Source: Magnolia sinica (taxonomy: Eukaryota; Streptophyta; Magnoliopsida; Magnoliales; Magnoliaceae). From it: 64,000 nt of DNA. The notes under the pieces were generated by a model. It was not told the DNA's origin, made no database searches, and saw only the letters and a program-made list of their open reading frames with translations. Location of the stretch: assembly GCF_029962835.1 (NCBI RefSeq), contig NC_080583.1, positions 434,001 to 498,000 of the forward strand. Direction: 5' to 3'. The translations under genes and the position numbers were made by a program. Below are positions 1 to 64,000 of this stretch, one piece after another (positions within the stretch are counted from its first letter, which is position 1; the number at the start of each line of letters is the position of its first letter).

Positions 1-620
1 AAAGAAGGAAATGGAATCAGAAATTCGAATTCTCGATGCGTTCTTCTAACCGGATCCGGTTGGATTTTTATTAGAAATCAGTTTCATTTGCTACTTCCAT
101 TATCCAAGATTCGAGAATTTCAAAGAGCTCGTCGAGTCAGTCACTGCCTTGTTGACCCGCTTGAGTCGACCCGGCACTCGGAAACTGCGATTGAGCTTTT
201 TCAAAGCCTCTTCGAGAGAGAGAGAGAGAGTCTAGACTCTGGATCGTGCATCCTGTGCAGATCTTAAATCGAATGGTTATGAAACGTTCTGATGGGAGAG
301 AATTGGTGCTATGGAGAATTCAGCTGCGACCACAATTGAGTGGGACCCAATAGATTAACGGCTCAGATCATTCGCCTGCTGAAGACGGCCACGTTTTCTT
401 TTAAATATCATTGTCATAGATCATTCCCTTTAAACAAACCAATTTTTTTTAAAAAAAAACTAAATATGAAATGATTTATTAATTTTTAATTTTTTATTTT
501 ATAATTTCAAATCGATTCGTAACCGGACCGAATCGAGTCGCCGAGTCAGGCGAGTGACTGAGTCGACTCATTGACCGCTAAAAAGACTCTCTTCATTTGC
601 ATTTCAACGCAGACTCGCAG
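1..620. other. Upstream intron or 5' region of the GH17 gene, with a possible inverted-repeat insertion
   Basis: No hydrophobic leader is encoded here in any forward frame. There is a short GA microsatellite near 216-230. GTCGAGTCAGTCACT around 127-141 has an inverted partner around 545-565, which suggests a small degraded inverted-repeat element of about 440 bp inside the first intron. Support is weak. Confidence 0.35.
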
Positions 621-3600
621 TCCTTCATCGGCGTAAACTACGGGCAGGTTGCCAACAACCTACCCCCACCGGAGATGACGGCAAAGCTCCTCCAGTCAAC
701 CTCCATCGGAAAAGTCAGGCTCTACGGCGCCGATCCGGCGATGATCAAGGCCCTCGCAAACACCGGCATCGCGATCGTCATCGGCACATCCAACGGCGAG
801 ATCCCAGCCCTAGCTTCCGATCCAACGGTCGCCAATCAGTGGATCGCATCCAACGTCCTACCCTTCTACCCTTCCAGCAAAATCGCCGTCATCACCGTCG
901 GCAACGAAGTGCTGACGTCAGGCGACCAGGGCCTCATCTCCCAGATCTTCCCAGCCATGCAGAATCTCCAGAACGCCCTCAATGCCGTGTCACTGGGTGG
1001 AAAGATCAAGATCTCCACCGTCCATTCCATGGCCGTCCTCAAGCAGTCCGATCCGCCGTCCACCGGCAGCTTCGATCCCGGTTTTGCAGACGCGATGAAG
1101 CAGATGCTGGGGTTCTTGCATGATACCGGTTCGCCCTTCGCTATAAACCCGTACCCGTATTTCGCGTATCGGAGCGACCCGAGACCCGAAACCTTGGCTT
1201 TCTGCCTTTTCCAACAGAACGCAGGCAGGTTCGACGCTGGGTCCAAGATCACATACATGAACATGTTCGATGCTCAGGTAATTCGAGATAATTAGAATGG
1301 GCTGGGCTTGTAATGGGCTTGGCCCATATGTTAGAAAACATCTAAGACATTGATTAGTGGGCCCCAGCTTTAAGTTTTATGGACCATTCATCTCTACTAG
1401 GACTTATCATCAATGTGGCTTGCTGCAAAATCCTCCTCCATTGGTAGATTTTACCAGATTATTAGTGGGCTTGGAATTCTCAGTTTTGCCGACGGTCCAT
1501 GGATTGTGTCGATGAATTTTTCCAAGAGGGAGGATTTTTGGTAATGATCTCATTCATCATCGATTACATATGGATGAAATAATCCAACAGGGGGGATTTT
1601 TGGTAATTGCCCATTCGTGATTGAGTGCACCAGATGAACAAACGGTGTGGCTTCTTGAAAGATGGCTCGACATTTATGGCTGCCGGCCATGAAACGACAG
1701 TGTTCTAACGGTATGGATTCATGCAAGATGGACCAACCTTCATGTCTTCTGGCCATGAAACAACGATGATTTTCCTTTATGAACTTCATTTTGTTAAAAT
1801 GGCAGCATTCATTCAAGTTGTAGTTTTCATCTAGTGATCCACAGTGCTAATTTTCTGGGCTACAAGATATCCTCTGTTGAGTTGAATTGTTTCGGACTGT
1901 GGTGGGCTGTGTTTTACTTGCAACCATCAATTTAGTGGGCAACAGTTTGGATGGATAGGATTATTGGATGAACAGTGCATCAGCACAGTCAATTCAGCCC
2001 GGGCCCTGAAAAGTCTACTGACAATCTTCCAATGCAGGTCGACGCCATCCGAGCCGCCTTAAACGCAATGGGCTACAAGGACATGGAGATTGTCGTTGCT
2101 GAAACAGGTTGGCCATACCAAGGCGATAGCAATGAGGTTGGAGCTAGCATTGACAATGCAAAAGCATTCAATGGTAATCTAATCCAGCACCTAAGATCGA
2201 TGGTCGGGACACCGTTGATGCCGGGGAAATCAGTCGACACGTACCTTTTCGCGCTGTATGATGAGAACTTGAAGCCCGGGCCTACATCGGAGCGGTCATT
2301 TGGGCTTTTCAAGCCTGATCTCACCATGACATACGATGTCGGCCTTGCCAAGAGCAGTCAGGTGTGAAATGTTTGTGTTTGGAAGTGTACTCCAAAGCCA
2401 TAGTTTGCAAATCAGGTGGGTCAACTCAGGAATTGGCTGAGTCAACCTGGTAAGGTCATGCGCCTGGTCAGCTCAAAATTGTTGGGGAACTGTAGAAGCC
2501 CACAGAGATGACTCAAGCAAAGTACTACCTATTGTACAACCAAGTCCAAACACAAATAATTTGAATTTTACTTGGCAAAACCCTTTCAAGAAAAAACCAC
2601 GACACAAAATGACGAGTAATGCACTATGAAAGCAGAATTTACAAGAGATAGTGTTACTGATTCGAACAAGCCTCAAATCCACTTCACAAATTAGAAATGA
2701 ATTAGAAAGCCTAGAACTCCTGTACTAGTTCCCAAATCCAGGTTACACCCGCTATGCATAACATGACATAGTATCACAATCAGAATAGGAAAAAAATCCC
2801 GCACTTAACCTGGCAAGGTCATGGGCCTGGTCAGTGGGTCCTGGTTTTTCCTGGGTGAGCTCAAAATAAGGCATGCTTGGCCTAGGTTTCAACGAGTCAC
2901 TGGATGGTATTATTCAAGGGGAGAAGAAGATTATACAATAATTGTTTTCCTTTATATTTGTTTATGAGCCGCCTGATTGAGTAGGGACTGGACAGGTTGA
3001 CTCGACCTCAAGAGCCGAGTCCAGGTTTGCAAACTATGTCTAAAGCAACAGTTACTAGAGTTGAAGTTATTAGTGTTTTGGGGCACATAATAAATCAAAA
3101 CCAAGTTGGAGGGGTGGATGATTTTCAGCATTTCTGGCTAGAAATGGCAATCTTATTCATTTTGAAAAGTACTACTTGAAACAAACAATATCTTATTTTT
3201 GGTGGAAAAGCATTTCTAAATTGGAATGTGTTACATCTCAGGCGACGCCGACAAATCCAGCACCTTCACAAACACCAACAAATCCTTCACCTTCAACGAC
3301 ACCAACAAATCCATCGCCATCAGGAAAGCCAGCAGGTTGGTGCATGCCAAAGGCTGGCACTTCCGATGCAGAGCTGCAGGCAAATCTAGACTATGCCTGT
3401 GGCCAAGGCATCGACTGCAGCGCAATCCAACCGGGCGGGGCTTGCTACATGCCGAACACCGTCGCATCCCATGCTGCCTATGCCATGAATCTCCTCTATC
3501 AATCTTCTGGGCGGAACCCTTGGAACTGTGATTTCTCGCAGACAGCTTCACTCACATCCACCAACCCCAGTAAGATAATTCTTTGGGTTTTTTTTTTTCT

Positions 3601-5430
3601 TTGGTTTTTTTCCCCTTAATTAAAATCTAGCAATTGCTAGACCCAGTGGCTTGATTTTTGCAGTACATAATTACAAGGTGTTCCCGGTGGCGCATCTTAC
3701 CATATTAGCCTCTTACCTGTATATGGTCATAATGTGGGGTGCATACAAGGATGAGCCCTCTAAACGGGATTTGGTCCTCTGCACATGGTAGAAAAAACCT
3801 GTTCAAAAGTAGGGAGATATTTTTAGGGCCTGTTTGGTAGCCTCTTAAATACGATTTCATCTCATTTTAGTCAATTGTACATGTATTAAGGTGCGTTTTG
3901 TTGCAGCAAATATCATGATACGAGTAATCAATCTAATTTGGTGCAACCAAACCATTGTTCTAAATATCACCAATATTATTCATAGCTCCAGCTCAGTGAT
4001 ACCAATAACACCAGTAGCAATACCAACAACACTAGTAGTATCAGAAAATCCATGTAAGGGCAATATAGCACTAAGTATCGCCAATGTATCGCCAATTCAA
4101 CTGTATAATTCCAAATGTCTCTTGTATCACCAATGTATCGATGCCACCAATGTATTGCCAATATTTTCAATTGTGTAAATTTTAGATGTGGCATGTATCT
4201 CTAGTGTATGAGCAATATTTCAATAATATTGCCAATGTATTGATATCGCCAAAAATCTGTTTATTAAAAGAAATTTCATTTCAAAGTTTTCAACGAATGC
4301 ATAGTAGTATGATGAAATGCATGTTTGTATGCGCGTGTATGGATCATGGATGAATGGATAGATGGATGTGTGTGTGTGTGTGTGTGTGTGTACATGGATG
4401 TATGGATGGGTGGATGGATTATGCATGTGTGTTTCTATCAATGTATAGATGGTTGGTTGGATGTATTAATGGATCCACTATTTTTCCCATAGTTCCCCAA
4501 TGATTCCCTGAGTCAACAATACATCCTTTTAGGCCCCATTAGAAGAAAACTTATTATTTGATTCCTAAATATGTAAATATGTTTTTCGCTATTATTTGAT
4601 TCCTAAATATACAAATGTCTTTTTCACTATTATTTGATTCCTAAATATGAAAATATGTATATTTTGGCATATCTTTAAGTTCGCTAAAAAATTCCACCGT
4701 TTTCTCCGTGTTTTCCCAATGTTTCCCCACATTAGCGATATTATCAGCGATGATGATATTGTTTACATATCTCCAACCAATGAACTTTAGCTATACCAAT
4801 ACTATGAACACTGAACCAAACACACTCTTAAAGATCTTTTTTTTTTCTCCTTTTTTAGTAGGGATTAAAAATAATCCTAATAACCAACAATTTATATAAT
4901 CTCTAATACATAACTAATATTAACTAAAATGAGATGAACTCACTTTTAATTGGCTATCAAACATGCCCTGACTTTTATAATATCATTTTTTTTTTCCTTC
5001 CAGGAAGTAATATTCTCCTAGTGAGGAGAAAACATCCAGCAACAAATCCCGCTTATAACGTTATTACAGTACAAATACCTGTGCAGCCACCGACAATTAG
5101 ATAGGAAGGGACCGCCATGGACCGCATATGATCCAAAGACATTTGGTTAAGGACCTGCAAAGCAGATGGCAAAACCATTTTACAGTGTCCATTTTTCTTG
5201 CACTTAATCAGATGGCTTTGATCATTGGTCGGGTCATGTGGATGTCCAATCTACAGAGGAACCCTCCCATCCAACAACCACCAGTGATCATAGGTGGGGC
5301 GACAGAAGTATTTGCACCAGATTAAGGTGGTCATAGTGATTCAGTGATCCAGCATTCATATTTTTACTAATGGTTTTTCTCATCTAACCTTTTTACAGGT
5401 TATGGAACATGCACCTACCGTGGAAGTTAG
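621..5430 (+). CDS. Glucan endo-1,3-beta-glucosidase (GH17) with C-terminal X8/CBM43 domain; 5' signal exon missing
   Basis: Seen: four exons join in frame, 621-1277, 2038-2361, 3242-3569 and 5399-5430, giving 446 residues and a TAG stop. Introns are GT-AG. The first visible exon follows a cgcag acceptor and begins SFIGVNYGQV, the usual mature start of GH17 proteins. Residues 1-325 are the glycosidase barrel; the general acid is Glu96 in VGNEVL and the nucleophile Glu241 in VAETGWP. A Pro/Thr/Ser linker of repeated TNP(A/S)PS motifs follows, then an X8 domain from GWCMPKAG to YGTCTYRGS with its conserved cysteines. The last exon supplies only the final eleven or so residues. Known: these enzymes hydrolyse callose in the wall or at plasmodesmata, and X8 binds beta-1,3-glucan. 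No GPI-anchor tail is visible after X8, so it is probably secreted. No signal-peptide exon could be found in 1-620, so it probably lies left of the window. It converges with DDM1 on the other strand. Confidence 0.93.
3826..4968. mobile_element. MITE-type insertion in GH17 intron 3
   Basis: The left end GGGCCTGTTTGGTAGCC and the inverted right end (complement GGGCATGTTTGATAGCC) match over roughly 50 bp, including TCATCTCATTTTAGT on both arms. Flanks are TTA on the left and TGA on the right, close to the 3-bp target duplication of PIF/Harbinger (Tourist) elements. A second terminus-like sequence at about 3890 (GGTGCGTTTTGTTGCAGC) suggests an element nested inside. No transposase is seen. Confidence 0.6.
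4318..4470. repeat. GT microsatellite flanked by GGATG-rich repeats
   Basis: A GT run of about 25 bp (4367-4391) sits inside degenerate ATGGATGG repeats, within the element in the GH17 third intron. Confidence 0.8.
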
Positions 5431-5882
5431 ATGAAAGGCATGTGAGTTGGGCTTTGATTATTGTAGTGAAGTGAATAAAGGAAGATGGGGTAACCGGTGG
5501 TAGTGTTATTCTTAGCTTGGTCTGTAAGGTAAGGTATCCTTTTGTTGTGTACTATTAAATATGTGGAGGCTCTCTTTCTCTCTATATCAGCTGCCTTGTA
5601 TTTTGTGGTAATGCCTCTTTTGGGCTCAAGTATGCCTTATGTTGTGGTTGATATATGATAGGGCGAAGATGTAAAGCAGTTTTTGAGATGCAAAGCTGTC
5701 TTAGGAATATATAAATGTGTGTTAACGACTGGAATGGAATTATTGGAAGTGGGTCGTCCCTATGCTACTTGGAACTGTATATGAAATGTATGGGTGGCAA
5801 TAAATAAGGGTGTTGATTTGGGGCTAGCATCATTTTTAATGGCACACGTCCACGTGCTTTTCCAATTTAATGCAGTGAACCA

Positions 5883-5884
<2 letters not shown>

Positions 5885-5917
<33 letters not shown>
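5885..5917. repeat. (CT)n microsatellite
   Basis: About 33 bp of uninterrupted CT dinucleotide, downstream of the GH17 stop codon. Confidence 0.95.
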
Positions 5918-5920
<3 letters not shown>

Positions 5921-6166
5921 CAGGTTTGTTGGAGTTATGGTCTGGAAAATGACAATCAAGAAGAAGGGACCTTGTCATGCTGGTTAATGGAAAAGGACAA
6001 TACAAGTGGATGTAAATGTGGCAGATGGATGGCTACATCAGCCATTTCTTCTTTTTCTAATGTGGTACAATCAGCATTTAAGTATGAGAAACTCGTTGGT
6101 TGTTTGGTTGATCAAGGTCTTTCATCATTCAAGTGAAGTTGTGTAGATTATTTATGGTCCGTCCAA

Positions 6167-6171
<5 letters not shown>

Positions 6172-6255
<84 letters not shown>
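6172..6255. repeat. (AT)n microsatellite
   Basis: About 84 bp of uninterrupted AT dinucleotide. The 100-aa open frame across it (Tyr-Ile repeats) is an artefact of the repeat. Confidence 0.97.
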
Positions 6256-6264
<9 letters not shown>

Positions 6265-7940
6265 TTCAATAATTTAGGTGTGAAGAAAGCTAAGGTTTGC
6301 TCATCATGTTTAATTTATGCATGGGTCGTGTTGGATACCCAACCACATATCATGTGGACCCTTGATAAAAATGACCTGACCCCAAATCAGACCAGGCCAC
6401 CTTTATGTCAAATGCAACACTCAGCCAATTTTTAAGCTCCAGTGTTCCCATCATAAAGGTGTGGCCTACCTGATATGAAGACTAACCTGAGTTTTGGGCC
6501 AGGTCTTCTCCATATGAAAGCCATTATCTAAACCTTTTCTCCCAGCGGCTGGGATCAGCTATTAAATGGTGGATCGGTGAAATGTTCTACAATCGGTTGT
6601 GTACACATCCACTCTTTGCTCTGATGGCAGGGGGCTCACATTGATCACTTTAGCATGTTTTTCACATGATTAGGGGGAGAATTTGAAATTTCACTCTTAA
6701 AGAGCAAGTCAGGCATGAATAAATACAAAGGGGTCTGGCATGTGAAATTTTTGTTAGGGAGACGAAGGCTTTTCACGTATAAACAGAAGCATTTGGCAGA
6801 CTTTTACAGGTGAAATATGAGCCCTCAGACCAACATCAGTGGCCTTTTCAAGTTTCTAAAATACCCTTCACTTGAAATACAAGGTTCTCTCCAACTACAA
6901 AAACTAGGCAGAAAGTCCAAGACCTATTCATGTTACATATGGTAGAGATAAGCACCTTAGGTGATGAGAATGCTCATGGCAGCGGATGAAATGGCATGTG
7001 ATGACATTGCAGTTTCCTCGGGCATCACAAGAAGGCAAAATCCAACAATGAGTTATCGATAGTAAATCATCATCAAGATATTTCATCAGTTTTTTTTTTT
7101 TTTGGGTGGACCAAAGATGATTGATAGAAAGTCATGACATTCATTAGTTGATTTGATATGTCCGTTTTGAGCATAATCATGACATAGACTTCAAACTGGC
7201 TACTAAATGCAAAATGAAGTTGTGATGCATATCAATAACTCTCATAAATACCATGTGCTTATCTTAAAAAGTAACTGCACTGGAGAAACGTTATTTCCAA
7301 CTGAACAAGCATGGATCATTTCAATGTCTATATTAAAATAAGGAGAGCACATAACAAGCATATTGAAATCTGTTATATATTTTGAGATATCATCCGCCAA
7401 CTGAGGACATATATTACTGTTGCAGCTTTTGATTTTTTTTCTCAAGACATGCAAAATATGGAAATAGTTAATCTATATTTAAGGATGAACAGCCATACCT
7501 GTGTTGGAAGGAGGTCTATAATGTATGCTTTTGATCTGTCAAACATGGCCACTTCATATTATGCATAGAAGCTGTTAGAATAGCTAATCAATCATATCTG
7601 GACAGATATTGTAATCGGTCAATACATCTGATACTCATCCACCTTTCAGACGCTGCTCTCTTTTCACATACCTCACTGACAAAATACAGCTCCATGTGCA
7701 GAACCTCTTACAAGAGTTTAATAGCATTTGTAACATGTTATAAAGGCACAAACTAAAGCTTTTCCGTCATACAAAATCCCTGCAGGGCAATTGAAACTCC
7801 AAAAATCGGCAAAGCCCCACAGGGCACCATTCCCAGCATTCCCAAAAAGAGCATTCCAAAATATGAACAAAACCTCTGGGGAAAAAGAAAAGAAAAAAAA
7901 GGAAGAATTCCAACTTGGCCAGGCTTTAACTCCCCACTCT

Positions 7941-10900
7941 TCAGCTCGTGAATGAGGAGAGCATGCTTCCACCACTTTTAGCTGGTATCACCACCTCCCA
8001 ACCAGGTCCTCTAAGAGGAAGAGGATCAACAGCTGCAGATATACCATTAGAATCCACGATCAGGTCACTGCGGTCCAACAACCTCTGCAGATCTTCATCA
8101 CTTATGTCCGTCTGAGTCAGCTTGTCTTCTGGATCCTCTTCATGTCGAAGTAATGCCAACATTTCAGATTCCTAAAGCCAGTGCAAAACAGGTTGAGACG
8201 ATTATCATTACGCATAGCGGTACCTAAAAGGCAAATTAGATGAATAAATGAGGAAGACAAATTGCGCCAAACAAGACTTGCTATCCTAACCTCCAATGTA
8301 TTAGGTTTGACTCTCTCTTGCTTGAATTGCCCTTGCCCAATAACCAAGTGTTCAAGCCTCAACTTACTGAAAGCTTTCTTCAACATACGGCCCTATTAAC
8401 AAGAACAATTCAAAACATACTTCACAATAACCACATAAATAGCAGTAATAAGAATGATAAGGCTGCTTGTGGATGCATGAGTAAATAAAGTTGCAATCAT
8501 TTCATTTTAATCAAGAAACAACCACAAAATGATGTTTCCTAGCACACATATTTAGTTAGTAGCCCTCATATCACAGTCAGATTCTTTCATGTCCATCTTG
8601 AAACTTGATGAAATTTCAATAGAGGGCGCAGATCCTCAATATGAATGTAAAAGAACACTATAATTTGGTTATTTTCACTAAAATTAGATTCACTAAAATT
8701 AGACATAATTTGGTTACTTTCACTAAAATTAAACTTAACTAGTGGATATTTTCTGAAAGATAATTATTGCAACTCAACTAGATACTATATCTAAGCACAC
8801 ACTTAAATAAATAAATAAATAAATAAAACCCATAAAAAGCCCATCCATGGCATACCTCTACAGAATGAGATGTTGCAAGCCTGTATACGTGAACAGGCCG
8901 GGTTTGCCCTATCCTGTGGCATCTATCCATGGCCTGCAAGTCCATTTGAGGGTTCTGGAGATCACATGCAATATAACAAGTCAGGTATGCAGTTTCAGAA
9001 ATGCTTTAAACCTTAAGGGCGTGTTTGGATTAGTAATTACGGCAGTAATGTGCCGTAAAAAAGTAATGATTATCATTACTATGGTAGTCCAAAGGAAAAC
9101 AAAGTAGTGACCGCATGCAATACTAGTCTCACATCTCCACTTCCACATGTAAAGTAATTTTGCTGGTTAGATACACTTGGATGTAATTCCGTCAATATGT
9201 GTTATATCCACACTGTCCATCCATTTTGCAAAATCATGTTCGGGCTTCTCTCCAAAAATGAGCTTGATCCAACATTTCTATGGACCCCAAGAAGTTTTCA
9301 ATGGCAGGCATTCAATCCCCATGCTAGCTATGGTTTGCTCCATGTCTTCTTTGGATCTGTCTCATTTTTTGTCCTATTCCATTAAATGATCACGCAAGAG
9401 GATGGACGGTGTGGATATATAGCACATACATCATGGTGGGGCCTATGAAACTATGCCACATCAACACACCTCCGCCAATCCAGATCATGCAGTGATTCTG
9501 AAGGATTAACGTGATTTGACAGCAGGCAATATCCAATCGAAGGTAAAGAGTAACAATGTGAGTTTTACACCACATTACTGTGGTAGTCCATTATCCAAAC
9601 AGGCCCTAAGACAAGACAGGAAAATTCCATTACCCAATCACTGTCATACAGTACACAGGTATCTGCTGCAGTGAGGTTGATACCCAGCCCACCGGCCCGA
9701 GTGCTGAGCAAAAATATTCTAGCATCGCTATTTATGTCATTGAACTCTGCGATCTGGTTATGAACATGACCAAAATTGTTACCATCAAGCAACAAATTGA
9801 TAAAGCCATCAAAGATGTGAAGAGTGAGAAGAGGAAAGAAGAAGCTTGCTAAAATGGAATTTACTAGCTTATAGTCCATGGCCATCAATAGGGCTAATTA
9901 TACTGGGACAAGGCATGATGATGAAATTGCAGGGCAATATACAAAAACAAGAAGCGTGTCGCCATGTTAAAAGAAAAGGAAAAAGAAAGCTCCTACCGAT
10001 AACCAGGCAACTTTTTTCCACAATATTTTACAGAAACCAAAAGAAAAAGACAGCTCCTATCAACCCAGCTATGCTGACAGTTCTCTCTTTTCTTTTTTCT
10101 TTCTCACCCCCTTAAATTCTCCAAGCAAGATATGCGTACCTGTCTTTTTCTTTCATCCAGCTTCACACTGCCATCTATCCTACAAACTTCCAGCCCTTTC
10201 TCACTAAAATAATAATCAACTATGTCCAGAACCTTAGTCCACTGTGAAAAAATTAGAACCTGAAAACAACACAGTTAGTAATTGTGAATTCACAGAACAA
10301 GAACATTTTACCCAACAAACCAACAGTTCATACTCATACTTTGTGCTTCCGTTCAAGCAGTAATGAAATCAGTCTATCTAGCAAGCGAAATTTGCCACAC
10401 TGTTCCACCAACTGCTCAATGGGTGGGTATCTGACTGTAGAGCAACACCAACAGGCAAAAAAAATGCTTTAGGTGAATGTATCCACTTTTTACTGAATAT
10501 GAATAAAATTTTATCACAGAGAGACTGTAAGGAGCATAGCATGTGAAGTATAAATTTACTAAAGGCTCTAAGAAGCTCACACGACCCATCAAAAGCAGAC
10601 TCCAGAAGGTCTGGATGGTTGCAGTTCTTCCGGAGCTGAATCATCAAATTATTCAGTTTTCCTTTCATGCCACTTATGCCACTCCCTGCAATAGAAACCA
10701 GAGATTAGCACGGAAACAAGTGCGCAATAGCTCTAAACAACCACTTTAAGATACTCTTTCCCATGGAGCTTTTCACTGACTTAGCAAATGGTAATCAATA
10801 TAAAAAGATAGTTCACCACTGCTGTTAGTGACAGTTTAATCACCAAAGATTACTTTCTCACCTTGATGTCGCAAATAGTCTTCCAAAGTTTTATTGACTA

Positions 10901-13900
10901 AATGATCCTGGAAATGCTTTTGATGGTCAGTCATGTTTGCATATAAAATGATCTCCTTCTTGCGAGGAAGCATCTGCTCTACGTCCTCCTTCAATCTTCT
11001 TAGAAGGAATGGGCGTAGTATTAAATGGAGCTTTGATATCACCTGCAAGTAATCAAATTCCCCATTAGCATTCAACTGTACAAGTAATGATTAAAGCACA
11101 ATATTTATCAAAGCATGGATGCAGACCACATACCTGCACCCTTCTTTTTTCTTCCAACTCTTCCTCCTCGACCTCACTAGTGCACTTCCCTGACAGATCA
11201 AACCTGAAAACCAAATTCCATATCAACCAAGCAATGGATAAGACAGGCAGCAAAATTCATCTATCAACAGCATTCATTTCTCTACCCATATTAGAGAACT
11301 AAAAGCAGCACATATATGAATTAACTTCATCAGGAGACTTCTTGGTGGCATCACAAAATACCATAAATAAACATCCAATTATATGACAGCTGTAAACCAC
11401 CTTAGAACAGTTCCATAGCATATAAAAGGGCATGTGTCTATATATGTGTGCAAAAGGACAGTGCCATTGACTAATAAAAGAAAAGGCATGCCAACATAGA
11501 GAGATAATGTGCCAACCAATTCGGGAAGCAAAGAATTAGATGGTTGAATGCAGATGATCAAGCTAAAGGAATATTGAAAGCAAAGACCTGTAACTTGAGG
11601 CGTGGCGTGGGGGATGCTTGGGAATAAAAAGAAAGCTTTGGTGGAGACTAGTTCTCAGTAGGGTCATGGACAACATGGAAAGAACACAAACAATAGGACA
11701 TTCTGCAGCAAGACTGATTTGGTGGGAGAGGTTTTTCAAAAGCTAAGAGTAAGATTGTTGAATATGTTGAGAGTCTAAGAGTTTTTCCTGGGTGTGATAT
11801 GGGCCAGCTCGAAGGAAATAGAGGGACAGAAACCATCTTTTCACGTGACAGATAATATGTTGTCATCATCATCGCAGGAATTGAATTGTTCTTTTCTTTC
11901 TAATCAATTTCCCTGGATATATACATTACCTCACTTCGAGGGGGGAAAAAAAAAAAGTAGGTCCAGAAGTTGATTTCATTTCCAAGATTTTACTCAAAGA
12001 TGTGGATGTAAAGGGGAAACACTGTTAAATGTATATTTCCAAGGTTACACGAGACACCTTCTGTCCACGACCTTTTAAAATTTTCATTGAAAACTACACA
12101 CCAAACCAAAGAGCAGAATTACTGTTGGATTTCGCAGTTTTCAATTTACTGAGGATTCCATAGGGGTTTTCCATGTCCACACTTCAGATTCTCTATATCC
12201 AAATAGGCTCTAAAATTTCAGTCATCCTTCAACGAAAAAACAGGAGATGTGCAGCTGAGTTGGTACAATGAGCTTTGGGAATATGAGTTCCATATTACAA
12301 TAGAAGGGAGGACCATTCCTCCTTCAGCTAAAACATCTATTACTGAATTCACCTCCCTTTCAATGTGGGCAAGCAAAATGTTTGGACCCACTGTGAGAGG
12401 AATTTCTTACAAAAACAAACAAACAAAAAAAAAAAGCCTCTAGGCTCCTAATTTTTGTTTGCCCGTTTAAAGATATTGGGGTAGGAAAATGTATTATCCA
12501 TATTTGATTATACTCGGTATTTTAAGCATAGACAATATCGGTTGATATATTCCACAATATATCTTATATCCCACATGTGCGATACAAAACACACAAGTAG
12601 TGGGATATATCTCACATGTTCAATCCGGTGAGCATTTTCGATTTTCGATCCCTTTTTTTCCTGTAAATCATATTAAATGAGTGTCAAATTATTACAAATC
12701 CATGATTTTTCATGTTTTGGTTTGGGAGCTTCAATTTCAAGATTTGGAGGAGACAGGCCAAGTTACGAAAAATTTAAAAAAAAAAAAAAAAATCAAAATT
12801 TTTCAATTTCTCGCAAATCGATTGCAATTTTTATGTCCAAACATAAAATCAAACATGTAACCTAATCAAATGATTCTTCTTTTGTTTTTGAATGTATTGC
12901 TTGTGTTTCCACACTTCTTCTTACATTTATAAATTATATGAATAAAGTTTGAATATACTTGCATAAATTCATTTAGACAATGCATAAATTAGGATCCCAT
13001 ACATAGAAAACCAATTATGTGCACTTGTTTTTTATAATGTTTTGATTTATAAGAGTGTATTGATGTCTTTTTTAACAATCACCGAAGTTTCAATTAAAAA
13101 TTCAACCAATTTCCCAATGTTTCCCCATGTTTCCAACAACGGCGATACATTATGCAATACTATATCCCATACAATAACCGATATATATTCGTATCCCAAG
13201 GGTGTGATACATAACGCAATACTGATATTTTGAACATTGATTATACTAGACATTGTTGGATCATTTACCTAGATCATCCATTATGTGGGTACTGCCTTCA
13301 GTCAAATAACTATGATCACGTGACAAGTGTAATTTTTAGTTATGGGTTCTTCATGGTTGGACCACCTGATGACTTGTAAGGATGTCATCCATTTATGACA
13401 AATTAGTGGATAGTTGTTGTGGGAGAGAGAGGTTATCAGAGGAAGGAGATGAGGTATACAACTTTCAGGAAATGAAGTTCCTTACTTTTTCAGAACTTTT
13501 CACTCAGGGGTATCTGAAATTCCAAGAACTTTCACTCATCACACAGCCTGTAAGTCTCCAATGACTTTTCTATTTGATTTGTGGTTGAGGCTTTAATAAA
13601 GATAGTTCTATTATGACTAGAAAACATTTGGCCTCAATTCAAGTTTGGCGATCTTGTCTAGCTAGGATGTTGTTAGATGCTTCTTATGGGCTTTTCACTT
13701 CATAGAGCTTAGTTTACCTGCATGGGTTTTGTAACTTTTGTTCCTTGACTTAGATTGAGAAGGAGAAAGGAAGAGAACATAAGAAGGTGAAAAGATAGAG
13801 AAAGCTTAGAAGTAGGTGACGCCTCTAGCCTCTCCTTGTATTATCATTACGGCTTTCATAATATATGTGAAAGTACTAAAATACCCCATGTTTAAGTTAT

Positions 13901-16900
13901 TTCATAACCAAATCCCATAAAGGTCTATGCTAACACATTACCTAAGGACTTTTAAAAAAAAAAAAGAAATAAGAAAATGAAACAATAGAAACCACAATCT
14001 CCATATGAAATGGGCAACACACCATCCATCATGGTTTGTCAACACTCCCTCATAAGCTGGAGTGTATATATCATGACACCTAGGTTAACGAAGAGACGAT
14101 CCAAATGAGTGCGAACAAGAGCCTTAGTGAACACATCTGCCAATTGATCATAAGACTTGACAAACGCAATGCGAATTTCCTTACAACATTTCCTCTGATG
14201 AAGTGATAATCAACTTCGATATGATTAATTTTCTCATGATAAAGCAGATTAATGGCAATATGAGAAATACCTTAATCACATTATAGCTTCATGGGAACAT
14301 CAACCATAAACACAAACTCATCCATCAACATCTTCAATGAAGGAAGCTTACAAATAGCATGAGCCATAGCCCTAAACTCCACCTCCATACTTCATTGGAC
14401 CACCACAAATTTGTTTTTTACTTCTCCCCATAACCAGGCTACCTCTTAAAAAGGTACAATAACATGTAGCAAATGCCTATCTACATACAAATACCCTCAT
14501 ACTTGAAGATGACCATTACACTTATAAAGAATACCATGACTAAGAGTTCCCTTTGAGTATATGAATATACGAAACACGGCTTCCATATGAGGAACAGGAG
14601 GAGCTTGCATAAACTAACCACACTTACAAGAAAAGTGATATCAAGTGGAATGATCGTTAAGTAAATCATTTTTCCAACTAATCAAAGGTATCTTCTTGAA
14701 TCATCAATCAATTCTTCCCTGATCCATATTATGCTTATGATTCGGGTCAATAGATGTTTCAATTGGTTTGGCTCAATCTCGAACAATATATCTATCACAT
14801 ATTTTCGTTGGCAAATTAATGCCCACCTTAGATTTTTATTACTTGAATACCTAATAAGTATCAAAGATGACTGACGTTCTTGCTATAGAAGTGTTGCTGC
14901 AAAAATGTCAACTTATCAATACCCGCACTAATACCCCCATCATCCACATACCAACATAATGATGTTTGCCTCACTTCACCTCACAAAGAGAGAGCAGCCA
15001 GCTTGACTGCGTTCCTTTCCGTATTAAAAAAACTACTTGCAATTGCACCATAAAGACTTATTCAGTAAGGCTGATGAAAAAATGCATTCTTCACATCAAG
15101 TTGGCATAAAGAACAATCCAATTTTATGACAACCAAAATAACTACCGACACAGAATTAAGTTTTGTCACAGGAGAAAATGTCTTGAAATAGTCAACTACC
15201 AGGGTCTAAGAGCACCCTTTAGAGAACAACCAAGCCTTTAAGCTTTCCGCTAAGCCATCAAGACTGTACTTCACCATGTACCCCCATTGACACCAAATCG
15301 GGCATTTTCCAATAAGTTCGATTATGATGGAGAGCAACCATCTCATCTTCAATTACTTATTTCAATTCATCATAACTGAGGGCTTCTTGGAAAGAATGAG
15401 GAACAGAGTGACAACAAACAGACTACCAGGATGAAGTAAATTTGCAAAAAGAAGAAGATAAACAAACAAATGAGACAATGAGAAATAAGATGTTGAGTGC
15501 AAGAATGTATACCTTTATGAAGAGCCATGGGTAAGTCATCTTCATTAGATGCTAAAACAAAAGAGATTCAAGAGAACAATAATCTTTAGATGGAGCGAGA
15601 TGATTGGTGGAAGCCACAATTTGATGAATTTCATTACTATGCTTAGGACATCCAGAGTAAACTTACAATGGCGGAACAAAATATTGTACAAACATTTCTT
15701 CCAAGGTAAGTTATGTGTTACCGGTGATGGGAAGAGTTGCAAGCATTTCTATAAAATGCAATGACTTACTGTCTTTAGGAAAATAAGGGGTACTTCTAAA
15801 CAAAGTGACACCGGTTGAGACAATATTTGCGAGACATAGCATTGTAGCGTTTGTATCCTTGTTGAGTACATGAGTATCCAAGAAAGATACTCTTGATAAC
15901 CTTCAGTTCAAACTTGTCAAGAACATGATCTAACTAATGTATAAAACATACACACTCAAACATATTAGGAGGGACAAGAAAATCAAGACACATAATAGAA
16001 ATGGGTAACTTTACTATCCAAAATAGATAAGGTATCTGATTTATTAAATGGCGTGCAATCAAAACTGCCAAAACATTTTCGAAACCTTCATGTCAAACAA
16101 GAAAGCCCGAGAACCTCGATTATGTGTGATCCTTCAGTTTAGCAGCACCATTTTATTGTGGTGTGTGAACATGAGTTGATGAATAATGCCATCAGATGAT
16201 AGAACATGAGTTGCGCGTGATGTCCCTATCATAAATTGATGCAGGACATGAAAATTAAATATGATATGCAAGATCTCAGGCTTTAAATCATACTAATTCA
16301 GAAACAATCACATAATAATTCCACATCCCACACAAATGCTCAAACATTCTGAAACCCGCCATCCGACGTAGAAACTATCTGATGGTCCAGAATATCCTCT
16401 ATTTCCTTTTTGAGTGTGGAAAGAGTAGGTATGGGAAGTAGAGGCTATGAAGATGGGTTGGGATGGGTTGGTATGGGAGGTTGAGGCTGAAAAAATGGGT
16501 CGGGATGAGTAGGTATGGGAGGTAGAGGCTGAAAAAATGGGTTGGAATGAGTAGGTATGGGAGGTAGAGGCTAAGAAAATAGGTCGGGAAAGGTAGGTAT
16601 GGGAGGTAAAGGCTGGGAAAATGGGTCGGGACGGGCAGGCATGAGACATATAGGCTGGGAAGATGGGTCGGGAGTGGGCCATGGATCAAGGGAAAGGTCT
16701 GGGGAATCAGGATGGTTAGGCAAAAGATTAGACAATGCATCAATGGCCCCGTGAAATGCAACTAGATCTTCCACATTGAATGTGAAACTAATTCCCATGG
16801 AGGGTGGAAGATCTACCACATACGCATTGAGACCGTTTCGTTTTATAATTTTGAATGGTCCAGCACTATGCGCGTGTAATTTTCGAACGGCTCCCTGAGG

Positions 16901-19900
16901 GTACCACTCTGGCTGATGCGGATCATCAGAGAGTCTCTTACATTGAATTCCTTGAAACATTTATGTTGGTTTGCAGAAAGTGAGTAATGTTCATTACTAG
17001 TCATGATCTTCTGCTTGATTTCTTGATGCCATGAATGAATGTGATGCGCAAAAGACTCTGCAGACTCTGACGGCCTATGGGACAGTGACATAGAGACAAG
17101 ATCAATAGGTTTCCTAGGTTTAGAACCAGTAATGACTTCACAAGGACTTAGACCTGTGGACCTATCGACAGAACTATTAAACGCAAACTCAGCTATAGGT
17201 AATATGGTGTCCCATGTTCTGATGTGCTCTATATCTCGCTTAGTAGGAAACTCATCCGGTAGATCATCAGGAAAGACATCACGAAACTCATCCACTGCCG
17301 GAATGGCCTCAGTGGGTAACTCTACACTAGCCTCTGGTACACTCTCTCTAGCCACAAGGCCGTACATGTTGTGTCACTCAAAATAGTGGTCTTGATGTCC
17401 CTCATGGGGTAGGTGCACGGGTGTACGCCCATAACTGATCATTGGCCACCTCCATTTCTTAGTCTATCCTCCTAACCACCTGCCTGAGATTGGGCATCTT
17501 CCTTAATGGTGGGGTTTGCCCTGGTGGAGGTCTCTAATTGAGTAATCCGCACATCAAGTTGTTCAAAGCATTGGTTCATATGTTGTGCCCAGCGCTTACC
17601 CAAAGACTCAAACTGTTGGGTCAGCTTGTTTATTGACTCTTGCAATTGCTCCATGTTTATTGTAGGGTATAAGCCGAAACCACGACCCGTACGTGTGGGC
17701 ATACAACTGCTAACTCAACCTAAAAACCTTCTACTACGACTATATGCAACTAAATGGGACTATATGATCCTATGAGACTCTATATGAGGAAAACTACCAA
17801 CGCTACCAAAATTGAGCAATATAGTTGTCAAAATATAAGAAATTTTTTTATTTTTTAAGTAACAACCTAGTTTCAAAAAAACGGAAAAAAAAAAAGGTTT
17901 CTAAAAAAACAAATTAGGAGAGTTTCTAAAAAAAACAAATTAGGAAAGTTTCTAAAAAAATAAATTAGGAAAGTTTCTAAAATTTAAAAAAAAAAAAAAC
18001 CTAGTTTCTAAAAACGAAAAAGGAAAGTTTCTTTAAAAAAATTAGGAAGGTTTCTAAAAAAAACAAATTAGGAAAGTTTCTATTAAGAAAACAACCTAGT
18101 TTCTAAAAATAGAAAGTAAGTTAGTTTCTTAAAAAAGAAAAAGGAAAGTAAACTAGTTTCTAAAAAAGAAAAAGGAAAGAAAATTAGTTTCTAAAAACAG
18201 ATTAAGAAAGTTTCTAAAAAATTAGTTTCTAAAAAACAAAAAAGGAAAGTTTCTAATCCTAGAAATAGAAAGCTAAGTTAATTTCTAAAATAATTCAAAT
18301 AAGGGGATAACAGAAAATTTCAGTAGCTTATGTCAGGGTTTATGGACCTCTAAACAGCCATATATGATGAGAATTGATGTGTAATGGACATAAACAACTA
18401 AACCCTAAACATGTAATGCATTCCCTTATAAGAACCCTAAGCTTTGATACCAAATTCAATAAATTTAATGCAGGACATGAGAATTAAATATGATATGCAA
18501 GATCTCAGGCTTTAGATCATACTAATTCAGAAACAATCACATAATAATTCCACATCCCACACAAAAGCTCAAACGTTCAAACAAGGGGAATCTGCACGGG
18601 TCCAGGCCTACATAGGCTAGGGCTGGATCAGTAAAAATTATGAATCAAACGATACTCAAAGGTAAGTAATAATCATCCACACATACACAGCAATCAGTCC
18701 CTAATTTAGGGTTAGGGTTATGAAAAACAGGTATGAAAGGGAAAATTATGAAGAAAACTTGAACCGGAAGACAATCCCTGCGTGCGAACAACGGGCCAGG
18801 CCTGATGCACGTGTGCGGGGGCCTGGTCGCACATGTAAGGGGGTCCCACACCTGAAAACTGACGCCTTGAGTCTGGTCGGCCAAGGGTGGGCTCCAAAAC
18901 CTCCAAGTTTCGAGTCAATCCGAGCTATGGTTTGTGCTTGGTGCTCCGCCGAAGTTTCAGCCCTCCTACAGGACCAGATTCTAGAAATCTGTTGTATATG
19001 GGGAAACGGATGCAAATATTGATGGATTTGCAGATGGAATGCTTGTAGGAAAAGATAAATATAGATGGTAGAAGATGGGGGTGAATCGGGATAGACGTGG
19101 CTTCGCACCACCGTAGTTAGCCCTTCGATGAAGAAGGGCTTCGCACCCAATTGAATTTTCACAACTCGAGAACTCAGAGTAGGAAAATGCAGAATTTTAA
19201 TTAAACTTCAAAGAATTCCAAAAGCTACAAGGAGTGCCTATTTATAAAAAAAACCTTATACCCCAAAACTCGCGCCAAGTGCGCAACCTATTACTTGGCG
19301 ATGAAGTAAACCAAAATAAAAACCAATCAAATAAATCTAAAACGTCCACGATATTCTAAATAACATTAATAAGCAAAACCTAAAATATGAGATTAATCAA
19401 ACTAGTGAGTCACGATCATGAGATCCCATGATGGGCTTTACTTGACTACCGGGCCCACTACAACGAACCAAAACTTGGTCTTCTAACTAGGAGGCCCTCC
19501 CTGGATGTCGTCATCGATCCAGATCGACAGTGGGGCCCTCCTCCATGCGTATGTACGTAGGGGAGGCGTACATGTGCGTGCACGCATGATGTCCCCATCG
19601 TAAATTCATGTGATATATATTCCCTAACATTATCTAAAAGCGGAATACATACCCTAGCATTAAATTGTGTCTGCCCTTACATATGCAATGTTGTCAAATC
19701 GCATAAGCCATCAGCCTGGGTCGATCCCTTATGCCATAACATAGTCACAGAAGCAATCACTCAAGTTAATGGCTTTTTGTTTTTTAAAATTAAAAAATAA
19801 TAATAATAAAATGGTAAAAAATATAAAAAATCTAAAAAAATTAAGAAAAACTATGTATAATTACTACAAATGATTGGATTGGGTTTATTTACCTATTTCA

Positions 19901-22900
19901 TTGTAGACTATTAAGCCATCTATATGTTGAGTTATATTATATTATATATAACAAAACAAATTTAAATAAGCAACAAGTTACACCAAGAAAGAATTAATTA
20001 TTGAAAACTACAAATATAGAAATTGTATTGATAAGTTGAATCTTGACGAGTTAATGCATACAATACAAGTTACAACTTACAACTTATTACAATCTATAAG
20101 AAACTTGATTGTTGGCCATTATGCCAAGGAATACTAAAGTATACCATCATTATGTGAATTTTTTGAAGGATGACAACTTTATTAGAAAACAACAAAGCCG
20201 AAAGAATGAAAATAACAAACAGCAAAGAAAAGACAAACAAAGAGAAAACAGAAAAGTTACACATACTGCAGTCCAAACCAAAGAACTACATTAGCAAGGG
20301 TCGAAAAAAACACTCCTGGAAGAACCACATTTATCTCGGAAACATATATTATTCATTTTGGCCCAAATAACCCACCAACCAGCCAAAAGGAACATTCCCC
20401 ATCTCTTCTTAGATGCTGCGACTAAACCTACTTCATGCAATTGGACAAACAAGTCCACTATTGACTCTGGAAATACCCAATAAGACTCCAAAATGCTCCA
20501 ACACACAAATCTAGAACTCCCTTGGGATAGGGCAATGAATAAATAAATGATTCAGTATTTCTTCCTCTCCAATAAAGATAGCATGCATTTAGGATGGAAA
20601 GGCCCCTTCTCTGCAGGTTATCAATGGCCAAGAATCAATGCCACCCCGCAAGCCAAGCAAACGCCGACACCTTAGATGAAACACCATAGGACCAAATTGG
20701 AGAAGTATGAGCCTTTACTTGATTATGTGATTATGCCGGCATACTATAGTATGCCATAACATACTTCCTGCATGGCATATGCGACCGTGGCATAAGCAAT
20801 CTGAGCCATGGTCTGCGATTATGCGATCGCATATGACAACATTGTACATATGAAATTCCTTAAAAACACTTCAGACCAATCTTTCATTAAATATATAACT
20901 AAGTAATGCGAGAATAACATCCACAAAAATAATGAAATACTTAAAGACAAATAAACTAGTAGTACAAACTAGACCCTACACATTACAATGTACTAAATAG
21001 AAAGTATTGTCACTCATTTTCGTCCATACGAGGTGAAAATGAGACTCTATGATACTTGCTTAACTTGCACGCTTCACATTCTAACTCAGCCACTATAAAT
21101 GATAACAGAACATGACTCTTTAAACTATTCAATGAAGGGTGACCAAGCCTACCATAGTACTGATGAGGTAAGACGTGTGTCTGCAGGGCAACTCTAATTA
21201 TTCCATTGTTGAGATAATAAAGACCATTCGCTTGATATCCTCCACCAATTGTCATCCTCGTCTTTAGATTATGAAATTCACAATAGGAGGGATACAATGT
21301 AAGACAACAGTTTAGAGGATCTAGTTTACTTACTGGTAATAGACTCAAAGGAATTTTAGGAATATATAATGTTGATGTCAAGGGAAAAGATGATGTAGGA
21401 TAAACAATACCCAATTGATGAGGACACTTGGGCACCATATGGAGTATATCAAAGGAAGAGATGAGCTATGACCCATGCTCCGATTTCTCTATGGCTAGAT
21501 GATCATTACGTGGGGCGTGGACGAACCCACATGCATATTTGGTGCATCATTAAAGACCTTACATTGGGGAGATGCATGTGGGTTGTTTATTGGGAGCATG
21601 GAGATACGTTTTACACGTAAAGCAACGAATTTGCCTTAGCTAGGGGTTATTTTACATTTGTTAGAGAGTCAAGAGGGTTATGTCTTATTTTGGTTTAAAA
21701 GTATAGGTACTTGGAACTTTTCCTCATTGAGAGGCATCCTTTTTGGTAAAAGTCCCAAGTTGAGACTATTTAAGGGTTATGGGAGCGCCCTAATTTGGAT
21801 ATTTATGATTATTATGAATGAGATTTCTCTGCTAGGGTTTTTCTCCTTACAATTTCCTGTGACTGGAATGGTGTGATGCCATGGTATGAAGCCATTAATC
21901 TTAATCCAAATAAGTTTTCTTCTCTCTATTTCTATTTCTTTCAAATTTTCCTTTTATTTTTCATTTTTCCTAACCCATCTCCACAATATTCATTCCCAAT
22001 TATCATCCTTATCAAAACCCAATCCAGACCACATCAAAACCTAACTTAAACCTACACCTTCTCTTTTCCCCAACCTGTGAATAATGCTATGTTTCTCACT
22101 TCCATTCCCCTTTTCTCCTATTTTCCTAACTTTTAAACCCTAAGTTCCAAATCCCCATTTCTAAAAACCCTAAATCCTCAATCTCAAACACTTAACCTAA
22201 TTCCCAATTAATCCAAACCTAAAATACTTGACCCCTGATGGGCATATGTGAATCCCATTGACTATAGATCAATCCCTATGCTATAAATGGAAGTCCCATC
22301 TTCCATTGGGCCTATTTCTCTTTGATCTATATTTTTTAGGATCCATACTGAAGGATTGTAGTTAGGTCTTGAATGTAAACATAATTGTTTACTTGAGTAC
22401 CTATCATATCTGAGGTAGATTATATATTTTTTGTCTTTCTCATTGATATGATAATCCATCGATTAACCTCACAACATACCATCCATTAAGACTTATCTAA
22501 CTGAGACACACCAGTCATAAGGTCCGAAATTCCAAAATCAATAGCCGAGGTAACATTTTCAGAGAACGCTCGTTTTTTAAGAAGAAAGCTGATATTTACA
22601 CCCACTTCATTGATTAATGCCCCCAACACCCCCAACTATGTCTCCAACTTGACTCACAGTACCAAATAAACAGTTTGCTTGTCTAGGAACATTTTCCAAA
22701 TCATTGCACGAGTTTGACAAACTAAAGAGAAAACCTCTAGTTCCGTGAGCATCAAGCATCTTCAATTCATCGTGGAAGATGTGATTGTCTATACTTTCAA
22801 GTTCCCCTTGGAATGCCAAGGGATGGAATTTGCCACCGGATGTTCTCAAGCTTGGAGAAAAATGTGATTTTTAGTGGAACTACTCCCTTAATGAAGATGG

Positions 22901-25900
22901 TTATGAGCATTTCTTCAAATACGAACAATAGAGGCACCAAGTATTTTCTGGTGCACCATGTTAGATAGATCTTAGGTTCAATATGCAGTATAAAGCCCAT
23001 TTTCCGAAAGTAATATACCTAAAATGCCTTAAAGTATAATCAGTAAAATGTGCTTTTTCCTTTTTTTGATTTACGAAGGTGTAGTTCTGCTTTTTCCTTT
23101 TTTTGATTTACGAAGGTGTAGTTCTTTCCCATATAGAACTTGTAGAGACAAAAAAGTTTACTTCGACAGGTTTAACATCAGAAGCCAGCATCGGTTTTGC
23201 TTTTCAATAATGTGGATGCATCTAGTTGAATGGCAGATTTTCATACTCCTACATTACTTCAACAAAGAATGCAATAATGAAGCAAAGAGTCACAAGGTTT
23301 TAGCAAAGAAAATTTAAACAACATGACCACATCGAGAAAAAGTTATATATATATATATATATTGCAATCTTCAAGAAGAAATTCGATAAGCAGAGTTTAT
23401 TACCAGGATTCAAATTCTTCATGAGACGAGAATATATCGGGCAAGATGAAGTTCAATAGCGACCAAAGTTCAGCCAAATTATTTTGCAGAGGTGTTCCAG
23501 TAAGCAAAAGCTTATTTTCAATGGGCAAGCGCTTCAGTTCTCTCAATAACTTGCAATTTGTATTTTTCAGCCGATGTCCCTATAAGAACAAGGGTTTTGA
23601 TGAGACATGAGAGCAAAAAAAATAAAAAAGAAATGAAACAATTTATTTAGGATTTACATGATTATTACCTCATCAACAACAACATATTTCCAATTGTAAT
23701 GTGCCAAAGCTCTAGCATCATTCATTGCAATCTCATAAGAAGTGACTATAAGGGGGAATTTGGGACCAATCTCTCTAGGCATGTATTTCTGCCTTATCTC
23801 ATTCCTTTCTTTTCTACCTCCATGGTATATAATAACACTCATTGAGGGTACAAACCTGAAAATAAGACTTACCAGAGTCGATAGATGTTGGCATGAGAAA
23901 ATTAACAGGAGATCAAGAAGTGGATAATTTTACCTGTTGACCTCATTCACCCAGTTTGAGAGCGTAGAAAGAGGAGCTATTATTAAATAAGGCCCATCCA
24001 AACCCTTCCCTTTCAAATGCGCAAGAAAACCAATCGTTTGAACTGTCTTGCCAAGTCCCATTTGATCTGCCAGGATTCCATTAAGTCCATTTTGCCAAAG
24101 TGATATCAACCATTTTACCCCTTTGATTTGATAAGACTTCAGTTTTCCACCAGTCAATAGTGGTACAAGCTCAGCCTGCTCTTTAAGAACTCTCTCCTCC
24201 TCAGTGAGGTTTGCATCTTCAGGAGTAGTACCCTCTTGGAATCTTGTAAACATGGCTGCTACTGCCGTTTTAGCTTTTCTCTGAAAAACATCACAATATG
24301 AGCAAGCATTAGAGCAGTAATAAGCAGTCATGAATGTGGGTGTTGAAGAAAAATATCAGCACTAACCTACATATAATAACAAAGAACAAAGGATAATCAA
24401 AAAGCAGGGGACAAAACAAGGCTATCATGTAACTTGGAATTACAACTATGGCTAAGACATGGCAAAGCGATCATGAAAACTTTTAAAAGGTAATCAAAAT
24501 TAATAATTCACAAATCCAAGCTGCCTAATTAGATACCTAACTCCAGTTCGTATGCAAGTAGAATATATTATGCGCATTGGAGGCAGTTAAGACACATACC
24601 ATAACACATTGCTTGAATCCAGATGTAGCTACGCTAGCATGGTTATCACCCACGTAGTACACTGGATGTATTAAGGCATATAGGGGGCATAGGCAACATT
24701 AGAAACTCGTTCTTAGGCACTCAAACAAAGGGCAGCCTATGCAGTAGCTTTCAATAGTCAAACACATTCATATGCAAGTATCTGTACTAGCTTTATAACA
24801 TAACGTAATTCAAAGAATATTATTGGTAAAATAAACATTTGAAAGAAGAAGAAGAAGAAGAAGGGAGAGCTTTGCTTGCAACAATCAGTTACACGTCACC
24901 CAGTGCACATGGAAGAAGAAAATGCATTAAAGAAAATTGAAAGAACCACTTACATTGTTGTATTGAGCTTTCGCCTTCCTCTTTCTACCACGGCCCCTTT
25001 TCTCTTTTACAGCTTCTTCCTTCTGGATTTCCACTCCATTCTGAGAAGTGAATTCACAGAAATATCAGGCAACAATAAAACTCAATCAACAAGCAACAGA
25101 CTTATTCAAACAGAAGGCTATGGGAGGTTACGAATGTGATGTCCTCCATCTTTTCTAGAAGGAACTCTGAGTATAGCTGGGTCTGTGTCAGAAGCTCATC
25201 CAATTTACTGAATTGGGTGTTGTTCATAATGGCGTCAGCTTCACACACTTCCCTTTCAGAGTCCTCCTTCACTCGGGCCACTTGCAGTTTCTCCTCCTCC
25301 TCCGCCATGGCTTTTGATATAAGAGAAGAATCTCCATTTTTTGCATCAGCCAACAGCAGACCATTATCCTCAGAATGTGGTATTCCATTTTCTTCGGCAG
25401 CTCCTTTCGAGATGAGAGAGGATTCCAACTTGCAAATCCCCTGCTTATAAAAGAAAAATACAAATACATAAAAATGTCAGAGAGAGAGAGAGAGAGAGAT
25501 CAATCTTGGAAGGGACCATAGAAAATACAAGGGGATAAACCCTAATAAGAAAACTCAAAAAAGTTTTAAAGGTGAACAAGTACAAGAGAAAATGGAATCC
25601 AGCAGCTCATCAGACAGGCCCTGACTTGTAGATACCCTACCCAATGTATTATTGATCTGCTCATCAGGTGGACCACACATGTAGAAAAGAAATGGAAGAA
25701 TATGTAGAAGTGATTAACAGTCTACATCCCTGATACTCAACTGGCCCACCAGTTAAGGGCTTGCTTGGATGTCTGTAAACTACTTACTTTAAAGGGTTTA
25801 CAGGTAGGTGTTTGGACAGCAAAACTTGACTTTAATGTTTACAAGTTGTAAACACTTTACAAGCAAACACTCCCTTTTTTCTGGGCAAACACCTACGGTT

Positions 25901-27176
25901 ATGATTACATGTAAAGTCTTTACACCTAAAAAAACATTACACATAGCAGAGCACAGTGGTTGATACATACGCATGCTATGTGGGACCCACCGTGATGTTT
26001 ATAGTACATCTAATCCATCCATCATGTGCATCCCTTGAGGCATTCCTATCGCCCCAGAAAAGTAAGCCAATTGTTCATCAGGTGAGCCACACAACAGGGA
26101 ATAGTTGGCATGGGACACCACCATAAAACCCTTCCAGATTGTGTGTGGGGCCCACTTTGATGGGTGCAGGACATCCAATCTGTATGCTCTCCTAGGGCCC
26201 CAAAAAAATCAACCCCTTTTTTTTAAATGCAATTTGAAGATTTTGGCCAGATTTTTCACCCCAAGCTCTATGGGGTGCAAATACCCACTTCATACATCAA
26301 AAACACTTTACAAGTTAACCAAACATGAAAACTGTTTGCCCGTAAACACTTTACCGCTTAAAAGCCAAACGGGATAGAATGCAGCCATTTTACACTTAAC
26401 AGCTTGTTTGGATGCCTGTAAATGGAGATAACTGTAAATGATTTACAGGTAAATGGTTTACAGTCTGTGTTTGGATGCTAAAAATGCCTGTAAATCTGTA
26501 AATCATTTACAACTTTCAGCCTCATTTGATTTACAGGCAAAAAAGGATTTCATTTACAGGCTCTCCAAGATTAGCTCTCCATTTACAGGACTTGAAGAAT
26601 TTACAGGCTATCCAAACACAGACAATCATTTACAGCTTACAGCCAAAACAGGACAAGCTGTAAATGATTTGCACCTGTAAATTATTTACCCTTAAAACAT
26701 ATACAGCATCCAAACGACCCCTAAGTGAACCATGCTGACTTTCAGGCCAGGGCATAGACATGGTACGCCACACTTGATGAGCAGATCAGATCCCTCCTAC
26801 TTAAAACTTCATACTACAGACTCTTCCAACAAATCACTACATAATAAAACCCAAAAAATTTCAAAAAGAAGAAAAAATAAGTGAAGAAAAAGGGGAAATC
26901 TCCAACATGAAACAGAAACCCTTGCAACGGGAAATTTATAAAAATAAAAAAAATAATAAATAAATAAAAAGAGGGAAAGTTAGCCAAAACATTTCCAGTC
27001 CAAGAACAACAGCTTTGAATTAACAGATAATTCAAAATAAAATAAGATTTTTTTGTAAGCAGCATTAAAAAGAGAAGTCAAAAGGGAACCTCATCTTCGA
27101 GCACTGAAGTCGGAGAATCTGCCGCTGTGGTCACTGCTTCTGCTGCTTCGATCTTTATCTCATTCTCAGCGTCCAT
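7941..27176 (-). CDS. DDM1: ATP-dependent DNA helicase DDM1 (SNF2 family, LSH/HELLS type)
   Basis: Seen: 15 exons join in frame to 769 aa: 27176-27090, 25440-25132, 25040-24954, 24280-23934, 23855-23669, 23579-23404, 11203-11134, 11042-10862, 10685-10583, 10430-10340, 10259-10140, 9753-9634, 8954-8856, 8392-8291, 8171-7941. All introns checked are GT-AG and phases agree. The start MDAENEIK follows an in-frame acidic N-terminus. [16 protein letters not shown] is the DDM1/LSH signature before the helicase core. ATPase motifs: DQMGLGKT (about 233-240), DEGH (338-341, split exactly by an intron), TGTPLQNN (about 366), [11 protein letters not shown] (about 603) and [11 protein letters not shown] (633-643). 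The C-terminus [19 protein letters not shown] matches the plant DDM1 tail. Known: DDM1 remodels nucleosomes so that methyltransferases reach heterochromatin; its loss releases transposons. Arabidopsis DDM1 is about the same length. The oddity is a 12.2-kb sixth intron full of transposon remains. I see no disabling change in the coding exons. Confidence 0.96.
9017..9606. mobile_element. Tourist-like (PIF/Harbinger) MITE in DDM1 intron 12
   Basis: Inverted ends GGGCGTGTTTGGAT and GGGCCTGTTTGGAT (right end read on the minus strand) are bounded on both sides by TAA (9014-9016 and 9607-9609), the 3-bp target duplication typical of PIF/Harbinger. A second MITE of the GTGGGGCC/atccacaccgtccatcc type lies inside it at about 9185-9450. 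No transposase. Confidence 0.8.
9185..9450. mobile_element. GGGCCCACC-family MITE nested in the Tourist-like element
   Basis: The left part carries TGTGTTATATCCACACTGTC and the right part its inverse, GGATGGACGGTGTGGATATA followed by catcatggtggggcc. This is the same arrangement as the copies at 29-32 kb and 62-64 kb. Outer limits are approximate. Confidence 0.6.
14040..16215 (-). mobile_element. Ty1/copia retrotransposon fossil, 3' part of pol
   Basis: On the minus strand short stretches match copia pol: an integrase part (HTPQQNGA-like), a [12 protein letters not shown]-type stretch, and a C-terminal RNase H end with VDYHF and YDQLAD(V)FTKAL followed by [13 protein letters not shown]. The element is broken, with many breaks, and lacks recognisable gag and LTRs. 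It abuts the gypsy fossil on its right. The degree of decay suggests it is old. Confidence 0.75.
16428..16679. repeat. 42-bp minisatellite, six copies
   Basis: Six consecutive units begin with GGTATGGGAGGTAGAGGCTG or a close variant at 16428, 16470, 16512, 16554, 16596 and 16638. The period is a multiple of three, so on the minus strand it reads as a 14-residue Pro/Ser-rich repeat. It lies within the gypsy fossil. Confidence 0.9.
17820..18300. repeat. Degenerate A-rich repeat array (ggaaagtttctaaaaaa)
   Basis: Roughly twenty imperfect copies of the motif AGGAAAGTTTCTAAAAAA and relatives lie between the gag-like piece and the primer-binding site of the gypsy fossil. In that element this corresponds to the untranslated leader region. 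Confidence 0.85.
20285..20700 (-). mobile_element. LINE (L1-type non-LTR retrotransposon) 3' fragment
   Basis: Read on the minus strand, the piece resembles the zinc-knuckle (zf-RVT) region at the C-terminal end of plant LINE ORF2. It shows [11 protein letters not shown], then [17 protein letters not shown], then HCPIPRE, and finally [17 protein letters not shown]. Stops interrupt the reading frame and only this tail is present, so it is a dead, 5'-truncated copy. Confidence 0.65.
21010..21440 (-). mobile_element. Ty1/copia fossil fragment, gag-pre-integrase region
   Basis: On the minus strand, [13 protein letters not shown] followed by [16 protein letters not shown] matches the copia pre-integrase zinc-binding region. 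No LTR or further domain is recognised nearby. It is a broken fragment, separate from the copia fossil at 14-16 kb. Confidence 0.75.
22600..23000 (-). other. Unrecognised open stretches on the minus strand in DDM1 intron 6
   Basis: Two adjacent open stretches (22849-22607 and 23000-22797) overlap in different frames. Segments such as [16 protein letters not shown] and [19 protein letters not shown] look protein-like, but I do not recognise a family. They could be a retroduplicated gene piece or chance. Confidence 0.25.
23051..23124. repeat. 37-bp tandem duplication
   Basis: Two identical or near-identical units begin TGCTTTTTCCTTTTTTTGAT at 23051 and 23088, each ending GAAGGTGTAGTTC. It lies 280 bp downstream of a DDM1 splice donor, within the intron. 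Confidence 0.9.
25479..25499. repeat. (GA)n microsatellite
   Basis: About 21 bp of GA in DDM1 intron 1, some 40 bp upstream (in gene sense) of the second-exon acceptor. Read in the gene's direction it is CT-rich, like a polypyrimidine tract. Confidence 0.9.
25757..26721. mobile_element. Composite Tourist-like MITEs in DDM1 intron 1
   Basis: The left end reads GGGCTTGCTTGGATGTCTG and the right end on the minus strand GGGGTCGTTTGGATGCTG. Both are flanked by TAA (25754-25756 and 26722-26724). A further terminus, CAGCTTGTTTGGATGCCTG, at about 26400 and an inverted end at about 26360 show that two elements abut or nest. A GTGGGACCCACC-type MITE core lies within (about 25955-26180). TTTACAG is repeated many times internally. 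Confidence 0.7.
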
Positions 27177-27780
27177 CTCGAGCTATGGAAAAACGGAACA
27201 AAATATTTTTAAAAATTAAAAATAATATAAAAAAAACCCTGAAATCTCCAAAAGACAAAAATCGATATCTAAACAGTATAGAAAGATCTCAATCCAAGGA
27301 AAACTCGATTGAAGCCGTCAGGAATCGCTGGCATTTCTTTTCTCCGTTACAACAGCGAGCAAAACCCTCGATTGAAAATGGAAAATCAAATAAAAATAAT
27401 ATTACACTGCATATTCCTATTTTCTTCAATCTATTTTCTTTTTTGCAAAAAATCGAAAAAAAGAAAAGAGAAGCGAGAGGGATTTCACCAGAGTAGGAAG
27501 AGCTGCTGCGGCCGAGTAGCGGAGGGAGGAGAATGACAGTCAGCAAGAGGGAAGAAAGGGTTTTTATGTCTACGCCAGTGGTGTACGTTTCAGCTTTGGG
27601 CGGGAAAATGCTCCTTCGTGTGCTTCGTGCGAAATGCTTTGAGAGGATATCTAAAAGGACGACAGTTTTCATACAATTACTGCAATGCCCGCATCAGGCA
27701 ACAGCACGCGGCTTTCCTGAACCCACACGCGTGTACATGTGAGTTAGCGCACACGGCACCACATATGCCAGCGTGACAGA
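27177..27780 (-). promoter_or_regulatory. DDM1 5' untranslated and promoter region
   Basis: This lies directly upstream of the DDM1 start at 27176. It includes a GC-richer patch near 27490-27640 that contrasts with the AT-rich flanks, as expected for a housekeeping-type plant promoter. The transcription start cannot be fixed from sequence alone. Confidence 0.4.
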
Positions 27781-28329
27781 AATTTAAAATATCCAAGCCA
27801 TCCATCAGGTGGAACTCACCATCTATGAACGATTTGGTGCATTTTCAGAAGTCTTTCCTCGATATTAGACACAATTTAACGGTTTATATTCGTTCAGTTA
27901 ATTATGGCCCATGTGAATAATATAATAATCTGATTATTGGGTTTATAAATCTAAATATTGTTTCTTTTCTGATGGATGGCTTGGATATTTCATATGTACG
28001 GAAATATGGCAAATGTATCGGCTTGTACATTTGCTGACTTGTACACGCGCGTAGGCTTAGCAGAGCTCATAGTTAATTAATATATAATGCAGGGTTGGGT
28101 TGTACGGCATCGTTTGGGTTTTCCTTCGGCGCACGTGTGTCGTATGGTGTAATGATCCATCCGAAGGGCCTCGTCATGGATATTTTGTCGACCAAAAATG
28201 GCCCAGGTCTTGGATGTACGACCAATCCGAACTGTTGATGTAATTTCCCTTCGAAATTTCTAGACATCGAGCCGTGGAACAGCAACGTAATTGAGAATTG
28301 AAAAGGTTTCATGGAGAATTACAAGGAGA

Positions 28330-29332
28330 GTGATTGCCCAGGCCATTCCCTGAGAAAGCCTTTCGCAGAAAGCGACTGCGCCAGGATCCTAGGTGGGTTG
28401 CCATTATGTCTGTGAGAAACCCGCTCGGCCCATCCATTTTGGGAGCTCATTTTGGGACATTCGACCATATATGAGTAGGATTCAATAACCAAGTCGGACA
28501 CATAATAGAAAATAGCGGGAATTGAACAATCATAGTTGAAACATCTGTACGGCCACAATAGTTTTTTATCAAAATAAATTTTTTGTTATTTTCATTACAT
28601 CTCAATAAAAATAACCTTTTAAATTATTTAAATGGCATATAAACATCAACGTGAAGTAAGGAGCAGAAGGCATTTCTTTCCTCAAATTTCCGTCTCGCCT
28701 GGTGTGGATCCTAAAATGAACTTTCAAAATGGGAAGTAAATTGCGTCTTACCTCAGCCCGTATGGTAATCGGCCTTGGTAAAACTATATGGAAGCCATTA
28801 TGTTGTAAACGTCTTATCCACATCGTTCATACCTATTAACAAATCATTTTATGGTATCATGAAAAAATAAATTAAAGCAGGTCCAAATCACTAATAGACC
28901 ACGACAAAGAAAGCTGGTGGTGATAATGAAACCCACCACTGAAACCTCTCTTAAGGCCATTGTAATGATTTTTTTACCAACCAACTTCTTTATAAGGTCA
29001 CGTAGACTTGTTAAAGTAAAAACACAAATATCAGCTAGATCTGAAACTTCCACAGCTCCCAAGAAGTTTTTAATAGTGGGCCTTCAATCCCCACTTTGTG
29101 GCCCACTTAAGTCTTGGTTCCGCCTCATTTGGGTTCATACAGTGTAATGGTGTGTAAATAGAGATGGACGGTGTGGATAAGACGTTTTCATCACAGTGGC
29201 CCCCACAGAGCTCTATATTTTTTACAATCCACTTCCTTCAAAATGTAATTTTTTGCGAACATTATGGTGGGTCCCACTAAAGTTCACAGTGCAGGAATTT
29301 TGAGGGAAAGTCTTTGGCAGGAAATCCACGTC
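28330..29332. mobile_element. Degraded Mutator-like MITE(s), GGGCCCACC family
   Basis: The left part has GCCTTTCGCAGAAAGCGAC and CCTAGGTGGGTTGCCATTAT. The right part ends GGCAGGAAATCCACGTCCC preceded by an inverted ATGGTGGGTCCCACT. Both resemble the ends of the well-preserved copy at 29440-29957. The length suggests two merged copies. No clear target duplication was found. Confidence 0.5.
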
Positions 29333-29439
29333 CCTGTACATGCGGGGATCATGGTAAACGTGCCCTGCCACACATCAAGTGGGACCCATGCGTATCAGCA
29401 AAATGGACGGCTGGAAGGACACTCAAAGTCATTATTTAA

Positions 29440-29957
29440 GGACGCGGATTTCAAGTTCCTGCGCAAGCATGCTAGGTGGGGCCCACCGACATGTTTTTGA
29501 TAAATCCAATCCGTCCATCCGTTTTTCGAGATCATTCAAGGACTTGAGATCAAAAATTAGATGTATATATAACTAAAGTGGGACACAAGAGAGGAAACAG
29601 TTATCATTCAGTGAGCACCCTTGAAGCATTCTTATGCCCAAAAAATTATTGTATCATTCTATATTTTTAGTTTTTTCACTTAATCCCATTGAAAATGACC
29701 TTATAAACGGTTTAGATAACATATAAACATCAAGGTGGAGACTGGGAAGATTTCAACGGTAGAGATTTCTTTCCCTAATTTTCCCTCTCGTGTGACCCAC
29801 TTGAGTTTTTTATCCACCTCATTTTTTGTCACAAGCCCTAAAATGAGATCTCAAAACTGATGGACGGAATGGATTTCTCACATGAATTGTAGTGGGCCCC
29901 ACCCAGAACCTTGCGCAGGAACTTCCTGCGAAAGGCTTTCGCAGGAAATCCTTGTCC
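29440..29957. mobile_element. Mutator-like MITE with perfect 9-bp target duplication
   Basis: ATTATTTAA flanks both sides exactly (29431-29439 and 29958-29966). The inverted termini are GGACGCGGATTTCAAGTTCC and, on the other strand, GGACAAGGATTTCCTGCG. Farther in, both arms carry TTCCTGCGCAAG and GGTGGGGCCCAC. The length is 518 bp with no coding capacity. A 9-bp duplication and long inverted ends point to the Mutator superfamily. Confidence 0.87.
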
Positions 29958-30339
29958 ATTATTTAAGGTAGGATGGTGGCCCACCAATTGAGCCGACCTG
30001 CTTGATTTTTTGGTTGGGCAATGCGCCGCGGGATCAGCCATTCATTCTCTTCTCGCACGAACTGGCACCGCATCTTTCAATGGAGATTTGAAGATCCATC
30101 AAAAGTCGCATACTCGCATGGCCTGAATCTGGATTCGTGTAAAAAGCCACGCTCGCTTTTAAAAAGCTTTCTTACAAAGTAGACAGCGCGTAATGCCAAA
30201 CAGGACATGGCAAATTCCATATTATAAGGATGCCGGATTATTCCATGACTCTCCCTACCAAAAGCCCTTAATACATCCTAAGCTTACCCACGTATCCACC
30301 GGCATGTAAATATATACATTGAAGAGTCGGTGATTGCGC

Positions 30340-31065
30340 CGATTAGGAACGGACAGGGGCTCTCAGGGCTATCATGATGTATGGGTTTTGTCCACAACGT
30401 CCATCCATTTTGTAATATGGTTTTATCATGTGAGCCCAAAAATGAAGAAGATCAAAGCTCTAGTAGATCACTCGGTGAAAATCACACCCCTGTTGTTGAT
30501 AAGTTCTTGAGGGTCACTCAAGTAATTAAACAGCTACCGTTGAGAACTTGAGGGCCACTGAAGTTTTGGATCAAGATTATTTTGTGCTTTCCTTCCATCT
30601 GGATCTATGCCACTTATGAAGAGGGGAAGCAAATTGCACCCCATGTGTGAACTCCGCAAGGCCCACCGTGGATGCATGTGTCTTACTACATTATTCATCT
30701 ATTTTTCCAGCTCATTTTAAGTATGAGATTAAAATTGAAGTATATTAATAGCTCAAGTGGACCACACTATACCAATACAAGGATAATAAGATCCACCATT
30801 GAAACCATTTTAGGGCCAGTGATGTTATTTGCCATCGAGCTATTTATAATGTGACACGAACATGCACGCGAAGAAAAACACAAATAACAACTTGATCCAA
30901 AACTTCTATGGTTTCCCAAAAAGTTTTCAGCAGTAGGTGTTTAATTCATACTATTTCCTATGGTGTAGTTTATTTAAGAGTTGGATATTCTTTAATTTTG
31001 GGTCTTGCTCTAAAATGATCTAATAAAATGGATATATTAAGTGGGAAAAAAACATACATTATGAC
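30340..31065. mobile_element. GGGCCCACC-family MITE fragments
   Basis: Left-end type sequences occur at about 30385 (ATGATGTATGGGTTTTGTCC) and 30660 (GGCCCACCGTGGATGCATGT), and a right-end type sequence at about 31020. Internal motifs such as TTTTCCAGCTCATTTTAAG match the other copies. Boundaries and target duplications are not resolved. Confidence 0.5.
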
Positions 31066-31249
31066 TAAAGCTGGGCATTTCTGACCCGATCCAAACCAAA
31101 CCAAAGGCCTAGATCGGTGCGGTTTGAGTTGGATCAATTAGATCCAACCGTTCATCGAATCGAGTTCGAATCGTGGTCAATTCAGACTGATCCGAACCGA
31201 AATTCTAACCGAATGGATCCGATCCGATCCGATCTGGAGTGATTCTTAT

Positions 31250-31500
31250 AAATATTTATCATATATATTTATCTTATGAATAGGTTGGATGATAAATAAA
31301 CATAGTTGGGGACTTATAAATTTCTTAATGGTAGAAATCAATACTTCTACTTTTTCCTGTGGTATGGTCCACTTAAGCTTTGGATATGCATCAATTTTGG
31401 GTTCAACCATTAAAATGATTTGGAAAAATGAATGGACAGTGTGGATAAACCACATGCATTCATGGTGGACCCCAACAGAGTTTACTCAGTACGATAAAAG
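31250..31500. mobile_element. Truncated GGGCCCACC-family MITE (right half)
   Basis: It ends with GAATGGACAGTGTGGATAA, catggtggaccccaacagag and TTTACTCAGTACGATAAAAG. That last motif also ends the copies at 62.9-63.4 kb (in inverted form) and at the right window edge. The left half is missing or decayed. Confidence 0.55.
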
Positions 31501-31535
31501 CCCACTTGCAATTTCATGCACAATGCGTCAACACA

Positions 31536-32093
31536 GGCGCGGATTAGCTACTAATAGGTTGAGTAGCGAGACTAGCTACTGAAGTGACATCAACAAGTTC
31601 CATGGGCCCCACCACGATGTATGTTTTGTATCCACACTTTCCATCCACTTGGAGATGTCATTTTAGGGCAATATCCAAAGAACGAGTTAAACCCAAAGCT
31701 CCAATGAACCCTAGCACAGAAAATGGTGGGATAGTGGCGCCCACCATTAAAAACTTCTAAAGGCCACAAAAGTTTTAAATCAAGTTGATATTTATGTTTC
31801 CCCTTATTTCATGTCTTTTTTAACTTTTGAATTGGTTGGATTTCAAATAAACACTATGATGGCCCTTAGGATAGTTTCAACGGTGGGAATCACTCTCCCC
31901 ACTGTTTTCTTTGGTGGGGTCCACTATGGATTTTTATTTGCCTTGTTCTTTGGTTTATAGCCTAAATTGATATCTAAAAATGGATGGACGGTGTGGATAT
32001 AACACATACATTATAGTAGGGCCCACAAAACTTGGTGACATCACTTCAGTAGCCGACTCGCTACTCAGCCTGTCAGTATCTAATTCACGTCCC
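31536..32093. mobile_element. Mutator-like MITE, 558 bp, 9-bp target duplication
   Basis: The inverted termini match for more than 100 bp. Examples are GGTTGAGTAGCGAG... with GGCTGAGTAGCGAG..., and CTACTGAAGTGACATCA with CTACTGAAGTGATGTCA, followed by ATGGGCCCCACC-type sequence on both arms. Flanks GTCAACACA (31527-31535) and GTCAACATG (32094-32102) share seven of nine bases. No coding capacity. It is inserted in the hAT-like element 31066-32906. Confidence 0.82.
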
Positions 32094-32219
32094 GTCAACA
32101 TGGGCTGTAAGCATTTCGTGTATAACACGTCAACAGAGCAACTTACAACTGGTGTAGATACGTGTCGTGCAAAGACGAGCCGAGATCTCAAGGAATAGTT
32201 GTACGAATGGCTCAAATGA

Positions 32220-32303
32220 GATCAAAATTACATGGGCCCCACAATGATGTATTTATTATATCCATACTTTTTAATTATTTTTCGTGATCATTTTAAAGTG
32301 TTT

Positions 32304-32340
<37 letters not shown>

Positions 32341-32690
32341 CACATATAAAGCTCAAATAGACCACACCGAAAATAGTAGTGAGGATAATGATTTTCACCA
32401 TTAAAAAATTCGTAGGGCCCACCATAACATTTATTTTCCATCTAATCTGTTAATAAGGTTAAAAATACATGGATGGAGAGGAAAAACAAATTTCATATTA
32501 ATCCAAAACTTCCGTGATCTCCAAAAGGGTTGCAATGGTAAACGTTCAATCCCCCACTGTTTTTTGCAGTGTGGTCCAACTGATTTTTAGATCTCTCTTA
32601 TTTTTTGGCTCAAGCCTTAAGACGAACTCTACAAATGGATGGACGGTTTTGGATATAACACATACCTTATAGTTTGACCCACAGACCCAA
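32220..32690. mobile_element. GGGCCCACC-family MITE
   Basis: It starts with ACATGGGCCCCACAATGATG and ends with the inverted equivalent, GGATGGACGGTTTTGGATAT then a degenerate TTTGACCCAC. A GA microsatellite (about 32306-32338) lies inside. Outer ends and target duplication are not resolved. Confidence 0.6.
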
Positions 32691-32999
32691 CCTGATCCGA
32701 ATTGTACTCAACCTGATCCGACTTAGTTTCCCTAACTGAGTTGAACTCGGTTCGGGTAAGGCCAACCGTACATGCATCAGATCGGTTCGAGTTAGATGTC
32801 CCGAACTCGGTCCCAAATCGGATCGAGTTCAGGTCATCTCATGTAGTTTTCGAACCGAATCAAGTTGGACTCAATCCGATCTGACTCGGTCTAATGCCCA
32901 ACTCTAATCATCACTCACTCCATTCATTCATCCGTTGGCATTAAAAGCAAGCCAAGGTGCAACCTGATCCTAACCTTTGAATGAAGCCAACCTGTTATA

Positions 33000-33969
33000 A
33001 TCTTCTGCTGTCCATGAGCCACGGATCTCACACACATACCTACGTAACAAATTCATAAATACTTTTGCTTCTTTCTTTCTTTCTTTTTTAATTAATTCGG
33101 CAAAAAACAAAAAAAACACAACATTTTAATATCTGCCAATATATTAAAAGTAATGTGATCATCTGTTGAGATCATTCCTCCTAGAGATTTCAAAATCTTA
33201 GTGAAATTTTGCCACGCTGACTGTAAGATAAGTGGGCACATGCACCAATAATCCAAGCCATCCATTGAATCCCACCATGGATGAACAATTCCCCAGGAGA
33301 TCTCCCAGTTTGGAATATCACGGCCGCTAATCTGTGGTTGGACATGCATCGTTGCTGTTTTATCCCCTTAAATCGCCTACCTGAAGGCAGGACTTTGCCA
33401 GAACAGTGGCCTGGACGACAATAGCATGGCCCCACTGATCTACAGGCCACTGAGCGTGGATTAAAAGACTCCACTGTTTGGGTTAGCTATTTTTGTATGT
33501 TGTGGCCCACTTGAGGTGGGGAACATCTTTTAATCCACCAGGACGTGGGCATTTCATTGGGTCGTGTGTCGTATGATATTATAAAACATGAGTTCGTTTG
33601 ACCTTCGTTCGACTCTACATTGCCAGCATGTGTCGCCCCATTGTGGCCCACATGCTGAGATGGCCTTATGATCAGAGTCATCCATGTTATGGATGCTAGG
33701 CTAGATAAGGTACATAAAAGAAAGGATGGTTTTGAACATCAGCATGTGCACACGAATATTGGACGTTGAAAATAAATTTTTAAATGGTTCCTATCCAGCT
33801 ACAAAAATCAAAGGTCAGGATTACCCTTAGGGTGCGATTATTGGAGCATGGAAAATTTTAAGTGTGTACTCTGCTCTAGTGAAACCTATCATTACCCTTT
33901 ATATGTTGGTACACTAGATTCTTCCTCTTTAGAAACCCGGATTCAATGCTTAAGAATGTGATGGGTGAT
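33000..33969. other. Non-coding region with MITE-like remnants
   Basis: Sequences such as CCATCCATTGAATCCCACC (about 33258) and GTGGCCCACTTGAGGTGGGG (about 33500) resemble decayed MITE ends. The minus-strand open frames at 33190-33681 have no recognisable domain. I see no gene. Confidence 0.4.
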
Positions 33970-34586
33970 TAGGGCTGTACACGAACCGACTTAGCTTGGT
34001 TAGCTAGCTGGCCTCAACTCAAAAAAACTTGATTCAGCTTGATTCCAAGCTGAGATCGAGCCGAGTTGAACTGATTACTTGAGCTCGAAAAAATTTCAAA
34101 CCAAGTTCAAGCTTGCTCGAGCTCAACTCAACTTAAATCGAACCCAATTCGAATCAAATTCAGATTGAACCAGTTCAGTGACCCGGTTACTTTGATATTG
34201 ATGTTGCTCACCAAGTGTCTAATGAAATGACTCAACGAAGTGTGGTTGGTGGCAATGAAAATGTATATATAAAACAAATATATATATATATATATATATA
34301 TAAATGTTGTTTAGAAGGTGTTCAATGTAATACCTGTAAAACCATTGCTACTATTTTACATACAGTGAGATTTTGAAGATGTTGTCTATATATTTGTGAA
34401 AATGCTACATAGGTGAACTCAGCTCGATCTTGGCTTGAACTAGCCTGAGCTATTGACCGAACCGAGCCGAGCTAGTCAGTCAGGCTCAAGGACCAAGCCG
34501 AGCCAAGTTCAAGCTAGGGCCAGCATGTGGTCGAGCCGAGTCAAGTTGTGCCTAGCTCGACTCTGTTCAACTCATGTACACCTCTA
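33970..34586. mobile_element. hAT-type MITE with perfect 8-bp target duplication
   Basis: TGGGTGAT flanks both sides exactly (33962-33969 and 34587-34594). Ends are TAGGGCTGTACACGAACCGA and, on the other strand, TAGAGGTGTACATGAGTTG. Both arms are rich in GAGCTCGA/TCGAGCC motifs. It is 617 bp long with an AT microsatellite near 34275-34303 and no transposase. The same family recurs inside the tandem array at 40-44 kb. Confidence 0.87.
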
Positions 34587-34599
34587 TGGGTGATACACG

Positions 34600-35880
34600 A
34601 GCTCGTAGAAAATACCAAAAAATAGCACATGTAGTAGATAATTTGTTCAAATTCTATGAGCCAAAAATCACACTTGATTATGAAGCTATCATATTGGTGG
34701 GTATTTATGGGACAGTAGTTAAAAGATGAAAAATATATTCTGTTCCTGTTACAACTATAAGTGTCCATGACTCGTCAACTAATTTGATTTTGGCCTTTTC
34801 AATGGTTACTCTGCTTCCAATTCAGGAGATTGTTGGGGACACAAGCTAACGAGTCATCTCCCATTAGGCTTATGCCCATCATATAAATGCTACAGATTAC
34901 TAACATATATTAAGTTCTTCATTTTCCATCTATTATATTAGGAAAATAATTCATTTCTTTGCATATATATAAAATTATTATTTAAATTTTATTAGTTCAT
35001 GATTCAATTAAATTAATTAAATCAAATTTCATGTCATTGCAGTATTTTATATTTGGAGTCGTCATATATAAATTTAAAACTTGGCCGTAGATGCTGCAAC
35101 TAAGGCCAACAAGCTAATAAAACCTATCAACCAGTCAAACCCAATCAACTCACCCAGTCAAACCATTCAAATCAACGTAGTCAAACCAGACACCATCAAA
35201 ATAAATCTGAGAGGGCCAAGGGGTTACACCCCATGCCAGCAGTCTCCTTACAAAGGTATAAATCTAAGAGGGCCAAGGGGTTACACCCCATGCCAGCAGT
35301 CTCCTTACAAAGGTAGGCCACATGGCATCGCCCGCTACGTGGCAGCTCTCTTGCCTTAGCAAGAGAGAGTGCAAGGCATGTGTAGTTGCCTAGAATTCAA
35401 TTACAATAATGTAAAAATAGGAAATAATTCTATTATCCTTCCCTCGAGCCAAAATTACAATCTTACCTAATCATTTAACCGTTGAGATCCCACCAAGCTC
35501 AAGTTCAGACCATTAAATCCCTTTTATCCTAGCGTTCCAAGCAGTTACCAAAAACCTGAAGCCTCCTCCCCTTTCCTTACAAAGCTCTTATAAATTGTTT
35601 AGAAATTAAAAAAATAAAAAATAAAAAATTGCACCCTTTGAAAAATCGAACTAACTAGTTAGTGACGACTTCAATCAAATATAATACCCACACATTTTAA
35701 ACATATCACACACGCCCCGTAAAAAATCACACATGAGCATGACTTGCCTCGCGTATCCAGCATCCACATGCACTGATGAAAAATAAGCAATTACCAAATA
35801 TTAGATCAATTTTATAGAGAAATTATATATGTATGTATGTACATGGAGAAGATACTACATATACAAGGTTGAATTCATTA
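34600..35880. other. Non-coding AT-rich region
   Basis: Apart from a 57-bp tandem duplication (listed separately) I see no gene, conserved protein or clear repeat here. Confidence 0.5.
35201..35314 (+). repeat. 57-bp tandem duplication
   Basis: Two units begin ATAAATCTGAGAGGGCCAAG (35201) and ATAAATCTAAGAGGGCCAAG (35258), and differ at that one base in the parts compared. The period is a multiple of three and the surrounding frame stays open (35081-35359), but the product is not recognisable. Confidence 0.9.
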
Positions 35881-36297
35881 GAAGCTCCCCACGAGGTTAA
35901 GCTCAGTGAGCTCCAATATGTGTGAGGGATATCCATCCCATTAATCAGATGCAACATTCCATGGTGAGCCATGGGCTAAAAAAATATGTTAAATCCATGA
36001 CTTAGGTGGGCCACACCACATACAATAGTTGTGACTAGATGCCCACCCATTAAAACCTTGTTTGTTGTACATAGGGCCCACTAAGATGTGGTATTGACAT
36101 CCAACCCATCCATGGCGTGTTTCCCATTTGGATGAGGGGTCACATCAATTTTTAGCTCATTCTAAAAATCAAGTAGACCCCACCATATGCTTTTAGGTGT
36201 TTTAGGCATGATTTATCACGGTTTCAGATGGTATGGCCCACCTAAGTTTTGGATACAACTAATTTTTAACATATCCTTCCACTTAGAGGAGACCTAC

Positions 36298-39200
36298 TGT
36301 AAGACTTTACTCGAGTACTATCCATTTCATCCCTTTAGGTCCTGCAGTCCTATGGGTCGAATCCTGGCGATCCGTCACCTGTGGATAGCGTTTGTGGTCA
36401 TCCTTAAGTTCAGTCACATAAACCAGACCCAGATCGACTCGAAACTTATGCCATTGCGACCGCATCGGCGCCACGGTTCCACACCACATCTCATGCATAA
36501 TTTTGGCGTGTGCATCTTGACTTATCATCCGAGCATTTTCGGCCTTTCATCATGTGGTGGGACGCATTTAGCTGGCCTTACATGTTTTTCTAGAATGAGC
36601 CCCACCTAACTCCTTTTTCTAGAAAGCCTATCATGCCTACCATAGCACCCTACTTACCGTACTTATCATAGCCTAGCTATAGGCCACCTTATCTAGAAAA
36701 TCATCATTGGCCTTGGGTTCAACCCCCCATATGCTATGATGACTTTGCTCTTCCCTAGCCTAGAGAACAATCATTACTTTGATATACCCCTCCCTCTCCT
36801 CTCTCTCTTCTTCTCATCCTTTCATCTCCTTCTTCCATTGCTAGAGATGTCCCACCCTCTCCCCTATTCCAGCAACTCTCCTCCCTATTTCCCCCTCAAT
36901 CTAACATTCTAACCCACATCTCAACCATCTAAACTTCTCCATTGAAGCCTAGGACCTAGCTCTTGGAGTTTTGAAGGCTTCCTTATAGGTGAGTGCTCCA
37001 TGTAGATGTTTCTTCTTTCCTTCTTCTTCCCTTCCTTTTCTTACATGCATGGAAGTATGTAGGACCCACCAATCCATGGAAGAGGTCCTACATGGCTCCT
37101 AGAATGATGGCCATGGGCTTAAATCTTACACATTTCCTTCCATGGTGGGTCATTCTCCATGGACCCACCATGATGCATTTCCTCTTTATTTTGGCATCAT
37201 ATAGGTCATTTAGACTTTACATGCATGGTGGAGACGGTGTCTCTATCCCTAGTAAATTTTCTTGCCTTGTAATAGCTTGCATGTAATAGATAAAGGTAGT
37301 GGATGGTATAGATTGTAGGTGGAAGGTTCATGAGTGCTGGAACCTTCCACCAATGGCCGGGTCTCTCTCCTTCTCTCTCCCTTTCTCTTTATTTTATTCT
37401 ATTTATTTCTGGAGATGTGTGGCCCACTAAGGTGGTAAGTAACATCTCAAATCCATCAGGAAGATGAGACGTCCAGGCCCAACATGATATGCATGGGTTG
37501 GGTGGCCTCCAAACATGATTTTTCATGAAAGTTTTGGTACACTAATGGATCTGAAATTTTGCTAACCTATCTAGGTGGACCCCACTTGATGGATCAATGT
37601 ATAAAACCCTTCGAATAATTTAAATGGACTGAAATATGGATAGCTATGCTATCCAGATTTTAGGCCCATTTGGAACAAGACTTTTGAGCTAATGTTTGGG
37701 ACTGTTTGCATGCCTTTTTCTCCCAAATTTCCTTGGGAGTTTTATAGTGTGTGGGCCCCACTTTGATGAGGAATGAGGCTCACATCATTTCCCCTATGAT
37801 TGAGGCACATGGGATGGGCCAAAGTGGGAGAAATTTTTGGACAGTTCAACAATATTGTATGTTATAAATGAGCACTCTTACCTTAATTTTTGGAGTAAGT
37901 GGGCAACTCCAGTGGACCCCCACTTATTGTCCATATGTGAGACCATCCTTCCCACCTATTTTTCAGGGGTTTGGACAAGCTTAGGCCCACCCCATGTGGT
38001 GCCAAACATAGGCATAACAGTAATTTCTGCACCACCAAATTTTCTAGATGTATTATTGTCCTTTTCAAAAAAATAAAAATACTTAGCATGTATAATAAAT
38101 TCTGAAACTAATTCCTATGGTGGCCCACCCTTGCTGGGACCCACCTATTATGAAATTAGGCCATCTAGGCCATCCGAATTCCAGGTGCAAGTGGCTGGAC
38201 CAGCCACCTTGCTGGACGTCCCAGGTTTTAACGTCCAGCAAGGTTGGCCATCCCACCCTTGTGAGGCCCACCATGGTGTAGTGTTTTCATCCGTGCGTCC
38301 ATCCATTGTGTGGCCCACCCTGGTGTGGAACGTCCAAGATGGGGCCCACTTTAGCCTTTGGAGAGGGTTGGGCATCCAGCCCATTGGACCGCCTAGGCCC
38401 ATTGTGGGACACCCATTGTGGGCTATTGTTGGATTGTTGGTCCAATAGTGTGGCCCACCTATTCCTTGTGTTGTTGAAGTACTCCCTATGTGGTGGGACC
38501 CCCTGATCATGATGCTGGACCTCCTTGGACCCTTATTCCAATCAGAAGATTATCTTACTGGGCTCCAGCAGGCCCAGATAGCTGGTGGACTAAAAATCCA
38601 ACAAGGTTTCTTATAAATGTGGATTGTTTTTTTTTTTTTTAGGCTGGGGTCTTAAGGGTGTGGGGCCCACCATATTGTGAGGATTTCGTAGTGATAATTT
38701 CATGCCCTTACTTCCTTAATTTGGGCTTAATTAATACACTCTTGATGCCCACCATATTTGGGTTATATGGGCATATACGTAACCAGATTTTTAGACTCCT
38801 TATAGGCCCAAATGGGCTGGAACTTTCTAGATAGGCCCAGTATATTCTTGGGCTGAATTCACCATAGTATTGTGTTGGGCTAGTGGGCTAGAATGTGTAG
38901 ATGGTTGGGCCCTTGGTTGCCCACCAAATCAACTATATCCTTAGGCTAGGTTGTATGCCCAATTTGCTTATCTTGAATGAGAATTCTTGCCCATGTGTTG
39001 GAGTAATGGGCTACCCACTAGGCCCACCACAATGTATGGTCTTGGTGGCCCTTATATTTGGGTCCTAACCTTCCCTGTGGGCCCATATTATTACGTGTGG
39101 ATTGGGCCATATATGTTATGTTGCCTTTTGGACCTATGTGTTGAGTAGGCCTTGGACCATTTTAATTGAGGCCAACACGGAAATGTATGTGTGTTATAAC

Positions 39201-41389
39201 TACCCGTTTCTTATTTATGGTAATGTTTGGGGCTTGAGCCTTGATTCCTGATAGATTATTTATGGGCTACCTTCTTGGGACAAATAGTGGTTGAATGTCT
39301 ACGTTTGTGGCCCCAAGATAGGCCCACTTACTTCTATGAGTGGTTAAAGGTCCACCATAGACCCCCATGCTAGGCCCATTTTTATTATTTAGGCCCATGC
39401 CATTGTCTACCTTAGCCATGTGGGCTACCCCAAACTATCGGGACCCCATTAGAGGTTGTGCCCCTTGTAGGATTTGTCTAAGTACCTAGACCTAGAAACT
39501 TCTTGGATAGGAGGAGAGTGCAACAACGTACATCGCCACATGGCATATCTTGCTCATCTTCATGACTTATATGCATCATTGTGTGCTTGGATGACATTGT
39601 GTTGGTTATGGTTGTGCCATTGGGCAGGATATTATGGCTTTCCCGAGGGATGGAGATCCCTTATTGAGCACGTTGGATGCTTGGGGCTGATGTCTGACTG
39701 ATTTGTGTGATTCATGCATCTGACATTGCATTGCAATAGCATATTCGCCCTTGCTTCATCAGGGTTGTAGCCTCCACAGGTTTATCATGGATGACCGTAT
39801 TTGAACACCGGAAATATCACTCGAGCATATAGGGCACTTACGATGTCCTTGGATGAAAGCCTCTAGTCCTTCATGATACCAAGAATACGCCTCAACGCCG
39901 AGACCGAGTGGAAAATATCAGCGCACAAGTGCCTTATACCATTAGGCCGCGTCTCCCACTGTTGTGTGGTCGATTGAGATGATGTGTGACCTTACCCGCC
40001 TGAGTGAGGGGGCAATAGCTAGGCCGAGTTTGATCACCTCGTGAATGAGTTCGCTACCGTCGAGTCTTGTTGGTAATTAGCCGTCCATAGGCGGGTAGTG
40101 AGGTCTCTTATGCTTGTTTGACTGTGCGGGTAGGAGAGCGGCAGTCGGTTGACAGTGTATTAAACCCCTGTGGTTTCCTTATAGTGGAACTGTATGGATA
40201 CGTGGACTTAGGTCACCTGAGTTTTGAATACGGCTGAAACTTAGTGTGAACCCTCATTCAAGTGGGACACACACAATGGTGGGCTTGATGTGTGAACCAC
40301 ATCTCATTATGCCCTTTAAATGATTATGAAGGTTTCAATGGGTGAGTAACCCTCTCAAATGTTGTATGCAATGTAGCTCACTTAAGTCATAAATTTGCCT
40401 GATTTCTATGACTGAAAGTTAGGCCATGAGCATTTCATGGAGTGCTGCATCACATGAATTGTTTAGATTTGATGCCCATGACATGTGTGCAAAGGTGCGC
40501 ATGGGTTCTCACATAAGTAGGAGCGCATGTGAGAATGATTTATAGAGCTGTACATGAACCGAGTTAGCTTTGTTAGCTTGCTCGACTTGACTAAAAAAAG
40601 CTCGGTTTGACTTGGTTTGAAATCGAGTTCGAGGCAAGTTGAGCTGAATTTTTGAGCTCAAAAAGATTTCAAGCCAAGTTCGAGCTCGACTCGCCTCGGA
40701 TCAAACCTCAACTTGAATCGTACTCGGATCGAACCAATACGTGATCGCATTTGCACTTTACACATGGCATTGGCTATGTAGGCCTCTTGTGCATCGCCTT
40801 GGTATGGCGCCCAATACTAATTTGTTGCATCGCATAGCCTTATGATAGCTCACTGCATTCATGCTTGGTATAACATAGCCTTGGTATGGTTGTTGGCATT
40901 AATCGCATTCATGGTTCATGCTGTATTTCTGCATTCTCTGATATTGCTTTCCCGGCACTGGTATTATTACACACTTACACCACCCTCTAAACTTTCTATA
41001 AGCTTATGCACGATTGATGCGTGCAAGAGATTCTAGGCAGCCGCAGTAGCCGATGATGAGCGTTGGAGTGTGCCGAGGACCTTTTGGAGTCGCCGTTGTT
41101 CAGACCCTATATTTCCTTTTTTAGCACCGTGCCTTGTATCAAAGTTTTAATTCTTAGTGAATTTTGTGATGTGTTCCCGTGGTTACTTTCTGTGATTACT
41201 ATGTTATGATCTTGAGTATGTTCTTCATGAATCAGATTATGTTATAAAAATTCTCCTTGTAGGATTCCAGGATCAGAACCTGGTGAATGGGTGCTAGGAG
41301 CTAAGAATAGGATACTACAGATGCTGTCGACACCGGAATCGGCTATCGGGATTCTTGAGAGTTCTGGTCACCGAATCTAAGGCATGACA
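36298..41389. mobile_element. Probable solo LTR of an LTR retrotransposon, with one internal insertion
   Basis: The segment begins TGTAAGACTTTACTCGAG and ends AATCTAAGGCATGACA, giving the canonical TG...CA ends. CCTAC flanks both sides exactly (36293-36297 and 41390-41394). The sequence across the site joins the two halves of a MITE. No gag or pol is seen inside and no second LTR nearby, so a solo LTR is the best reading. It measures 5092 bp, or about 4.55 kb without the insertion at 40205-40736, long but within the range known for some Ty3/gypsy lineages. It looks whole as an LTR. Age is unknown because there is no partner LTR to compare. Confidence 0.75.
38203..38248. repeat. Hairpin-forming inverted repeat inside the LTR
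   Basis: CCTTGCTGGACGT (38207-38219) and ACGTCCAGCAAGG (38231-38243) are perfect inverted arms around an 11-base loop. Pairing extends outward with one gap (GCCA...TGGC). A near-palindrome, GTGGCTGGACCAGCCAC, lies immediately before it. Confidence 0.85.
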
Positions 41390-41467
41390 CCTACTAAATG
41401 CACATAGTGGATTTCCATCACACATCACGGTGGTGCCTACAAAGCTAGGCCTCATGGGAGCTCACCC

Positions 41468-41492
41468 AACACACACACACACACACACACAC
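41468..41492. repeat. (CA)n microsatellite, array copy 1
   Basis: About 25 bp of CA at the junction between the MITE end and the next MITE start. Its length differs from that in copy 2, which explains the period difference. Confidence 0.95.
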
Positions 41493-42944
41493 CTAATTGG
41501 AGCTTCCGATGAGATTGAGATTTGTGGACCCCACTATGATGTGTGTCGAACATCAACATGTGTATTTGGGTTCCCCTCTAAGTTATGGGATATCTCAAAA
41601 AATTAGCCTAATTAAAAACTCAAGTGGACCATACCACCTGAAGCCATGTGAAATCATGCCCAAACACATCTAAAAAGTATTTACTTAGGTCACCTGAGTT
41701 TTGAATACGGCTGAAACTTAGTGTGAACCCTCATTCAAGTGGGACACACACAATGGTGGGCTTGATGTGTGAACCACATCTCATTATGCCCTTTAAATGA
41801 TTATGAAGGTTTCAATGGGTGAGTAACCCTCTCAAATGTTGTATGCAATGTAGCTCACTTAAGTCATAAATTTGCCTGATTTCTATGACTGAAAGTTAGG
41901 CCATGAGCATTTCATGGAGTGCTGCATCACATGAATTGTTTAGATTTGATGCCCATGACATGTGTGCAAAGGTGCGCATGGGTTCTCACATAAGTAGGAG
42001 CGCATGTGAGAATGATTTATAGAGCTGTACATGAACCGAGTTAGCTTTGTTAGCTTGCTCGACTTGACTAAAAAAAGCTCGGTTTGACTTGGTTTGAAAC
42101 CGAGTTCGAGGCAAGTTGAGCTGAATTTTTGAGCTCAAAAAGATTTCAAGCCAAGTTCGAGCTCGACTCGCCTCGGATCAAACCTCAACTTGAATCGTAC
42201 TCGGATCGAACCAATACGTGATCGCATTTGCACTTTACACATGGCATTGGCTATGTAGGCCTCTTGTGCATCGCCTTGGTATGGCGCCCAATACTAATTT
42301 GTTGCATCGCATAGCCTTATGATAGCTCACTGCATTCATGCTTGGTATAACATAGCCTTGGTATGATTGTTGGCATTAATCGCATTCATGGTTCATGCTG
42401 TATTTCTGCATTCTCTGATATTGCTTTCCCGGCACTGGTATTATTACACACTTACACCACCCTCTAAACTTTCTATAAGCTTATGCACGATTGATGCGTG
42501 CAAGAGATTCTAGGCAGCCGCAGTAGTCGATGATGAGCGTTGGAGCGTGCCGAGGACCTTTTGGAGCCGCCGTTGTTCAGACCCTATATTTCCTTTTTTA
42601 GCACCGTGCCTTGTATCAAAGTTTTAATTCTTAGTGGATTTTGTGATGTGTTCCCGTCGTTACTTTCTGTGGTTACTATGTTATGATCTTGAGTATGTTT
42701 TTCATGAATCGGATTATGTTATAAAAATTCTCCTTGTAGGATCCCAGGATCGGAACCTGGTGAATGGGTGCTAGGAGCCAAGAATAGAATACTACAGATG
42801 CTGTCGGCACCGGAATCGGCTATCGGGATTCTTGAGAGTTCCGGTCACCGAATCTAAGGCATGACACCTGCTAAATGCATAGAGTGGATTTCCATCACAC
42901 ATCACGGTGGTGCCTACAAAGCTAGGCCTCATGGGAACTCACCC

Positions 42945-42971
42945 AACACACACACACACACACACACACAC
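42945..42971. repeat. (CA)n microsatellite, array copy 2
   Basis: About 27 bp of CA at the equivalent position in the second array unit. Confidence 0.95.
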
Positions 42972-43498
42972 CTAATTGGTGCTTCCCATGAGATTGAGAT
43001 TTGTGGGCCCCACTATGATGTGTATCGAACATCAACATTTGTATTTGGGTTCCCCTCTAAGTTATGGGATATCTCAAAAAATTAGCCTAATTAAAAACTC
43101 AAGTGGACCATACCACCTGAAGCCGTGTGAAATCATGCCCAAACACATCTAAAAAGTATTTACTTAGGTCACCTGAGTTTTGAATATGGCTGAAACTTAG
43201 TGTGAACCCTCATTCAAGTGGGACACACACAATGGTGGGCTTGATGTGTGAACCACATCTCATTATGCCCTTTAAATGATTATGAAGGTTTCAATGGGTG
43301 AGTAACCCTCTCAATTGTTGTATGCAATGTAGCTCACTTAAGTCATAAATTCGCTTGATTTCTATGACTGAAAGTTAGGCCATGAGCGTTTCATGGAGTG
43401 CTGCATCACATGAATTGTTTAGATTTGATGCCCATGACATGTGTGCAAAGGTGCGCATGGGTTCTCACACAAGTAGGAGCGCATGTGAGAATGATTTA

Positions 43499-44070
43499 TA
43501 GAGCTGTACACGAACCGAGTTAGCTTGGTTAGCTTGCTCGACTCGACTAAAAAAAGCTCGATTTGACTTGGTTTGAAACCGAGTTCGAGGCAAGTTGAGC
43601 TGAATTTTTGAGCTCAAAAAAATTTCGAGCCAAGTTCGAGCTCGACTCGCCTCAGATCAAACTTCAACTTGAATCATACTCGGATCGAACCAATTCGGTA
43701 ACTCAATTATTTTGATATTGATGTTGCTCACCTAGTGTTTGATGCAATGACTCAACGAAGTGTAAGCTAGTGGCAAGGAAGGTATGGATATAAAATAAAT
43801 ACTTTGCATCTTGATTTTTATATTGCTTGTCAAGTGTTTAGTAAAATACCAGTAAATTGCTGCTGCTGTTTTACCTACAATGAGAAATCGAAGGGGCACT
43901 TCACGTGTTCAAGAAAATGCTACGGATACTCCATCTTGATTTAAATTGGCCTGAGCTGCTGATTGGCTTGAGCTGGCCAATCAGGCTCGAGGACTGAGCG
44001 GAGCCAAGTTTAAGCTGGGTCAGCTAGTGGCCGAGCCAAGTCAAGCTGTGCAAAGCCCGATTGATGCACT
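43499..44070. mobile_element. hAT-type MITE copy, right end lost
   Basis: It starts TAGAGCTGTACACGAACCGA and follows the copy at 33970-34586 along its length (GATATTGATGTTGCTCACC, ATGACTCAACGAAGTGT, GAGCCAAGTCAAGCTGTG). The terminal tacacctcta at the right end is missing. Copies starting at 40543 and 42020 are cut shorter, at GAACCAAT. Confidence 0.75.
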
Positions 44071-44099
44071 GTATATAAATTCACATGCTAAAATAGTAA

Positions 44100-44531
44100 A
44101 ACCAGTTCTGATTAGAACTTGTGAGCACCTTTTGATCTGTGATATAAGCACAACATCTGAACGGTCCACATGATGTGTCACTTCATCAAATACCTAGGTC
44201 CCAACTTTCAGCCTGATCCAAAACTCTGATGGGCCACGGCTAAAGAAAACAATTATGTACCTTGATTTGCTTCTCTTTTTTTATAGCCTACTAGAGCTTT
44301 GGATAAGGCTGAAAGTTGGGCCTTGAGGGTTTCATGGGGTGCCGCATTGCATGAATCGTTCGAATTTAGTGCCCATGACGTGTGTGCAAAGGTGCGCATG
44401 GAAGGTGCACCGGTGAGAATGATTCGCATATGCCCGCGTATCAAGCGTCCCCCGCAGACGGAGTAACAAGCAACTGTACATGAGATAACCATCTTCGTCT
44501 CTCACAAAGCCGTATTTCTCCCGCCGAAAGA
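44100..44531. other. mTERF upstream region with a MITE-derived segment
   Basis: 44285-44435 resembles part P of the tandem array (GCCCATGACGTGTGTGCAAA, GGTGCGCATGG, GTGAGAATGATT) but lacks the hAT-type MITE there. It is therefore the uninterrupted form. It sits within 100-250 bp of the mTERF start and may be part of its promoter. Confidence 0.6.
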
Positions 44532-45338
44532 ATGCTACTCCAATCTCTCTCATCTCTCCAAATACCAACCGTCTACTCCTATTTTCCTTCCCAAAACAAC
44601 CCTCCCCATCTCCTCCGCTTCCGACCTTCCTACACTCAAAACCTCAACTACCTCAAGAACCTCGGCATCATTTCCAATAACAAAAAACCACTCCACCACT
44701 CCACCACTCCACCCCCTCCCGCATCCTCTCCATCGTAAATTTCCTCAAATCCAAGGGCTTTTCCGACCCTCAACTCCAACGTCTCTCCTTCCTCTGCCCT
44801 CAGATCTTCTCTTCCGACATCTCCGACTCTGCCGACGTCTTCTCATTCTTATCAGATGACCTCTCTGCATCCCCATCCCAATCCAACGGCCTGATCTCCC
44901 GCTGCCCCCAACTCCTCATTTCCCACGTCGATTACCGCCTACGGCCCACCCTCATCTTCCTCCAAGAACTAGGCCTCCAGAAACTCAACTCTCCCACCTC
45001 TCTAAACGCCCATCTCCTGAATTCCCGCGTCGTGGATCTTCTTGAGAAGATCGCGTTTTTAGAGAGCTTGGGGCTTTCGCAGGAGGAAGCCCCGAGGATT
45101 TGCGCACGTCTTCCGGCGGTTTTCGGGTATAGTGTGGAGAACAATCTGAGGCCAAAGTTTGAGTATTTGGTGAAAGAGATGGGGAGGAGTGTCGAGGAAT
45201 TGAAGAGTTTCCCTCAGTATTTTGCTTTTAGCTTGGAGCGGCGGATTGTGCCGAGGCATCTGCATTTGAATGAGAGAGGTTCGGGTCCCTCTACAGAGGA
45301 TGCTGTTGTGGAGCGATCAGAGGTTTTATGCAAAATAG
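44532..45338 (+). pseudogene. mTERF family protein, SOLDAT10-like, with two frame changes
   Basis: Seen: intronless. It starts MLLQSLSSLQIPTVYSYF, a Ser-rich leader that would suit an organelle transit peptide. mTERF helices follow: ILSIVNFLKSKGFSDPQLQ, FLCPQIFSSDI, LISRCPQLLISHVDYRLRP, LQELGLQKLNSP, ICARLPAVFGYSVENNLRP and LKSFPQYFAFSLERRIVPRH. The end reads VRVPLQRMLLWSDQRFYAK then TAG. The frame changes twice: in the CCCCCTCCC run near 44710-44720 and in the GAGAGAGG run near 45275. In the intact family these parts form one protein of about 285 aa. Known: plant mTERFs act in chloroplast or mitochondrial gene expression, and SOLDAT10 affects plastid rRNA levels and singlet-oxygen signalling. 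Both changes lie at simple repeats. The gene may therefore be a recent pseudogene or an intact gene with two assembly indels; I cannot tell which. Confidence 0.85.
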
Positions 45339-45340
45339 AA

Positions 45341-45342
<2 letters not shown>

Positions 45343-45378
<36 letters not shown>
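45343..45378. repeat. (TA)n microsatellite
   Basis: About 36 bp of TA directly after the mTERF end. It could form a hairpin in the transcript's 3' region. Confidence 0.95.
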
Positions 45379-45380
<2 letters not shown>

Positions 45381-45589
45381 AGTAAGATTTTTAATTAGCA
45401 GTTCTTGGATCTGGTATTTAGATTTTTTCCCCCTTGTGATTATTAATCAGTTCTTCTTCTCTTCGGAAAAAAAAAAAAAAAAAACTAGTGTAGGGGAAGG
45501 AGAGCTCAAGGAGCTATAATACAATTCCCTGACTGAATAATTAGCAATGCTTCTATTTTTAAATATGAGATCAGCATTTAGTGTAGTTG

Positions 45590-45605
45590 GGGGGGGGGGG
45601 GGGGG
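45590..45605. repeat. Poly-G tract
   Basis: Sixteen consecutive G residues. A run of this length is rare, prone to length error, and could form a quadruplex. Confidence 0.95.
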
Positions 45606-47115
45606 TGTGACAGAGATCATCTATCTGGTTGACCCCACAGAGAATGGGAACGGACTGGAATTCTCCTCCAAAGAAGCCCTGCATAATTTCAGTGGATTTT
45701 TCCCATTGTTTATGAATTGCTGGCTATATTTTCTTTTCCTCCATCTGTTTATGGCCAATTTACTGGAATTCTAGAATCTGTCAACCTGGAAATCTTTGGA
45801 GTATCATCCATCCACATTGGAACTACCTGATGAATGATCTGAATTGTCAAAAGAGGGACCCCATTTGTGCAGAGTGCTGTCTGAACGTAACCCCACCGAG
45901 CTCATCAATTACTAAACGTGAAGTAAATTCAAGTCATAAGATAAGAAACCCAAATACAAACACGGGGAAGAGATGACAAGATCATCACCCTTATTATCTC
46001 GAGTATCCACCATACAATTCGATTTATGGAAAGCCATCTCAATTCCATCTAAAGTTTCCTAAAACACTCAAAAGTTTCCACATTTTCTGCTCTGAGAAAG
46101 TTTGCCTTGGTCACTACAGATTGCATGAATTTCTTTATTTGACTTGCACGTTACAGGCACCTGTTTATGTTTGCTGTCAAGAAGTTCAAGTGTGATGATG
46201 TTAAGGAGACCACCTATCTTCCAAATGCTTAGCATCAATCAGCTTAGTTGCACGTCACCACAAAATAAATGTCGATTAGAAGCCCTCCCTCTCTGCTGCT
46301 ATTAGATTTTAGAATTCTATTTCTAGCCGACTCCAAGTAGCTAGGAGAAGGCTATGATGGTTAAGATGATGACTACTACTATGAATAGAAGATTTATGAT
46401 TTAGCGAAATTGAACCAACCTTCTGCACCCCCTTTTTATAATTACTCTTTGCTGCCTCTTCTGGTAATATAATAGTTTGGAGTTTGTGCTATCATATTGC
46501 CAAAAGTAGAAAAGAGTGTATTACAAAAAAGAGTGGGTGGAGGCACCAATGCTGAAGTACTTTGGTGGAATTACATAGTGATTATCTAAAGTGTATTCTC
46601 CCTGAAAATGTATACCATGCTTGATTTTGTGGTTAGGTTATGGTGCACAATATTTACATAATAGTCCATTTTTGTATCAATATGAGAATGTAGACACAAG
46701 TTATGTTGTTCAGATGTGATCTGCTTTTCATAAAGCAATAAGAGATCTGGGTGCATTTTATATTGCCTTCAGAAACAGGCAAATGTCGATATTCCTTAAT
46801 TTAAACCTTACCACTTACACTATTATTGAACTGCCTACTTGATTCTTATTAACAAATCATATGGGTCATACATATATTTCTGTACAAAAAGAAAGGACAT
46901 CTACAACGTTGAACAAAGGAGCTCTTCTCGTAGGTCTCTACAGCTATTGTTACAGAAAAAGAAAATTCCAATAACAGTAAATGAGCTAAACCGTTGGCTT
47001 GGAAATAAGGGGAGAGATACCCAACTGGTTGAATGAGGAAATAGAAGCGGGCAACTATTGCATTCTGGAAATTGCAAAATGATGAAGATGGAAAGCATCT
47101 ACCACCAATAGCACC
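45606..47115. other. Intergenic region between mTERF and TauE/SafE genes
   Basis: It contains the 3' flanks of two convergent genes. I recognise no conserved coding sequence, RNA gene or well-defined repeat. Confidence 0.5.
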
Positions 47116-49769
47116 CTAACACAGGCTTTCAAATCCCATATACTCATGGTGCTCGAGCTTCTCAATCATGTCTAATATGCCCACACCTCCTGAAGTAGAG
47201 AAGACAGCACATTGAGACTATACTTGTAAGATTCTTGATTGCACTTCTATTTTGACAGCAGAAATTAGTATGCTAGCAGTTACTTACCTAAACTAATTGC
47301 ACTGACAAAGATGGTCAAAGCCAGGATGAAGATGATTAATGAAGCCCTGCCAAAAAGGGTTACTAACTTCCTCACGACGTGCTGGCCAATGATGGCAGCA
47401 ATGATGGCAATTAAAATGAAATAAGCAGCTGCACCAGATGGTAGATCATTTTAGTATTTATTTTGTTGTTATGGTGGCAGGTCTTGGATTATTTTGACGA
47501 CAATTCAGGTGTTGTTGCTACCTACCATATGGTATTGGGAAACGGTTTAGAAGGTAGTTTTGCACTACAGACATTGATGATGAGAAAACCATTACGAAGG
47601 TTGATGTCGCACTTGCTACCTGTAGAAATGAACAAGGAAAAGCTCCACATAATAAAGTAAACAAATGAACCCGGATCTCCCGAGATATGCAAAAGGTGTT
47701 TCTGATACCTCTTTCATTCCTACCTCAATTTTTTGTTTTTACATGTCTGAAGTACCTAAGGGCATATTTGGTTTTCCAATTATAATGGTAAATGGCTGGA
47801 GATTAGTAATGATCACTTACTCCTGTGATTGTGTGGTGACATCACCCATATTTCACTGCAAAGATGAGTTTGCTGGCATTGTTTGTTTCACCCGGAAATC
47901 ACTGTAAAAATGGTAGTTTTATAATATAAAAATGTAATTATTATAATTTCCTTTACAAGTGTATTAATTGACTCTCGATTCATGAGCCACAATTCTCGTT
48001 TAAACAAACACCTTGAAATGATAATGATGGCCCATTTACTTTGCATTACATAGGAAATTGGAAAACCAAACAGGCCCTAAATGTTTCGTTGATTGCATTC
48101 ATTTTCAGGTCAATAAAGCCTGTTTCAGTACATGCTAACCTTTCCCAGAACCTCCACAATTCTAATAGCTCTAATTTGAACATAACAGAAGGCTTCTCTC
48201 TCTCCCTCTTCACTATATGGGTAAGAAAGAGAAGATTTCTCTAAGTTGAAGGACCTTAGCATTTTGTAGATTACCTTGTATCAATCAAAGCACAGTTCAG
48301 TTTATCTGTGCAATTGTTTCCTGACCTTTCTTAATACCACCACAATGCTGATTTCCCCAAGCTTAAGAGACTAAATAAATAACAGGGGGCATCTCTTTTC
48401 CAGAGAAATTACTATGGCCTCTTGATCTTTCAAAAATCGGAAGTGCAGAAGTTTCATGTCAAGAGGGCTCGTCATTGGGAATTTTAAGATTGCTCTTTTC
48501 TCAAATCAATATTTAGATTGTTTTCAAACTGTTAGGGTATGTTTGGTTGCACTATTTCATGAAATAAATTCTGCATCAGATTAGACTAATTAATCATGAA
48601 ATTTCAAGATATTTGGTGCAACCAACACACCCTTAGGTATGTCCCTTTTTGTAATGCTGGTTTTGTCTGCAACTTCAGGTAAAGCTAAAGGTTCATGTCA
48701 TGTCTTTTGGGTGATAGATTTGCTTAATATTAATTGCAATGCATGCATTGTGTAAGAGGAGGGCAAAACCTGAGGAGGAACTCCCAATTCAAGAAGCAGG
48801 GGTCCCAAGATGAAGCCTCCTCCAAGCCCTAGCAGACCACCAACTATACCTGCTAATATCCCACAGCAACAATAGAGAAAAAGCTGGTGCATTTTCCAGT
48901 TCACGCATTGCTTTCCCTTGGATGTGACCACCCTCCTTCCTGTGTACAAGCAGATGGCTTCGTAGAGTGTCACAGCAACAGCAATCGGTACCTGAAGGTG
49001 ATATTAATTTTTAAGACCCGTATATTTCCAAAAATGAGGGAAGTATTGATATCAAACGAATCAACACATACAGGTTCATAGGACTCCATGATCCCCAAAA
49101 TGATGTTGCATGTTAGAAGTCAATTATATAGCTCAGTTAGGCTTTGTAAACTAGAGAAGCACTCCAATACTCTCAGAGCAATATAGTGCTCCTAGTTGCA
49201 TGAGTCCACTTGGACAATCCAATCAACTGATCTAAACTGTCTATTATGTTCAGGACACATTTATTGAGACATGATCCAAAAACGACACTGATATGATGAT
49301 CTAATCCATCCTTGATTTGGCATCATTTCCTATAATCATTGTTGTCCTAAGCCATGGATAGAATGATTGCAATTGCCTAACAAAAGCGATTCTTTAGAAT
49401 CATAATGATTGGTCCTTTTTGGATTTTTACATTGAAATGTAATGAAATTTAACATAGTTTTTGAAAATCCAATTTTAATTTCTCCCTAAGATCTCCTATC
49501 TTCAATGAAATCATATTTCTACATGTTTACCAGAACCATTAAGAATGGTTTAGATCATACATTTGTGCAATGAGAACCACAAAGTACTTTTCCCAATTTG
49601 CTGATATCAATCCTCTAAACTAAGAGGTCTCTCCCCGATCTATCTCATGTGTAAGAGATTAGAGAGCCATTGTTAGATCCTATGGTAGGGGTCGAGGTCA
49701 ACACACATTGTCCACATGGTGGACCCCAAATGCACATGTGGCTAGGAGAAGAAGATGAAGAGAAGGGAG

Positions 49770-49815
<46 letters not shown>

Positions 49816-51152
49816 TCTAGGTGATGCCTAGTGGAGGCATCCATGGCGATTTAGGATGCTCCTCTTTGAATTAGGATCTTTATTCGAGAGTAGTTAGGGT
49901 TTCAGGTCTACACCCAATATGATGCTCCACTACCTTACAAACTTTTATGTACTCTATTAGAAAAAAAGTCTGTCGATCTGCCTTATCTGTGCATATTATT
50001 ATATTCATGATGTACTCCTTTCACTGTCATGGGCATCTACCAAAGATTGATATCTCATGCTGATCGAATAGTGGACCATTAGATTATCAAGCACGATCAA
50101 AGCTATTTTAATGGTTAAAACGAAGCTTCAACGGTTGAAAAACTAGGGCTGTCAATGGGTTGGGTTGGCCTGACGGCTTTTGGGCTTGGTCCATCTCAGG
50201 CGGGAGTATCAGGCCCGAGGGCCAGGTTCAGGCTTAACAATCGAGCCTGTTTGTCAATCAGGCAGGGCTTGGGCCGTTCAAAATTTTAAAATTTAAATTC
50301 AAAACTTTCCCTCTCTAGATTTGTTCCCGTTTCCCTCTTGGAAAAGAGCAAAACCTATCCCATCCAACTTTCCCTCATTTACTCAAAACCCATCCCATCC
50401 CACTTTCCTCTTTTACTCAAAACCCATCCCTACTGCATTTTCTCCTTTCATTTTAAATTTTTTACCCGATCTTTATACTTGTTTGATTCACTGTCTGTTT
50501 CTTTTTCCAATCTCTGCTAAAATGGGCTTTTGGGTTTTCATTTCTCTTTTGGGTTCCACCTTTCTTTGTAAAGGAAGTTTTTTTTTTCCTGCTTATTTAA
50601 TTAGATCTTATTTTATCTCATTGGTTTTTTTTTTTTTTTTCCACGAACTTGTTCTTTCTTGTGGGTTTTTGTAAGGTGTTGGATTATGTAAATTCAAAAC
50701 AACTCCCACCAACAGATAGGTTTCCTCTATGATCTTTTAAAGGGCTTTCTCTATTTCCTCTTCTTAATGATGTTATACTGACTGTGGGATCTTGAACAAG
50801 GCCAGAACAAAGAAGGAAAGACATTTCTGTACCTGGTTTTAGGGTAGATGGACATTGATCTTAAGAAGTATGTTAGAACCTTTCACTATACAGAAATTCC
50901 CTACTAAAAATATGAAGGTAGGGATCGTTGCCATTGATTTTCATCGGTCTTTAAAGAAAAGCTAGTTGTATTATTATCATGAGTTTATTTACTTTATTGA
51001 CCGAATAAGTAGAGATTCTATCGGGTTTCATAGCTTGTATTCTCAATTCATTAGAGAAAGTTAGTTGGTGTTTTTTAATTAATTTCAGCTTTGATGATGT
51101 ACCAACTTTGCAAGGGTGTTGTATTCTGCCATGGCCACAGTGTATTGCACAG

Positions 51153-51194
<42 letters not shown>

Positions 51195-54100
51195 ATTAGG
51201 CTCGGGCTCAGGCTTGGGCTGGACTATTTTGGCCAATCATGGGCCTGGGCTGGGTTTGGGCTAGTGTTAAACAATGCAGGTGGGGCTTGGACAGAGCTTG
51301 GCCCAGCCCGTTGACAACCCTATGTAAAATTGTCTCAAACAAGGTATTAAAAAAGGGTTTCATAACAGTGTGAACCGTTATGCGTAATGGGGCTGCAATG
51401 GCCGTTATGGAAAAAATAGCTCGTAATGGCCTATTACGGGGCCAATATAGGTAAAGAAGAAGAATAAGAAGAAAAAGAAGAAAAAAGAAAGAAAGAAAAT
51501 AAAAGAAAAGGCTATGATGGCCATTATAGCATGTATTGAAACAATAATAGTGGCAGCCGTTACGCCCACCATTATCATTCTTGAATACCTTAGTCTAAAA
51601 CCTTTTAGGTTCTGAATCCAACAGTAAATTCACTTGATGAGTCTTTGATTTAATCAAATCCGACCATAAATGTCCTTGGGCAAACACAATGGATCCCTTG
51701 TTGGCCCATGCAAGAACTAACAAATCCTAATGGACGTACCCATCACTTTTAATGGCCTCTTGCTAGCCTCGTAAAGAAAGGTAAAGCTGTCCAATAAAAA
51801 TTGGGACCCTTATTTACAAGGATTAAGCATCTTTCGTGTAACATCAAGTCCGAATTACACCGATCCTAGTCCAAGCTGATGCATCCCTAGACTAGCAATT
51901 TCAACTTTAACCACCAATGCAAGTGCCCCAAAGGTCCAAGCCATGAATCCTGTATCTATGGCAAACTCACACTCCCGTGTGGGGTAGGGGGGAAGGGACA
52001 CCGATACCGACACCAACACCAAGTTGGCTCCTGATGTTGGATATTATTCATCCTGACCCAAGTCAGCCCTCTAACACAAGATGACCATACATCTTATCGT
52101 AGGATTCCACAGTTGCGTCCCAAGTACCTGTGATGGCCATGGCACAACAGGAGATCACAACTCTTCCTGCTCAACAACCGTCGTGTCCAATCTCTACTTC
52201 CCGAGGACCAACCGAGGAATCACTCCCCACACAACCCGCTTCCATTTATGTTTAAGGTGACACAACATATTAGCTAAGGCATATTAGACTGTCCACAAGG
52301 GTCGCATGGTCATCATGATTTACGGTTGAGATTGTCCCTATCACATCCACATGGCCGATGGGTTTAGGGCTCAAATTGGTTTTCCAGGGCACAACTCCAA
52401 CAGTCCTAAGAAATAGATTGATCAAATTGTTGATCTTGACCTGTCTAGATTAGAGGCTATTTGTCAAACGGTTAATATTTGTATGATTAGTGTGGTGTTT
52501 GCATGTTAGCTGATGAAATATGTTTTAGACCTAGTGAACAGTCTAGATCAATGGATTGGACTGTCTAAGCATCCCAATGCAACTAGGAGCACTATAAATT
52601 ATGGTGCTCTGAGAGCACTGGAGCATATATCTATAAACTATATATTCCTATTCTGTTATCTTAGGTAGTAGGTTATACGCTCTACAAAGACTTACATTTA
52701 TTTGTTAAATAGCATGTTTAAAAGATCAACTGAGTACTTGAAAAAAGGCATTGGATTTTATTTTTATTTTTATTGGTTTCTGTGTCTCAGTGGGTAAGAA
52801 GCGCATAAGCAATTCAAGAGTTCAGAATGTATGTGAAATGCTTGGCAGATAAGAACCGCTACCATGGGAAGAAGATTCTAGAAACTACTGACTATTTCTT
52901 GTGTCCTAGTTGAGTAAACCTGCCCGATTAAATTGCCTGTGAGGCATTTTGGTTGCTTCCTGAAGGAAGCATGATTTATTCATTTTTTGGAGTATTCACC
53001 TGCAGGGAGTTCAGAACCCAGTATTCCATGGAGCAGGTTGGAGCATAAGTCTGCACGTGGATTAAAAGAGAGATTCATTAGTTAGCGAGTTTCAGACATG
53101 AAAACCCAAAAAAAAAAAAAAAAGAAAAAGAAAAAGAAAAAAAGAAAAAAAGAAAGAAAAATGAGAGTGAATGGTAGGAGTACATATCTTTAGTGAGTGA
53201 AAGGGCTCACCTTCATTATCTGCACAATGAGGAATGCGATCCACACGAATATAAGCACCGCAAGCTCTTTCCAATAAACATTTTCTATGATCGTTACCTG
53301 GATAGGTGATGATGTTAATGTTGTTGTTGATGATGGTATCTTGGAAGTAAAGAGAATGCTTTGAAATACCTCGTCATCCGGTGATAACTCTGTGTCTCTA
53401 TTAGCAGTTGGACTGCTGGGGAGTGGTTTGTACTCCAGTTGCGGACTATCTGAAATCCAAAGCAATGTTAGATGGTTCGGGCCTTGTTCCTTGTAACAAT
53501 TCACGTGACTCATTTGGACTCTAAAATGCAGAAATGTTTTAGTAGTATATGTGGTTTTCTGTGATATAGAAGTTCCACCTGTTTCTCAGCGGATGCCTGA
53601 ACTTAGGAGTGTATAGTGATGGCCACGAGGTTTATTCTTGTGGATAGATAATGCCCTTTCCACAACATCCGGACCATTTCATGAAAGGGAGTTGTTCGAT
53701 TCACTTGCATAGTATTCATACATTTACACTCAGATATTGTATGGCCTACATATAATTCAAAATAAACAGTCCAAATCCTCAAAACCCAATAAGCCAATCG
53801 ATTAAATGATCCTAACCTCTGGTTAATGGACCATCTATTAGATGTCCACCAACCAGCCAGTTAGGACATCAGTTCGGTGTGATTTTTATTTTTTGGCCTA
53901 TGTAAAGAGGGACCCATGTTTGGGACAATTTAATTTGAGTTTCTGTATGTAACATGCACACTTTCTGAATGCATGTGTATGAACCTTCGGACTCTGCTGG
54001 ACTATTGAAGTTTTTCTCTTTCATGAAGGCCATGAGTTCACATGAAGTGTGTGCGAACTAACAATCTGATAGGTCAGATTGGTATTCTGTCCAGGTATAT

Positions 54101-57054
54101 TTACTTTCTACTTTCTCAAGAGAAAACACCATGCTCTCAGTACGAATGGAAGTATGCATATATAGAATCATTTTGTATGTATTGCCTTTTGGATTGTAGA
54201 AAGCATGTTTTCTGGCCATCCCAGGAAAAAGCAAACTATTTGGATGTTACCTATACTTGGAATGTTGAGTTATTTGGATTCTGGACTTTTAATTTTCGCA
54301 TGGGCTATCTCTAAGAATCTTGGCATTTTCTTACTTCTCTCTATGTAACACAGATGTCGATGTCTGAAATTACAGGTTACATTGGTATTTGGCGGAAAGC
54401 AAGTCCTTTTCGCATTACGGTTGGGGAGCGTTCGCTGGGACCACTAGACTCACCGTTCACCTTCGAGGATGACGATTCCAATAGTTTGGCTGCTTCCTGA
54501 AAATCAAGGATAGTTCCAACAACTCAATTAATGAAGATCTATCCAAAGGAAAATATGTTTTTAGTGCAGTAAAGGAAGAACCTTACCTTCTTCATTATGG
54601 TCTCTTTCTTCCATGTCTCTATGCCTTTAAAGAATGCCCTCGTTGATGTAACTACAGTCGTTACTTACAACGGGTTAGTGAATTAGCTTCTGATTTGAGA
54701 AGATGTATTGAAGTGTTAATCAGATAATGATGTGGAAGGTGGAGGATATAATCTGCTGAATTTTTTAGCACCAAACATACTGAAAAAAGATAGAATTTTT
54801 GGTGGGGACGAGTAGCCAATTAAAGGAAAGTTGGGTGGTGAAGATAATTCAAGTTTGCTGGAAACCCAAAAAAATAAACAGGCTTCTCATCATGGATTTA
54901 CGACTCATCTGGAGTTGGCTGAGACTCGAACTGAGTGGACTTGTGTTTTTGTGCCTGAGAATCAAGGCCAGAACCATAAGACATGGTCCCGGGGGTTACG
55001 AGTCGACTTGGTTTTTTTTTTTTTTTTGTGCCTAAGAATCAAGGCCAGGACCACAAGACATGGTCCCGGGGGTTGATTCGGCCGGACTTGTCTGACTCAC
55101 CCTGGTTGAAATATTGATCTCTAATGCATAATCACTATTAACATGAACACATTGTTTATTAGAGATCAAGATAAGATCTCTTGTACTTAAATTACTTTTA
55201 ACTAAAATGAGAACAATCACAATATGTGCCCCAGCCACACCTTCGTAGCTCCAAATATCCGGATTCATTACAACTCATTTTTAGGTGCCTACCAAACAGG
55301 GCATAAAGCTTGCCACCCACCCACGCACGCACGCATTTATTTGAAGTTCCCCAGTCAAGGAAATGACCTTTTGATGGTAAACCTGCTGACATGGTGCTGG
55401 AATTTCTAGTGTAACCAAGAAAGTTAAATGAGTTTGGCAGGGTGGATGGATTATCAATGTTGCCTTCAATTTCAAAGATCCAAGGAAAATATAGACCTTA
55501 TGATGGAGAGTCTGTGAGATAGATTTAGGTGATCGAAATCATCTGTATGGTAGGTCCCATGGTGGAAGGAAAGAGCTTCCCTTGATTTGTCTCCTTCAAA
55601 TGGTCCTACCCTTTTGCATTGGGGCTCTCACTAAATGTTGACTGTTGGTGGTTAGGACCACTTTATATGAGAAACATTAGGCATGGTCCATCTCATGGTG
55701 GGCCCCACCAGATTAGTTGCTTTGGTTATGGAAAGAAATGCCCATCCTGCAGCATTGGTGGGGGAAACATAGACATTAATATGCCTGACTTTCACTAGTC
55801 GCGTCTGGGGTCTGCACGGGTGTACATGCCATCCAAGCCACTCATCTGAATTTTATGGGTTGTAGGCATGATTTTTACACAGTTCCCTGTGGTGAGGCCC
55901 ACTGAAGTCTTGAATTGAACTGATTTTTAGGATCCATGGTGAAAATATGGTGGCACACCTGATGGATGGAGTGGATCTGCTGCATGTTTTTCCCTATTAG
56001 TGCTCAGTCCAACAAAGGAGGATGATAAGTGTTTGATGAAATTTGAGAGGGAGAGAAAAAAAGAAGAAAAGCAAAAGCGCTGATGATAATTGCATAGAAA
56101 AAAATAAAAAGCAAAAAAGGTCCCAAATTGAATATATAGAGCTGAAGGTCATGTCAATCAGCTTTTGCTGGAATTTCAAAGGTTGGTTTTTGAAAATCAA
56201 ACACCCCATAAAAATGATGATGGGACTTTTAATCAGAGCATGGTAATGAAGGAATTGCTTGAGAAATGGAGATGATAATACCCAAAAAGAGGATGATGAG
56301 CAGAACAGTAACCATCCAATCGGCAAAAATAACATTGAAGGCGATTCCGATGCTGATTCCCAACATAAGCATAGGCTGGAAAAGCAAGGCAAGATCATAA
56401 TCGATTATCGGTAAGTTCAACGTTGGGTGACGAAGCGTCAAATTGTAATAAACGGTGGATCCCGCTGCTCCCATTATCATACCTGCAACAAGTTGGAAAA
56501 AGGAATTTAAAAAAAAAAAAAAACGATGATCAACGGCGAAGATGCAATGATAATGAGAGAGAAAGAGAATAAAAAAAATATCGATGGGTGAGATTTTATT
56601 TACATTTAGATATGGCTGTGGAGGATTTAGCATCGAATCCTATAATCAATGTCAGCATTGGGACAAAGATCCCACCACCACCTACACCTCCAATGCTACC
56701 TAGAGCTGCTCCAAAGAATCCAATGATAGAACCCAACACGATTCTCCACCCAAATTCCATTTCCTGTTTATGAAAATTTCATTTTGGTAGAGTTGTTTAT
56801 AAAGATGAGAGAAGGAAAAGAAGAAAAAGAGAGACATACAGGCCAAACATGGTGTCTTCCACGCAACCATAAGAAATCGATGAGTGTGGTGAGGAAACCG
56901 TTCGTTGCACTTTCTTTCTCAGCCCATGTCCCGACCTCAATGGGCTTTAATGGCCTTTCTGCTGCTGCGAGCTTGCCTGCTATTATAAAACTCCCATACA
57001 CAACTACCCCAACTGCCATAGTTCTCATGATCCTCCATTTCTCCTCAGGTACAG

Positions 57055-57058
<4 letters not shown>
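47116..57058 (-). CDS. Sulfite exporter TauE/SafE family membrane protein
   Basis: Seen: 12 exons join in frame to 501 aa: 57058-56840, 56763-56604, 56482-56282, 54651-54587, 54496-54381, 53445-53370, 53297-53211, 53050-53000, 48991-48770, 47619-47526, 47428-47288, 47189-47116. All phases agree. The N-terminus [18 protein letters not shown] leads into a hydrophobic signal or membrane segment. Two homologous TauE halves follow, each with a glycine-rich motif: [19 protein letters not shown] (about 85-105) and [19 protein letters not shown] (about 375-395). Between them lies a hydrophilic loop ([36 protein letters not shown]). The C-terminus is [11 protein letters not shown], as in plant members. 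Known: the family includes bacterial sulfonate and sulfite exporters. Plant substrates are mostly unproven, so function is inferred from the family. Introns hold several DNA elements, including a 3.5-kb one. The gene looks intact. Confidence 0.94.
47760..48077. mobile_element. Tourist-like MITE, 318 bp, in TauE/SafE intron 9
   Basis: Ends are GGGCATATTTGGTTTTCCAA and, on the other strand, GGGCCTGTTTGGTTTTCCAA. TAA flanks both sides (47757-47759 and 48078-48080). No coding capacity. The 3-bp TAA duplication indicates PIF/Harbinger. Confidence 0.85.
48535..48632. mobile_element. Very short Tourist-like MITE, 98 bp
   Basis: Ends are GGGTATGTTTGGTTGCAC and, on the other strand, GGGTGTGTTGGTTGCACC. 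TTA flanks both sides (48532-48534 and 48633-48635). The centre is also self-complementary (ATTTCATGA ... TCATGAAAT), so the whole element could fold into one hairpin. Confidence 0.88.
49773..49813. repeat. (CT)n microsatellite
   Basis: About 40 bp of CT inside the 3.5-kb element. Confidence 0.95.
50144..51322. mobile_element. hAT-type nonautonomous element nested in the 3.5-kb element
   Basis: Ends are TAGGGCTGTCAATGGGTTGG and, on the other strand, TAGGGTTGTCAACGGGCTGG. Flanks TGAAAAAC (50136-50143) and TGTAAAAT (51323-51330) share six of eight bases. Subterminal sequence is rich in GGCTTGGGCTGG-like motifs on both arms. No transposase is recognised. Confidence 0.7.
51155..51191. repeat. 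(CT)n microsatellite
   Basis: About 37 bp of CT within the nested hAT-type element, close to its right subterminal repeats. Confidence 0.95.
54946..55078. repeat. Direct duplication of about 57 bp separated by poly-T
   Basis: AGAATCAAGGCCAGAACCAT...ACATGGTCCCGGGGGTT (from about 54958) recurs from about 55030 with few changes. A run of about 16 T residues lies between the copies. It is inside TauE/SafE intron 3. Confidence 0.85.
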
Positions 57059-57116
<58 letters not shown>

Positions 57117-57148
57117 AGGAGAAGAAGAAGAAGAAGAAGAAGAAGAAG
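57057..57148 (-). promoter_or_regulatory. CT/CTT tract in the 5' leader of TauE/SafE, touching the start codon
   Basis: On the gene's strand about 30 bp of CTT repeats and about 50 bp of CT repeats run to within about two bases of the ATG at 57058. Known: GA/CT tracts in plant leaders are bound by BPC/GAGA-binding proteins and can affect translation. The effect here is inference. The tract is also prone to length change. Confidence 0.8.
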
Positions 57149-58030
57149 TCTCTTTGTTTTGTTGATTATTACAATGAAAAAAGACAGCTGGGAGAGAAGA
57201 AAAAGGAGAGAAGAAGTAGCCCTTTGTATTGACTACCTTTGTATTCGGCTGCTCACGTACATAAGCCTTTATCATATCAGCTTATACTCATTAGTTAATT
57301 GAGGCCGATTCTTTGCAACTTGTTTTAAAAATAATCTCCTTCTACAACTCTTGCTTTGAAATCCGGATCCTATGCTTTGACATTTTCAAAACCACTGCAT
57401 TAAATGCAGCACGTGAAAATGTGGTCTAATTAAACTGTAACAAGCGTGATTTTAAAGATGTGGTCTATTCAAACTGCAACAAGCATGATTTTCCTGATTA
57501 TCGCAAGCAGATGATCCGGATTGCTCTGCTTATAGGCCCATTATGATTTTTGAACAGAATCCAACCCAGTCAGATGGGTCTCCCTATTTATGAAAATTAG
57601 AACTATATGGATAACGATCCTCTACTTATCATAAACAGAATACAAAAAGAAAAATCTTCTTATTGTGATCTGATTGGGGACATCATTGCATGCTGCATTT
57701 AATACAGCCTTGCCGACAATGTCAATGATCACCCGAACCAATCAGAATTCAGGAAAATAGGATTTTCGAAAGTTAATTTTTTATTAGCTGTCCATTGTTT
57801 TCTACCACGTGGTCTACCTAATACTTTTATAGGCCTCTGTTTTCTTTTTTGCCATCCAATCATCATGATGAGACGGCTTATTTGATTTTCCGGCTCAATT
57901 GTAATTACCATGGGAATGGGTAATAATTATTTACCTGAGTAATGATTGCATCTTTCCCAAGGTAGATGTGATATTTATTTAATTATTTTTTTTTAATTTT
58001 TTTTTAAACACTTAAATTAAATTGAGAAAA
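57149..58030. other. TauE/SafE promoter region and intergenic sequence
   Basis: A partial internal direct repeat (GTGGTCTAATTAAACTGTAA near 57421 and GTGGTCTATTCAAACTGCAA near 57461, each followed by CAAGC(G/A)TGATTTT) precedes the gene. No coding sequence is recognised. Confidence 0.45.
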
Positions 58031-58033
58031 TTT

Positions 58034-58158
58034 ATGAGGGTCCTCACTCTTGCTGGAGTGGTAGACTCTCGTAAGTTTCAAGGTCAAGGGTTCGAGTACC
58101 CATAGGTGGTGAAATTCTACTAAGGTGTGAGTATGTATGTTATAAAAGAAGAAAAAAA
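58034..58158 (+). mobile_element. tRNA-derived SINE
   Basis: The 125-bp body carries an A-box-like TGGTAGACTCTCG and a B-box-like GGTTCGAGTACC at tRNA spacing and ends in an A-rich tail. Imperfect target duplications flank it: TTAAATTGAGAAAATTT (58017-58033) and TTAATTGAGAAATTT (58159-58173). These are the marks of an RNA polymerase III retroposon. Confidence 0.85.
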
Positions 58159-58799
58159 TTAATTGAGAAATTTGAAATCAATGTGAGGCTTATTGTAATG
58201 TATATAACTTATCTACACTGCTCATTCATTAATATTTGTGTTTTCCCCTTATTTATGTCTGTGTGACCCTATGACAGTATTAGGTGATGAAGAAACCTTG
58301 ATGTGAGCCCAAAGATAAAAACAACTTTCAATGGTGAACAAATTAAGGCCAATGTTTTCTTTTATGTAGGTCATTTGAGGGTTGAATTTATCTCATTTTT
58401 TGGCTCATGTTTCAAAATGTTTTAATAAATTAGATGAATGATGCAGATATATCGAATATATTAAGGGATTCATATATTTAAGTTAACACTTTTGTATTGA
58501 TTTTAAAGTAAAATTATTCTAACATTTTCAAACAAAGTGAAAAAGTAATAATTACTTATTTACATGATTTACATGTACCATGGAAAATCAAATTAATGGC
58601 ATACATACAAACCCATGTAGGCAATGGAATAACATTTAAACATGGGTGAATATGTTTCCATGCATCTCCATCTTTAACTGAACATATGAGTAAAAAAGTT
58701 TCAGTAATCTTTTTCAGCAATTACTTTAATAAGTTTGTCAGCTTTAATATTTTTGTACGACACATGGCGAGTTTATATGAAAGCGAATTGGCTTGATGT

Positions 58800-59330
58800 A
58801 CCACACACCGCCGACCTGGCTGGTGGGTTTATGTCACCAACCCACCATGATGTATATGTTATATCTAAACCGTCCGTTCATTTGATGAGCTCGTATTAAG
58901 GCTTAGCCTAAAAATTAGACAGATTCAAAGATCTAAGTGGACCACACTGCAGAAAGCAGTGGGGGATTTAATGTCTATCATTGAAACACTTTTGAGGTCA
59001 CAGAAGTTTGGATCAATATAATATTTGTTTTTCCTCTTCATCCAAGTTTGTGTGACCTTATTAACAGTTTGGATGGAAAATAAATGTTACAATCGATCCT
59101 ACGAATGTTATGTTTTAACCGTGAGAATCATCGTCCCACCGCTGTTTGTGGTGTGGTCCACATGAGCTTTGGATACAACTTATTTTTTGGCTCATAGTCT
59201 AAACTGATCTCGCCAAATATATGAACAGTGTGGATATAATAAATACATAATTGTGGGGCCCATGTACCTTTGATATCCTTTTAACCATTAGTACAACTCG
59301 GAAAGTAGTGCTCGTTTTTGCAATACACAT
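58800..59330. mobile_element. GGGCCCACC-family MITE
   Basis: The left arm has AACCCACCATGATGTATATG and TATCTAAACCGTCC. The right arm has GAACAGTGTGGATATAATAA then TGTGGGGCCCATG. The internal part (GACCACACTGCAGAAAGCAG) matches other copies. The ends are not sharply defined. Confidence 0.65.
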
Positions 59331-59399
59331 ACCCTGGTGTGTGGTACAATTGAGTCCAGTCATGTACTGCACGCTGGAATGTTATTTAGGTCAATTTGC

Positions 59400-62300
59400 C
59401 TGTTCCTAATAAACAATAGATTTTATGTATCATAATGCTGGGCACCACGTGTCAGGATTTGCCTAGTTATCAAATAATAACATGTATGTATGGAGAGATC
59501 TCTTAGATAGAGTTGAAGTTATATTAAGAGAGTTGTAAGTAACCTCGTTTCAAGCTGAAGTCCCCGTATCAATTTCCTAGAAGGGGTGACTAACAGTGAA
59601 GTATGAACCAACAATGAGTGTAATAACAAGCTAACAAAAAAAAGAAAGAGAGAGTTGTAGATAAGAGTTTTAAAAGTCAAGTGCTGTGTTGACTAAGATG
59701 TAAAAATGGATTTGACTTGGAGTCGCCACTTTATTTGGTTTGTGAAGTTGAGGTACTGTATTGATTAAGATGTGAAATGCATTTAACTTGAATTCACCAC
59801 TAGTTAAATGAAGCTTAGAATTTACAACCGGTGAGAAAGCTTAAAATCATTCGAGGGTTGAAGAATTGTAAGACTCTTCAACTTAAGTGACTCATGTGGT
59901 GGATATGTGATAGTATATTTTGAGTAAATGCCTCGATAATAGAAAAAGAAAAGGATTAGACATTCTTTTTTAACTGCACCACATGGAGTTTCTACTTTTT
60001 GGAATTTAATAATTTTTTGAGGCTTCGGTAGAATTTTAGCATTATTACAGTTGACTGTGTGTCACATGACCCGTGAGAGCTAGGCAGATAAATTGAAAAA
60101 GAAAAAAAGAAATCATTTAGCCTTACTCCACATAACTATAGGTTCTGAATGGGCAAGCAAAGTACAAGAAGGCAGGAAGGATTATCTCATAAATGGAATA
60201 AAGTGATAGTTACTAATGTGACTAGAATGTGTGGAGTGAAATGTAGTCTAAGTTGATTTGAGATAAACAAGGAAAAAAAGATAGATCGAACACCCTTTTC
60301 TTGCAAAATTGAAGGTTGGATGTCCCTGATTTCCAGCATTACTCTGACTTCAGTAACTTCTTTTTTTTTTAAAAAAATATATATTTTACTTCTATTTCTT
60401 TTTGGTTTGAGTAGGGTGATAGCATGATAGGATATTTCGGACTTTTTTGGGGCTTGGGCGAATTTGGCATGTGAAGTTACTTGGCCTGCACAATTGATAG
60501 ACCTTGGGATGCACACAAGCTTGCTTTGGATCAATCCCTCAGCGTCTACCACTTTCCCCATATGGTATGTTGCTGTGAGATTTAAATTGAGGTACTGGTT
60601 GTAGACTTGTAAGTGTTCTTTAACTGCTGTGACTGTTCTTTGGGTATGGTAATAATTTCGTTAGTCGGGTGCTGCTTTCCACAATTGGTACCTCATGTAC
60701 AGTTCTCAGGGGTTTATCTTTTACTTGACTTGAGTATAGTTCGATTCGATAATTGTCTCTAGATGTGACTTGATTAAAGTTGTGTTGATTTGTAACTTTT
60801 TGATATCTTGGACAATCAATTAATATCTGATTTAAACAAGTTGTGGGTTCATAGTTCATTTTGTTGATCATCTTGGGGTGGCACCAATGACCCCTTTTAG
60901 CCATCGCATTTGGATTTTTAAAGTTTTTTGAGCCAGCCATAGGTAGCTTTATGAAAATGATGCACATTTTGAGTTCCCAAAGGGTCTTAGTAATTTGGTT
61001 AGAATCCGATTGCTTGGCCCCTTTATTTATCAATTTGGTTTGCCCGCAATTTTCAAAACTTGCTTGAAATACATCTTGCCCAACTGGTATTGTTACTTAA
61101 AGGGTGTCAATTCCCACATAGGTGTTTTTATTAAAGCCTGAATGAAGTCGAAGCATAGTTTTAATCTCATTGTCAAGTGAAGTATTTGCAATTTCATAAA
61201 TTCAGTGGTCAATACCACATGAACCAAAGGTTTTAGAGATGATTTTATGGGGTGGACCACCCGAATGAGTATGTGACGTAGAACATGTCACAGATACGTT
61301 CCCAACATGGTTGGATCAAAAGAAGGCGGACCGTAAATTGATCGTAACTTTTGATCCGGGTATCGTTATGGCGCATCTGACCGAGTATCAAGAATCGAAG
61401 CAGGACGAGAACTCGAAGACGAGTTCTTTTGAAGTGGAGGAGATTGATGTAGAGCAGGTCGTACACACCTTCATGTCCAAGGTGGATCAGAGAAGGCTCG
61501 ATCAGAGGTAGAAGTCATCAAGATCGTCAGAACCTGAAAACATGCATATCTCGCAAATTGGAATGAGTTACTCAACGTAGCATATATGATTTTGGAGTAG
61601 GATGAGCTACTTTAGCCAAATAACTTGATGACGCTGGGTTGCCCATGCTGAATTTGCGAGACTCATCATATTGACCGTCAAATTTCATAATTATTTATAT
61701 TTCTTACAATTTTTATTAAGTTTTGGTTTAATTGTAACTCTTCATCCATTAGGCTTTAAGAGTTGTTTCCAACATGAGTAGTGTTTAGAAAAAGGATTCA
61801 AGAAGTCTATGTTAAGAGCCAAGAGAAGCTTTGTAAATTTAGGGTAGTTATCCTTGAGGAAGACGGTGATTAACCTAATCATGTTCATCCCTACCTTAAA
61901 ATGAGCCTGATTTTTTAGATCAAGGCAAAAAATACAAAGGCGGCAAAAATGTGAATTTTATGCATGTTAAGTCCTTTTCCCACGTCAATGATGGAACCTG
62001 AGGTATACCCTGTCTACATCTTTACTTTTCTCTCCATTGCAATTTTAAACATCAGACGAAGTTATCAGTCCTCACTCAAATGATAAATATAAACAAATAG
62101 TAATAATAAAATAATAAAAAATAAATATTTTATTATTTACTTAACCCTTGAACAAAATGTTAATATCATTTATTAATAAATAGAAGAATTTTTAATTAAG
62201 AAAAGGAATAAAAACGAGAATACAATATAAAAATATTATTCAATTTTTTACCTTGATGAATCAGTCGTACAGAAATATGATAGGTAGCCTATCGTGTATA
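59400..62300. other. Unclassified, possibly retroelement-derived region
   Basis: GACTTGGAGTCGCCACTTTA near 59715 resembles a phrase common in plant LTR-retrotransposon non-coding parts. I could not find LTR ends, a primer-binding site or pol domains. Open frames at 60187-60561, 60620-61033 and 61311-61511 have no domain I recognise. If an element, it is broken and old. Confidence 0.25.
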
Positions 62301-62309
62301 TCTACCGTA

Positions 62310-62690
62310 TGCACCGCGGGAGCGGATTATGTTTTACCGTGGGGCCCACCTTAATGATGTGTTGTATATCCACGCCGTCCATCTGTTTTTCCACCTCAGT
62401 TTTGTATGTATTCCCAAAAATTAAGTATATCTAAATATCAAATGGACCACACCACATAAAACAAAGGTGATTGAACGCGCACCATTAAAACAAAAGTTTT
62501 TGATGGTCATTAACCACTGTTTCTAGTTTTGTGGTCCATATGATATTTGGATTCAGCTTAAGTTTTGGGATCACTTCCAAAAATGATATAGAAAATGGAT
62601 GGACGGCGTGGATATACAAAAATTTCATCAAGGTGGGCCCCAAACGGTTAGAGTAACACCTTAACACAATCGGCTTCTCTTTCAACTATT
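62310..62690. mobile_element. GGGCCCACC-family MITE
   Basis: The left arm has CGTGGGGCCCACCTTAATGA and TATCCACGCCGTCCATCTG. The right arm has ATGGATGGACGGCGTGGATA and CAAGGTGGGCCCCAAACGG. Subterminal GAGCGGATTATGTT and inverted AGCCGATTGTGTTA extend the arms. Target duplication is not identified. Confidence 0.75.
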
Positions 62691-62894
62691 TATCAACTCC
62701 CCTCTTTTCTATCACTCTACTTCTTATCTAACAAAAAAAAAAAATCGTTTTGAAAACGAAAGCTGACCCAACACGCTGGAATTTGAAGACCCTTGTTTTG
62801 GACGCGGATAGCGTCCTGCCCGTGCTACGTCAGACTCGGTCCTCGCATGGGGCTACGTTGGGCCTACCGTGATGTGTGTGTTTTGAAATTCGGA

Positions 62895-63385
62895 TTGCCT
62901 ACCTGAGTTATGCTTTTATCGTACTGATTAAACTCTGTTGGGCCCACCATGAATGTATGTGATTTAATTATCCACGCCGTCCATCCGTTTTTCCAGCTCA
63001 TTTTAGGGGTTGACCCCAAACTCCAAGCATATCCAAAGATCAAGCGGAACACACGATAGGGAACAATGGGAATAATGATTACCACAGTTGAAACCTTACT
63101 AAGGCTTATAATGATGCTTATTTATCATCCAACGTATTCATGAAATTACACAGGCATGGATGAAGTGAAAATGCAAATATCATATTGATCCAAAACTTCT
63201 CTGCCCCTAAGAAATTTTCAATAATAGATGATCAATTCATGTTATTTCCTGGTCATGCTTTGGTGGTGCTTCATTTTGGGCTGAAGCACTAAAATTACGT
63301 GGTAAACTGGATGGGCAAAGCGCAAAAATAGGTAAAGTGGGCTCCACGAAGTTTACTCAGCACGCAATCTGCTTCCCGGTGTTTT
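62895..63385. mobile_element. GGGCCCACC-family MITE
   Basis: The left arm has ACTGATTAAACTCTGTTGGG then CCCACCATGAATGTATG. The right arm has AAAGTGGGCTCCACGAAG then TTTACTCAGCACGCAATCTG. The ends match the element cut by the right window edge and the half-element at 31250-31500. Confidence 0.72.
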
Positions 63386-63691
63386 ATCCACGCCGTCTAA
63401 CCATTTTTCCATATCATTTTAGGCCATGAGATAAAATATAAGGTAAAGCTAAGGCTTAAGTAGACCAAAGTACAATGGGTATTGAACTCCACCATTAAAA
63501 ACTTCTTGAAAGTTGCATAAGTCTTATGAAGCTGATATTTGTATTTTCCTTCATTCATGTCTTTGTTTCATTATTAATGAGTTGGATGGCAAATAAACAT
63601 CATAATTGCCTCTAGAAGATTTTAAGGGTGGATGTCATTATCACTGCTACTTTATGACGTGTGGCCACTTTAGCCTAACTACTACTACTAC

Positions 63692-63730
<39 letters not shown>

Positions 63731-64000
63731 CTTTTTCTTTAACACGCATTCATACTCTATGTATACCCATGCACTCACGGTACAGTAAAAGTTCATCACA
63801 ACGGGTACTTGTACTCATGACCTTGTATCAAAACTCTTGTAAGTCTATCACTGGGGCATGATTACGGACCCATAGCCTAACTGTTTTAGGGAAGCGGCTT
63901 GCTTCCCGAGTAACTCGGTTCTCTACACGTACTGAGTAAACTTTGTGGGGGTCCACCGTGCTGTACACATAGTTTCACACACCCACGCATACATATATGC
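63386..64000. mobile_element. Overlapping GGGCCCACC-family MITE pieces at the window edge
   Basis: 63386-63660 holds a left-arm type sequence (TTATCCACGCCGTCTAACC) and internal MITE motifs. From about 63890, CGGCTTGCTTCCCGAGTAAC, then ACTGAGTAAACTTTGTGGGG and TCCACCGTGCTGTAC begin a new copy that runs off the window. Confidence 0.55.
63679..63727. repeat. (ACT)n followed by (TA)n microsatellite
   Basis: About 17 bp of ACT trinucleotide repeats run directly into about 33 bp of TA repeats. Confidence 0.95.

Follow-up and report, generated by a model that had tools for sequence, protein, structure and literature searches.

A P-Q-P-Q-P tandem array in a transposable-element nest of Magnolia sinica as a probable scar of DNA repair in at least three steps

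How a unit of about 1.48 kb came to be directly repeated in the order P-Q-P-Q-P, beginning inside a long terminal repeat (LTR), is the question raised by a locus on contig C11 of Magnolia sinica. The window, by which we mean the whole stretch of 64,000 nucleotides that was analysed, is C11:434001-498000; it contains no N letters and belongs to a genome of 1.84 Gb in 127 contigs, for which the genome paper gives 1.84 Gb and 19 chromosomes (PMC10999834). The initial annotation had proposed a simplest history of two steps, namely copying of P into the LTR with a short target duplication, followed by unequal exchange that duplicated Q. Our analysis suggests instead that the array, which sits among nested transposable elements, is probably, though by no means certainly, a scar left by DNA repair, and that at least three steps would have been needed to make it.

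The array occupies positions 40206-43694 of the window and has a period of 1477/1479 bp. A single self-match of 2013/2015 bp at 97.8% identity excludes chance as its origin and, together with the coordinates of the copies, confirms the direct repetition of the unit. Each Q consists of S' (651 bp), which is the 3' part of the LTR, and M (293 or 295 bp); the two Q copies lie at 40739-41682 and 42216-43161. The third P runs on into other downstream sequence (R), as had been annotated. The parts of the locus, in window coordinates, are the following:

35991-36297, minus strand: left arm of an inverted-repeat element, the target of the LTR insertion
36293-36297, no strand assigned: left 5-bp target-site duplication (TSD) CCTAC of the solo LTR, present once where the flanks meet in two relatives of the host element (L043 and L045)
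36298-40205, plus strand: S, the 5' part of the solo LTR, starting with TG; the ACT that follows (40206-40208) is shared with P
40206-40738, plus strand: P1, a 533-bp copy inside the LTR, with 1 difference to P2 and 16 to P3
40206-41049, plus strand: tract of unit 1 that appears to have been homogenised; its 844 positions show 2 differences to unit 2, and the 633 positions that follow show 24
40739-41389, plus strand: S'1, the 3' part of the LTR, starting with ACGTGATCGC and ending with TGACA; against S'2 it has 1 difference in its first 311 bp and 14 in the remaining 340 bp
41390-41682, plus strand: M1, the right flank of the LTR, with 10 differences to M2 in 293; it contains the TSD CCTAC (41390-41394), what remains of one host-element arm and the start of the opposite arm
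41683-42215, plus strand: P2, the middle P, with 15 differences to P3 in 533
42216-42866, plus strand: S'2, the second copy of the LTR 3' part, immediately 3' of P2
42867-43161, plus strand: M2, the second M, with the TSD letters CCTGC (one change) and an AC run that is 2 bp longer
43162-43694, plus strand: P3, the source copy of P, made up of an end of the inverted-repeat element (43162-43364), other sequence (43365-43497) and the start of a hAT-like MITE (43498-43694)
43695-44075, plus strand: R, the remainder of the hAT-like MITE, with a degraded right end; in copies of the family, the P3 part and R are contiguous

The LTR extends from TG at 36298 to CA at 41389 and has CCTAC on both sides, so that P1 falls within it, as first annotated. 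It belongs to a dispersed family: its segment 39600-40205 matched at least 39 other places at 81-85% among the 40 of 9308 candidates that were scored. Of 29 relatives given, 28 aligned at the 3' end; 26 of these cease to match at 41387-41391, and TTGGTATC stands 4 bp past the LTR end in two of the 28 (L011 and L018); we presume this to be the start of a methionine-tRNA primer site. On the side of the host element, left-flank-like and M1-like sequences were at most 60 bp apart in 18 of the 27 copies fetched, and the remaining nine had them far apart (two copies) or gave no usable pair (seven). The flanks overlap in L043 and L045 by six ACCTAC-like letters, that is, the TSD and one A, which makes the empty site of the LTR readable. 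These empty-site copies, the TSD and the TG...CA ends indicate that the LTR is a solo LTR inside an older inverted-repeat element and that M is its native right flank. In its ends, its 5-bp duplication and the empty site seen in host-element copies it resembles other solo LTRs; it differs from them in being interrupted by P1 and partly duplicated.

P itself is not a mobile unit, as both of its edges lie inside other repeats. Its first 203 bases are part of the inverted-repeat element, for which 47 matches were listed, 3 of them local; all 27 dispersed copies that we fetched cross the M|P edge. The last 197 bases come from the hAT-like MITE, which begins there, and the P|R edge is crossed by all six MITE copies compared (five of the 27 genome matches listed and a copy in the window at 33970-34586). 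The window copy has the 8-bp TSD TGGGTGAT on both sides and short terminal inverted repeats, its ends being TAGGGCTGTACA and TAGAGGTGTACA, a combination that marks hAT elements. Because both edges of P3 are contiguous in dispersed copies of its two component repeats, P3 is the source copy, in agreement with the initial annotation. Full-length P was found at three local places only among the 41 matches listed (40 of 7831 candidates were scored), and the other 38 each cover one part, namely the MITE (27), the inverted-repeat element (10) or a middle piece (1). The relatives of the LTR and of both repeats at the edges of P were taken from this same genome, and all matches listed for P, the LTR and the inverted-repeat element lie on contigs C1-C19.

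P1 had been described as bounded by the repeat ATACGTG, and these letters do stand on both sides of it, at 40198-40204 and 40737-40743. However, the right copy is composite, with AT from P and ACGTG from the LTR. Among the 29 other copies of the LTR that we fetched (L010-L038), 26 keep the uninterrupted joint (ungapped, with at most 4 substitutions, when compared with a 24-base motif drawn from the relatives themselves), which makes both junctions of P1 readable; in the other three (L012, L020 and L031) the joint is deleted in part or replaced by different sequence. At the left junction, S reads to GGACT, and its ACT is common to the start of P, giving 3 shared bp; the right junction is blunt, without microhomology. 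Compared with the relatives, about 14 LTR bases are missing here between S and S'. S' starts with ACGTG, and the 26 intact joints have GCATG (16), ACATG (5), GCGTG (1) or other letters (4), in every case with the subsequent LTR sequence directly behind them. Since exact ACGTG was found at 0 of these 26 joints, its assignment to the native LTR depends on one- or two-letter differences. Position 40739 is T in P3 and all six hAT-like copies, and in P1 and P2 it is the A of ACGTG. The P|S' junction is identical to the letter in units 1 and 2, which fits a single origin followed by copying by exchange. With the joint intact in 26 of 29 relatives and LTR letters lost here, the short target duplication proposed for P1 is not borne out; the ATACGTG pair is a composite look-alike at an insertion site that shows loss and no duplicated 7-mer. 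As L012 lacks about the same LTR letters yet carries no insert, the 14 bp may have been lost before P1 arose.

The differences between the two units fall into two classes. Up to 41049 the units differ at 2 of 844 positions and from 41050 on at 24 of 633, and a 2-bp indel also separates them; a change point as strong as the one at 41050 was reached in none of 2000 permutations. Differences among the P copies, in 533 positions each, number 1 for P1/P2, 15 for P2/P3 and 16 for P1/P3. The P1/P2 value is lower than that of Q1/Q2 (1/533 against 25/944; Fisher p = 2.5e-4), and P2/P3 (2.8%) does not differ significantly from the presumably unconverted part of Q1/Q2 (3.8%; p = 0.42). As a control, the 15/533 differences between P2 and P3 indicate that P itself has diverged normally. 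Local conservation of S' was also considered as a cause of the low divergence. In the LTR family the left part of S' does have the lower mean mismatch (0.15-0.16 against 0.22), in 27 of the 27 relatives compared (two of the 29 were left out because of short alignments), but this effect is too mild to account for 1/311 against 14/340.

Polarised by the same 27 relatives, the 14 S' differences to the right of 41050 are derived in unit 1 in eight cases and in unit 2 in five, with one ambiguous; to the left there is a single S' difference, at 40889, where unit 2 has the derived state. Each copy of S' thus carries derived changes of its own, which indicates that both have aged. In the hAT half of P, derived states that P3 lacks are common to P1 and P2 at 40571 and 40605 (5 of 6 outgroups each) and at 40665 (6 of 6). 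In this half, 40623 is derived in P1 alone and 40707 in P3 alone (6 of 6 outgroups each), and the other five P differences in this comparison had mixed outgroup states. In the left half of P, the 27 copies used as outgroups left most differences ambiguous, and 40359 alone leans towards a change common to P1 and P2.

Under a clock, the two-step history of the initial annotation predicts that P1 and P2 differ at least as much as Q1 and Q2. The observed 1/533 against 25/944 goes the other way, so that two such steps are not sufficient, and together with the change point it calls for a later homogenising event, for steps taken in a different order or for unlike haplotypes as the partners of the exchange. 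Unequal exchange as the means by which Q was duplicated remains plausible, given the same-letter P|S' junction in both units. In the history that we favour, a break inside the solo LTR would first have been repaired with filler from about 0.9 kb downstream. The left end, GGACT, would have paired with the ACT of the source (3 bp) and been extended through the 533 bp of P; the strand would then have been released and end-joined, without microhomology, to the right end of the break, beginning ACGTG, with up to 14 bp of the LTR lost. The product would have been S-P-S'-M-P-R. In a second step, homologous unequal exchange between P1 and P3 would have duplicated Q. Much later, the two units may have undergone gene conversion, or two exchanges with the same outcome, by which P1 and the adjoining 311 bp of S'1 became nearly identical to P2 and S'2 over a tract of about 0.84 kb (40206-41049). 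We infer both this order of events and the repair pathway, presumably SDSA, from the sequence.

Repair of this kind has precedents in plants. Template switches, fillers made by SDSA and repair that combines homology at one end with end joining at the other are described in PMC4617055, and the last two also in PMC4423477. P1 copies nearby DNA, and it resembles plant filler DNA in its local template, the small loss at the target, the retained source copy, and the 3-bp microhomology on one side with none on the other. It differs in length. Fillers in one rice data set on excision repair measured 1-123 bp (mean 13 bp), with about 18 bp of flank deleted on average (PMC4423477). The 533 bp of P1 is long by comparison, which counts against the history that we favour. 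The later growth resembles that of arrays enlarged by unequal exchange and gene conversion in its identical internal junctions and its mosaic of old and recent divergence. It differs in comprising only two full units and a third P, and simple exchange alone does not fit the divergence. Further points also weigh against the favoured history: it requires three events, though a two-event alternative exists; P2/P3 (2.8%) is not above Q1/Q2 in the presumably unconverted part (3.8%), though the first step must predate the second; and there are the loss in L012 and the inexact match of ACGTG noted above.

The reverse order of events would need only two, and we regard it as unlikely. Tandem duplication of [S'-M-P], with a blunt junction, would have come first, and P1 would have been added much later as the youngest part of the array. 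The LTR joint of unit 1 would have broken, and its right end would have invaded S'2, copied about 311 bp of it and then the whole of P2 in the leftward direction, and joined S at ACT. P1 and the homogenised tract would then be a single event, which suits a recent tract that takes in P1 and the S' sequence next to it and stops within S'; repair by invasion from one side, with the other side end-joined, is known in plants (PMC4617055). However, the break must hit no more than about 14 bp from the boundary of the older duplication, a coincidence that the filler model does without, and for this reason we prefer the filler-first order. If P1 were nevertheless the youngest part, the locus would record natural one-sided break repair in an array, copying past the limit of homology and importing 533 bp together with a conversion tract of about 0.31 kb, and a two-unit array could gain a partial edge unit without crossing-over.

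Two events would also be enough for a recent unequal exchange between two unlike haplotypes, both of the form S-P-S'-M-P-R, with the 3.8% between Q1 and Q2 reflecting allelic divergence and not how old the duplication is. Unlike haplotypes exist in Magnolia sinica, for which PMC10999834 gives a mean heterozygosity of 1.29%. We nevertheless consider this history improbable, as it needs a crossover near the left end of P and haplotypes that are nearly identical for 844 bp and then 3.8% apart.

An assembly error, by which two haplotypes or mis-overlapped reads were placed in tandem, gains something from the shortness of the units relative to long reads. It is highly improbable, however: the differences between the units are structured (2/844, then 24/633, and the 2-bp indel), and a wrongly made join would account for neither P1 nor the LTR letters lost there. 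Still less credence is due to a history in which a longer array, built of complete units, later lost the S' and M of its first unit by deletion. By reasoning, unequal exchange at about 41050 and such a deletion would give the same final sequence, but the path involves one extra event, and the end of the deletion would have to fall near the older boundary by chance. Lastly, ATACGTG on either side of P1 might suggest a transposon inserted with a 7-bp target duplication, which we practically dismiss because the edges of P are not element ends and lie inside other repeats (27/27 and 6/6 copies), no dispersed full-length P occurs among the 41 matches listed, and the LTR relatives show letters missing, not duplicated.

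Scans of the window with Rfam (gathering threshold) and for tRNAs found nothing. A Pfam search of 10 of the 33 ORFs in the window gave GH17, X8 and mTERF above their cut-offs and, weakly, RyR, gag_pre-integrs and Pex14_N below cut-off, with no match in five of the ten. No sign of function for the array was seen in anything analysed, and we propose none. A literature search found no report of this locus, only general repair literature and genome papers, which is no proof of absence.

The locus is most likely a longer example of filler-type repair that was followed by ordinary repeat recombination, ordinary in kind and involving no new type of element, and the array leaves knowledge of repair unchanged. 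It carries a warning that a target duplication can be mimicked by short repeats on either side of an insert, as the composite 7-mer was exposed only by the relatives of the target. These data also suggest that, in plant genomes rich in repeats, a templated filler is a possible starting point for a tandem array, and that later conversion within such an array can be distinguished by divergence.

Outside the P-Q-P-Q-P tandem array, the window holds the following features.

582-1292, + strand: open frame with a glycosyl hydrolase 17 match (Pfam)
3122-3616, + strand: open frame with an X8 domain match (Pfam)
23051-23125, + strand: exact 37-bp tandem duplication
33962-34594, + strand: complete hAT-like MITE (8-bp TSD TGGGTGAT and inverted ends)
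35201-35315, + strand: 57-bp tandem duplication, two copies, 98% identical
44532-45376, + strand: mTERF-like gene (Pfam mTERF match)

The mTERF-like gene lies ~0.84 kb downstream of the array. In a Pfam search of the ORF, 44681-45376 matched mTERF (E 1.3e-33), and the ATG at 44532 is out of frame with this part; an 8-bp repeat, ACCACTCC (3.4 copies, 44687-44713), lies between the two frames. The frame change may reflect a frameshift, a pseudogene or an intron. The glycosyl hydrolase 17 and X8 frames (together spanning 582-3616, +) are perhaps exons of a single gene.

The complete MITE belongs to the same family as P3-R, the element that begins within the third P, and the start of P3-R matched 27 dispersed places among the matches listed. 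The middle part of P has a fourth, partial and diverged copy at 44304-44424 (+; 84-85% over 93 bp), adjoined by an imperfect hairpin (44200-44320).

Two of 28 relatives of the LTR holding the first P (L011 and L018) carry TTGGTATC 4 bp past the LTR end, which resembles a tRNA primer site. Each of these two could be the 5' LTR of a longer element.
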